From: a virus | IMG/VR virus record: IMGVR_UViG_3300030099_000988 | Coordinates: 1-37,546 of that record | Length of the DNA: 37,546 bases | Direction: 5' to 3' (one strand) | Part shown: one piece after another, positions 1 to 37,546 of the stretch | Layout: each line of letters begins with the position of its first letter | Position numbering within the stretch: the first letter of the stretch is position 1 | The notes under the pieces: model-generated | Told to the model about the DNA's origin: nothing | Databases searched by the model: none | What the model saw: only the letters and a program-made list of their open reading frames with translations | Program-made: the position numbers and the translations under genes

Positions 1-77
1 TAAACGCCCCACCAGAACCATGTTCGGGTTCTGTTAGGGCGACAACGTGTTCGGTGAATGTTAGGGTGTGTTCCCCG
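1..77. repeat. 77-bp terminal direct repeat, left copy
   Basis: These bases are identical to 37470-37546. The repeat shows that the contig closes on itself. Its length equals a k-mer size commonly used by de Bruijn assemblers, so it may be an assembly overlap rather than the physical terminal redundancy of the virion DNA. It contains a 7-bp inverted repeat (CAGAACC at 13-19 and GGTTCTG at 27-33) and two TGTTAGGG octamers at 32-39 and 59-66. Confidence 0.95.
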
Positions 78-233
78 GGGAACGGATCCCGGATCCGCTG
101 GGATCGGGGCTGCTGGACCTATGGCGGGGTGCCGTGCCAGCGGCTGTGACAGCAACGAGCGTTTAAAGCAACAAGCGTTTACAAGTAGGGGGCCATGGGG
201 GGTATCGTCGCGGCCTGCTGTAGTATAAGCCTG
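1..233. other. Non-coding end region with palindromes and a 16-bp tandem repeat
   Basis: I see no credible gene here. A perfect 12-bp palindrome (TTCCCCGGGGAA, 71-82) abuts an inverted repeat CGGATCC-C-GGATCCG (83-97). A tandem repeat follows at 151-165 and 167-181 (AGCAACGAGCGTTTA and AGCAACAAGCGTTTA, one mismatch, period 16). In the circular map this stretch continues into 36449-37546, and together they lie between the last late gene and the first early gene, where T7-like phages keep the concatemer junction. Confidence 0.7.
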
Positions 234-530
234 TCAGATTTTTTCACCAAAATAATTCTGGGGGTTAGGATCACAGCTATCGAGGTCACATAGGGCAACA
301 ACAGCAGTGATACATGCTCTAGGAATCGCGTTGACATTACCAAAGCAATCGTCTTTTTCATCAACGCTCTTTGTAGAGGCAACTGTGATGTAATCTTCGT
401 TATGTACCAAAAGATACCCAACGGTTGTCATTGATGCTGGCTTCATATCCATGGCCTCATCTTTGGTCATCCAAGCATCATTGTCTGGATGACCAACAGT
501 ATCGGTCCATGTGACAGCAACCAACTTCAT
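234..530 (-). CDS. Conserved small phage protein of unknown function (last late gene)
   Basis: This 98-residue soluble protein begins MKLVAVTWTD. A central stretch resembles a small family common in marine phages, with TVGYLLVHNEDYITVAS followed by GNVNAIPRACI; this is recognition from memory. No catalytic motif is evident. The start is fixed by translational coupling: its ATG overlaps the TAA of the upstream 56-residue gene in a TAATG arrangement. It is the last gene transcribed before the non-coding end region. Its function is unknown. Confidence 0.8.
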   Translation of the reverse strand: MKLVAVTWTDTVGHPDNDAWMTKDEAMDMKPASMTTVGYLLVHNEDYITVASTKSVDEKDDCFGNVNAIPRACITAVVALCDLDSCDPNPQNYFGEKI

Positions 531-700
531 TAATACTTTCCACCCTTCTTGATGAGCAGATCTTCAGTAGACATCAGTCTCTTACCCTTACGCCTTCGTC
601 TACGGGTAGGAGTGGTCTTCCTTCGCCTGTTATCTTCGCTACTGCCAGCATCTCTAGGTGTGGCTGGGGGACCTACAGCATGTCCTCTTTGGTGAGGCAT
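530..700 (-). CDS. Small arginine-rich protein, unknown function
   Basis: This 56-residue frame starts MPHQRGHAVG and contains a strongly basic middle with a run of about five arginines after TTPT. It ends LLIKKGGKY. A good ribosome-binding site (GAAGGAGT) lies upstream of the ATG, and the stop overlaps the start of the next gene (TAATG). The composition suggests nucleic-acid binding, but I recognise no family. It sits downstream of large terminase, as small late proteins do in related phages. Confidence 0.7.
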   Translation of the reverse strand: MPHQRGHAVGPPATPRDAGSSEDNRRRKTTPTRRRRRKGKRLMSTEDLLIKKGGKY

Positions 701-870
701 ATAAGACTCCTTCTAATAGTTCTTATTACTAACTTTCCTTAGATCTTTATAGATCCTGAGGCCCCCCAAACCCCCCATAAGGAGTTCGGGGGACCTGTCA
801 TGAATACTTTCCTTGAGTCTTCATGAGTCCATCGGCCCCAGCTATGTTTCATAGCCACATAGGGACCCCT
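701..870. promoter_or_regulatory. Intergenic region with paired 25-bp repeats and a G/C-run hairpin
   Basis: Two 25-bp elements at 732-756 and 806-830 agree at 18 positions, and all seven differences are transitions. Each contains a 5-mer repeated at a 10-bp period (AGATC twice in one, GAGTC twice in the other). Between them, on the minus strand, a C run can pair with either of two G runs (within 757-800). One choice resembles a weak terminator followed by TTT. Possible roles are phage-polymerase promoters or an attenuator. None is proven. Confidence 0.5.
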
Positions 871-2535
871 TCAGAACCACGTTGTTGGCTGTGGTTTACG
901 ACCGACCACATGGTCCATGAAATTCTCTAGCTGATCTTTGAGCAGGGCATCCTTTCGTGCTGCCATTTGTCGGTCAGCATCTTGTGACATCTGCTCAGTC
1001 CAGTAGTTCACAGCCATCGCCAGTACATCCAGCCTGTCATCATGAGCCAGTGACCCCTTGGATCGTGTGATCCTGCTCATCTGATAGAAAAGCTGGTACT
1101 TCAGGGCCTTCTCAGGGGGTAGATGGCGTGTGCTGTCATAGTCCTGCTCGATGACCTTGCGGTTGATAACCAGCTTGTGCTGGTTCATGACAGGCTCAAG
1201 CGTGTCAATAATACGTCTTTCCTTCTGTGTGCTGTGCCTGACCTCCTCTGTGCTGACCTTGTAAACCTTTGACAGTACAGGGGTTAGCAGTGCAGTGAAC
1301 ATACCATCACCAAAGTTGCTCTCAATAAGAACCTTGTTCACTTGCTCGGTCTTGGCTATCTGGGCCAGCCTTTGGAGGGCCTTGTCCTCGTATCCACCCT
1401 CGATACCCCCGGCATCAGTGACAAACAGATATCCATTCAGCATCTTCACAACGGCGTAGGCCGTCTCGTCAGCACCTCGTCCTGAGGGGTCAATGGCTAA
1501 TACGGACCCAGTAAACTTCTGCCAGCTATTAGCCACCTCAAATGGGGTGTAATACCTATCTCCAGCCATCCCCACACATGGGACATCGTTGACAGCCCTG
1601 TCCTTATCAGGAGCCCATACAACCTTCTCAGGTCCCATGTCTCCACTGATATTCATTACCAATAGATCCGTGAGCCTGAGGGGGTATCTACCCTGATCAC
1701 TCAGTGTGCTGTCCAGCATGAACTGGAGGGCAAACCCAGTGCGGCCATAGGAAGCCTCTCGTTCCAGAAGATCCTCATCACTAAACCGGATGGGATCAAC
1801 AGGATCTCCTCTAAGGCCCTTAGAACCCTCTCTGAGGGCTTTTATCATTGGGGCAAGGGTAGCCCCCATCCTAGTTTCCTGTGGCTCAGACGGGATCCTA
1901 GCGGGCCAGACGCGAATGGTGTATCCACGTTCGGCTAAGTGGGTGTAGATACTCATCTCGGTCTGGGGGGTTCCGAGGTAGATAATCTCTCCCTCTGGCT
2001 TCAGGACAGCATCGAATTCCTTGATGGACTCCAGCAGCTTATCTCTCATCATCTGGGTAGCTGAGTTGTTCAAACTCTCAACGTCATCAGCAATGATCAG
2101 GTCGGCCCGGGACCCAGTGATCTGAGAGGTGATCCCCTTACTCACCACGGAGGGAGCATGGGATGCTGGGGCAGGGCCAACGTCAAAAGCAATCTTTGAA
2201 TTCCTTTGATCCTCTTTGGGGCGAAGATGCTCCAAAATGCTCATATCGTGGATCAACCTGAGGGTAAATGTCGAGAAATCATCCGATCTTGCTTTGGATG
2301 CTGAGACCACCAGAATGTTTTTCGAGGGGTCCAGCAGAAGCTGGTGACAGACATATGCTGAAGTAATCCATGACTTTCCGACCCCTCGGAAGGCTTCGAT
2401 GACTCTTCTTTTGGGGCCATTCTGTACATAGTCAGCAATGTCATATTGGACCGGGGTAGGGTCCGGGAGACCTAGATGTGCCCAGCACAGATATAAGAAG
2501 TTTCGGAAGTCCTTGATCTCTTCAGGTATTTCCAT
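871..2535 (-). CDS. Terminase large subunit (DNA maturase B, T7 gp19-like)
   Basis: The product is the DNA packaging motor and concatemer-cutting nuclease. The 554-residue protein is close to T7 gp19 in length (586). The N-terminal ATPase has a Walker A motif near residues 49-56 (FRGVGKSW) and a Walker B motif near 145-153 (DLIIADDVE), followed by YLGTP. The C-terminal RNase H-like nuclease shows LAIDPSG (Asp349), LIESNFGDG (Glu405 region) and HDDRLDVLAMA. The ATG at 2535 lies four bases after the upstream stop. It acts with the small subunit encoded at 3109-3318 and the connector encoded at 20390-21895. Confidence 0.97.
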   Translation of the reverse strand: MEIPEEIKDFRNFLYLCWAHLGLPDPTPVQYDIADYVQNGPKRRVIEAFRGVGKSWITSAYVCHQLLLDPSKNILVVSASKARSDDFSTFTLRLIHDMSILEHLRPKEDQRNSKIAFDVGPAPASHAPSVVSKGITSQITGSRADLIIADDVESLNNSATQMMRDKLLESIKEFDAVLKPEGEIIYLGTPQTEMSIYTHLAERGYTIRVWPARIPSEPQETRMGATLAPMIKALREGSKGLRGDPVDPIRFSDEDLLEREASYGRTGFALQFMLDSTLSDQGRYPLRLTDLLVMNISGDMGPEKVVWAPDKDRAVNDVPCVGMAGDRYYTPFEVANSWQKFTGSVLAIDPSGRGADETAYAVVKMLNGYLFVTDAGGIEGGYEDKALQRLAQIAKTEQVNKVLIESNFGDGMFTALLTPVLSKVYKVSTEEVRHSTQKERRIIDTLEPVMNQHKLVINRKVIEQDYDSTRHLPPEKALKYQLFYQMSRITRSKGSLAHDDRLDVLAMAVNYWTEQMSQDADRQMAARKDALLKDQLENFMDHVVGRKPQPTTWF

Positions 2536-2539
2536 ACGT

Positions 2540-2791
2540 TTACTTCTTTATCTGAAGGCGCTTTTTACCGGATGCAGTGATGGGGTATTTGATGGGCTTG
2601 GGACCTTTCTTCTTGGCGATTACAGATCTTTTCTGAGCCGCTGACATTCTGTTTGCAACAGCTTTGGGCCTGCAAACAGGATACTTGCGAGTGCTCATTT
2701 CCTCACCGGAGCGTCCACATTGCTTGCCCGTCCTGAGGTCTACCCACTCTTCTTTGAACCACTTGGTGAGACCACCACGGGACTTAGCCAT
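2540..2791 (-). CDS. Small basic Cys-containing phage protein
   Basis: This 83-residue lysine-rich protein reads GGLTKWFKEEWVDLRTGKQC near its N-terminus, followed by CGRSGEEMSTRKYPVCRP. The paired cysteines could bind a metal. The pattern matches a small family recurrent in marine phages and near terminases, recognised from memory; its function is unknown. The ATG overlaps the TAA of the upstream 50-residue gene (TAATG). It is one of four consecutive small basic proteins upstream of large terminase. Confidence 0.85.
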   Translation of the reverse strand: MAKSRGGLTKWFKEEWVDLRTGKQCGRSGEEMSTRKYPVCRPKAVANRMSAAQKRSVIAKKKGPKPIKYPITASGKKRLQIKK

Positions 2792-2943
2792 TACTTGCCT
2801 ACCTTCTTCATCGCGGACTTGTGAGCTTCAGTGAACGTCTTGCCCTGAATCATCAGACGGCGCATAAGCGCCATGTGCTTTCTAGTGTGATGCTTCGAGT
2901 GCCTCTTCATAGTGGCGTTCTGTCTTGGTGTGAGCTTCTTCAT
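2791..2943 (-). CDS. Small Lys/His-rich phage protein (50 aa)
   Basis: The frame reads MKKLTPRQNATMKRHSKHHT and ends FTEAHKSAMKKVGK. This lysine- and histidine-rich mini-protein belongs to a family I recognise from many phages (KHHTxKHM core, GKTFTEAHK tail); its function is unknown. Its ATG overlaps the upstream stop (ATGA), and its TAA overlaps the downstream ATG (TAATG), so it is tightly coupled on both sides. Its charge suggests DNA binding during packaging, which is inference. Confidence 0.85.
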   Translation of the reverse strand: MKKLTPRQNATMKRHSKHHTRKHMALMRRLMIQGKTFTEAHKSAMKKVGK

Positions 2944-3107
2944 GATTTATACCCTCCTCCCCGCTTCTTGTAAGTCCTTACCAACCATGCGTTTGCATAC
3001 GCAGAAGGATACACATCAAACTTGCGTTTGGCTTCAGCTTTGACCCTTGAATACAGGGCAGGGTTGGTGGGCTGTGCGCCCTTTACTTTGAGCTTTTTCT
3101 TGGACAT
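2940..3107 (-). CDS. Small basic phage protein (55 aa)
   Basis: The chosen start is the ATG at 3107 (MSKKKLKVKGAQPTNPALYS), directly after the gp18-like gene. The C-terminal half contains PSAYANAWLVRTYKKRGGGY, a motif I recognise in small basic phage proteins near terminase genes. No enzymatic motif is visible. It overlaps the next gene by four bases (ATGA). A role with DNA packaging or condensation is possible but rests only on location and charge. Confidence 0.85.
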   Translation of the reverse strand: MSKKKLKVKGAQPTNPALYSRVKAEAKRKFDVYPSAYANAWLVRTYKKRGGGYKS

Positions 3108-3108
3108 A

Positions 3109-3318
3109 TCAGATAGCTTCCTTGGGTTCATCGGTGAATGGAAGGACTTTGGCGAGGTTGGAAAGGGGGTCACTTTGCTTGACAGTGCCATCGATGCCGT
3201 TGTCCTTGAGGAACTGTCGGGCAACATTGAGTTCTGATGCCGTGGCTTCCCCGGTCTGAACCCGAGCCAATAGTTCTTCAGCTAGTACTTGGTGTAGTTG
3301 GTTCTGTATTTCTTTCAT
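3109..3318 (-). CDS. Terminase small subunit (DNA maturase A, T7 gp18-like)
   Basis: This 69-residue helical acidic protein has the motif GEATASELNVARQFLKDNGI in its middle, which is typical of small terminases of T7-like marine podoviruses. It would recognise concatemer DNA and deliver it to the large subunit and the portal. T7 gp18 is somewhat longer (89 residues). As in T7, it lies between the holin and the large terminase, but three small basic genes separate it from the large subunit here. Its start overlaps the upstream stop (ATGA). Confidence 0.9.
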   Translation of the reverse strand: MKEIQNQLHQVLAEELLARVQTGEATASELNVARQFLKDNGIDGTVKQSDPLSNLAKVLPFTDEPKEAI

Positions 3319-3584
3319 CGTCTACTCTTAGCTCCTACGCATTTCCACTTCTTACGGGAAAGGTTGTTTGGGGTGTTGGGATCATTCTGCTTGCTCTTGG
3401 GCAACCTCTTCTTGATGCCCAAGGACCGAGCGCAGTAGCTGTCACCCTTTGAGGTTCCCGGCCGTATGCGTGGCCCACCATCTTTGGCTCTGCCAGCCTG
3501 ACCATATGAAACTCGACGGGTACGGCCTGTCTTGGGGTCTTTGTAAAGCTTGAGACTTGCCTTTCCCTTTCTAGGCTTTGCCAT
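3315..3584 (-). CDS. Basic phage protein with SYCARS / LSRKKWKC motifs
   Basis: The start at 3584 (MAKPRKGKAS) follows the holin stop by two bases. The 89-residue, strongly basic protein contains KDPKTGRTRRVSYG, GTSKGDSYCARSLG and, near the C-terminus, PNNLSRKKWKC. This combination matches a widespread family of small phage proteins with paired cysteines and no known function. It lies within the terminase/lysis module. DNA or RNA binding is plausible from the charge but is not shown. Confidence 0.85.
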   Translation of the reverse strand: MAKPRKGKASLKLYKDPKTGRTRRVSYGQAGRAKDGGPRIRPGTSKGDSYCARSLGIKKRLPKSKQNDPNTPNNLSRKKWKCVGAKSRR

Positions 3585-3586
3585 GA

Positions 3587-3796
3587 CTACCACCCAATCT
3601 TGTTTGAAATAACTGAAACTAAGGCACCTACGACAGCAGCAGCCCCCAGTAGCCACGACCTTCCTTGTTCAAGATTTCTCAGACGTACATCATGCCGCTG
3701 CAATTCTTCATCATGAACTGCTTGCCTTGAGATCAGGGCATCAACCTTTCCTTCAAGGCGTCCCAAAGCAATGAGTATTTGATTATCCGAGTCCAT
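3587..3796 (-). CDS. Holin-like membrane protein (XhlA-type architecture)
   Basis: This 69-residue protein has an N-terminal charged heptad-rich helix (residues 1-45, including VDALISRQAVHDEELQRHDV) and one hydrophobic segment near 48-64 (WLLGAAAVVGALVSVIS), ending in a short polar tail. Coiled coil plus a single C-terminal transmembrane helix is the layout of XhlA-like or class III holins. In T7 the holin (gp17.5) sits in the same place, between the tail fibre and small terminase. It would permeabilise the inner membrane to release a muralytic enzyme. Confidence 0.75.
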   Translation of the reverse strand: MDSDNQILIALGRLEGKVDALISRQAVHDEELQRHDVRLRNLEQGRSWLLGAAAVVGALVSVISNKIGW

Positions 3797-3797
3797 T

Positions 3798-4370
3798 TCA
3801 TTGTCCGGTTATGTATGTCAATGAGATGTAGATGGTTGAAGTTGTTTGCAGCAAGTTCGCTGAGTTTGCTGGCTGAACCCCGCTATTCTCATAAATCTTG
3901 AGGATGTTGTTGTGGGTTGTGAGTAGCCATCCTGAAAAGGAGATATCACCTGAACTGGGGTTTTGGATATTCACATTCGCCATCGCATCGACAGAGGCCG
4001 TGAAGGGCAGGCCACCAATGTTGATGGAACCCACTGGGCTACTCAGCGATGTAATGGTTAGGTTGCCAGAAACAAACACAAGCTGACCCACCTTTGTGTA
4101 ACTCAGGGTCGCATCATTCAGTGTGATAGTTCCCGAAGTCCCGGGAGTAGCTGTTGCAGTGAAAGTTCCCTCCTCATAATCCTTCAACAGGTTTGCTGCC
4201 CCACTCCCTCCCAGTTGCACACCACCTTGGGTAACCTTGGGGTCAATGACGTTGTTAACATCGTTGTAGGTTCCTAGATCGACAATATCTCCTGCGTGAT
4301 CTCCTATAGAAAGATCAGGTGTCCCAGAGGTTTTCCCAGAGATCATTGATTGGCTTACGCGAGTAACCAT
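3798..4370 (-). CDS. Tail fibre or tail-associated protein, receptor-binding candidate
   Basis: This 190-residue Ser/Thr/Gly-rich beta-structured protein starts with the ATG at 4370. It carries LLKDYEEGTFTATATPGTSG, a motif that recurs in C-terminal regions of phage tail fibres and appendages. It lacks the T7 fibre N-terminal anchor, so it probably attaches to or extends the main fibre encoded directly upstream. It may be a separate distal fibre subunit involved in host recognition. Confidence 0.75.
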   Translation of the reverse strand: MVTRVSQSMISGKTSGTPDLSIGDHAGDIVDLGTYNDVNNVIDPKVTQGGVQLGGSGAANLLKDYEEGTFTATATPGTSGTITLNDATLSYTKVGQLVFVSGNLTITSLSSPVGSINIGGLPFTASVDAMANVNIQNPSSGDISFSGWLLTTHNNILKIYENSGVQPANSANLLQTTSTIYISLTYITGQ

Positions 4371-4404
4371 GGTAAGTTTTCTTTCTTATGGATGGTGTTG
4401 ATGC

Positions 4405-6735
4405 TTACTGGTGAGTGTAGCCGTAAAGAGTGATTTTGCCGTCTGTGAATTGCAAATGCTCATTGAGTGTTCGCGGAGTTCCAGTAATTGCCATTGATTG
4501 GAACCTAAGCACCATTTTATCGAGAGACGGAGCGGCAGTAGGCCACACTCCATCTGTATTGGTGTACCAGCGTGTCCTTCGGTTGGCAATTGTTGTGTTT
4601 GGTGGATTAAAGACCGTCGAGCCGTCGGGTCCGACCCTCGTCAAGTTTCCTCCATCGTTAAACAACTGCCAGTGAGCGGCCATTACTACATATTGACCAA
4701 CGGTGTTAAATCGTTCCCAAACATAGTTAGGGTAGATACAAACTGAACCGTAGAAGTGGGCATCCTCGCCAACCCCGGTTGGTTCGTGAGAGAACACTGC
4801 GAGGCGTAGTGTCTCTCCATAATTGGCGCTATTCGAGTTCCACTGATAAGTGCCCGAATCTTGAACTTCGTAGCCGAAACGACCGGGCGACCCCGCTCCG
4901 TATCCCATCCTGTCGAACCCCGGTACGAATGTGCCTGTACTGTCGGGATTCGACTGGTATAGACCGAGACTAATCAGTGAATCTCTGAACAAAGTGTTAG
5001 TAGGCCAGCCAGAAGCTTTACGGCCCACATGTTCAAACTCCAATTCCAGCTTTTGGTAATTCATGAAAGAATCCCCCTCAGCTGGAGTAAATTCAGCATC
5101 GCTCAGGACTCCACCTCCATCACCTACCCATGTTCCGAGTACCTTACGTGTTTTCTGTGAGTCCACATAAGCCTTAGTAGATGCATCCTGTGCAGAAGAC
5201 GGGTCAGATACATTGATGATCTTGTTGCTGCCCATGCTGTAGTCGCCAGTTGCAGCAGACAAATTATTGAGTGAATGACTTGACTGAATATCAAAATACC
5301 ATTCAGTGAAACTTGTCCCATCAAACATCCTGATGTACTTAAAAGTCAGTTGAATCAGAGAGGAAAAGACCAGAAGTTCCTGTGATATGACGGTGGAACT
5401 GGTCCCCCCAAGTCGATTGACCAAGAGAATAACTTTTTCTCCTGATGTAACACCTGAAGGGTAGTTCTTAGCAGCAGGGTCCCCCGGGATTACACCAGTC
5501 ACACGCTGAGGAGTAACCAGCAAATTAAGGTCTTGATCAGGGGCAAGTCCGGCTCCGGACAGTCCTCCATTGGAGTCCACATACGACTTGGGGACTGCAA
5601 GGTTGCTTTCAAAGGTCTCCGGACTACCGGCGCTGATAGTGACCTTGTTGGCTGTTACATCGCCAGTTGATTGAGTGACTGAGAACCCACTTCCAACCGT
5701 CAGATCTCCTCCTGAGATAACAGCCCCGGTAGTGGTAACGGTGGTTGGGTTTACCGCCAAAGTACTCGAAGTAATAGGTTCAATCACCTTGGCCTTGAGA
5801 GTGCCCCCAGCAGATATGCTGGTGTTCTCATTATTAGATGAGTCAGTCACCTTCAGCATGGCGGTGTTATCACCACTGGCTGCACCCTTAAGAGTAAGGG
5901 GGGTTTCGGTGTTGTTGGCAGCTTCTCCGGTAGCCGGGAAGTTAAAGACATTCCTAGAGAGGCCAAAGTTTTGAACAATCAGCTTGGTGCCGTTGAATCC
6001 AGAGGTGTCTAAATCGGTTCGGCCCAGAATGGTTAGGATGTTACCGGCCACTGTGAAGTCCACCGTGGGATGCTGAATAACACCAGCAAGTTCCACAATG
6101 AATGTTCCGTCAACATTGCTAGATGGGGCGGGATTAAGAGTAAATGTGGTGTCACTGCCCACCTCGGTTCCGGTGCTTGCTGTGCCGAGTTGGAATGAGT
6201 AAACCTGAGGGACGCTGGGGGCGTTCGAAATACCCGCAACAAAGGCAGAAACTTGACCTAGGGTTACGGCATCCTTATCTGAGGCACCATCCTTCAGGTT
6301 GATAATGTTTCTGTTGCCTGCGTCATATTCGTCGGTGGCGGTGAGGGGCAGGGATCCTGTACCGGCATCAAGCTGCTCCTGAAGCACAAACAGAAGCTGC
6401 TCAGAGTTCTGATTGAGATCCTCAGCACGGAGCAGGGATGAGTTCACAAAGTTGGTAAGGAGATTTGTGGAGGGAGTAACTCTCTGAATTCTTATTCTAT
6501 TGGTCCCGGCAGGGAAACTTGAAGTGATGGCACTCAAATCAAGGGTGGTTGTTCCCGATATGACTGAGGTGGTAAAGCCGGGAGAACTGGTACCGGTGAA
6601 GGTCACCGAGTCTCCAGAAGAGGTGTTTGCAGCCACAACAGTCAGGTGAGCAGTCTCAAGATACTTCAGATCAGTATTTGTAAACGACACGCTCGTCTGG
6701 TTGGTGTAGATGATGTCGTGGTAGCTATTGGGCAT
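4405..6735 (-). CDS. Tail fibre protein (T7 gp17-like N-terminus)
   Basis: The 776-residue protein begins MPNSYHDIIYTNQTSVSFTN, and its first ~150 residues fit the T7 tail-fibre N-terminal anchor domain, including RIRIQRVTP and the LRAEDLNQNSEQLLFVLQEQ helix. A long Ser/Thr/Gly-rich shaft follows, with two repeats around DGASDKDAVTLGQV and DPSSAQDASTKAYV that mark junctions. The C-terminal ~230 residues, rich in aromatic residues, probably form the host-binding tip. T7 gp17 is 553 residues, so this fibre is longer. It lies after the core protein genes, as in T7. Confidence 0.93.
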   Translation of the reverse strand: MPNSYHDIIYTNQTSVSFTNTDLKYLETAHLTVVAANTSSGDSVTFTGTSSPGFTTSVISGTTTLDLSAITSSFPAGTNRIRIQRVTPSTNLLTNFVNSSLLRAEDLNQNSEQLLFVLQEQLDAGTGSLPLTATDEYDAGNRNIINLKDGASDKDAVTLGQVSAFVAGISNAPSVPQVYSFQLGTASTGTEVGSDTTFTLNPAPSSNVDGTFIVELAGVIQHPTVDFTVAGNILTILGRTDLDTSGFNGTKLIVQNFGLSRNVFNFPATGEAANNTETPLTLKGAASGDNTAMLKVTDSSNNENTSISAGGTLKAKVIEPITSSTLAVNPTTVTTTGAVISGGDLTVGSGFSVTQSTGDVTANKVTISAGSPETFESNLAVPKSYVDSNGGLSGAGLAPDQDLNLLVTPQRVTGVIPGDPAAKNYPSGVTSGEKVILLVNRLGGTSSTVISQELLVFSSLIQLTFKYIRMFDGTSFTEWYFDIQSSHSLNNLSAATGDYSMGSNKIINVSDPSSAQDASTKAYVDSQKTRKVLGTWVGDGGGVLSDAEFTPAEGDSFMNYQKLELEFEHVGRKASGWPTNTLFRDSLISLGLYQSNPDSTGTFVPGFDRMGYGAGSPGRFGYEVQDSGTYQWNSNSANYGETLRLAVFSHEPTGVGEDAHFYGSVCIYPNYVWERFNTVGQYVVMAAHWQLFNDGGNLTRVGPDGSTVFNPPNTTIANRRTRWYTNTDGVWPTAAPSLDKMVLRFQSMAITGTPRTLNEHLQFTDGKITLYGYTHQ

Positions 6736-6744
6736 GACGTTTCC

Positions 6745-9700
6745 TTATTTCTGCCTTTCGGGAAGGTTGGCTTGTTCAATTAGTGCTTTACTCAACTCGT
6801 TGATGAAAATGGTATTCCTCATAGGGATGAGCCTCAAGATCGCCCGAAGCTCTGGTTCAGTGAGTTCATTGCCTACACGTCCTCCTGACACGGCGTTGAG
6901 CGCAGCCGCGATCAGTTCTTTGCTGGACCTATATCCTCCCGTAATCAGTGCCCCACCGGGCGTGTTATCAAAACTGAACAGGTTCACACCATACCCAGAT
7001 GTCCTGTAGGTATTGAATATGTCTTCTTCTTCAGGATCAATTATCTGGGATATAGGGCTTGCGACGGCTGGAATGATTCCGGACATACCGGATCTAATTA
7101 CACCGGCAATCATAAGTTTGGGAACCTCTATGCCAATGAACTCCTTTGACCCATATGCCTCTTCTTTATATTCCCTGAGTTCCTTGCCACTGAACTTAGT
7201 CGCACCAATCTCGGTAGTGATTATGTATCCAAGAGTTCCCAATAGGGCTGTTGACAGGAAAGTTGCTCCAGCCTTGCCATCCATCATCTGGAGGTTGTAC
7301 ACCAACTGCTTGTTGGTGGCGTTGATGGCAAACTTCCTGAACTGTAGAAAGACATTAGCCATTGGATGAGACATCCACGGGCTCAAGTTGCCGATCTTGT
7401 TGCGTTGAATGACACGATCAAGATCTCGTCGTAGAGCGAATACCAGCTTGTTTCTCAGACCATCATCCATTGCAGACAGGTTGAGCTTGACAATGTTCTT
7501 TCCCAGCAACCCCTTCGTGATAGGAGTTACATTGGGATCCGCCAGTGCTTCGAGAATGGTGTCGGTTTCTTCGTCAGTAAACCCGAGATATTCAAATCTC
7601 TTTCTGGACTTAGACCAGAAGTTATTGGTAACCCTCTTTCCGTCCTTGACCCGATACGCCATGTTCACCCAGTTTTGCAGGGTTGCCATGACATGACCAT
7701 TTCTCAGTAGCTCATCCATCGGTCCAATACCGAATGGGTTCAGAGTCAAGCCGCGTCCCGCCACACTTACTGGGGCTCCCGAAGCTACAGTCCGGGCACC
7801 TTTCATGAAGGCTTTGCCTGTTCTTCTTATCCCCGATCCAACATCTCCAAGTCCAGATTCTTCAAAACCCACATCTTCGTGGACCCTGTAGGACCTAGTA
7901 AATCCTTCATCGAGCATGTCTCCCGCTCTCACAAAGGAATCAATCTCTTCAAGGACTTCATCACTGAGTTGGCCGTTCGCTGCCTGTCTGACTAGCTTCC
8001 GCAGTCTAGGCACAGATTGAAGCGTCGCTCGGAGACCGTTAGAGATAGTGGAGTTGGCAAGCTCGGGCAACTGAGCAACCCCTACGTTGCCCATGGATTG
8101 GATGAACGCATAATCCTGAAGGAATCTGAGTGCCCTTCTGCTCTTGTCACTCAAGTTACCTTGGGACAATCCCATGATGGCGTTGTATGCCACCTCGAAC
8201 CCTGCTTTCATCTCATCACTGAGACCGCCTTCACCCTTTTCCATCCATGCAATCATGTCCTGCCGGGTAGGAACCGTGGCTCCTGTGCCCTGAACATCAA
8301 TATCAAGAGCCTTTGCCATCTTTGTGAGTTCTGCTGAACCCAGCACACGGGTGGCGTACTGCTCCATCAAGAGGGTCATGTCGTTATCAAGTAGATCAGA
8401 GAACTTCAGGACACCCTTACCGGCTACCTCAATAGCTGTTGCCTCGTTGAAGTTGATCCTTTTATTAGTCATCCCCAGATGGGGGTCGTTTGACTTGGGG
8501 ATGAAGAAGTCCAATATCTCTTCAACTTCATCCTTAGTGATTTTGGACCTATTGAGTACCCTTCTCATAGCATCCAGTTTCTGCTGGCTGTTCTTCCCAG
8601 TAACACGGGCATTGACATACCCATTAGGATCCTGAGAGTACTTGAACCAACCGTTGACAACAGCAGACACTTTCTTATCAGCCATGTCGGGGTTGTTAGC
8701 TCTGAGAGCGTTAGTCAGTAGTCTCCTGACCTCAACTTCACCGAACTTTTCAATGGCTTCATTGACCTTTCGGGCAACAGCACGTCGTGGGACATAGTTG
8801 TTGTCCACAAAGTTTCTGAATCCTGCAATACCAGACTCTTCAGCAAAGGTCGCAAGTCCTCCAAAGAACTCACGCACGGCTTGAACAGCCTTTCCTTCCA
8901 GCCCATCCAGCTTCTTTCCTGTCCTAACGGCCTCAGCTACATTCGCATCAAAGTCCTTGAGAGCTTTCCTGCCGTTACGTCTTTCAATAGCCAGCCGCGC
9001 CTTCTGGTAGTTCCCCATTGCTGTTTGGCGGTTTGCATACACAACAGTCTCAATATCAATTCTTGGACTGCCGGTCGGGTCTTCAACAAGTATGGAGAAG
9101 AAGTCTCTCACTCGCTCGTTCTCTGACCTCCGAGCCATGACTGCCAGTGGCTTCAACTTGGGACCAGAGTTGATGAACTTTGAGTAGATGCTTTCCTTGG
9201 GTATTTCCTTACTCAACTCTTTGGCATAGTCCTCAACAGAAAACCTCATCAACTTGAGTTGGTCCTTGAGTTCATCGCTGGACTCATTGATGGCTGTGAT
9301 CATTGCCGCAACCGATTGGTTATCAATCTCAAAGTCATCTCGCCGAGCGGCAATAAGTTCTTCCCTAAGTTCTTTAACTGATCGAGGAACTTTCTTGGGA
9401 GTTTTGAAATTACCCCCGGTGTATTCCATAGTATTGATTGGGTTCCGTCTGGACCTCATTACTTGATCACTGGGGTCGAACAGGATCAGAACATTGTGCT
9501 TCTTTTTGCCCACAATCTTACCGCCAATGTGGGTGTATCCTTCATAACCAAGGCCCCTGAGCTTTTCGATCATGTCGCCTACAGCGTCACCTACTTCGTC
9601 CATCAATACGTCACTTGGAACTTCTGAGGTGAAAGCCCTATAGGCATCAGAAATTGTGGCATCCTTGTTCTTTCTGAGTGAATTTAGGGTGTCTTCAAAG

Positions 9701-11037
9701 TCTTCCATATCGAGACTCTTGGTCACAGAGAACTCGTTTTCATGGAGGGCGTCAATAAACAACCTTCCTTCATCAGAGCTAAGAGGCTGCTCAAGATCTA
9801 ATAGTTTTTGAGTGTTGAGGTTCAATTCGTAAACCGTTGGCGTTCCACTCTTCTTTCCCCGACTTTTAGCGTAACCCTTGGCCACATCTATATCATCGGT
9901 CAGATACAACCCTGAACCAAACAGACCATCAATTCTGGTCATAAATGGATCGATAGTTTCTTTGGAAAGATTAAGAGTCCCCGTTCCGTGATAGTAAATC
10001 TTTTTGTTTACATCCACAACGGCGGGTTGGTATTTGAACTTTCCTGCTGAAGGAGTGACTAATCGAGAGGTTTCAATCCCTCTAGCCTTAGCTTCAGCGA
10101 ATAGATCCTTCTTTGAAAGACCGTTTATATACCTCGTAGTGCCCTCTTCACTCAGGAAAGGCCCCATAGTTCCGGGGCCTATACGAGCTTCTAGGGCCAT
10201 CAGTTCTCTAACGATCTCCCCAGTTTCCTTGCCTTCAGTATCCAGCCCTCTTCGTTGGGCAGTTTCTTTTATGTTTGCGGCATTCTCGGGGGTAATTGCT
10301 GCCAGCATTTCATCCAAGTTTGCCTTTTCAACATCAGCGGCAATCCTCATGCGCTCAAGTTCAACTTGCTTTTTCCACCCGCTCTTGAATCCAGCCATGG
10401 TGGGGAAGGCCGCAGAAAGTCCGGTTCCCAGTCCCATAGAGGCTAGGGTGTTGATGACAAAATCTTCACCATCAGTCAGAGGGTCCATTACCAATCTGAC
10501 ACCTTCTAGGGGGACATCTACAGCCGCAGATATGCCCAGACCCCTCAAAGCTGCTTGGGCTCTGACGGTCCTTGTGGCTGTGACACCAGTAGCAACTGCT
10601 TTTGACCCAATCGCCAGCCCCGCTACAGGAGCGGCAACCAAGAAAGCAGGGTCCAACATGGCGACCCCAAACTGGTATGCCATACCTGTGAGGCCCATGT
10701 CAGCCAGCTTTTGTTGGGTCTTAAGTCGGTCTCTTATGGTCCGGTAGCGATACAGAAACTCTTCTTCACTCTCAGAGTCGGCCAGTTTTTCAACAAGGTT
10801 GGCGGGCAGGTTTCTCCCATACTTTTCAAGAAAATTAGGACTGATCTTGAAGTTAGGATCTCTCTTGCTTGGTCGATAGAAGTAATCAACTATACGGGAT
10901 GCAATAGTCACATCCTCAAACACATCCATGAATGAGGGGGTGCCGAGATCTTCTTTCTCAGGAGTAGCCTCGCTGATCATTCTCGGTGTTGGGGTAGGGC
11001 CAACAGGAAGATCAAGATAGCTAGGTATCTGCGTCAT
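6745..11037 (-). CDS. Internal virion protein D (T7 gp16-like) with embedded ADP-ribosyltransferase-like domain
   Basis: This is the largest protein (1,430 residues). Its place after the gp15-like gene and its size match T7 gp16 (1,318), the ejected core protein that forms part of the cell-envelope channel. T7 gp16 starts with a lytic transglycosylase domain; I see no such motif here. A hydrophobic stretch lies near residues 119-155, and another near the C-terminus contains TALLGTLGYIITTEIG. Residues ~345-530 look like an ADP-ribosyltransferase fold: YYHGTGTL (His350), FGSGLYLTDDIDVAKGYA (Tyr378), VYELNLNTQKLLDL, LGYEGYTH and NVLILFDPSDQV. The third catalytic position is not clear. The ATG overlaps the upstream stop (ATGA). 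Confidence 0.9.
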   Translation of the reverse strand: MTQIPSYLDLPVGPTPTPRMISEATPEKEDLGTPSFMDVFEDVTIASRIVDYFYRPSKRDPNFKISPNFLEKYGRNLPANLVEKLADSESEEEFLYRYRTIRDRLKTQQKLADMGLTGMAYQFGVAMLDPAFLVAAPVAGLAIGSKAVATGVTATRTVRAQAALRGLGISAAVDVPLEGVRLVMDPLTDGEDFVINTLASMGLGTGLSAAFPTMAGFKSGWKKQVELERMRIAADVEKANLDEMLAAITPENAANIKETAQRRGLDTEGKETGEIVRELMALEARIGPGTMGPFLSEEGTTRYINGLSKKDLFAEAKARGIETSRLVTPSAGKFKYQPAVVDVNKKIYYHGTGTLNLSKETIDPFMTRIDGLFGSGLYLTDDIDVAKGYAKSRGKKSGTPTVYELNLNTQKLLDLEQPLSSDEGRLFIDALHENEFSVTKSLDMEDFEDTLNSLRKNKDATISDAYRAFTSEVPSDVLMDEVGDAVGDMIEKLRGLGYEGYTHIGGKIVGKKKHNVLILFDPSDQVMRSRRNPINTMEYTGGNFKTPKKVPRSVKELREELIAARRDDFEIDNQSVAAMITAINESSDELKDQLKLMRFSVEDYAKELSKEIPKESIYSKFINSGPKLKPLAVMARRSENERVRDFFSILVEDPTGSPRIDIETVVYANRQTAMGNYQKARLAIERRNGRKALKDFDANVAEAVRTGKKLDGLEGKAVQAVREFFGGLATFAEESGIAGFRNFVDNNYVPRRAVARKVNEAIEKFGEVEVRRLLTNALRANNPDMADKKVSAVVNGWFKYSQDPNGYVNARVTGKNSQQKLDAMRRVLNRSKITKDEVEEILDFFIPKSNDPHLGMTNKRINFNEATAIEVAGKGVLKFSDLLDNDMTLLMEQYATRVLGSAELTKMAKALDIDVQGTGATVPTRQDMIAWMEKGEGGLSDEMKAGFEVAYNAIMGLSQGNLSDKSRRALRFLQDYAFIQSMGNVGVAQLPELANSTISNGLRATLQSVPRLRKLVRQAANGQLSDEVLEEIDSFVRAGDMLDEGFTRSYRVHEDVGFEESGLGDVGSGIRRTGKAFMKGARTVASGAPVSVAGRGLTLNPFGIGPMDELLRNGHVMATLQNWVNMAYRVKDGKRVTNNFWSKSRKRFEYLGFTDEETDTILEALADPNVTPITKGLLGKNIVKLNLSAMDDGLRNKLVFALRRDLDRVIQRNKIGNLSPWMSHPMANVFLQFRKFAINATNKQLVYNLQMMDGKAGATFLSTALLGTLGYIITTEIGATKFSGKELREYKEEAYGSKEFIGIEVPKLMIAGVIRSGMSGIIPAVASPISQIIDPEEEDIFNTYRTSGYGVNLFSFDNTPGGALITGGYRSSKELIAAALNAVSGGRVGNELTEPELRAILRLIPMRNTIFINELSKALIEQANLPERQK

Positions 11038-13352
11038 TCTCTATTACCCTTCATCTTGATGCTGGGATTTCTTGTTCCGTTGGGGTTCAAAAAATCAACA
11101 TTACCTAGCTGTCCCGGCTCCTTAAGCAAAAGTGGGGTCTCGAATTCGCCGTTGACAACGGGATTTGTTTTACGACTTCTCAAGGCAGCCAGAGTGACAA
11201 AGTGTTGTCTCCTGAAGTCCGCCTCAGTCAACCTGTCAAAGGTCGAGGTGTTGTTATAGACAATCCTAAAAGTACCATCTGCTTCCCCTGAATTCACAAA
11301 TTTGATCTGTGAAAGAACTTCTTTGTATTCATCAGATCCGGGTTCACCATCAGACTGTTGGAGAGCAAGTTCATGAACCAAAGAGGCAACTGGTCCCTCA
11401 GTTATCTTGAGGAGTCTTTCACCCTTACTGTCCTGCATGGCCTCAATAAGGTTTGTAAATAGGGCCTCTCCTTCGTCCTCACTGATAGACAGTCCTGAGG
11501 TTGTCATATAAGAGAAGTGCTTACGCGTGACAGTAAAGGTGTTGATAAGCTGGCTTGCGAAAGAAGCCGCATTTTCCCCACCAGTACCCATTATCTTGTA
11601 CCTAATTTCAGCAAGTTTGATCAGCCGCTGTGAAAGTACAGGATCAAATCCAGCTTTACGGATAGAACTTTCAAGCTCTTCTCGTATCCCATCTTGCCCA
11701 GTAAACTCGATGTCACTGGCAGTCAATTCAATTCCACCAACTCTACTCAAGGTGGCCATCGCTCTCTCGATGTCTCCTGAGCCGATTCCAAGGTCTCCAA
11801 ACTGCCCCTGATCACCTCGCTCTAGGATATCGAGAAGGTAATACATCTCCTGCTCACCTTCCTTTGGAAGGAATGCACCCATGAGGGACTTGTCTTCACT
11901 GTTCTTAAACATCCGGTAATAGGCAAGAGCCGCTTGGATCTTGGGGATGTCTTCCTCAGTGGTGTTTCTGCCACCCTCAATGAGATCCATACCATCAGCC
12001 AGAAGGATCCTGATGTTGGGGTCAACATACTTGTCCTGATTAAAGCTGGATTGAGCGGCAGCGAAAGAAGCCTTAAATGGATCATCAGTTGCCTGAGAAG
12101 CGGCCCTTTGCCGGGTCTGATGCCTGTTGACCCTTGCTCTATCTTTCATTTCATCAAAAGGAATCTTCTTAGGATCACCACCCTCTTGAGGAATTAACAG
12201 CGATCCATCCCGTGGATCAATCTCGACACCCTCAACCCGGTTAGCAATGAAGTCAGGAGTAATGGCGTTGATGTTCAACCCAACAGATCCCATCTCAACT
12301 GCGATCCGAGTCTTTGCATCTTCAACAGTAGCAATATTTCTTGCCTTGATTAGTTCGTTATTTGCCCTTGAGATGGCCCCCGCAATCTGATCTTCTGCAA
12401 GGTCGTATTGAACCTTAACAGCATCACTGGATTCGAGGAGGGTCTTACCGTTTGGCAATTTGGTCTGGGTCAATACTTGCAGTGCAAGCTGATCCCCATC
12501 CTTAGCTAGATCCAGCAGGTGGAGTCCCCCTATTTCGAGTGTTTTAGAGTTGCCAAACGCTGCTCGATAGTTGTAGTCGCCCAGAACGCTAACTGCGGCA
12601 GCTTCAGGATCAAGAGCAGTGATGGGTTCACCATCAAGTCCCATAGCATTTGGGTTGATGTCCGGTCTTTCTGAGCCATTTCTAAGAGCGAAACCTAAAT
12701 CAGCACGGAGCGCATTGACTTGATCCTCATACTCCTTGGTGGTCCTGAGTTCAATTAGTCTCTTGGTCGCACGCCGGCGAATCTTGGAGAACCCTTCTTC
12801 AAAAGCTGAGGCGTAGTAATAATCCTTTTGAACAGACTCTGCGATGTTCAGGGGGTTCATCTTGTTCCCCATGTAGTTAGCGATTGCCGTCGTGGGTTCA
12901 TCATTATCCATCAGGTCGCCACCCTGAAGGAAGTCGTTGTCGAGGTCACGATCAATCATGTCGCTGACGGCCTCAACATTCAGCTTGGCAAGAGCCCTTC
13001 GGGCACCCACGGCAAACCACGGGTTCTCATTATTGGTGAGGATCCCCTTGTCCACCAAGGTAGCCACATCAAGGGCGTTTTCCTTGCGGGCCTTCAAGAT
13101 CTCTGGGAGGGAGGCTTCGACTTCTGTCCCACCCATGACAAGGGCCTGTTGGGACTCCTTGCGCTTGTTTTCAGCAAAGATGCCCGCAAGGGTGTTTGAC
13201 AGCATCTCCATCTGTCTGACAAGTGGACTGATGAAATCGACCGGTGGAGTAAGGTTTTCTCGGGCCACTACTTGCTGTGATGGGGCAGCTTCACCAAAGG
13301 TGGTGAAGGACGAAATAGGGTTAGCTATAACGTCGTAACTTGGTTCATCCAT
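11034..13352 (-). CDS. Internal virion protein C (T7 gp15-like)
   Basis: This 772-residue, mostly helical, charged protein lies between the gp14-like and gp16-like genes and is close to T7 gp15 in size (747). By analogy it belongs to the internal core and is ejected to form the periplasmic tunnel and help pull DNA into the cell. No enzymatic motif is seen. The assignment rests on position, size and composition rather than sequence signature. Its ATG at 13352 lies 12 bases downstream of the gp14-like stop. Confidence 0.88.
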   Translation of the reverse strand: MDEPSYDVIANPISSFTTFGEAAPSQQVVARENLTPPVDFISPLVRQMEMLSNTLAGIFAENKRKESQQALVMGGTEVEASLPEILKARKENALDVATLVDKGILTNNENPWFAVGARRALAKLNVEAVSDMIDRDLDNDFLQGGDLMDNDEPTTAIANYMGNKMNPLNIAESVQKDYYYASAFEEGFSKIRRRATKRLIELRTTKEYEDQVNALRADLGFALRNGSERPDINPNAMGLDGEPITALDPEAAAVSVLGDYNYRAAFGNSKTLEIGGLHLLDLAKDGDQLALQVLTQTKLPNGKTLLESSDAVKVQYDLAEDQIAGAISRANNELIKARNIATVEDAKTRIAVEMGSVGLNINAITPDFIANRVEGVEIDPRDGSLLIPQEGGDPKKIPFDEMKDRARVNRHQTRQRAASQATDDPFKASFAAAQSSFNQDKYVDPNIRILLADGMDLIEGGRNTTEEDIPKIQAALAYYRMFKNSEDKSLMGAFLPKEGEQEMYYLLDILERGDQGQFGDLGIGSGDIERAMATLSRVGGIELTASDIEFTGQDGIREELESSIRKAGFDPVLSQRLIKLAEIRYKIMGTGGENAASFASQLINTFTVTRKHFSYMTTSGLSISEDEGEALFTNLIEAMQDSKGERLLKITEGPVASLVHELALQQSDGEPGSDEYKEVLSQIKFVNSGEADGTFRIVYNNTSTFDRLTEADFRRQHFVTLAALRSRKTNPVVNGEFETPLLLKEPGQLGNVDFLNPNGTRNPSIKMKGNRE

Positions 13353-13364
13353 CGAATGGCTCCA

Positions 13365-14045
13365 TTAAAAGCTGAACATTGCGGCGTTGACATCAGAGAA
13401 TGATTGCTGATTGTCGGGGAGTTGGCCCTGAGTTTGAGCATAATTAGATGCATAGACATTCGCCAAGCTCATAGCCAAGTCCATACCTCCGGGGACATAT
13501 GCAGTCTGCACCTGTTCACCGGGGAAAATTGGCTGCATCGGGGCCGGCATTGCTTGATTGATTCTGTTCTGGGCAGTAGCCCTAATACTCGCCAGCCGCC
13601 GCTGAGACTGCCTCATGAACCCCTCAAGGTTGTCATGGATGACCGAGGCGGCTGCGGCTTCATTACGAGCGAAGTTGTCTAGTACCAGTCTCTTGGACTG
13701 TCCGGTTGTCTCAGTGTTGGTGGTGCGGAAGCGCCCAGACGATTGAGCGGCCTGTCTGGAGTACCTTTCAATGGTCCCAGCAGCCTGCGCCCGTCTCTGT
13801 CCAATGGCATCAAACACAGTTGAATACTGCTGGTCAGCATCAGCCATGGCCGACTTTGCGGTCTCCTGATACCTCTTGGTATAGAACTCCATCAGCTTGC
13901 GCTGATATTCAATGTTTGCGAGGTACTGCTTATTTCGCTGTATCTGGAGTTGCCGAAGATACCTGTTGTTCTGACGAGCCTGAGAGCCAGCCGCTGCAAA
14001 CTGGGCGACGGCAAGCGCTGCCTGCATTGCTATAGCTGCGCCCAT
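13365..14045 (-). CDS. Internal virion protein B (T7 gp14-like)
   Basis: This 226-residue protein starts MGAAIAMQAALAVAQFAAAG, a hydrophobic Ala-rich N-terminus. A long Gln/Arg-rich helical region follows (ARQNNRYLRQLQIQRNKQYL) and then an Ala-rich segment. This is the typical pattern of T7 gp14 (196 residues), the first core protein ejected, which forms the outer-membrane pore. It overlaps the gp13-like gene by 16 bases. An alternate reading frame in this stretch is a shadow. Confidence 0.92.
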   Translation of the reverse strand: MGAAIAMQAALAVAQFAAAGSQARQNNRYLRQLQIQRNKQYLANIEYQRKLMEFYTKRYQETAKSAMADADQQYSTVFDAIGQRRAQAAGTIERYSRQAAQSSGRFRTTNTETTGQSKRLVLDNFARNEAAAASVIHDNLEGFMRQSQRRLASIRATAQNRINQAMPAPMQPIFPGEQVQTAYVPGGMDLAMSLANVYASNYAQTQGQLPDNQQSFSDVNAAMFSF

Positions 14046-14479
14046 AGGTAGAACTCCTTAAATGAATGTTTATTAGGTCCAATAATGTAGCTGGACCCAA
14101 ACTTGAACCCAAGCATCTTCAACCAGCGAAGTACAATTTTATTTCGCTCATCAACAATGTTGTGGAGCATAGAGTACTTCTTAGACATACGTTCAATCTC
14201 GGCCTTGGCAAGCCGCGAAATCGGAAGGGCGAATTTTTCAATTCCTTTCCGAGACAGCATCCATATACACCCCCCAGTTTCCTTAGGGATCACTCCGTAC
14301 ATACAAAGCACGGTGTCCTCGCACATGGCTGTGAAGCACTCGCCGTGTAGATACCCATACATCAGAGAAGTACGAGGCTTTATACCCAAAGCCTTAAGCT
14401 CATTAAGATCCTGATTTCTGAGATGAGGATGAAGCTGGGTAATGTCTGGGAGAATAGATCGCCTCAAACTCACTTTCAT
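14030..14479 (-). CDS. gp13-like virion assembly protein (acetyltransferase-fold, DUF2833-type)
   Basis: This 149-residue protein lies between tail tube B and the gp14-like gene, exactly where T7 encodes gp13 (138 residues). LHGECFTAMCEDTVLCMYGV and GGCIWMLSRKG in the middle and RWLKMLGFKFG near the end match the GNAT-like layout of this family in T7-like phages. T7 gp13 is needed for assembly of the internal core. Catalysis is doubtful. The ATG overlaps the upstream gene end by one base. Confidence 0.88.
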   Translation of the reverse strand: MKVSLRRSILPDITQLHPHLRNQDLNELKALGIKPRTSLMYGYLHGECFTAMCEDTVLCMYGVIPKETGGCIWMLSRKGIEKFALPISRLAKAEIERMSKKYSMLHNIVDERNKIVLRWLKMLGFKFGSSYIIGPNKHSFKEFYLWAQL

Positions 14480-16977
14480 TAGCTTTGGGTGGCCCTTCTT
14501 GATGTGAACTCTCCCTCGAACTGAGTAGTTTGGAAATCGCTAGGTAGATGACTTGAATTGAGTAGTTCTATCTTTACTCGATCTGACTGGGCAAACACAG
14601 GCACTCGGAAGTCCCCACTTTCGCGAGGGATCTGGTCAGTAGTGCTTGAGGAATCCCCAAGGTTCCTGCCAGTAAAAGTATAACTTGTGGAGCTTCTAAA
14701 CTCAGGAGTAACTTTAACCTCAAAGAATGCCGTGTCGGCAAACAGGATGGTCATATACCTAATCTGATGGCGGTTGCCCCTAGTCGAAGGTGTGGTTATT
14801 TGGTTGTTCCTGAAGTTCGCTGCCTTGAGCATGGGCTTACTGAACTCATACCTCATAGTGTAGGGTTCGCCGATGAACACTGATCCAGAGGAGAAGTCTC
14901 CCTGAACAGACACAGATCCAGCCGCTCGGTCAGTCACTGTCAGGGAGAGTCCATCAGAGGTGACTACCTCAGAGCTAGTTGAGGGCGTGTACTCGAACCC
15001 TGTAAAGGTGGTCTTGTCAGTGGCAGCGTCGTAGGTGCCTGTCTTTGACACCCTTCGATCCAGTCGGGTCACATAATTAGATCCAGCATCTGTCAACCCA
15101 GTCTGCATCTTCATGCTTTCAAGGACCAGCTTGGTGCCTCTCTTGAACAGGATAAATAGGGTGGTGTCAATAAAGTTAATTGAGTAGATATTCGATCCAA
15201 AGGTGAACTTGGACCAAGAAGACAGTCGGCGTTCGCCCCCAACTTCAAAGTAGTAGTAGACGTACATGACGCCGGGATCATTGTCCGTGATCGCAAGAAG
15301 CACATTCTCATGGGTTGTTGCGGCCATCTTGGTGATAGTGCCCTTGATGTACTTGGGCACTTGGGCAGTCACTTCAACAGCCTCAAACTGAACATCAAGC
15401 TCATTGACCTTAAAGAACTGCTTGACGCCATTGAAGTCGCCTCGGGGTATCCCGAAGAATAGGTTGGATCCAGACACCACAGGCTTGGTTGTTGCGGTGA
15501 TCTCAAACCCAGTCTGGGGGGTAATCGATACGTTAATGGGGCTAAGGTTGGGCTCCCCTTGGAGGCTGAACTGACTGGTATCTGAGAACAGAACCAGACG
15601 GCCTGCAAAGGGTACAGCCTGCTTCAGGTTGGATACAGTCGTACCTCCTACGGCCACATCAATCACTGATGAGTCCAGTATTTGGGCCACTGTGGTCCTA
15701 TAGAAGTTGAAGTATTCACCGACCTCAGACATGATGACGTTTTCCCCGGACAGGAACACAAGCCTGTTCCGGAAGAAGCTCACATCACTAATTTTGTTAT
15801 CTATGAAAGTTGGGGCTGGGTTGGTCAGTTCATCGCCCACAAGTCGGGGTTGGAATTTCAGTTGTCCCATGTTTGGGGGGTCGGCGGTGCCCCCCTCAAA
15901 GCTGCCATCAGCAGCCGTGAACTTAAAAGTACCATCAGCTTGTCGAATAAGAATGTGAGGGAGGGTTGAGAAATCGAACTCGTTATTGATGCCTCCAACG
16001 GTGGTTTCGATCCATCTACCCTTACTGGGCTTGGTGGTGATCGTAGGGTCATCAGCTTCAAACTTACAGTAGTAGTTATCTACCTCAGCTTCAGGATCAC
16101 CTTCAATCTCAATGATCATCCCATGAACTGCAATCTGGGGCAGTTCAGTAAACTTGCGTACCTTGTCCTTGATGACCTCAACAATCTCATTTCCCTGACC
16201 ATCAGAGACGGTGGGACTGAAGTCTGCTGTTCCGGTTACGAAAATAACGGTGGTTTCATTATTGACAGCAGTAAGGGTTGATCCCGTAGTGGGTGGGAAT
16301 GTGTTGCCGTTGAGGGCAGTGACAATACGGTTAGCCGTGGCTATTGCGTCAAGACCATCGCCAGAAACTCCACCATTGCCAAAGTCATCAGAAGTCCCAT
16401 CCGAAGTAAGTCCGGCATCTGTATCATTGACCTTTAGTTCAATCTTGCACTTGCTGAAGTTGGAAGGGGATCTCTTGACCACAATCAGAGCCTCATTGGG
16501 GGCCGAAGTGAGGCCACGGGAAAATGATGACAAGGAGGTTGAATGGGCCACCGTCTTCTCTGAGTTGACCAAGAAGGTCACATCAGCAATCGTCACAGCT
16601 TTCAGTGAGGTTCGGGGGGTTGTGGTGGTCAGATATGCCTGACCAGTTTCGGGGGCATCACCTTCATTATCTGCGGTGATAGTCTTCTCTACACCAGCCA
16701 TATCAAAAACCTTGATGTTGTTGGCGTCGTTGTCTCCATCACAGACAATAAAATACTGTTCAGTGCTGTCGCGGTTGACATGGTGGATGAACAGGTTGTC
16801 GTTGGGGTTGTCGAGTAGCTCTTTGATGTGCTCGGTCGGGGGACGCTTGGTTAGCCCCTCAACAGTATTCGCCACAGCGTTCTCTTGAGCCTCGCATTGG
16901 TTGATTAGTCTCATTGAGTCAGGCTGCTGACTGACACCCCCAACCATGTTTGGAACTTCATTGGTGATAAGTGTCAT
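14479..16977 (-). CDS. Tail tubular protein B (T7 gp12-like nozzle)
   Basis: This 832-residue protein starts MTLITNEVPNMVGGVSQQPD, the N-terminal signature of gp12-type nozzles (GGVSQQP). It continues with NTVEGLTKRPPTEHI and LIRQADGTFKFTAADGSFEG and a long beta-rich body. T7 gp12 is 794 residues. It forms the distal tail tube that carries the fibres. The start overlaps the stop of the gp11-like gene by one base, so the two tail-tube genes are coupled. Confidence 0.96.
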   Translation of the reverse strand: MTLITNEVPNMVGGVSQQPDSMRLINQCEAQENAVANTVEGLTKRPPTEHIKELLDNPNDNLFIHHVNRDSTEQYFIVCDGDNDANNIKVFDMAGVEKTITADNEGDAPETGQAYLTTTTPRTSLKAVTIADVTFLVNSEKTVAHSTSLSSFSRGLTSAPNEALIVVKRSPSNFSKCKIELKVNDTDAGLTSDGTSDDFGNGGVSGDGLDAIATANRIVTALNGNTFPPTTGSTLTAVNNETTVIFVTGTADFSPTVSDGQGNEIVEVIKDKVRKFTELPQIAVHGMIIEIEGDPEAEVDNYYCKFEADDPTITTKPSKGRWIETTVGGINNEFDFSTLPHILIRQADGTFKFTAADGSFEGGTADPPNMGQLKFQPRLVGDELTNPAPTFIDNKISDVSFFRNRLVFLSGENVIMSEVGEYFNFYRTTVAQILDSSVIDVAVGGTTVSNLKQAVPFAGRLVLFSDTSQFSLQGEPNLSPINVSITPQTGFEITATTKPVVSGSNLFFGIPRGDFNGVKQFFKVNELDVQFEAVEVTAQVPKYIKGTITKMAATTHENVLLAITDNDPGVMYVYYYFEVGGERRLSSWSKFTFGSNIYSINFIDTTLFILFKRGTKLVLESMKMQTGLTDAGSNYVTRLDRRVSKTGTYDAATDKTTFTGFEYTPSTSSEVVTSDGLSLTVTDRAAGSVSVQGDFSSGSVFIGEPYTMRYEFSKPMLKAANFRNNQITTPSTRGNRHQIRYMTILFADTAFFEVKVTPEFRSSTSYTFTGRNLGDSSSTTDQIPRESGDFRVPVFAQSDRVKIELLNSSHLPSDFQTTQFEGEFTSRRATQS

Positions 16978-17618
16978 CAGTATCTCACTCCACGAAGAGC
17001 GCCTTTACGATTGATAGTGGCAAATACATCATTGTTATCGAAGATGGTGCGGTCACTGGTATCTCCCTCAAACTCCTTGAGAGTCGAGAGCGCTTTCATT
17101 TCATCCTGCATGGTGAACAGGTGATGCTTCTGGGACCCCAGCATGCGGTCTTGGAATATGCGTGAGGCTCGGACAGTGACGTACCTTCGGGCAGGCTCAG
17201 GTAGATCTTCAAAGTCATACACGAGAACTGTGGTGACCTTGATTGGGGAAGTGAAAGTGAATGTGTTGTTGGTCTTATCGAACAGTCTGTTTCCACGCTG
17301 AATGACCTCACGGTCCTCAGTCATGTTTAGGTTAGCGTCGGTGTTTCCCCGGACATTCTTGAGTAGGTTGTCGTTATCGACCCTGAGGACTTCCTCAGCA
17401 AGGGTGATGTCGCCTGTAGAGGTGGGGGTCAGGGTCTGATCGAACAGGGTATTGAAATGCCATCCCTGACTCTGAACTTCTCTGGATACCTCAGTAAGAA
17501 CATTACGAGCAATAGTCGCATCGGCTCCTTGAGCACCAGTGAAGCTGTTGATGGGAGGTTCTCCAACAGTGGAGAGGATTGTATTAACAGCCTCAAGTTC
17601 CGTTGTCTTTGTTGGCAT
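16977..17618 (-). CDS. Tail tubular protein A (T7 gp11-like adaptor)
   Basis: The 213-residue protein has the gp11-type N-terminus ELEAVNTILSTVGEPPINSF followed by LTEVSREVQSQGWHFNT. Both are hallmarks of the ring that joins the connector to the nozzle and the fibres. T7 gp11 is 196 residues. It lies downstream of the capsid gene after a terminator-like hairpin, as in T7. A ribosome-binding site (AAGGAGTTG) precedes the ATG at 17618. Confidence 0.96.
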   Translation of the reverse strand: MPTKTTELEAVNTILSTVGEPPINSFTGAQGADATIARNVLTEVSREVQSQGWHFNTLFDQTLTPTSTGDITLAEEVLRVDNDNLLKNVRGNTDANLNMTEDREVIQRGNRLFDKTNNTFTFTSPIKVTTVLVYDFEDLPEPARRYVTVRASRIFQDRMLGSQKHHLFTMQDEMKALSTLKEFEGDTSDRTIFDNNDVFATINRKGALRGVRY

Positions 17619-17633
17619 TGCAACTCCTTAGTT

Positions 17634-17668
17634 AGAAAGGGGTGAGCCGCTGTTAAGCGACCCACCCC
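17634..17668 (-). terminator. Terminator after the capsid gene (position of T7 Tphi)
   Basis: On the minus strand a 13-bp stem (17656-17668 with 17639-17651, two G-U pairs) closes a 4-nt loop and is followed by TTTCT. In T7 the main late terminator also follows the capsid gene, so abundant capsid transcripts would stop here while some read into the tail genes. The T tract is short, so termination is probably partial. Confidence 0.65.
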
Positions 17669-17688
17669 AAGGGAGACTCAAGCTCTGA

Positions 17689-18744
17689 TTAGGCAGTGAC
17701 AATCTCGAAGCAGCATTCTTCACGGAGGATACCGTGACCCATAGCGTACTTCGCGAGCATCAGGGTGCCAAGTCGATCCATCTGGTACTCGCTTTCAACA
17801 GCGAGATCCATCAGCTTGACCGTACCAACAGCCTCGCTCTGGAAGGCGATACCAACGGTGTTGTATGCAGCGGTGGCAGAGTATCCACCCCCAACGTTGC
17901 CGGTGCTATCGTGATCGTCATACACATCGTTGTTGATCAGGATGCTCTTGAAGATCGAGCCTTCTGCATCAGTACCAGTCGGGATGTGGTTGGACTTCAT
18001 GACGCGGATGCCGGACACCTGAGCGACCTCACCCGTAGCAATTGACCCCATACCACCGAAGTCGGTGTTGATGGCGGCGTTGCCAGACTTGGTCAGCAGG
18101 TAATAGTGCGCTGGGTTCAGGATCATGTATCGGCCTTCAGACGGGACCGAAGCCTCATCCATCTTCTGAGCAACCTCAGCAAATGCTTCAATAAGCTCTT
18201 CGGCGGTGTATGCAGTATCACCACCGGTGGTGTTGACCTGAGCACCGAGGAACTTGGCATCAGTACCACCGAAGCGGTCCACATCAGCACGGGCACCCGC
18301 GATGACAGTACGGATAAGCGCACGGTCAGCGTGGTAAGCCAGTTCACGACCAATCTGAGTGGTGTAGGCAGAGCGCACATCGAAGTGGTTCTTAGCCTCA
18401 TCAATGTCCGCCATGAACGCGGAGGACACCAGAACGCCATCGATGCTGATGGTACGCTCAGAGTGCTTGATGCGGGAAAGATACTTGGTAGCGCCCGACC
18501 CATCATCAGTGGTCAGAAGCGACTCACCGGGGGTGTGGTAGGCAGCAGACGCAGTGCCCACAACGGGGAACTGCGCGGTCTTGCCAGAAGAGATACTGCG
18601 CTGCTGGGTAATCGGCATGAGCAGGTTGGTTTCTTCAAATACTTGGAGAACTTCCCCGGCGAAGACCTTGAGAAAAAGTGCGTCGTTGTCACCGGACAGA
18701 TTCTTCTGACCAAGGCGACTGACGGATGGTTCCATATAAGCCAT
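17689..18744 (-). CDS. Major capsid protein (T7 gp10-like)
   Basis: The 351-residue protein matches T7 gp10A in length (345) and layout: ALFLKVFAGEVLQVFEETN near the N-terminus, then RSISSGKTAQFPVVG, then IDEAKNHFDVRSAYTTQIGR in the HK97-fold spine helix region. ESEYQMDRLGTLMLAKYAMG lies near the C-terminus. It forms the icosahedral shell with the scaffold. No slippery-site extension resembling gp10B is evident. A good ribosome-binding site (AGGAGTTTTC) precedes the ATG. The upstream 149 bases hold a terminator and a hairpin. Confidence 0.97.
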   Translation of the reverse strand: MAYMEPSVSRLGQKNLSGDNDALFLKVFAGEVLQVFEETNLLMPITQQRSISSGKTAQFPVVGTASAAYHTPGESLLTTDDGSGATKYLSRIKHSERTISIDGVLVSSAFMADIDEAKNHFDVRSAYTTQIGRELAYHADRALIRTVIAGARADVDRFGGTDAKFLGAQVNTTGGDTAYTAEELIEAFAEVAQKMDEASVPSEGRYMILNPAHYYLLTKSGNAAINTDFGGMGSIATGEVAQVSGIRVMKSNHIPTGTDAEGSIFKSILINNDVYDDHDSTGNVGGGYSATAAYNTVGIAFQSEAVGTVKLMDLAVESEYQMDRLGTLMLAKYAMGHGILREECCFEIVTA

Positions 18745-18893
18745 GTGAAAACTCCTATAATTGTTTTACTAGATACAGATTGTGATGGTCAGTATCGGTA
18801 ACTAAGAGTTCTCAGTTATCCACCGCAGCGGGCTGGGCATCGCTAGATCCCTCAACATCGCCATCGTTAAAACAAACCTCGCACACGCGAGGA
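18745..18893 (-). promoter_or_regulatory. Capsid leader region
   Basis: These 149 bases carry no gene. From upstream they hold the terminator at 18868-18892, then a hairpin (AACTGAG and CTTAGTT arms around 18799-18816, one G-U or mismatch), then the capsid ribosome-binding site. A strong capsid promoter is expected directly after a terminator, so a phage-polymerase promoter probably lies between about 18760 and 18865. I cannot define its consensus from this sequence alone. Confidence 0.45.
18868..18892 (-). terminator. Rho-independent terminator between scaffold cassette and capsid
   Basis: On the minus strand CCTCGC and GCGAGG (18877-18882 and 18887-18892) form a 6-bp G/C stem with a 4-nt loop, followed by TTTGTTTT. 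It separates the scaffold and three small membrane genes from the capsid gene. T7 does not have a terminator in this place. Confidence 0.8.
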
Positions 18894-19013
18894 TTAATTG
18901 TTGATCTTTTTATTAATCAGCTTGAGAAGTGGGGCCTTGAAAACCATGCCCGCACAGAAGCTGACAACAGACAGCAGCAGCATAAACCAAATAGTCCCAA
19001 GGAATGCACTCAT
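18894..19013 (-). CDS. Small single-pass membrane protein (39 aa)
   Basis: MSAFLGTIWFMLLLSVVSFC leads into AGMVFKAPLLKLINKKINN. A single hydrophobic helix spans residues ~4-24 with a lysine-rich tail, which suggests N-out, C-in insertion. The ATG overlaps the upstream stop by four bases (ATGA), and the gene ends just before a terminator, so it closes a three-gene membrane cassette. The ribosome-binding region is a long purine stretch (GGAGAAGAAAAAG). A holin-, antiholin- or exclusion-like role is possible; no family is recognised. Confidence 0.65.
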   Translation of the reverse strand: MSAFLGTIWFMLLLSVVSFCAGMVFKAPLLKLINKKINN

Positions 19014-19375
19014 GTTTTCTTTTTCTTCTCCGCTAGGGTTTGCCTGATTAGTTTGTACGTCCAAACTGCTGAAATAACCCCGGTGCATATCAGCACAGGG
19101 ATGAATAGATAGGTATCGAACCTGTGGATCATAAGATTCAGGAGTATCAATCCTACTCCTGCTCCGATGGCCCACTTGCCTTTGCGGCCACTGGTCACAA
19201 CCAGAAGGGCGACGCCCCCAAGGATACTCAACCCTGAGATCCATGACAGCATCGCCAAGGGCTCCCCCGGAGGAGGCTTAAGGTTGTCTGTGTACCCCAT
19301 ATTGGGAACACCTGTTGTTGGAATGGTCTGGCACCCTGTCAGGAGAAGAAAGATCCAGAAGTGTCTGATCATCAA
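19010..19375 (-). CDS. Putative membrane lipoprotein (121 aa)
   Basis: The N-terminus MMIRHFWIFLLLTGCQT is a signal peptide with a lipobox (LLTGC, Cys15). Three hydrophobic segments follow, near 41-61 (LSWISGLSILGGVALLVV), 67-84 (WAIGAGVGLILLNLMI) and 90-107. A basic KKKKT tail ends the protein. Lipidation plus several transmembrane helices is unusual for a spanin. It overlaps both neighbours by ATGA. Candidate roles are lysis or superinfection exclusion; no family is recognised. Confidence 0.75.
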   Translation of the reverse strand: MMIRHFWIFLLLTGCQTIPTTGVPNMGYTDNLKPPPGEPLAMLSWISGLSILGGVALLVVTSGRKGKWAIGAGVGLILLNLMIHRFDTYLFIPVLICTGVISAVWTYKLIRQTLAEKKKKT

Positions 19376-19575
19376 TCTATGTTCTTCCTGATTGTGAAAG
19401 CCTTATCGAAGTGCTTTGATAACTGTTGAGAGTTGTTACGAATTCGCAGATCGTGAGCTTTAATGTCTCGCTCCAATATTGAGAGCTTGCTGTTGACTCT
19501 CCACAAGAACCCGAACACCCCAAGTATTGCTGGTCCTGCGATACTGATAGCGATAGTCATTAAATGATCTTGCAT
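19372..19575 (-). CDS. Small membrane protein with coiled-coil tail, holin-like
   Basis: The start at 19575 (MQDHLMTIAISIAGPAILGV) follows a GGGGAAAGAG ribosome-binding site. One transmembrane helix lies near residues 6-24, followed by a charged helix (SKLSILERDIKAHDLRIRNN) of about 40 residues. This is a mirror image of the XhlA-like protein encoded at 3587-3796. It is the first gene after the scaffold and is coupled to the lipoprotein gene by ATGA. It may be a second holin or a membrane regulator. Confidence 0.7.
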   Translation of the reverse strand: MQDHLMTIAISIAGPAILGVFGFLWRVNSKLSILERDIKAHDLRIRNNSQQLSKHFDKAFTIRKNID

Positions 19576-19613
19576 CTCTTTCCCCAAGATGTGGTTTTTG
19601 CTGAAGCTAGAAA

Positions 19614-20387
19614 CTACATCTGTTGGGTGTTCTGGAGGCGACGATATACTTCCTGACGGTACGCAGGATCCTTCTTGTAACGTGGGTCTGACATGGCCTC
19701 AACCACCTGCGCCCGTGATTGAAAGGAACTACCACTAGGAAGTTCGGGGCTGGTATCGCCTTGAACAAGGGGTTGCTTGGTTGGTGGGGTATCACCTGAC
19801 TGCATGAAACGGGCATACAGTCCACTGACAGCCATCGAAGCCTCTTCCTGAGTGCTGGCAACGAGATCGTTAAAAACATCAATCTCAGTATCAGACAAGT
19901 TCTGTGATGCCCACTGAAGCATGTTGTCATAAGCCTCCTGACCACCGACAGTGTTGTACATGTCCTGTACAGCCTGTTCAGCAACAATCTTCTGTCCCTC
20001 AATGTACTCATCGATGAACTGACGGGGGATTCCAGTGGAAGCAAGACGATCCCTAGATGCCTCGGACACATCACCAGTTTGGTCAAACTCCTCTGAAAGA
20101 GCCATAAATGTATCGGGATCAATAGCGTTAGTCTGTTCAACAGGCTGCTCGTTGTTGCCCTTCTTAGAGAACTCCTGCTCAAGCTGTTTGTAAGCAAAGG
20201 CAAGAGCTTCTGGGCTCTCAAACTTTTCAGGCAGCCACTCAGGACGCTCAACGACAGGCTCCTGAGGGGTCTCAACAGGGAACTCCTGCTGAGGTGGGGC
20301 CTCAGGGGTCTCAAGTGCCGGGACCTGATCGGGGTTGTCGGCCGAGGAGGGCTCCGACTTAAACTCTACCTTCTGATAATCAGCCAT
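19614..20387 (-). CDS. Capsid assembly scaffold protein (T7 gp9-like)
   Basis: The 257-residue acidic protein starts MADYQKVEFKSE, has a Pro/Glu/Gln-rich N-terminal region (to ~85, PEWLPEKFESPEALAFAYKQ) and a helical C-terminal half. T7 gp9 is 307 residues and sits likewise between connector and capsid. It directs procapsid assembly and leaves before DNA packaging. The motif WLPEKFxSPEALAxAY is common in scaffolds of this family. The start lies two bases after the connector stop. Confidence 0.93.
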   Translation of the reverse strand: MADYQKVEFKSEPSSADNPDQVPALETPEAPPQQEFPVETPQEPVVERPEWLPEKFESPEALAFAYKQLEQEFSKKGNNEQPVEQTNAIDPDTFMALSEEFDQTGDVSEASRDRLASTGIPRQFIDEYIEGQKIVAEQAVQDMYNTVGGQEAYDNMLQWASQNLSDTEIDVFNDLVASTQEEASMAVSGLYARFMQSGDTPPTKQPLVQGDTSPELPSGSSFQSRAQVVEAMSDPRYKKDPAYRQEVYRRLQNTQQM

Positions 20388-20389
20388 GT

Positions 20390-21895
20390 TTAGTCTCCGT
20401 TGTTTGCTTGGGCCATTACTTGCGGAGCAAGTTGCTGGGCCATCATAGCCTGCTGTTGTGCTGACTGCATCTGAGCAAGTTGCTCAGGAGTCCGCACAAG
20501 TCCCTTGGTATCAATGCCAAGGGCCATAGCTCTACGCTTCAAATACTCCCCAACATCAATGTAGTTCTGAAGCACCTCAGGTCCAAGGAGTTGACCAATT
20601 CCTGCTAAATAAGTATCAAGACGGTTGAGATCATTTCCTCGCCCGAGGGCTTCAATACCAGTAATAATAACTGGTTTGATCTTGTCATCGGGAAGGTTGG
20701 GCAGTGCATTATCCCGACGCATTTTGTTCATAACAAGGGTAACCAAAGGCAGCGACAGTTCTCGACTAAGAATGCTGTAGATGCCACCTAGTTGCCGTTC
20801 GACGGCCTGAGTAACCAGCCTTACTTCTTCAGCCGTAACTCGATCTGCATTTCGTATAGACCCCTCAAGCAGTAGAAACGCATACGCGAGCCTCTCCTTA
20901 ATGTCCCTAGTTGTGTTGAGAGCAACAGAGAAATCGGACGCTTTCTGGCTCTGAAGAACACTGACATCATTGGCGCTTCCTTCTCTGATCGCTCCATTAG
21001 GGGACTCGGAAAGGGTCTTAGCTCTCGTTGTCCCGTTGGGGTTGACAAGGAACAGCACCTTGGCTGCTGCTGCTGAACCCTCAACGATGGCCTTGGTGAG
21101 TCCTTCAAGGCTCTGAAGATCGCCAAGATATTGTTCTACATAGCCTCGGCCATAATTCTCAGAGTCAACTCGGCTCATCCTTAGGGGGATGAAGGGGGAA
21201 TCCTCGGGGTCAAGGACCCGTCTGGAGCCATCGATCTCTTGGCCGTTGACCTCTTGAAATACCTCAACCTTGCCATCAAGACGGGTGACCATTCCGGTGT
21301 ACATATCGATATGGTCATCGTAAGAAGTCTTATCTCCAAGCATTTCCTTCATTTGCTCAGGGAGCATTGACGGAGATACGCTTTCCAACAAGACCACCAT
21401 GCGAACAAAGCCGAGGGGACATCTCTTCACGACGTATCGATCTAGGTGAACCACACGCATGTTGCCGCCATCAGGGAAGTAAAGGAGCGCGTTCCCGGTG
21501 ACAACAAGGTGACGGACGGCATCAAAGAGTCCGGTTCGGACACCTGACCGTTCAATCTCATCCATGACAGATCTTTCAATATCTGACAGGGAATTTTCGA
21601 TTTCCGTAATGATTTTTGGGTCGAGGCTTTCTAGTTCTCTTTCAACGTCTTCAGCAATCTGAAGTCTAAAAAAGGGAGCATTTGGAGGGAGCAATGACAG
21701 GAGCAACGCTGCTGCCAGATTATTGACCCCACGGGCACCTATGCTTTGATAAGGGACGCCAAAGCGGCGGTGGGCCGTGGTGCCTTCTTCAGGGAGAAGA
21801 GAGGGGATGGTGAGGGCACTAGCGTCTCTACCCCGCTCAAGGTAGGGCTGACGCTCACCTGAGCATTTGAGGTAAATTGACTTGAGAGTGTCCAT
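20390..21895 (-). CDS. Head-tail connector (portal) protein (T7 gp8-like)
   Basis: The 501-residue protein is close to T7 gp8 (536). Recognisable segments are RRFGVPYQSIGARGVNNLAA and LLSLLPPNAPFFRL in the N-terminal wing, MSRVDSENYGRGYVEQYLGD in the stem region, and a Gln/Ala-rich C-terminus (LAQMQSAQQQAMMAQQ). It forms the dodecameric portal that initiates capsid assembly and through which DNA is packaged. Its ATG overlaps the stop of the gp7.3-like gene (TAATG). Confidence 0.97.
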   Translation of the reverse strand: MDTLKSIYLKCSGERQPYLERGRDASALTIPSLLPEEGTTAHRRFGVPYQSIGARGVNNLAAALLLSLLPPNAPFFRLQIAEDVERELESLDPKIITEIENSLSDIERSVMDEIERSGVRTGLFDAVRHLVVTGNALLYFPDGGNMRVVHLDRYVVKRCPLGFVRMVVLLESVSPSMLPEQMKEMLGDKTSYDDHIDMYTGMVTRLDGKVEVFQEVNGQEIDGSRRVLDPEDSPFIPLRMSRVDSENYGRGYVEQYLGDLQSLEGLTKAIVEGSAAAAKVLFLVNPNGTTRAKTLSESPNGAIREGSANDVSVLQSQKASDFSVALNTTRDIKERLAYAFLLLEGSIRNADRVTAEEVRLVTQAVERQLGGIYSILSRELSLPLVTLVMNKMRRDNALPNLPDDKIKPVIITGIEALGRGNDLNRLDTYLAGIGQLLGPEVLQNYIDVGEYLKRRAMALGIDTKGLVRTPEQLAQMQSAQQQAMMAQQLAPQVMAQANNGD

Positions 21896-22137
21896 TAGAT
21901 GTTTATTCCACTACCGGATGTGTTGAGGGGGATTTTGAGCATTGCCTTACCCCGGCGACGGACGCCACCACGGGCACGCTTTACAGGGCTTCCGGGCCTG
22001 AGTTGTTCCTTTTTCTTGGGGATCATCTGGGCGGCAGGAGGGGGTGCAATCACAATTGGTGGGGGTGGAGGCGGAGGAGCTACAATCGGCGGTGGGGGTG
22101 GAGGAGCAGGACTGCCCCCAAATAATGCTGAGCACAT
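21895..22137 (-). CDS. Proline-rich protein with T7 gp7.3-like C-terminus
   Basis: This 80-residue protein has two polyproline tracts (PAPPPPPPIVAPPPPPPPIV) followed by a basic stretch and the ending SGSGINI. T7 gp7.3, a small virion/tail assembly protein encoded just before the connector, ends with a very similar GGGINI and has the same basic run before it. Gene order and C-terminus both support a gp7.3 equivalent. The polyproline N-terminus is not found in T7. Confidence 0.8.
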   Translation of the reverse strand: MCSALFGGSPAPPPPPPIVAPPPPPPPIVIAPPPAAQMIPKKKEQLRPGSPVKRARGGVRRRGKAMLKIPLNTSGSGINI

Positions 22138-22140
22138 AGT

Positions 22141-22323
22141 TCAATCCTTTAAAATGTTGTCCTCTTGGGCTTCAAGTTCTGAAATCAGTAGCCGAATGAG
22201 TTCACGTTTCCCCGTATAGAGCCATATTTCACGGTCTGACCATGATGGGTCAGGACATCTTTCAGGCACACGTTCATCAAGAGCCTCAATCAGGGATCTG
22301 TCCAAGGGTGGAATTATCCTCAT
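22141..22323 (-). CDS. Conserved hypothetical protein (60 aa)
   Basis: MRIIPPLDRSLIEALDERVP leads into a helical C-terminal half (GKRELIRLLISELEAQEDN). Short proteins of this type, starting with M(R)IxPPLxxxLIxALxxxxP, are common before the connector genes of marine T7-like phages (recognised from memory). Its function is unknown. It overlaps the DUF1599-like gene by 38 bases and precedes the gp7.3-like gene by three. Confidence 0.75.
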   Translation of the reverse strand: MRIIPPLDRSLIEALDERVPERCPDPSWSDREIWLYTGKRELIRLLISELEAQEDNILKD

Positions 22324-22666
22324 AGTGTGCCTTTCGTTTCTCCTGCTGGGTGTATGCGTAAAACAGCAGGGTGTAGTTAATCATATCCATGACCGTATCC
22401 TCGATTTTTTCATCCTCGACTGAGTATAATCCCGTGTCAAGAAAGGTAATAAGCCTAGAGAGCTTGTCGGTCAGTCGAACCATGAAACCCCTTTTGGTGT
22501 CCGTGATCCCCAGCCGCTCAACTCGGGTAAAGTTGAGAAATGGGTCATCAGCGGCAGCACCCCCTGAGTAGTCGTGGTTTTTCTTGGACATGAGATCTCT
22601 GGCCTTGGCACAGACCTCATGGTGTATCTCAAGAAGTCTTTCTCTGTTTATGTTGTCGGCTTCCAT
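22286..22666 (-). CDS. DUF1599-like protein (possible nucleotide/DNA modification accessory)
   Basis: The 126-residue protein shows AKARDLMSKKNHDYSGGA, DPFLNF and a helical DKLSRLITFLDTGLYSVEDE / TVMDMINYTLLF region. This matches the all-helical DUF1599 family, found in many phages and proposed to be linked to nucleotide modification or house-cleaning. It overlaps the exonuclease gene by 19 bases at its start. It closes the replication module. Enzymatic activity is not established. Confidence 0.8.
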   Translation of the reverse strand: MEADNINRERLLEIHHEVCAKARDLMSKKNHDYSGGAAADDPFLNFTRVERLGITDTKRGFMVRLTDKLSRLITFLDTGLYSVEDEKIEDTVMDMINYTLLFYAYTQQEKRKAHYEDNSTLGQIPD

Positions 22667-23421
22667 AGTCTTACCTCCTTTTTGCCGAAGTTGTAATCTG
22701 ATTTGTGGAGGATCCTAGCGACTCTAGCCTGCACCAGAGCCTCTTCCTCAGAATGTCCTGCATTGGCATAAGCCTCAACCACAGCACTCCATCGGTCATC
22801 CGGGTCAACCCCGTCTAATATCTTTGCCGCAGTCTTTGGCCCCACCTTGGGGCACCCTCCGTACCCATCCACGGTGTCCCCAGTCAGGGTCTGGAACATG
22901 TGGTTGTATTGAGCCTGATCTGGGGTGACCTCGTAGATCTCATTCTCAGGCTTATTGGGGTTGTAGTGGAGGCCGGGGATCTGTAAAAGGTCCTTGTCAG
23001 ATGATACCAGTATCTTCTCATCTGCCGTTGTCCTGTAAAACGAAGTGTTTCCAGCGGTCATGATGACCCCGCAAATATCATCAGCCTCCAAGGTAGGAAC
23101 CTCAATGCATTTGTAGGTACTACGGACATACTCCTTCAACCCATAAAACACTACAGGCTTTCTGGTTTTCTTCCTGTTGTGCTTGTAAGTAGGAAGAACT
23201 GACTTTCTCCAGTTCTCTGAGGAGCTAAAGGCTATACCCATATTTACGGCGTTTAACTTGTCCTTCAGTCTGGCAAAGGTAACGTCAAGGTGCATCTTTG
23301 CCTGAGCCGCATCGGCGTGGAGAGTCCAAAGATCATCACCCCAGTCCACAGGCTCCTCTACTGCAAGAGCACACTCCCAGAGGAGTATGTCTCCATCAAT
23401 CACTAGCGTGGTTCTCGTCAT
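22648..23421 (-). CDS. 5'-3' exonuclease (T7 gp6-like)
   Basis: The 257-residue protein has the flap-nuclease acidic motifs in order: LVIDGDILLW, EADDICG, SSDKDLLQIPG and GDTVDGYGGCPKVGPKTAA (the helix-hairpin-helix region). T7 gp6 is 300 residues; it removes RNA primers and degrades host DNA. I chose the ATG at 23421 because MTRTTLVIDGD begins directly at the first strand. An in-frame ATG at 23433 is possible. It overlaps the upstream 74-residue gene by 26 bases. Confidence 0.93.
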   Translation of the reverse strand: MTRTTLVIDGDILLWECALAVEEPVDWGDDLWTLHADAAQAKMHLDVTFARLKDKLNAVNMGIAFSSSENWRKSVLPTYKHNRKKTRKPVVFYGLKEYVRSTYKCIEVPTLEADDICGVIMTAGNTSFYRTTADEKILVSSDKDLLQIPGLHYNPNKPENEIYEVTPDQAQYNHMFQTLTGDTVDGYGGCPKVGPKTAAKILDGVDPDDRWSAVVEAYANAGHSEEEALVQARVARILHKSDYNFGKKEVRLWKPTT

Positions 23422-23620
23422 CGCTGATTCCATTCATGACTGCAACTTTCCCTAGTTCGATCAATCCCAAGACAGCATGGAAAGCACCCTCAAACCCCAC
23501 AGTGATGTCCTCGATGTCTTCCGTTCTGTTGCTGGCTCCCAAGAAGACCATGCAATCATGCCTCCTACGAAGCTCGTTCAGCATCGCTGTTGTCGTTACA
23601 TATTCAAGTGATTCACTCAT
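23396..23620 (-). CDS. Hypothetical protein (74 aa)
   Basis: MSESLEYVTTTAMLNELRRR starts a predicted helix, followed by HDCMVFLGAS and an acidic C-terminal end. I recognise no family. Its ATG overlaps the stop of the homing endonuclease gene by four bases (ATGA), and its end overlaps the exonuclease start. Before the endonuclease arrived, it was probably the direct downstream neighbour of DNA polymerase. Confidence 0.75.
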   Translation of the reverse strand: MSESLEYVTTTAMLNELRRRHDCMVFLGASNRTEDIEDITVGFEGAFHAVLGLIELGKVAVMNGISDDENHASD

Positions 23621-24042
23621 TTTAATTTCCTAAACTTGTAGGGGAGGTAACTCCGTTGATGCTTTAACTCTTTGAGTCGTGCATACATGCTTTTCCTGAC
23701 CAAACATTTTGACACATTAAAGAAGGGGGCCATGAGAATGATATCGACCTGTGGTTTCTTGTACTTCAAGTAAGGATACAGAGTCCTCATCAAGTCTCGG
23801 GCATCGGCTCCCATCACTTGCCACTTGAAAAAGCAATGATCATGAGTCTTTCTTTTTTGGGCGTATAAATTACCACCGCCAATCTTATGAGCCTCTTCTA
23901 AAAGTTTATAGTCAACACTATAAACATCGATGGCGGGGCATCCTTCCTTCAGGGCCACATGACCTTCTCCATCCACAAACCCTGCAAGCCATGCAAGGTC
24001 AGTGAGTGTCGGCCCAGCTATGTCCAATTTTGTATTCTCCAT
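23617..24042 (-). CDS. Free-standing LAGLIDADG homing endonuclease
   Basis: The start at 24042 (MENTKLDIAG) gives 141 residues. LAWLAGFVDGEG at residues 16-27 is a LAGLIDADG motif with Asp24 and Glu26, and there is only one copy, so it would act as a homodimer. HDHCFFKWQVMGADARDLM and a basic C-terminus fit the DNA-binding remainder of the family. The gene overlaps the 3' end of the DNA polymerase gene by 44 bases in another frame, so it parasitises that end without breaking the polymerase. It would cut allelic DNA of competing phages. Confidence 0.88.
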   Translation of the reverse strand: MENTKLDIAGPTLTDLAWLAGFVDGEGHVALKEGCPAIDVYSVDYKLLEEAHKIGGGNLYAQKRKTHDHCFFKWQVMGADARDLMRTLYPYLKYKKPQVDIILMAPFFNVSKCLVRKSMYARLKELKHQRSYLPYKFRKLK

Positions 24043-25825
24043 CGAGTGGACATCGAAACTCGTAGGGTTCACCCGCCTCACGCATGGATTGTACTGCAAT
24101 TCTCCCAACATCTTCAGCCTCACTTTCAAATGCCTCAAACTGAACCTCGTCATGTACATGCATGATTTGGTTTGCTTGGAGCTTGTTCTGTCGAATGTAT
24201 CTGTTCATCTTGATTGTTGCCTGCTTCATCAGGATGCTGCCAGCCGACTGCAACAGTAGGTTGAGGGCAGCATGATCAGACCTTATTGGTAGCCGGCGAC
24301 CATCAATGGCGGGGAGCCAGTCCTGTGTCTTGAGTCTGTTCTTTATCGCACGCTTCAACATCTTCAATGCAGGGATACCACTCTCCAGCATATTCCTCAT
24401 ATGGCGCCCTTCACGGCGACCGCCCCCAACAAGCTGACCTATCTTGGCATCACCCGCCCCATAAAGGGTGGCGTACATGATGCCCTTACCCACACCTCGA
24501 TCGACCCCCATCTTGTCAGCGTTGAACTGGTGGATGTCACCTTCTTGGATCACCTTGATGTACTCGCCTTTATCCCATTTTGCTAGATAGTGAGCAAGAC
24601 AACGAAGTTCCAACCCTGACATATCACAGCCAACCATGAGCATACCGGGGGTCGGCTTGAACAACTCCCGACACTCACTCCCGAACGGAGAACCCAGCGC
24701 GGGGACCTGTGCCAAATTTGGACGCGAGTGACTGCACCGAGCAGACACGGTGCCTATGGACTGAACGTGTCCGTGGATGCGGCCCTCACGACTGCTCCGT
24801 ATCCAAGACTCTTTACCTTCAGAAAGCTGACCAATTCTTTTGCAGATCATCAGATATTGTGAAAGGACCTTGGCTTCAGGGTATTTCAACTTAGTCAAGA
24901 CAGTTTCATCGACCTTCGGTCTGCCATCACCAGTGAACTCGGAGGGCTTCCAGTCATACATCTTGATCAGGGCATTGGCTATCTGGATGCGACTTCCGGG
25001 GTTGAAGGGGACAACACGCTTACGAAGAGGTCCGGGCTTCAACACTTTCTTGATGGCATGGGGGGCGTCCTTCTTGCGCTCATACCTCTCATCAGTACTT
25101 GGATCAAAGTAATACTGAGGAGTTTTCATGTGCTCTTCTTGAGCAGGGAAGATTTCAGTCAGCTTCTTCTCTAAGTCAATCTTTTGGCCAATCAACTCGG
25201 TGTGAAGTTTGAAGGCTGCCTCCTCGTCAAACACAACACCATTCTCTTCTTGCTTGATCAGAATATCCCTGAAGTCTCGCTCCATCGCATAGACCTCAGA
25301 TACAAACGTCTTCCGTATCTCCAGCCACAGCTTCGAATTCAACCGAACATCCTGAGCACAATAATCAGCCATCTCAGGAGTGAACACAGACCAGTCAGTC
25401 TGCTTGCCAAAGTCACCTTTGTTGAACTTCAGTCTATGACCCCATGCTTCGAGACTGTACCGTCCACGCAACTTGGTGGGGAACTCAGGATCCTGACAGT
25501 CAGTCCGAACCACATCAGGAGACATAATCCGACTAGCAAGAAGAGTGTCAATCGAGTGGCAGTTAGCAAAGGAGAAAGACGGGTAGAACTTCTTGATAGC
25601 CTTGAGATCAAACCTGTCGATGTTGTGACCAATGATCCGATCAGCCATGCCCAATCTAATCAACCCGTGTATGAGGTTCTTATCCTCGCCATAGCTGTCC
25701 GAGTAAACATCAACCTGATCAGACCTTGGCTCTTGGATGGCGATGCAGTGGATCACCCTCAGGTCACTGAGTTCATCCCAATCCTCGATGGCGTTGGTTT
25801 CAATGTCGAATACTAGCTCATGCAT
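23999..25825 (-). CDS. DNA polymerase, family A with 3'-5' exonuclease (T7 gp5-like)
   Basis: I chose the ATG at 25825 (MHELVFDIET), preceded by AGGAGGACAAA, giving 608 residues (T7: 704). The exonuclease domain has Asp7/Glu9, Asp70 in NIDRFD and Asp159 in YCAQD. The polymerase has motif A GCDMSGLELR (Asp401), motif B with the RxxxKxxxYxxxYG spacing (Arg443, Lys447, Tyr451, Tyr455) and motif C HVHDE (Asp559). The Tyr at the sugar-selecting site equals T7 Tyr526. The thumb is shorter than in T7. It overlaps the helicase gene by 8 bases. Confidence 0.97.
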   Translation of the reverse strand: MHELVFDIETNAIEDWDELSDLRVIHCIAIQEPRSDQVDVYSDSYGEDKNLIHGLIRLGMADRIIGHNIDRFDLKAIKKFYPSFSFANCHSIDTLLASRIMSPDVVRTDCQDPEFPTKLRGRYSLEAWGHRLKFNKGDFGKQTDWSVFTPEMADYCAQDVRLNSKLWLEIRKTFVSEVYAMERDFRDILIKQEENGVVFDEEAAFKLHTELIGQKIDLEKKLTEIFPAQEEHMKTPQYYFDPSTDERYERKKDAPHAIKKVLKPGPLRKRVVPFNPGSRIQIANALIKMYDWKPSEFTGDGRPKVDETVLTKLKYPEAKVLSQYLMICKRIGQLSEGKESWIRSSREGRIHGHVQSIGTVSARCSHSRPNLAQVPALGSPFGSECRELFKPTPGMLMVGCDMSGLELRCLAHYLAKWDKGEYIKVIQEGDIHQFNADKMGVDRGVGKGIMYATLYGAGDAKIGQLVGGGRREGRHMRNMLESGIPALKMLKRAIKNRLKTQDWLPAIDGRRLPIRSDHAALNLLLQSAGSILMKQATIKMNRYIRQNKLQANQIMHVHDEVQFEAFESEAEDVGRIAVQSMREAGEPYEFRCPLDGEYKIGHSWADTH

Positions 25826-27404
25826 TTTGTCCTCCTGCTCCGAATGGGCTGATGTACTCATGCAATCTACCGCTGCTGGGGTTGTACTCCAACGTTGAAC
25901 ACACCCCAGTGGTGCCTGCATATCTGTTCTTCAGTACTCGGATAACTGTGTTCCGTGACTCCAATGAATCTTGTTGATTTCTCTCACAGCCGATTACAGC
26001 ATCAGATAGTTGGGCGATGGCGTGTGATCCACGCAACTGACTCAGAGATGTGGCAGCCCCTTCCTCGTGACCACGGCCGTCAGGACGCTTGAGGTGGCTC
26101 ACAAGAACACAGTGGGTATCCGTCTCCTCCACAAGCGCACGCAGCTTGGTCATGGTGTTGTCGATCATCCGGCGCTCATCACCCTCCTCAAGAGCACTGA
26201 CCAAAATAGAAAGGTGATCAATGAAGATGAACTTGCAATCAAGTGCCTTGCACATATATCTGACCTGACCCAGCAAACGGGCGGGATCTTGACTGCCCCA
26301 GTGATCATAGAGGACCAGATTGCCATTGCCGAGTATTGCATCGAATGCTTCACGCTTACGATGATCGGCCACGGTATCAAACTGAGTGTGAGGAGTATCC
26401 AGATGTATCGCCATCAAGCACTCAGCAGTCTTCTTCACAGACTCTTCTAGGGCAATGTACCCAACCTTATGCCCATTCGACACAAGATCATAGGCAAGCT
26501 CACGGCATACGCTTGACTTGCCAATACCTGTACCTGCCGTCAGAGTAACAAGCTCACCGCCACGCATACCGAGCAATGAGGTGTTGAATCCCTCCCAAGG
26601 ATACTCAACTGACCAGCCTGTCTCCTCCTTGTTGATGTGATCCCAAAGCTCTTGACCACTGATGACGCCATCGGGCCTGAATGTCTTGGCCTCCCATAGT
26701 GCTTGGTTCAACTCGCGATGCTTGCCCCGGATCAGACACTCATTAGCGTCCTTTTCTGGTAGACCGTGAACGATCTTGCATTTGCCGGGGGTGATGAGGG
26801 GAGCACAGGAGTTCGCCGCAGACCGGCCAGCCTCATCCTGATCGAAGCACAATACGACTTCCTCGAATGACTCAAGCCACTCGATACTCTTGGTGATAGC
26901 CTTGGCTGCTGCCGCTGCGCCGTTCGGTATGGAAACAACCGGCCACTTGTTGTCTAGTATCTGGCTGACGGACAGCGCATCAATTTCACCTTCACAAATC
27001 ACAACACGCTTGCCGTTGGTTTCCCAAAGGTGCTCACCGAACAGATTGATTGCCTTGGGGTCTCCAAGCCAACTGAAAGACTTCTTGGGAGTACGCAGCT
27101 TCTGTGCCTTAAGGACACCATTAGTGTTGCGGTAGTTAGCTACCTGAACAGGTTGGCCCCGAAACGTAGCAGTCCCATATCCCCACTTCTTGCATGTCTC
27201 CAAACTCAGACCACGTTTCGACAACGCGATGTAGTCAATATCAATCAAACCCATGTCATGAACCTCCTCAGTAGAATCATGAGTTGCTCGACTTGTTGCC
27301 CCACAGCCGGGTGTGAAACAGTAGGTCGATCCATCATCGTACACTGCTAGATTGTCATTGCTGCCACACTTGGCGCATGGCTCATGTCGAACAAAATTCG
27401 CCAT
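25818..27404 (-). CDS. Primase-helicase (T7 gp4-like)
   Basis: The 528-residue bifunctional protein has an N-terminal zinc ribbon (Cys10, Cys13, Cys29, Cys34), a TOPRIM domain (ICEGEIDA at ~136-143, CFDQDEAG with Asp188 and Asp190), and a hexameric RecA-like helicase with Walker A GTGIGKSS (~290-298), FIFIDHLSIL and SHLKRPDGRGHEEG. T7 gp4 is 566 residues. It unwinds DNA and primes the lagging strand together with the polymerase encoded next. A strong ribosome-binding site (GGAGGTAA) precedes the ATG. Confidence 0.97.
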   Translation of the reverse strand: MANFVRHEPCAKCGSNDNLAVYDDGSTYCFTPGCGATSRATHDSTEEVHDMGLIDIDYIALSKRGLSLETCKKWGYGTATFRGQPVQVANYRNTNGVLKAQKLRTPKKSFSWLGDPKAINLFGEHLWETNGKRVVICEGEIDALSVSQILDNKWPVVSIPNGAAAAAKAITKSIEWLESFEEVVLCFDQDEAGRSAANSCAPLITPGKCKIVHGLPEKDANECLIRGKHRELNQALWEAKTFRPDGVISGQELWDHINKEETGWSVEYPWEGFNTSLLGMRGGELVTLTAGTGIGKSSVCRELAYDLVSNGHKVGYIALEESVKKTAECLMAIHLDTPHTQFDTVADHRKREAFDAILGNGNLVLYDHWGSQDPARLLGQVRYMCKALDCKFIFIDHLSILVSALEEGDERRMIDNTMTKLRALVEETDTHCVLVSHLKRPDGRGHEEGAATSLSQLRGSHAIAQLSDAVIGCERNQQDSLESRNTVIRVLKNRYAGTTGVCSTLEYNPSSGRLHEYISPFGAGGQNA

Positions 27405-27777
27405 ACGTTACCTCCAATTCAATTCGTGGCTCATCAGAAAACTCCTTTCTTGCATTGACCCGAATGATCTGATCATCATCGTGCCAAAGTATTCCGTTCA
27501 ATACATCCAACGTCTTCAAGTAATTGTCTACGTCTCCTCTTGGATGCATCCTCTTGGTTGTCTTTGGACGCTTGCAGTAAAACGTCACATCTAGCTCAAC
27601 ATCAGCGTCAATGGGTAGGTCCTTGGGAGGGACAAATCTCTCTAAAAACCTACCCGCTTCAACCCTAAAGTTTGAGTAGTTCTTCCCATAGTACACATGC
27701 CCCCGACGAGTGACACGAGGTCTACTCGCGGGGACAGGTGCAACGGGAAGAGAGAGTTTAAAAGTCGCTGTCTTCAC
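27382..27777 (-). CDS. RusA-family Holliday junction resolvase
   Basis: The 131-residue protein shows PVPASRPRVT near the N-terminus and MHPRGDVDNYLKTLDVLNGI then WHDDDQIIRVNA, which carry the RusA acidic residues (Asp82, Asp84, Asp91, Asp101). RusA cuts four-way junctions at specific dinucleotides. T7 uses an unrelated enzyme, gp3 endonuclease I, at this map position. RusA would therefore do the branch trimming needed before packaging. It overlaps the SSB gene by 20 bases and the helicase gene by 23. Confidence 0.92.
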   Translation of the reverse strand: MKTATFKLSLPVAPVPASRPRVTRRGHVYYGKNYSNFRVEAGRFLERFVPPKDLPIDADVELDVTFYCKRPKTTKRMHPRGDVDNYLKTLDVLNGILWHDDDQIIRVNARKEFSDEPRIELEVTYGEFCST

Positions 27778-28360
27778 TCAGGGTAAATTCATCAGAACTT
27801 TCTTGGCTTGATACAAAGTCGCCTTCTTCTTCAGTAAACCCAAACCCCTGAGCGTCCCCTCCGTGGAACTCAACAAGATTGATGATCTGGACAGCCTTCA
27901 TTTGGAGAGATATCCCTGCACCCACCATGGCAGTGTAGTACGGAAAGATACTGTAGCTGACCTTGATGGTGCTGCCGCTACCAATATTGATCGACTCTGG
28001 ATCAATCCTGTTACCCATCTTGTCAAAGATCGCGGGGCGCTGCTCCCACTGACGCCCACTTGGTCCTGCAAGCCTCTTCATCTTGAACTTGAAGTCAAGC
28101 TCTCCAGTGAGCGTTCCATCAACCTCTACTTCTTTGACGCTGAAACTACCCTTCTTGACCTTCTTACCCTGCTCCTTACAAACATTGTCATGATGCTTGT
28201 CGAGAAACTCTTCGAGATAAGCCTTGAACTTCTGTCCCGTCTCTGCATCCAGCCTCAGCCCGGTCTCATACACTCCATCCGCGTCCCACTTGGTTTCAGG
28301 CTTGGTGATCTTGGGCCAAATCGCCTCACCCTTGGGACTTGTATAGTTCTTAGTTTTCAT
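27758..28360 (-). CDS. Single-stranded DNA-binding protein (T7 gp2.5-like)
   Basis: The start at 28360 (MKTKNYTSPKGEAIWPKITK) with GGAGGCACC upstream gives 200 residues (T7 gp2.5: 232). The body is OB-fold-like, with LDFKFKMKRL and RPAIFDKMGN. The C-terminus is acidic and ends in Phe (SEDSDF), the same tail by which gp2.5 contacts polymerase and helicase. It coats lagging-strand DNA and helps strand annealing. It lies between RNA polymerase and the resolvase. Confidence 0.93.
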   Translation of the reverse strand: MKTKNYTSPKGEAIWPKITKPETKWDADGVYETGLRLDAETGQKFKAYLEEFLDKHHDNVCKEQGKKVKKGSFSVKEVEVDGTLTGELDFKFKMKRLAGPSGRQWEQRPAIFDKMGNRIDPESINIGSGSTIKVSYSIFPYYTAMVGAGISLQMKAVQIINLVEFHGGDAQGFGFTEEEGDFVSSQESSDEFTLSEDSDF

Positions 28361-28370
28361 GGTGCCTCCA

Positions 28371-30755
28371 TTATGAAAAGTAATACTGAGCCTGTTTGAC
28401 TTGTGACACATCAAGTGTGCCCTGAGGTGGTGGCTCTGGTAATTCCACCCCAGAAGGTAGCAGATACTGAATTTCCTTGCGGGTGTCCGCGAGTAGATTT
28501 CCAGAAAAAAGATTGACTGTTGCCTGACGAGCGGCCGCTGCAATCGTCGGCATGTTTGGAGCATGGGTCTCATAGTCATCATGAATGACCATGAAATCAT
28601 TGACGCCAGCGTCCATTGAAAGATTGATTGTCTCTCCTAGCAAACCCCCAAAGCCATCAAGACTATGCACCCAGTTAGGCGCCATTGAATTGACTGACTT
28701 TCTCCTTGACGGATCGCCACTGTCTCTTCTGACTTTAGTCTGTCTGATCACACCGAACACACTGGTCTTGATACGAAGATGTTCTTGCTTCTCGTAATGC
28801 ATCCGCACCGGGAAGCCAAGCGGTGTGGTCCATTGAGGAACCACCTCATTGTCGATGCATATCCCAGCCACTTTCTGGAGCCAGTCCATACCTAGCCTAG
28901 CAGCATGGACAACTTCACTGATAGCTTCCCATATCTTCTCGGCCAGCCAGTTGCACGGCTTGTAAGTCTCATCACCAAACGGGTTCTCTGCCCCCTTCTT
29001 GAGGGTCTCGTAAAACCACTCTGTGGTGTACTTCTTACAAGCGAAGAACGTGCTCCCATAGGGCAGGGTCATGGTGCTTCTCTTGGTTGTCTTTCTTGTC
29101 AGCCCAAACTTCACCCATCCGGCTGCATATTCATGACGATCATTCTCGATCATCCTGATCACTGTGTCACACACTTGTTGGTAGATATCGTTGGGCAATT
29201 CGCAGGGGATGCAGTTGGTTGCTTGTGCGCTATCCTGATCCCTGAGAGAAAGGGCGTAGATCTGCAAGCCTTGATTGGTGGCATCAATGCCGACCGGGAG
29301 AGATGTCCTGAAGTTCTTGGTGGACCTCATCAGGTGGAACTCATTGGCAGCAGCAAGGAAGAGCCAAGGGTCATCAGCTTTTGTCCACTCGTTGTACTTG
29401 ATGGGGTCTCGGCCAATGTCCTCGATGATCTTGGTATTGCGATCCACCCACGCAATCCTCTGGTCATATGAAAGTTTGTCATGTCCCCAGCAGTTGGAAA
29501 GGTGAATAGACAACCACTGCGCCCCCACATCAGTCATCGGAATACTGTTACCGAACAGAAAGAGGGCCTTTACATAATCGGGGCCTTGCTGGTTGAGAAA
29601 GTGAGGGGCGTAGTAACCACGGCCACGGAAATCCAAACCCATCGGGGAATAAAACTTGTAGCCCATGAACTTCTTGGCAAGTCCCAGCACTCTCAGGGCA
29701 TGTAGCCTGCGGGATCTCTTGCGCTCGTTGTCGAAGTGTTGCCGAGCAGCACGTCGCCTCCACTCACGACGGGACTCAGTGTTGGTCGCGATGTCGGAAG
29801 GCTTCGAGGGAATCGGCTCATCTTCTGACGAGACCAGACCACCGACCTCCAGCCCCCTGTCCCAGTAATGCTCCATCACATTCAACACCATCGGGTTGAT
29901 CATGTACGGAGTGGACTGCACTTGATTCAGTGCCCGGTACACCTTGGGCATGTTGGCATTCTGAGCAGTATCAAGATGAGTCTTGTCCACTGTCTTGATC
30001 ATGGGACGGCGCCGGATCATCTTTGAGTTGTAACCACCCACAAACACATTGACCCAAGGCATGGGCATTTCGACTGTCGGCATGAATACTGGATCAAGAA
30101 GCTCCATGTGGGAGTGAGCACCCTTGAACCATTCAAGTAGGTCTTGGGTAGGCTCCACCCACTGAAGGGCTTTACCCTTGATGTCTTTGCGGGAAACAAT
30201 GTCAATCAATCCAGTAGCTTGCCGCATCAATTCAAGGCATACAATGCCTACCCGTATCCGCTCGTCATTGTTCCAACGGGGCAGAACAATCTCATGGAAT
30301 CTGAGGGTCTTGTCGATAAACTTGGCTTTGTTCTGGGCTGACTTGTATCGATCCAGTACCCGGTTCATCTGAGCCCACAGACAGGAGTAATCCTCCTTGA
30401 GGGTTCGATACTTGACCTCATCTTCGATCAGACCCCCGATGGTGGCGGCCGTGGTGTTGAGCTTTCGTCCTTGAGAGATTGCATCGAGGGTAGCCCGGGC
30501 TGTCAGGGCCGCAGCAACGTCTACGGGTACTTGTTCAATCTTCTCAACAGCACGATGACGTTGACCACTGGATGTCCGAGCATGGTGGATCCAGTCCTTG
30601 AAGTGCTGAGTGAGTTCAACAATGCTGTTCTGAAGCAAACGCTGACCAGCAGGGTGAGTTGATTCAATGTTCAGTTCGGTTGCCCTATGGACCTTCAGGC
30701 GATACCTGTCGGTTCCACGGTCAATCATTTCTTTATCAAGATCTGACTGTTTCAA
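28371..30755 (-). CDS. Phage DNA-dependent RNA polymerase, T7 single-subunit type
   Basis: The 794-residue enzyme is shorter than T7 RNA polymerase (883). Landmarks are GLDFRGRGYYAPHFLNQQG (~373-391), the palm Asp491 in GIDATNQGLQIY, the fingers KRSTMTLPYGS (Lys558, Tyr566) and the second catalytic Asp726 in VIHDDYETH, preceded by SMAPNWVHSLDGFGG. It transcribes middle and late phage genes from phage promoters. The C-terminus ends YYFS, whereas T7 ends FAFA. The gene follows the attP candidate, so integration would separate it from the integrase. Confidence 0.98.
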   Translation of the reverse strand: MKQSDLDKEMIDRGTDRYRLKVHRATELNIESTHPAGQRLLQNSIVELTQHFKDWIHHARTSSGQRHRAVEKIEQVPVDVAAALTARATLDAISQGRKLNTTAATIGGLIEDEVKYRTLKEDYSCLWAQMNRVLDRYKSAQNKAKFIDKTLRFHEIVLPRWNNDERIRVGIVCLELMRQATGLIDIVSRKDIKGKALQWVEPTQDLLEWFKGAHSHMELLDPVFMPTVEMPMPWVNVFVGGYNSKMIRRRPMIKTVDKTHLDTAQNANMPKVYRALNQVQSTPYMINPMVLNVMEHYWDRGLEVGGLVSSEDEPIPSKPSDIATNTESRREWRRRAARQHFDNERKRSRRLHALRVLGLAKKFMGYKFYSPMGLDFRGRGYYAPHFLNQQGPDYVKALFLFGNSIPMTDVGAQWLSIHLSNCWGHDKLSYDQRIAWVDRNTKIIEDIGRDPIKYNEWTKADDPWLFLAAANEFHLMRSTKNFRTSLPVGIDATNQGLQIYALSLRDQDSAQATNCIPCELPNDIYQQVCDTVIRMIENDRHEYAAGWVKFGLTRKTTKRSTMTLPYGSTFFACKKYTTEWFYETLKKGAENPFGDETYKPCNWLAEKIWEAISEVVHAARLGMDWLQKVAGICIDNEVVPQWTTPLGFPVRMHYEKQEHLRIKTSVFGVIRQTKVRRDSGDPSRRKSVNSMAPNWVHSLDGFGGLLGETINLSMDAGVNDFMVIHDDYETHAPNMPTIAAAARQATVNLFSGNLLADTRKEIQYLLPSGVELPEPPPQGTLDVSQVKQAQYYFS

Positions 30756-30763
30756 ATTCCGCT

Positions 30764-30783
30764 CCTGTCACGATCCGTGTCAC
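30764..30783. repeat. Integrase arm-type site candidate, left pair
   Basis: Two TGTCAC hexamers at 30766-30771 and 30778-30783 lie 12 bp apart. The block is nearly identical to that at 30913-30932 in sequence and spacing (about 16 of 19 positions). The two blocks flank the tRNA-like element, a layout typical of tyrosine-integrase arm sites beside a core. Confidence 0.55.
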
Positions 30784-30808
30784 AAGAAGCGTATAATCTG
30801 GGCTCAAC

Positions 30809-30862
30809 CGGAGGGAACTAGGGGATTAGCAATCCGCTGCATTACCGCTCTGCCATCCCTCC
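30809..30862 (-). other. T-arm-less tRNA-Ser(GCU)-like element, candidate attP core
   Basis: Read on the minus strand, it has a 7-bp acceptor stem (GGAGGGA with TCCCTCC) and a Ser-type discriminator G. A D-arm region (TGGCAGAGCGGTAATGC) follows, then an anticodon arm GCGGA-TTGCTAA-TCCCC with anticodon GCT at 30828-30830. Only TAGT then separates it from the 3' acceptor strand, so the variable arm and T arm are missing and it cannot be a normal tRNA. The acceptor repeat extends to 9 bp (30808-30816 with 30856-30864). The anticodon stem-loop GGATTGCTAATCC is a classic integrase crossover sequence. Confidence 0.7.
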
Positions 30863-30888
30863 GGGCTTGTTATTCAGAGTATACACAC

Positions 30889-31959
30889 TCAGTTAGAAGT
30901 TAAATCCTCAACCGTGTCACGTCTCGTGTCACACGGTATCAAATCTTGAAGATCAGTACAAGCCTCTAATTTATCGATGTCACTCGATAGACGTTTCGCA
31001 TCCAAGTGTGTGTACCTCTGAGTTGTAGCTAGATCCTTGTGTCCAGCCAGTTCTTGGATACGTCTCATATCGACACCATTCTGACTCAACCTTGAACAAA
31101 AAGTATGTCTCATTGCATGAATTGTGTCGCCTGATCCCATGCCGATTCTGTCCCTGACAGATGACCAGTCCTTGCATACTTGATCATATGAGATCGAGAA
31201 GTATTTACCGGTGTGAGGTTGTCGCTGATGATACAACTGATGCAACCGATCAGTCATCGGGATGGACCTAGAAGATGAGTTCTTGGTCTCAGCACTAGAC
31301 AGGATGAACACCCTGCTGTCGAGCATGACATGCATGTCGGACAACATCAGTGCCTCACTGATCCTCATACCGGTATCAAACAGAGTCATGATCAACAGGA
31401 AGAACTCACGGCTGACACCATTCGCTTCTGTCAAGATGCGCCGCTGCTCCTCCTCGGAGTACCACCTGAACCTAGTCGGGGGCTCACCCTGACGGGGGAT
31501 GTGTGGCATCCTCTGCAACTCTTCTCGACGGTAGGCGTGTTTGAGTGCAGCACTCAAGATACTCAGCTTCCGATTGATAGTGCCGGGACGATTACCGTTC
31601 CGCTCAAGCTGGACCACATACTTGTCGAGTGCATCAGTAGTGATGTCATCGATGTACATGGACCCATCAAGTTCGTGGAGCATCTTGTTAATTCGGTTCT
31701 TTGTAGTCCTCCATGACTTCTGCTTGGACCATCGTTGTTCGTAGACAGTCCAGAGATACACATCCAAACAGCGCCACTTCGACTTCTGCTGTTCGGCTTG
31801 TTCTTCTTCTTGATCAGGGGGAAGACCCTTGATCAACCGAGCCTTTGCAGTGATCTCATAATTCTCTGCATCGGCCCTCGTTGGTAGATTCTTTCGATAC
31901 CTCTTCCCACCATGAACAAAGTCCACTTGGAAAGATGATCCTCTAACTCTTATTGACAT
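30889..31959 (-). CDS. int: Tyrosine integrase
   Basis: The start at 31959 (MSIRVRGSSFQVDFVHGGKR) with GGAGGCTTT upstream gives 356 residues. The N-terminal arm-binding region precedes a core-binding SAM-like domain (~65-160). The catalytic set is complete: Arg199 (GMRISEAL), Lys226 region, His281 and Arg284 (HAMRHTF), His307 (LAGHKDLATT) and Tyr316 (QRYTH). It would recombine attP with a host tRNA gene, permitting lysogeny. Its own terminator-bounded unit is separate from the early block. The last codons contain the right arm-site candidate. Confidence 0.96.
   Translation of the reverse strand: MSIRVRGSSFQVDFVHGGKRYRKNLPTRADAENYEITAKARLIKGLPPDQEEEQAEQQKSKWRCLDVYLWTVYEQRWSKQKSWRTTKNRINKMLHELDGSMYIDDITTDALDKYVVQLERNGNRPGTINRKLSILSAALKHAYRREELQRMPHIPRQGEPPTRFRWYSEEEQRRILTEANGVSREFFLLIMTLFDTGMRISEALMLSDMHVMLDSRVFILSSAETKNSSSRSIPMTDRLHQLYHQRQPHTGKYFSISYDQVCKDWSSVRDRIGMGSGDTIHAMRHTFCSRLSQNGVDMRRIQELAGHKDLATTQRYTHLDAKRLSSDIDKLEACTDLQDLIPCDTRRDTVEDLTSN
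30913..30932. repeat. Integrase arm-type site candidate, right pair
   Basis: TGTCAC occurs at 30915-30920 and 30927-30932, again 12 bp apart. It lies inside the 3' end of the integrase gene, where it encodes part of CDTRRDT. An ACCGTGT/ACACGGT inverted repeat (30911-30917, 30931-30937) frames the pair. It is the partner of the block at 30764-30783. Confidence 0.55.
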
Positions 31960-32013
31960 AAAGCCTCCATTCAGTGATATAGAAATATAACACACCACTT
32001 CGATCTTGTTTAG

Positions 32014-32050
32014 TAAAAACAACCCACGGTCACTGGCTGACCGTGGGTTG
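32014..32050 (-). terminator. Strong rho-independent terminator between early block and integrase
   Basis: A perfect 13-bp stem (32020-32032 with 32038-32050) with a 5-nt loop is followed on the minus strand by TTTTTACT. It ends the early transcript after the DUF932-like gene. The integrase therefore needs its own promoter between 31960 and 32013, where TTATATTTCTATAT is AT-rich, or read-through. Confidence 0.93.
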
Positions 32051-32071
32051 CTGAAAGGAGGGGATGACTAC

Positions 32072-32956
32072 TCAGAAGTCAGGGGAGGAGGCAACCTGAC
32101 CCTGTGCGTTCACTTCATTGTAATCATCACCAGACTGGACCGCAACAACTTCAGGAGTATGTCCGGTGAACTCGTCAACAATCCTGAGAAGATCATTGTC
32201 ACGCTTGTGACGGTTGAACATAGAGCGACCTCGGCTGCGCTCGGTGAAAGCATTGACAAGTGACCATGCGTTGCGGCCCTTGTACTCATCATAGTTTGGG
32301 TTCTCCCACTTGTCCCAAACATCGCCAACACCAGCAGGGTTGATTACCTTGCGGCGCATAGCCTCCATGATGACATGGTCAGCCATTCGATTAGTCATCT
32401 CAGTGTTGCCAAGACGCTGGATGTTCTCGACCTGTTGAGTGTACTGAGCAAGCATCTTGTCAACGCCGCCATAGACAATTGAATAGATGTCGGAGTCAAC
32501 GTTCTTGGTCTGCTTGCGCCGGATATCGTCCTCGACCATGCCCATGGTCAGACCATTGGAGCATATGCGAACCTCGATGCCCGTAATCAGACGGATGGAC
32601 AGTGACTTGTCGTAGCTGTTCTGTATGAACAACTGTCGGTTGACATCGAGTGTCCTGTCGAACGTGGTGATCTCATTGGACACAGACTTGTGCCTGATGT
32701 TCATCACAGTCATGAACTTGGCCGGTGCCTCCTGACCATTGATCTTGCCATCACCCACATAGTGCAGGGGTTCGGAGTGTTCATAGTCAGCACGCTGTAG
32801 TGCATTGGACACCATATCAAACAGGGTATGGTGATCCTTGGGACGGTGCGTATCAGTGTGTACAGGAGGAGCAAGCCGGGACACCTGATCAGTGGTGTAT
32901 GCCTTGCCCCACTTACCCATAACAGCATGCGTCGGAACTGGAATTGTAGCAACCAT
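32072..32956 (-). CDS. DUF932-like protein
   Basis: The 294-residue protein begins MVATIPVPTHAVMGKWGKAY. The central part (NIRHKSVSNEITTF, LFIQNSYDKSLSIRLITGIEV, RICSNGLTMG) and the C-terminal NAWSLVNAFTERSR fit the DUF932 phage/plasmid family, whose biochemical role is unknown. It is the largest early gene and the last before a strong terminator. The leader TTGAAAGGAGACTACCG precedes the ATG. A host take-over or anti-defence role is conceivable from its position but is inference. Confidence 0.75.
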   Translation of the reverse strand: MVATIPVPTHAVMGKWGKAYTTDQVSRLAPPVHTDTHRPKDHHTLFDMVSNALQRADYEHSEPLHYVGDGKINGQEAPAKFMTVMNIRHKSVSNEITTFDRTLDVNRQLFIQNSYDKSLSIRLITGIEVRICSNGLTMGMVEDDIRRKQTKNVDSDIYSIVYGGVDKMLAQYTQQVENIQRLGNTEMTNRMADHVIMEAMRRKVINPAGVGDVWDKWENPNYDEYKGRNAWSLVNAFTERSRGRSMFNRHKRDNDLLRIVDEFTGHTPEVVAVQSGDDYNEVNAQGQVASSPDF

Positions 32957-32986
32957 CGGTAGTCTCCTTTCAATAAGACTAAGTTA

Positions 32987-33286
32987 TCAGTTGTTGCCTT
33001 TGCCGTAATCAAGACGGAAAAGAATAGTAGCCATATCTCCTACGGAGAGACTGACTCTACCATCATCATTGCGGAGTGTGTACCTCACACCTCCAAGATT
33101 GTCGGGATTCTTAAGGATGATCCTGCTGATGCGGCCCCCCTTAGCCCATGAGCATTTCACAGTCCTTGGTCCGCTTGTCACAATCAATGTTGTGCAGCGC
33201 CCATTGGATATGCAATCACCAAAGTATGTAGTAACAAAGTCCCCCTTGGATAGCTTGTTATACACATCAACCATTTCATCAGTCAT
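32987..33286 (-). CDS. Hypothetical early protein (99 aa)
   Basis: MTDEMVDVYNKLSKGDFVTT opens a beta-rich small protein with a hydrophobic core, a SYxx-free body and a basic end (LDYGKGNN). KGDFVTTYFGDCISNG resembles small SH3-like or beta-barrel folds, but I cannot assign a family. The leader ATGAAAGGAATACG precedes the ATG, which overlaps the previous stop (ATGA). Confidence 0.7.
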   Translation of the reverse strand: MTDEMVDVYNKLSKGDFVTTYFGDCISNGRCTTLIVTSGPRTVKCSWAKGGRISRIILKNPDNLGGVRYTLRNDDGRVSLSVGDMATILFRLDYGKGNN

Positions 33287-33582
33287 CGTATTCCTTTCAT
33301 TGGATATGGTTCACCCTTGAACTTGCCATCCTCCCACGGGACAGCTTTCACAAACCCCTTGCCATACAAGTGCTCACCCACAGAAAGAGCAGCAGCCTCC
33401 GAGGGATAGGTACGGATCTTGACTACCTTCTTAGTACCTTTGCTCCTCTTCAATGACACAGGCTTCCAGTGCCACTTGTAGCCGGTCCTGTCACCACACT
33501 TGTACATCAGCACCCACTGCCTATCGGGATCCTCGATGCCGTGGATGGAAGCATCGAACTCCCACATCTCTCCTTTACTCAT
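33283..33582 (-). CDS. Hypothetical early protein (99 aa)
   Basis: The protein contains MWEFDASIHGIEDPDRQWVL, then CGDRTGYKWHWKPVSLKRSK and YPSEAAALSVGEHLYGKGFV. It is basic and rich in Trp and Lys; no family is recognised. The start is uncertain: the ATG at 33582 (MSKGEMWEF) overlaps the preceding 18-codon frame, while an ATG at 33567 is also possible. It is coupled to the next gene by ATGA. Confidence 0.7.
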   Translation of the reverse strand: MSKGEMWEFDASIHGIEDPDRQWVLMYKCGDRTGYKWHWKPVSLKRSKGTKKVVKIRTYPSEAAALSVGEHLYGKGFVKAVPWEDGKFKGEPYPMKGIR

Positions 33583-33631
33583 CGTCCTCTTCAACAAAGT
33601 CAAACGTCAGTTGTTTTTCATCCTTCGTCAT
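33575..33631 (-). CDS. Very short acidic open frame (18 aa)
   Basis: MTKDEKQLTFDFVEEDDE has a ribosome-binding site (GGGAGACAAC) and overlaps both neighbours, which would couple translation across this point. It may be a real micropeptide, a leader that couples its neighbours, or chance. Only the start signal and the overlaps support it. Confidence 0.35.
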   Translation of the reverse strand: MTKDEKQLTFDFVEEDDE

Positions 33632-33797
33632 GTTGTCTCCCTACCCAATCATGCATTCCACGAATGTTCTCGGCAGTCTCTTCTTCGGACCAGCCCAGCT
33701 TGTTAGCAATGTAGCTCTGGACGTACTCCTCATCAGAGCCTGCAAACTTCAGGGCATGGTACATGCGATGAATGCGAGCATTCTCATCATCATTCAT
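33618..33797 (-). CDS. Hypothetical early protein (59 aa)
   Basis: MNDDENARIHRMYHALKFAG starts an acidic helical protein, with DEEYVQSYIANKLGWSEEET and a His/Asp end. The second half looks like a small helix-turn-helix-like or UBA-like bundle, but I assign no family. The leader TTGAAAGGACAAACTGAC before the ATG is shared with the upstream gene, which suggests duplication of the start region. Confidence 0.65.
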   Translation of the reverse strand: MNDDENARIHRMYHALKFAGSDEEYVQSYIANKLGWSEEETAENIRGMHDWVGRQHDEG

Positions 33798-33828
33798 GTC
33801 AGTTTGTCCTTTCAAGATTAAATATAAA

Positions 33829-34008
33829 TCAATCAATCCGTTCAACGCCTGCTTCAGTTTCAGGGTTGAACCAGAATTCTCCGACATCAAGATTGCGTAC
33901 TTCATCCCTGACTTCGTGTGGGTATCTCTTGAACGTGAAATCATTTTGCCCACCACCCACATACATATGAAACGTACGCTTCTTTTGTTCCTCTTCAGGG
34001 TTAGTCAT
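33829..34008 (-). CDS. Hypothetical early protein (59 aa)
   Basis: MTNPEEEQKKRTFHMYVGGG starts a mixed charged protein that ends VGEFWFNPETEAGVERID. No family is recognised. The leader TTGAAAGGACAAACTGAT nearly repeats that of the neighbour downstream. It sits in the run of small early genes that probably act on host functions. Confidence 0.65.
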   Translation of the reverse strand: MTNPEEEQKKRTFHMYVGGGQNDFTFKRYPHEVRDEVRNLDVGEFWFNPETEAGVERID

Positions 34009-34009
34009 A

Positions 34010-34231
34010 TCAGTTTGTCCTTTCAAAAATCCATTCGACACCATCGTCGAAATTAATTCTTATTTTCATCGGGTTATCCCACTCAATAGATATCTCCTCA
34101 ATACCTTTGGTATCAGAATCATATCCAATCACAGTGCCATCCCGTCCATAGACAGGTCGCTGCAACTTGAGCAGGCCACTACTCACAGCAGTGACCCGTT
34201 TACCTGTATCGAAAACATCGCTATCAATCAT
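34010..34231 (-). CDS. Hypothetical early protein (73 aa), beta-rich
   Basis: The start at 34231 (MIDSDVFDTGKRVTAVSSGL) has the leader TTGAAAGGAAAGACTCA. The protein shows LQRPVYGRDGTVIGYDSDTK and NPMKIRINFDDGVEWIFERT, which suggest a small beta-barrel. The segments resemble YopX-like or KOW-like folds only loosely. Its function is unknown. Confidence 0.7.
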   Translation of the reverse strand: MIDSDVFDTGKRVTAVSSGLLKLQRPVYGRDGTVIGYDSDTKGIEEISIEWDNPMKIRINFDDGVEWIFERTN

Positions 34232-34244
34232 TGAGTCTTTCCTT

Positions 34245-34466
34245 TCAATATATAAGCCCTTCGCGGGCATCATTAACAGCTTCTTCTTCAGTTTTATACG
34301 GTCCAATTGCATCACCATCAGGCAAGCAACCGGGTGAGCAGGACCACCAATAGTAGCCGTCATCGTACCCCTCAACATCATGGCCATAAGTGCTGCTGTG
34401 GAACACTTCGGCATCCGGCAGGGCATTCGGATCCTTCTCTCTTTCGGGATCAGTGTAGAACTGCAT
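34245..34466 (-). CDS. Hypothetical early protein (73 aa)
   Basis: MQFYTDPEREKDPNALPDAE leads to GYYWWSCSPGCLPDGDAIGP and KTEEEAVNDAREGL at the C-terminus. The last part resembles small phage proteins in which a G-P-[FY]-x-T-x-E-x-A-x-x-DA motif follows an aromatic strand. The family is common in phages; its function is unknown. The ribosome-binding leader is GAAGGAGACTGACTG. Confidence 0.75.
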   Translation of the reverse strand: MQFYTDPEREKDPNALPDAEVFHSSTYGHDVEGYDDGYYWWSCSPGCLPDGDAIGPYKTEEEAVNDAREGLIY

Positions 34467-34534
34467 CAGTCAGTCTCCTTCATGGTTGGTTGTGAAGTCC
34501 CTCCGACCTGTGTCCGAGGCGAGGGAGTGCTGGG

Positions 34535-34765
34535 TCAGTCAAGCAGTGCAAGCATGTTGGACGGCACGTTTTCTGCATCAAGGAAGGCGAGGCGAGAACG
34601 ACCGCCGGAGCCGGGGATTGTGAAGTAGCGCACGGTCTCCCACTCGATGCCGCCCTCAGGGTTGGACGCACCGACGTAGAGCGCGTTCGCGTGCAGGGAC
34701 GTTGAAAAGCCTGCGTCTTGTGCGCGTCGTTCGAGTGTGTTCAGTGTCATGTTGGTCGTAGTCAT
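34535..34765 (-). CDS. Hypothetical early protein (76 aa)
   Basis: The start at 34765 (MTTTNMTLNTLERRAQDAGF) overlaps the preceding stop by ATGA and has GGAGACAACC upstream. The rest, TSLHANALYVGASNPEGGIE then VRYFTIPGSGGRSRL, reads as a small alpha/beta protein. No family is recognised. The 68 bases downstream hold only a weak inverted repeat. Confidence 0.65.
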   Translation of the reverse strand: MTTTNMTLNTLERRAQDAGFSTSLHANALYVGASNPEGGIEWETVRYFTIPGSGGRSRLAFLDAENVPSNMLALLD

Positions 34766-35022
34766 GGTTGTCTCCAAGTAGGGGTAGGTGGTTGAAAGTC
34801 TTTGTAGCCTAGTGCGGCGCTTTGCAGCAACTCGATGCACGCCACCTTCTCATAGATGCGAACGTGTCCGTCAACATCGAACAGGCCGTGCTTGATTGCC
34901 TGTGAAAATAGATGCCGAGCCCTGTCTTGATCGCCTGTGTCGCGAAGTATCCTCTCGATTGCAGCAGCGATGGGCATGGAGTTGTCTTTGTCATAGCATG
35001 CGTATCCATGCTTGTTCTTCAT
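34762..35022 (-). CDS. Hypothetical early protein (86 aa)
   Basis: MKNKHGYACYDKDNSMPIAA is followed by a helical region (IERILRDTGDQDRARHLFSQ) and ends with a Pro-rich tail (FQPPTPTWRQP). The leader TTGAAAGGAGAGACTCA lies upstream. No family is recognised. It is coupled to the next gene by ATGA. Confidence 0.65.
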   Translation of the reverse strand: MKNKHGYACYDKDNSMPIAAAIERILRDTGDQDRARHLFSQAIKHGLFDVDGHVRIYEKVACIELLQSAALGYKDFQPPTPTWRQP

Positions 35023-35039
35023 GGATTGAGTCTCTCCTT

Positions 35040-35219
35040 TCAAGAGTGACAGTAGCCATCAGTCTCAATACCGATAGCCATCTTTGCTCCTGTGCTGTTC
35101 ATGCTCACGTCAACCATCACACAGTCATCACAAGGCAGTGAGTATGGTTCACTTACATTGTCCCACACTTCCTTGAGAAGAAGGAGTGAGGTCTTCTGCT
35201 TTTCAGTCATTTCAATCAT
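35040..35219 (-). CDS. Hypothetical early protein (59 aa)
   Basis: The frame MIEMTEKQKTSLLLLKEVWD continues to CDDCVMVDVSMNSTGAKMAI and ends GYCHS. The ATG at 35219 overlaps the upstream TGA by one base (TGATG) and is spaced correctly from AAAGGA; an ATG nine bases later is the alternative. Two close cysteines (CDDC) are notable. No family is recognised. Confidence 0.6.
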   Translation of the reverse strand: MIEMTEKQKTSLLLLKEVWDNVSEPYSLPCDDCVMVDVSMNSTGAKMAIGIETDGYCHS

Positions 35220-35419
35220 CAGTCAGTCCTTTCAATCATTATGAAGTCATCCCAGTCAACAGTACGAATCTCCGCAAGATGCTCACAGTAATACTCATCC
35301 TCCCCATGTTCATCCACTTCCTTGACCACGGCAGTACCCCCTTCTTCATCGAGGGATACTAGCACCCAGCCACTTTCCCATGACTGGCTGTCCTCATCCC
35401 AAACTTTCACTGGAGTCAT
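35219..35419 (-). CDS. Acidic hypothetical early protein (66 aa)
   Basis: MTPVKVWDEDSQSWESGWVL starts a strongly acidic, probably beta-barrel protein (DEEGGTAVVKEVDEHGEDEY). Its charge is reminiscent of small phage inhibitors or DNA mimics, but no homology is claimed. The leader AAAGGAGAGACTCA directly precedes the ATG. It overlaps the transglycosylase-like gene by 26 bases. Confidence 0.65.
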   Translation of the reverse strand: MTPVKVWDEDSQSWESGWVLVSLDEEGGTAVVKEVDEHGEDEYYCEHLAEIRTVDWDDFIMIERTD

Positions 35420-35831
35420 TGAGTCTCTCCTTTACTTTTCTCCAGTACTTATCAGTAGCCTTCTTCTTATACCCATTCGGGCCACCATTCCAGATACGAG
35501 CACGGTCCTCATCGGTAGGTACACGCTTCAACCTACGCTCCACGGCATACCTGTCCATGTACGCCCGGAATATCAGGCACGAGTATTCGAGATCATGGCA
35601 CATCTCATAATGGCCACCGATGCTCGGGTCATGTTGCACGGCATCCTTCCAGCAGCTTTTCCATATCTGCAGAGGTCCAATGGCGTTGCCGTTGTCACCG
35701 TATATATCGGGACCAATACGCCCACCAGACTCCACATGATGGACCGCCTTCTCAAGTCTGGTCATCTCAAACTCGGGGCCGGGTGATCCAGTCAGCCCAA
35801 CGGCAGCGAGAACGCTAAACAGGATGTTCAT
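35394..35831 (-). CDS. Lytic transglycosylase-like (SLT/lysozyme) protein in the early region
   Basis: This 145-residue protein has a short hydrophobic N-terminus (ILFSVLAAVGL), then LEKAVHHVESGGRIGPDIYG with Glu34-Ser-Gly-Gly and IGPLQIWKSCW, the active-site pattern of lysozyme-like transglycosylases. RARIWNGGPNGY near the C-terminus is the usual substrate-cleft motif. It would cleave peptidoglycan. T7 instead has an amidase (gp3.5) and a transglycosylase inside gp16. Its early position is unusual for an endolysin. The ATG overlaps the upstream stop (ATGA). Confidence 0.82.
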   Translation of the reverse strand: MNILFSVLAAVGLTGSPGPEFEMTRLEKAVHHVESGGRIGPDIYGDNGNAIGPLQIWKSCWKDAVQHDPSIGGHYEMCHDLEYSCLIFRAYMDRYAVERRLKRVPTDEDRARIWNGGPNGYKKKATDKYWRKVKERLNDSSESLG

Positions 35832-36004
35832 ATGCTCATCTCCCTGCCCATATTGAGGAACGCTTCCTCGGCATCATTCATGCATCTGCAGGCCTCCTCG
35901 GCTGATAGTCGGTTGCAATAGTCCATCCCGGGAACCATTACTTCAGCAACATCGTCGGCAATCGCCCACGAGGAACCCTGACCTACTACGCTGTACCTGT
36001 TCAT
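35828..36004 (-). CDS. Hypothetical early protein (58 aa)
   Basis: The start at 36004 (MNRYSVVGQGSSWAIADDVA) is preceded by GGAAGGAGTTATTT. The C-terminal half LSAEEACRCMNDAEEAFLNM is helical. No family is recognised. It lies directly after a terminator (36032-36064) and is coupled to the transglycosylase-like gene. Confidence 0.65.
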   Translation of the reverse strand: MNRYSVVGQGSSWAIADDVAEVMVPGMDYCNRLSAEEACRCMNDAEEAFLNMGREMSI

Positions 36005-36031
36005 AAATAACTCCTTCCAAGAGTGAATGTG

Positions 36032-36064
36032 AAAAACCCCCCGCACCAATTAAGGGACGGGGGG
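36032..36064 (-). terminator. Terminator after the first early gene
   Basis: CCCCCCG and CGGGGGG (36037-36043 and 36058-36064) form a 7-bp stem around a 14-nt loop, followed on the minus strand by TTTTT and CAC. It separates the first gene from the rest of the early block, so downstream genes need read-through or another promoter. Confidence 0.8.
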
Positions 36065-36088
36065 CCGAATAGGGGACGGATTGACGGA

Positions 36089-36448
36089 TTACTTGACGGA
36101 CATAATGGCCTTGCCCGCAGCCTTCACGTTCGCCATTTTGCCCTTCCGGACATGGGCAGTCCCGCCCTTGATGCCACAACCCGAGACGATGGCCTCCCAT
36201 GCGTCGATTCCGTTTACCGAGATCCTACCCTCCCCAGTATCAAGGGCGGTACGGGTGCCGGGATTCGTCTCCCCATATTCTCGAAGAGCCCCAAGGGCCA
36301 CCCGGGCCTTCCGGAGACAATCGTGGTCCCCGTCCCCAATGAGCATATCAATACACAATGAAGCCTTATACGCCTTGACGGCATCACGGGCGCTGGCAAT
36401 GTACTTAGCAAGGTCGGTGGAAGTAGCGGTAGCAATAGCAGTAGTCAT
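36089..36448 (-). CDS. First early gene, hypothetical protein (119 aa)
   Basis: MTTAIATATSTDLAKYIASA opens a helical N-terminal half, followed by GDGDHDCLRKARVALGALRE and a Gly/Lys-rich end (CGIKGGTAHVRKGKMANVKA). No family is recognised. The leader is ATGAAGGGACCAGACTGC, which is weaker than in other early genes. The gene is bracketed by two terminators upstream and one downstream, so it forms an isolated unit, the first reached by transcription entering from the right. Confidence 0.75.
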   Translation of the reverse strand: MTTAIATATSTDLAKYIASARDAVKAYKASLCIDMLIGDGDHDCLRKARVALGALREYGETNPGTRTALDTGEGRISVNGIDAWEAIVSGCGIKGGTAHVRKGKMANVKAAGKAIMSVK

Positions 36449-36477
36449 AGCAGTCTGGTCCCTTCATGGATCCAAAT

Positions 36478-36501
36478 AAAAAACCCCCCACGTTGGAGGG
36501 T
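36478..36501 (-). terminator. Second of two tandem terminators before the first gene
   Basis: ACCCCCC and GGAGGGT (36483-36489 and 36495-36501) give a 7-bp stem with a 5-nt loop, followed on the minus strand by TTTTTTATTT. It lies about 30 bases before the first gene start. Confidence 0.85.
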
Positions 36502-36502
36502 G

Positions 36503-36534
36503 AAAACCGGCCACCCTCGTTAGAGGATGGCCGG
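36503..36534 (-). terminator. First of two tandem terminators before the first gene
   Basis: CCGGCCACCCTC (36507-36518) pairs with GAGGATGGCCGG (36523-36534) over 12 bp with one wobble and a 4-nt loop; TTTT follows on the minus strand. With the next hairpin it forms a tandem block that would stop late transcripts on concatemers, or a leader RNA. Confidence 0.85.
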
Positions 36535-36539
36535 CTGTT

Positions 36540-37140
36540 GAGTCTCCCCGCGTTCCATTAACGGGGGTTGATAACTCTGTGTGATTGTCCAGCTCCTGCC
36601 CTTTCATTGCCCCCCGCGCACGGCGTAAGGTTTTTATCGGCGGATACGATTGTCCGGGGCCCGCGTGCTACGGCGGGATAGCGGCTCGATTCCTGCTGGC
36701 CCCTGCATCGGTCGGCGTTCTACACGGGCTCCGGCGGCCCCCATGGCGGGGCGGCGTGGCGCGTGGACTGGAATCTACTCCCGTACCCTCTGGGATACGG
36801 GTCAGCCTACTGGACTCATTCACCCCTGCGGCGCGGCTGCACTATTGACAACCGCAGGGGAGATGGTGGGATTCGCACCCCCGGCACCCGTCGCACGTTT
36901 ATCCGGTGCCCTTCCCCGCCGTTGTTCAGCCGGGGAAGGGCACCCCCCGCGATACCGGCTCATGCGGGCATCGGGGGGCGTGGTGGTGGTGCCGGTTGCC
37001 GGAGCCCATAGTGCAGGATCCGGCAGGTGGCGGTATTCGGTTGCCAAAGAGAACGACGGAATGAACCTACACACAACATCGGCAACATGCAAGGGCATTA
37101 TGAGCAGTATTCGACAGAATAAACCATGAACAGGCAACAA
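36540..37140. other. GC-rich, strongly folded non-coding block (possible structured RNA)
   Basis: No credible gene lies in these ~600 bases, but perfect or near-perfect hairpins are dense: 36780-36801 (9-bp stem, one bulge), 36823-36860 (9 bp), 36905-36944 (14 bp, 12-nt loop) and 36943-36978. A compact three-way-junction candidate at 36656-36703 has a T-loop-like arm (CTCGATT loop). GGCACC at 36883-36888 could also pair with 36905-36910, competing with the 14-bp stem. The base composition is richer in G and C than that of the coding region. The strand is uncertain; minus is favoured because tandem terminators follow. Confidence 0.45.
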
Positions 37141-37469
37141 GTACTTGCGGTTGCTGTACTTACATCACGAAGAAAAGTTTGTTAGGGTATCGCCGAACAG
37201 CGGACAAGGAAACCCCGTTTTCAGGCTGTTAGGAGGGTATGGTCCATGATAAAAACGGCGATTGGAGGCTGTCAGGGCGGTTGTTAGGGTTGGAGGGCGA
37301 ATGTAAACATGCCACCAGACGCCCGGAGAGGCCCGCTGGCGCGTTCCAGTATTCGAGGCACTCAGGTACCTAGGATGGATTCGGATGGATTTATGCTGTA
37401 AACCCTTGTAAAGTAAGAAGTTATGGGAAGTGATGTAAGTCTATGTATGGCAAGGGTTTAACGTTCAAT
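37141..37469. other. Repeat-bearing non-coding region next to the genome junction
   Basis: No gene is seen. TGTTAGGG occurs at 37180-37187 and 37282-37289, with a near copy at 37227-37234, and two further copies follow across the junction at 32-39 and 59-66. A 10-bp inverted repeat (TAAACCCTTG at 37399-37408 and CAAGGGTTTA at 37451-37460) encloses an AT-richer 42-bp stretch. A direct repeat GGATGGATT (37373-37391 area) and a 6-bp inverted repeat AAGTAC/GTACTT (37139-37161) are also present. A replication start or packaging junction would fit. Confidence 0.55.
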
Positions 37470-37546
37470 TAAACGCCCCACCAGAACCATGTTCGGGTTC
37501 TGTTAGGGCGACAACGTGTTCGGTGAATGTTAGGGTGTGTTCCCCG
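37470..37546. repeat. 77-bp terminal direct repeat, right copy
   Basis: Identical to positions 1-77. See the left copy for interpretation. Confidence 0.95.

Follow-up and report, generated by a model that had tools for sequence, protein, structure and literature searches.

A predicted ADP-ribosyltransferase module in the gp16-type ejection protein of a marine T7-like phage

For the model ejection protein T7 gp16, two transmembrane regions (TMH I and TMH II) have been described and the part between them has been assigned to the cytoplasm (PMC8954989); cell-wall cleavage is the sole enzymatic activity described for it in the literature we examined. ADP-ribosyltransferases (ARTs) are known from other phage proteins, among them the ART-PolyVal / Tox-ART-HYD2 family, which has a published H-Y-D active site and whose ART-PolyVal prototype is found in the virion RNA polymerase (vRNAP) of Roseovarius Plymouth podovirus 1 (Iyer et al. 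2017, PMC5512222), and the Alt/VIP2 type, which has an Arg-Ser-Glu active site (PMC5512222). The window analyzed here, the whole stretch of 37,546 nucleotides, is a metagenomic contig of a marine T7-like bacterial virus (IMG/VR record IMGVR_UViG_3300030099_000988). One of its genes encodes a protein of 1,430 residues, of which residues ~345-530 probably form an ADP-ribosyltransferase domain of the His-Tyr-acidic type, most closely resembling the ARTs found in polyvalent phage proteins.

The first-pass annotation had described this ORF (6745..11037, minus strand, as are all features below) as a gp16-like core protein, and we found the frame and every motif it quoted as given, with 9448..10005 corresponding to residues 345-530. 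The protein matches PHROG_342 (E 1.3e-95, residues 40-1428) and lies in the T7 gene order gp12-13-14-15-16-17, on one strand throughout, among a gp12 nozzle (14479..16977; Pfam Phage_nozzle, 1.8e-214), a gp13-type internal virion protein (14030..14479; PHROG_308, 1.7e-31), a gp14-type internal virion protein (13365..14045; Pfam T7_gp14, 3.7e-6), a 772-aa core protein at the gp15 position (11034..13352) and a gp17-type tail fibre (4405..6735; Pfam Phage_T7_tail, 3.3e-20). The gp15-position protein is named from position alone, with no match in family searches (Pfam, PHROG). Some core proteins of related phages carry an ART, or an ART together with a RelA/SpoT-like domain. Core homology and gene order identify the 1,430-residue ORF as an internal virion protein of the T7 gp16 type. 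Pfam and PHROG searches found no N-terminal peptidoglycan transglycosylase in it, the family alignment beginning downstream of that domain; this is no bar to the gp16 identity, since the transglycosylase is not common to all gp16s (PMC8954989). Judging by homology, the protein would be packaged in the core and ejected.

The core of the ART domain (residues 345-530; 9448..10005) contains the motifs YHGTGT (349-354), FGSGLYLTDD (373-382), VYELNL (402-407) and NVLILFDPSDQV (515-526), as well as LGYEGYTH (496-503), which was absent from the first-pass list and falls at the G-[YF]-[DE]-G motif that is invariant in the ART family. Pfam ART-PolyVal (PF18760) matched at E 8.9e-5 with the whole protein and 2.5e-6 with the segment alone, the latter at 28.7 bits, just under the curated cut-off of 31.2, and DUF3990 matched the protein at 6.6e-5. 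When compared by hhalign with ten other phage ARTs, the segment scored 95.7% (E 1.1e-8), while two stretches taken as controls from elsewhere in the protein reached 0.2-0.3%; the segment's match spans the first half of the ART fold only, and the second half comes from the multiple alignment and the model. In an 11-row alignment, built from trimmed rows (MAFFT with long termini misaligned the second half of the domain), YHGT and G[YF][DE]G are invariant, together with the FxP strand. PDB sequence searches with the ART gave chance-level matches only, including PARP4, PARP12 and a KptA-type enzyme. The AlphaFold2 model of the segment (pLDDT 65.9, pTM 0.65), built on the 11-row alignment composed of other ARTs, has the ART strand order, while single-sequence prediction was uninformative (pLDDT 38). 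Its best solved match was 9k3a_B from the cyanophage A4 pre-ejectosome (Foldseek E 1.1e-4; Z 12.3 over 173 residues), followed almost exclusively by ARTs such as tankyrase, diphtheria toxin and KptA (Z about 6), and its matches in BFVD carry the name PolyVal ADP-ribosyltransferase. The segment is predicted to have an ART fold, as the first-pass annotation had proposed.

Alignment to T7 gp16, at low identity, places the TMH I-aligned region at residues 46-219 (10381..10902), with hydrophobic stretches at 116-152, 166-184 and 193-211, and the TMH II-aligned region at residues 1244-1402 (6832..7308), with stretches at 1255-1278 and 1300-1327; two hydrophobic membrane regions (116-211 and 1255-1327) flank the hub. 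The ART slot sits between the two aligned regions, on the hub side of TMH I, and by analogy with T7 gp16 topology the domain would be placed in the cytoplasm. In the sequence of events we regard as likely, gp16 with its ART would be built into the internal core of the phage and ejected at infection. The inner membrane would be spanned by residues 46-219 and 1244-1402, and the ART would be carried on the part that forms the cytoplasmic hub in T7. From there, drawing on the NAD+ of the host, it would modify one of the host's macromolecules before any phage gene is expressed; the likeliest target is a protein, as for T4 Alt. Enzymatic activity is here predicted from sequence features. The topology is taken from T7 only, and members of the ART superfamily such as DarT can modify nucleic acids, so that the enzyme might instead act in the periplasm, or its substrate might be DNA or the ejectosome rather than a cytoplasmic host protein. 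However, NAD+ is chiefly cytoplasmic and, relative to the TMH I-equivalent region, the slot is on the side of the hub; we consider this alternative unlikely.

For the cytoplasmic enzyme that we favor, a candidate active site can be named. By sequence alignment, the strand 1 His, the strand 2 Tyr and the strand 5 acidic residue all fall in aligned columns: His350 in YHGT (codon 9988..9990), invariant in the 11 rows and predicted to be catalytic and NAD-binding; Tyr378 in GLYLTDD (codon 9904..9906), predicted to be catalytic and NAD-stacking; and Glu499 in LGYEG (codon 9541..9543), at the start of strand 5 and next to model strand 177-186, which begins at residue 500. The third catalytic position had been called unclear, but LGYEG supplies Glu499 at the family Asp column, and this residue, in line with the Asp of the family YDG, is most likely the third catalytic residue. 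Across most ART families (PARP/diphtheria-type), Glu is the usual residue at this position. In the 11-row alignment the column holds Glu in the window protein and in phage L179 (L180 is identical), and Asp in the other nine rows. As the candidate triad H350/Y378/E499 appears complete, there is no need to presume an inactive enzyme, and because the Asp-to-Glu change recurs in L179/L180, no sign is seen of the lost activity that the first-pass annotation had allowed for. The strict HYD definition requires the strand-5 Asp, in place of which the window ART has Glu499; on alignment grounds it is filed as a close variant and not as a strict HYD member. The related L137/L178 group has Trp in place of Tyr in strand 2 (SIWFTDD), and therefore some ejected ARTs may be inactive. 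Together with the Asp-to-Glu change and the rapid divergence of the domain (searches with the ART domain alone found no close homologue among phages by tblastn, in IMG/VR or in GTDB genomes), this substitution would fit an ART-fold module that is catalytically dead or has a structural role, retained to act as a spacer or to bind nucleic acid or protein within the gp16 hub. With His350, Tyr378 and an acidic third residue all present, and that residue a Glu as is common in ARTs generally, we find such a role quite improbable for the window protein.

Comparison with close gp16 relatives delimits a variable slot at residues 326-547 (9397..10062), which holds the ART in the window protein. In six of these relatives, with flanks 39-72% identical, the slot is a linker of 58-125 residues without an ART, and only 29 residues correspond to it in T7 gp16, where, as the first-pass annotation had stated, the domain is absent. 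A gp16-based scan of GTDB genomes gave no prophage relative. An ART does occur in another gp16 (L137), and for a different gp16 type, a 231-residue ART cassette is present in one and absent from the other of the sister phages L192 and L193. These sequence comparisons suggest that the ART is a module inserted into a gp16-type ejection protein and, as close relatives lack it, that phages of this kind seem to acquire and shed a weapon loaded in advance. The GC content of the domain (0.441 versus 0.495 +/- 0.017 in same-size stretches elsewhere in the gp16 gene) and its absence from close relatives could also be explained by misassembly of another phage's ART into gp16, but a single unbroken frame crosses both junctions, the domain fits exactly into the length-variable slot, and similar presence and absence in L192/L193 and recurrence of ARTs in other gp16-type proteins make a chimera very improbable. 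Our best reading is that the ART of gp16 is a swappable, virion-delivered effector, with activity and ejection predicted. More tentatively, the part of gp16 that runs from TMH I to the cytoplasmic hub could be an effector slot in which T7-like phages swap host-modifying enzymes, so that the machinery of DNA ejection would double as a delivery device that disarms or reprograms the host before phage transcription. An ART on the cytoplasm-facing part of gp16 would imply that T7-like phages, as T4 does, can bring in a host-modifying enzyme along with the first DNA, and that the core can evolve as a carrier; since some relatives have the module and others lack it, what an ejected ART does is directly testable.

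The best structural match, 9k3a_B ('Tail protein'), is ORF27L of cyanophage A-4L, whose gene directly follows that of the internal protein, as for gp16. ORF27L and Pf-WMP3 ORF26 share with the window protein the gp16 position in a podovirus whose core genes are in T7-like order and an ART-like domain with YHGT/FHGT, a strand-2 Tyr and, in these two, a strand-5 Asp. An ART in an ejection protein has precedent in these cyanophages and in other marine T7-like phages. By contrast, A-4L and Pf-WMP3 belong to another virus family (Saffermanviridae), their ARTs lie near the C-terminus (1418-1607 of 1717 in ORF27L; about 1199-1361 of 1495 in ORF26) rather than between TMH I and the hub, where the slot is, and the remainder of each protein has no detectable sequence homology to T7-type gp16. 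A HMMER profile of 11 ARTs did not detect the A-4L and Pf-WMP3 domains and hhalign matched that profile to them weakly (6.6%, E 0.0055); it is the structural match and the motifs that point to a link. That the segment is a nuclease or other fold mimicking ART motifs, as the RefSeq label 'ParB-like partition nuclease' on Pf-WMP3 ORF26 might imply, can scarcely be maintained, since the label derives from PHROG_33290, matching residues 1-1173, whereas residues 1156-1432 match PHROG_832 'RNA polymerase ADP-ribosylase' (E 2.9e-24) and the fold matches are ARTs. The window ART also suggests what the unnamed domain in the solved pre-ejectosome of cyanophage A4 may do.

Among the known systems, ART-PolyVal / Tox-ART-HYD2 resembles the window domain in its H-Y-acidic triad and in the pattern YHGT...G(L/I)(Y/F)(F/L)...G(Y/F)DG...F(N/D)P, and ART-PolyVal likewise sits within a large, presumably ejected protein, but its third residue is Asp where the window protein has Glu. 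Its carrier is a virion RNA polymerase or a polyvalent protein, an injected polypeptide that combines several enzymatic domains, whereas domain and family searches of the window gp16 recognized the ART as its one enzymatic domain. T4 Alt works alike, as a virion-packaged ART injected along with the DNA, yet it is a separate protein of another ART clade with an R-S-E active site, in contrast to the strand 1 His and strand 2 Tyr of the window ART, and is no relative in the strict sense. T7 gp16 is homologous from about residue 40 to the end and shares the gene order and the two membrane regions; it has the transglycosylase and no ART, while the window protein has the ART and no transglycosylase.

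The proposal that residues ~345-530 of the 1,430-residue gp16-type internal virion protein (9448-10005, minus strand) form an ADP-ribosyltransferase (ART) domain was borne out by both sequence and fold comparisons. Pfam ART-PolyVal matched with E 8.9e-5 for the whole protein and 2.5e-6 for the segment alone, slightly below the curated cut-off, and DUF3990 and PARP came next among the matches. When ten trimmed ART domains gathered from IMG/VR were aligned with the window domain, YHGT and G-[YF]-[DE]-G were invariant, and in most rows the strand following the latter closed with F-[ND]-P. Comparing the ten with the window segment by hhalign gave 95.7% (E 1.1e-8, covering the first half of the domain), versus 0.2-0.3% for two other stretches of the same gp16 used as controls. 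Structure prediction, proposed in the first-pass annotation, failed from the single sequence, and the fold rests on a model of residues 324-551 built from the ART alignment (pLDDT 65.9, pTM 0.65), which has the ART strand order. Its sole Foldseek match in the PDB below E 0.001 was 9k3a_B of the cyanophage A4 pre-ejectosome; VIA-align against residues 1418-1607 of that chain gave Z 12.3 over 173 residues at 3.5 A, followed at Z ~6 by tankyrases, diphtheria toxin, KptA, and RES and Rhs toxins. Because Z drops from 12.3 to 6.4 and the lower rows are nearly all ARTs, the fold assignment is firm for the modelled domain, within the limit that the model's input alignment itself consists of ARTs. The 9k3a_B chain, deposited as 'Tail protein', is identical to A-4L ORF27L, which, like its counterpart Pf-WMP3 ORF26, comes after the internal (gp15-position) protein. 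The two carry YHGT/FHGT, GTYFS/AIYLT and GVDAL/GIDGV, and PHROGs labels the ART-like part of ORF26 'RNA polymerase ADP-ribosylase' (E 2.9e-24).

Other ARTs commonly use Glu as the third catalytic residue. In the window ART the first two positions are H350 and Y378, and the YDG column of the alignment holds E499, immediately past which strand 5 of the model begins; Glu also occupies this column in two related phage proteins, L179 and L180. Given how common Glu is at this position, the predicted triad H350/Y378/E499 looks complete, and the earlier doubt about activity, raised over an unclear third position, is unsupported though not disproved. The family was defined by a strand-1 His, a strand-2 Tyr and a strand-5 Asp, and its prototype is the vRNAP of Roseovarius Plymouth podovirus 1 (Iyer et al., PMC5512222). 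The prototype's sequence reads YHGTGS...GLFFTN...GGYDGAIV. In the ARTs from related records L137 and L178-L183, strand 2 has SIWFTDD, with Trp replacing the expected catalytic Tyr, so the activity of these ejected ARTs may be changed or lost.

The domain lies in a length-variable slot of gp16 (residues 326-547; 9397-10062, minus strand) that spans 222 residues in the window, against 72 in the closest gp16s, L090 and L091 (66% identical before the slot and 72% after), 125 in L198, and 58 in L092, L199 and L200; this comparison across related phages, also suggested at first pass, found the ART in the slot of none of the six relatives. GC content is 0.441 in the ART stretch versus 0.495 +/- 0.017 in the remainder of the gene. 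Short helical repeats of type LSKKELFAEAKARGIET occur in the slot region of relatives (window 10063-10290; the L198 gp16 slot, with at least three copies); by eye they resemble SAP/HeH/Rho_N, and they are possibly DNA-binding.

A Pfam scan of ~95 further gp16 N-terminal regions and adjoining large ORFs, with 99 records searched, detected ART-PolyVal in only two other records: L137, a PHROG_342 gp16 with the ART upstream of the core, and L192, a PHROG_6651-type internal virion protein. DNA around the junction is 90% (3.7 kb) and 98.3% (707 b) identical between L192 and its sister L193, which lacks exactly the ART cassette (~696 bases, 231 residues; L192:5961-6658 versus L193:5999-6001). Retention in L193 of DPADPSIL, the tail of the C-terminal ART motif GNRGTFDPADPSIL, suggests that the cassette was lost there. 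The gp16-type ORF of L192 (4558-7401, plus strand) has a zinc-metallopeptidase-like motif, GIHEVAHVARRW, upstream of the ART, and runs off the contig end within a GLGPGKGPGEGE repeat. In L178-L182 an ART is encoded in an 820-residue ORF separate from, and immediately upstream of, a gene for a virion structural protein; in the ejection-protein regions of two of these marine podoviruses (L178:4978-7431 and L179:4930-7413, both plus strand), this ART-PolyVal ORF of ~820 residues also has a domain resembling RelA/SpoT (E 1.7e-8 and 8.7e-11), which suggests an ejected (p)ppGpp-type enzyme.

The carrier itself was correctly recognized at first pass: the ORF at 6745-11037 (minus strand) encodes 1,430 residues with the quoted motifs in place, and its gp16 identity is confirmed by PHROG_342, 'internal virion protein with endolysin domain' (E 1.3e-95, residues 40-1428), and by neighbors in T7 order (nozzle gp12, gp13, gp14, a gp15-position protein and a T7-type tail fiber). 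T7 gp16 has an N-terminal transglycosylase, whereas the window protein does not; Pfam and PHROGs recognized no peptidoglycan hydrolase in it or in the gp15-position protein (11034-13352, minus strand), which had no matches in either database. The window, a 37,546-base IMG/VR record, also encodes a T7-type RNA polymerase; among cultured phages, its terminase is closest to those of roseophages and Pseudomonas phage LUZ100 (~60% identity). A tyrosine integrase within this T7-like genome (30889-32022, minus strand; Phage_integrase, E 6.7e-23) points to a probable temperate lifestyle, and an ORF overlapping the replication genes (23617-24159, minus strand) has a weak LAGLIDADG-like match (E 5.7e-4).

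As claimed, T7 gp16 has no such domain, with 29 residues at the ART position. NAD+ is mainly cytoplasmic. The T7 protein comprises TMH I (243-410), a hub assigned to the cytoplasm (411-1118) and TMH II (1119-1290) (PMC8954989). In a 22-sequence alignment with low identity to T7, these regions correspond to window residues 46-219, 220-1243 and 1244-1402, and the window protein has hydrophobic stretches at 116-211 and 1255-1327; by this homology, the ART would face the cytoplasm. The domain is most likely a virion-borne ART that would enter with the DNA and modify a host macromolecule at once.

A literature search of partial coverage found no paper tying a T7-type gp16 to an ART, and gp16 is not mentioned by Iyer et al. 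(PMC5512222). That proteins delivered by virions can carry ARTs is well established, and a solved ejectosome already contains one. In its working, virion-borne and acting at once on DNA entry, it would be like T4 Alt, but Alt belongs to another ART clade and is not a relative. Closest are the ARTs of polyvalent proteins, although those are multi-enzyme proteins and gp16 is not, and strict HYD ARTs have Asp where the window domain has Glu, so it is not a strict member of that group.

Follow-up and report, generated by a model that had tools for sequence, protein, structure and literature searches.

A structured RNA of about 570 nt lies beside the first early gene of a T7-like phage genome. Seven other contigs, all from related, uncultured T7-like phages (L085, L086, L006, L010, L099, L167 and L175), carry homologues of this RNA at the corresponding position. 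The genome, termed the window below, is the whole 37,546-base virus record IMGVR_UViG_3300030099_000988. Conservation of the secondary structure on the minus strand is well supported. We propose tentatively, at slightly less than even confidence, that this is a stand-alone early phage RNA that is probably partnered with the neighbouring protein and whose variable half contacts a host target.

The minus strand of the window carries a T7-like gene set that includes a single-subunit RNA polymerase, a primase-helicase, a DNA polymerase, a head-tail adaptor, a tail fibre and a terminase, the last of the T7 kind by PHROG and isolate matches. The closest isolates are remote, with no more than 34% identity in the RNA polymerase and about 62% in the terminase, and relatives among the isolate matches listed include Pelagibacter and Roseobacter phages. 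No DNA match to the window or to L086 was found in the phage isolate collection, and the single match of L099 there was judged to be due to chance. Positions 1-77 and 37470-37546 of the window form an exact 77-base repeat, as expected from an assembler closing a circle, and the true terminal repeat is probably near it. A motif, GAAAAAATCTGACAGGCTTATACTAC, is present in a single copy at 220-245 (minus strand) and in a close version in eight related contigs, and sits after the right-end gene in the contigs inspected. It is perhaps a right-end phage promoter or terminus signal; its use as the source of a phage promoter consensus was dropped because it occurs only once in the window. In the related contig L011, repeated near-identical units of a hairpin plus a start lie between early genes at 6800-9720.

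An earlier note had described a large GC-rich block without a gene at 36540-37140 of the window. This description holds, since GC content reaches 0.68 and no frame is kept among the homologues. The block was also said to end at tandem terminators. These are present on the minus strand (36536-36503 and 36501-36478), but the extent of the element has to be corrected to about 37050-36478. We placed its 5′ end (approximately 37050) by a conserved CTTTGRCAA motif and its 3′ end by a U run. The two final hairpins with their U runs come about 30 bases before a small gene at 36448-36089. The features of the locus are as follows.

36478-37050, minus strand: structured RNA, whole; defined by homology to seven other loci, with no ORF kept
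37033-37048, minus strand: conserved 5′ motif, TTTGGCAACCGAATAC in the window; seen in the sequence
36998-37024, minus strand: 5′ hairpin GCCGGAUCC / GGCUCCGGC; arm pairing only, string-matched, positions by eye
36905-36944, minus strand: GGTGCCCTTCCCCG/CGGGGAAGGGCACC, a perfect 14-bp hairpin particular to this phage; relatives have a gap or another sequence here
36823-36860, minus strand: central-domain helix 1, 11 pairs; 4 pairs changed on both sides
36766-36807, minus strand: central-domain helices 2 and 3, GGCUG..CAGUC around a 9-bp stem; both sides changed in 6 of its 9 pairs
36723-36765, minus strand: central-domain helices 4 and 5; both sides changed in 3 of 4 and 3 of 6 pairs
36585-36690, minus strand: conserved 3′ domain; models R1 and R3 (see below) plus covariation
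36541-36577, minus strand: hairpin, then ACUCAA; its loop, UUAAUGGAACG, is shared with L167, L086 and L006
36503-36536, minus strand: terminator 1, 14-bp stem and U run
36478-36501, minus strand: terminator 2, stem then UUUUUU
36089-36448, minus strand: small gene; its 119-aa early protein belongs to a fast-evolving family whose members adjoin the RNA in all eight loci

Strong hairpins and GGCACC/GGTGCC arms, both remarked on earlier, are indeed present in the block, although the 14-bp hairpin at 36905-36944 is absent or different in relatives. What is conserved is a series of separate stems (36860-36823, 36807-36766 and 36765-36723) and a branched 3′ domain (36690-36585). The latter consists of a branched stem with a UAGCAA-like loop, an internal loop (GAUAAA/UGAAAGG) and a hairpin with a CRUGC loop. 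Toward the 5′ end, the terminal motif is TTTGACAAGTRAATA-like in L085, L086 and L010 and diverged in L099 and L175, and changes in one arm of the 5′ hairpin are matched by the other arm in L085 and L086, whereas the window version contains a single U-C mismatch.

Folding of a 671-nt stretch is better than that of 20 of 20 shuffled sequences on both strands (z -3.8 and -3.7), and thus fold energy alone cannot tell the strand. The 5′/central part of the window RNA taken by itself gives a z of -5.3. Two more stretches on the minus strand of the window have strongly negative fold z values, at about 34306-34127 (-6.6) and 32146-31967 (-5.9). Promoter-like sites are no commoner than in shuffles. Terminator-like sites in the early region of the window number 7 against 4.5 expected, not a notable excess, and for this reason a general idea of antitermination was dropped.

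Homologues were reached by several routes. Searches with the protein of the small gene led to L085 and L086, whose upstream noncoding regions align to the block (blastn E values of 2e-61 and 4e-57, gene included) with 71% and 68% identity to the window over the RNA part. L006, L010 and L099 were reached by terminase and polymerase searches, and L167 and L175 by a search with the right-end gene. The 3′ part is common to L006 and L099, L167 matches the window in the 3′ part of the RNA, and L010 and L175 share 69% DNA identity over the whole RNA.

A covariance model of the 3′ domain (R1; 36690-36585) built from the window, L085 and L086 recovers two sequences already suspected from their position, L006 (E 8.2e-5) and L099 (E 0.0095), and no other non-training match at E<=10 in 23 sources (382 kb); in 98 other sources (888 kb) it finds nothing at E<=5. 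A second model of this domain (R3), built from these five sequences, finds the previously unsuspected L167 (E 8.2e-14) and L175 (E 3.2e-4), and only these two, in 29 sources. With default filters R3 has no match in a set of 27 sources, L010 included. With filters off, L010 scores 7.2 bits (E 1.6), which is both the best place in that contig and the expected one; L010 is counted as a homologue through its identity to L175. Turning the filters off also gave weak R1 and R3 matches at other places in L006, L099 and L010, which were judged to be chance. A model of the central domain (R2; three training sequences) finds on the sense strand only its own three sequences, its opposite-strand matches in L085 and L086 being caused by a palindromic stem, and in 13 further sources it gives no credible match and two weak, unrelated ones. 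Neither the RNA nor the neighbour protein was found in L011, L021, L033, L036 (one contig with L100), L037, L040, L062 or L067, all of which have the terminase and polymerase.

Compensatory changes support a conserved RNA fold. In an alignment of seven of the eight homologues (A14, without L010), 93.3% of 164 cells are paired and both sides have changed in 19 of 25 pairs (45 cells), as compared with at most 43.4% paired and 6 pairs in slid controls. An alignment of five sequences (A8), which lacks the later-found L167 and L175, has 95.6% of 114 cells paired and changes on both sides in 15 of 25 pairs; alignment to the model biases both A8 and A14 towards it. For three of the eight homologues (A9), the values are 96.3% of 108 cells and 16 of 36 pairs. 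None of 500 shuffles reaches the observed value in A8, A9 or A14, with the proviso that the shuffles ignore relatedness. An alignment that includes L167 (A12) misaligns the 5′ part and was left uncounted, and MAFFT aligned the 3′ tails poorly, so that these alignments were kept out of the counts. G-U cells exceed A-C cells by 18 to 3 in A14 and by 6 to 3 in A9, which establishes the minus-strand RNA as the conserved form.

The covariation also bears on whether the block might be protein-coding or a chance GC-rich structure. ORFs of up to 87 aa are present on the other strand, and L085/L086 mismatches have a mild periodicity (17/22/34), both of which speak for coding. However, frame matches occur in both directions and in all phases, with stops and with gaps of 1, 2 and 7. 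Together with the covariation, this leaves almost no credence for a coding or chance origin. The earlier note had suggested a large structured noncoding RNA, and had named lack of covariation and a conserved protein frame in relatives among the results that would speak against it. Neither occurred, since covariation is strong and the relatives keep no frame, and the suggestion is supported.

Conservation is distributed unevenly along the RNA. The 3′ part aligns well in five of five pairs tested (z 17 to 47), and the 5′/central part is kept in the pairs window/L085, L085/L086 and L010/L175 (z 13 to 72). In the two remaining pairs the 5′/central part is unrecognisable: for the window and L167 it gives a z of 0.2 versus 31.0 for the 3′ part, and for L006 and L099 the corresponding values are 1.2 and 16.9. 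The flanks of the window and L167 are nevertheless 87-93% alike at 4223-1, 35831-35416, 35240-34788, 34494-34234 and 33797-32271, and 68-78% alike in other blocks. The 5′ part of L167 folds somewhat better than its shuffles (z -2.1; 2 of 100 as good). As judged from these alignments, the RNA keeps one half of its fold and appears to change the other rapidly.

The small gene takes part in this replacement. Between well-conserved flanks, a distant homologue replaces the small gene together with the 5′ part of the RNA (window 36079-36448 versus L167 11396-11770). The gene and the RNA 5′ part thus look to be a diversity hotspot. The neighbour proteins of the eight loci (109-136 aa, on either side of the RNA) form one family by transitive matches (L167-L010, 2.9e-7; L167-L086, about 1e-4; L099-L175, 9.3e-13; L103 is reached from both L006 and L099), and the direct links that join other groups are weaker. 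A profile of the eight finds one more member among 20,046 ORFs, in L103, a contig that begins inside the gene. The window protein has no Pfam match above the cut-off, PHROG matches only at E 0.02 or worse, and no tblastn match in phage isolates. Its AlphaFold model is helical with two strands (pLDDT 74, pTM 0.70), and a fold search with this model gave no match at E<=0.001 in PDB or BFVD.

The arrangement of gene and RNA is informative about a cis-acting role, in which the RNA, as a leader or antiterminator, would govern whether transcription passes the tandem terminators and enters the early genes. The RNA stands at the head of the early genes, and the small gene is 3′ of it in five of the eight loci, directly following with the terminators between. 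In the other three (L099, L010 and L175), however, the small gene is 5′ of the RNA, which precedes a different gene; the element is also much longer than would be expected of a leader, and its end is formed by strong hairpins followed by U runs. Its discrete terminators, its length and its indifference to the following gene favour a free-standing RNA, and we regard the leader as distinctly unlikely.

At gathering thresholds, Rfam 15 matches nothing in the block or in L085, L086, L006, L099 and L010; at E<=10, the block yields only a sub-threshold anti-hemB (terminator-like) match and chance matches. ARAGORN finds no tRNA gene in the window or the eight loci, and neither it nor Rfam recognises a tRNA or tmRNA inside the block. 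A T-arm-like sequence near 36870 was considered as a tRNA 3′ end, and ARAGORN calls no tRNA there. The only tRNA model match, a weak one of 33.6 bits that ARAGORN does not call, is far off at 30809-30862 (minus strand), just upstream of the RNA polymerase gene. In a search of literature listings covering a minority of subscription papers and, of bioRxiv preprints, those within PMC, we found no description of an RNA of this kind in this phage group.

OLE RNA has a partner protein encoded beside it and is not known from phages. It resembles the present RNA as a large structured RNA of the same ornate group (PMC12286853), and differs in that Rfam gives no match in the block or in five relatives. 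The earlier note had pointed to GOLLD and ROOL as examples of large phage RNAs. By the Rfam models the RNA is neither: the GOLLD model (RF02032) matches none of six records at E<=10, and the ROOL model (RF03087) likewise matches none of six, a weaker blank given that its control was also without signal. According to PMC12286853, GOLLD is a large phage RNA whose 3′ region is constant, whose 5′ region varies and whose palindromic loops covary, and the sign relied on there for OLE and GOLLD is change that preserves the palindrome; ROOL is phage-borne, highly structured and of similar length (a 659-nt example). Many GOLLD RNAs exceed 800 nt, against about 570 nt here. GOLLD is often near tRNA genes, unlike this RNA; there is likewise no tRNA island as for ROOL, and, in a further difference from ROOL, the 5′ part is not conserved together with the 3′ part.

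Copies of the RNA could still join by kissing loops into a closed particle in the manner of GOLLD or ROOL, with the protein merely a neighbour. Similar size and the GOLLD-like conservation pattern (PMC12286853) speak for such an RNA-only assembly. So does the apical loop of the 3′ domain, whose first four letters self-pair in eight of eight sequences: six have CAUG, L006 has UAUA, and the window has CGUG, which relies on G-U pairs. However, the loop is mostly identical, just two sequences deviating from CAUG, and self-pairing is a property of 36 of the 256 tetramers. Given also the lack of ARAGORN tRNAs and of GOLLD or ROOL model matches, we consider RNA-only assembly rather unlikely.

The position near the terminal region and the self-complementary loop would also suit a packaging RNA or a terminal DNA element. 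The analogue is phi29 pRNA, a structured RNA near the genome end that joins through loops and is much shorter than the RNA here. Unlike in phi29, the terminase is of the T7 kind, and some related terminase contigs lack the RNA: there is no model match in L011, despite an 81% identical terminase, or in L021, L033, L036, L037, L040, L062 and L067 (63-69% identical). The G-U excess speaks against a DNA-level hairpin. A role in packaging is therefore very unlikely.

The reading we prefer is thus a free-standing early RNA. Host polymerase would transcribe it early from a promoter just upstream and stop at the tandem terminators. The constant 3′ domain may serve as a scaffold, either for binding of the neighbouring protein or for pairing with another copy of the RNA, and the variable part would contact a host target involved in defence or take-over and diversify in an arms race. 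That one half is constant and the other variable, and that a protein accompanies the RNA, suggests a scaffold whose other half faces a target, within an early locus directed at the host. We infer this function from sequence comparison; the adjacency of RNA and protein could instead reflect a shared variable early locus. A more specific version, which we find clearly doubtful, is a two-part ribonucleoprotein with a 3′ scaffold that self-associates through its palindromic loop, a fast-evolving partner and a 5′ domain swappable against host defences. If true, this would be a modular RNA counter-defence system.

Few large ornate RNAs are known, and the roles of GOLLD, ROOL and OLE are still poorly understood. 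The present RNA adds a strongly covarying family in T7-like phages, whose genomes are small and genetically simple. Its constant/variable split and the adjacent protein provide direct handles on what such RNAs do.
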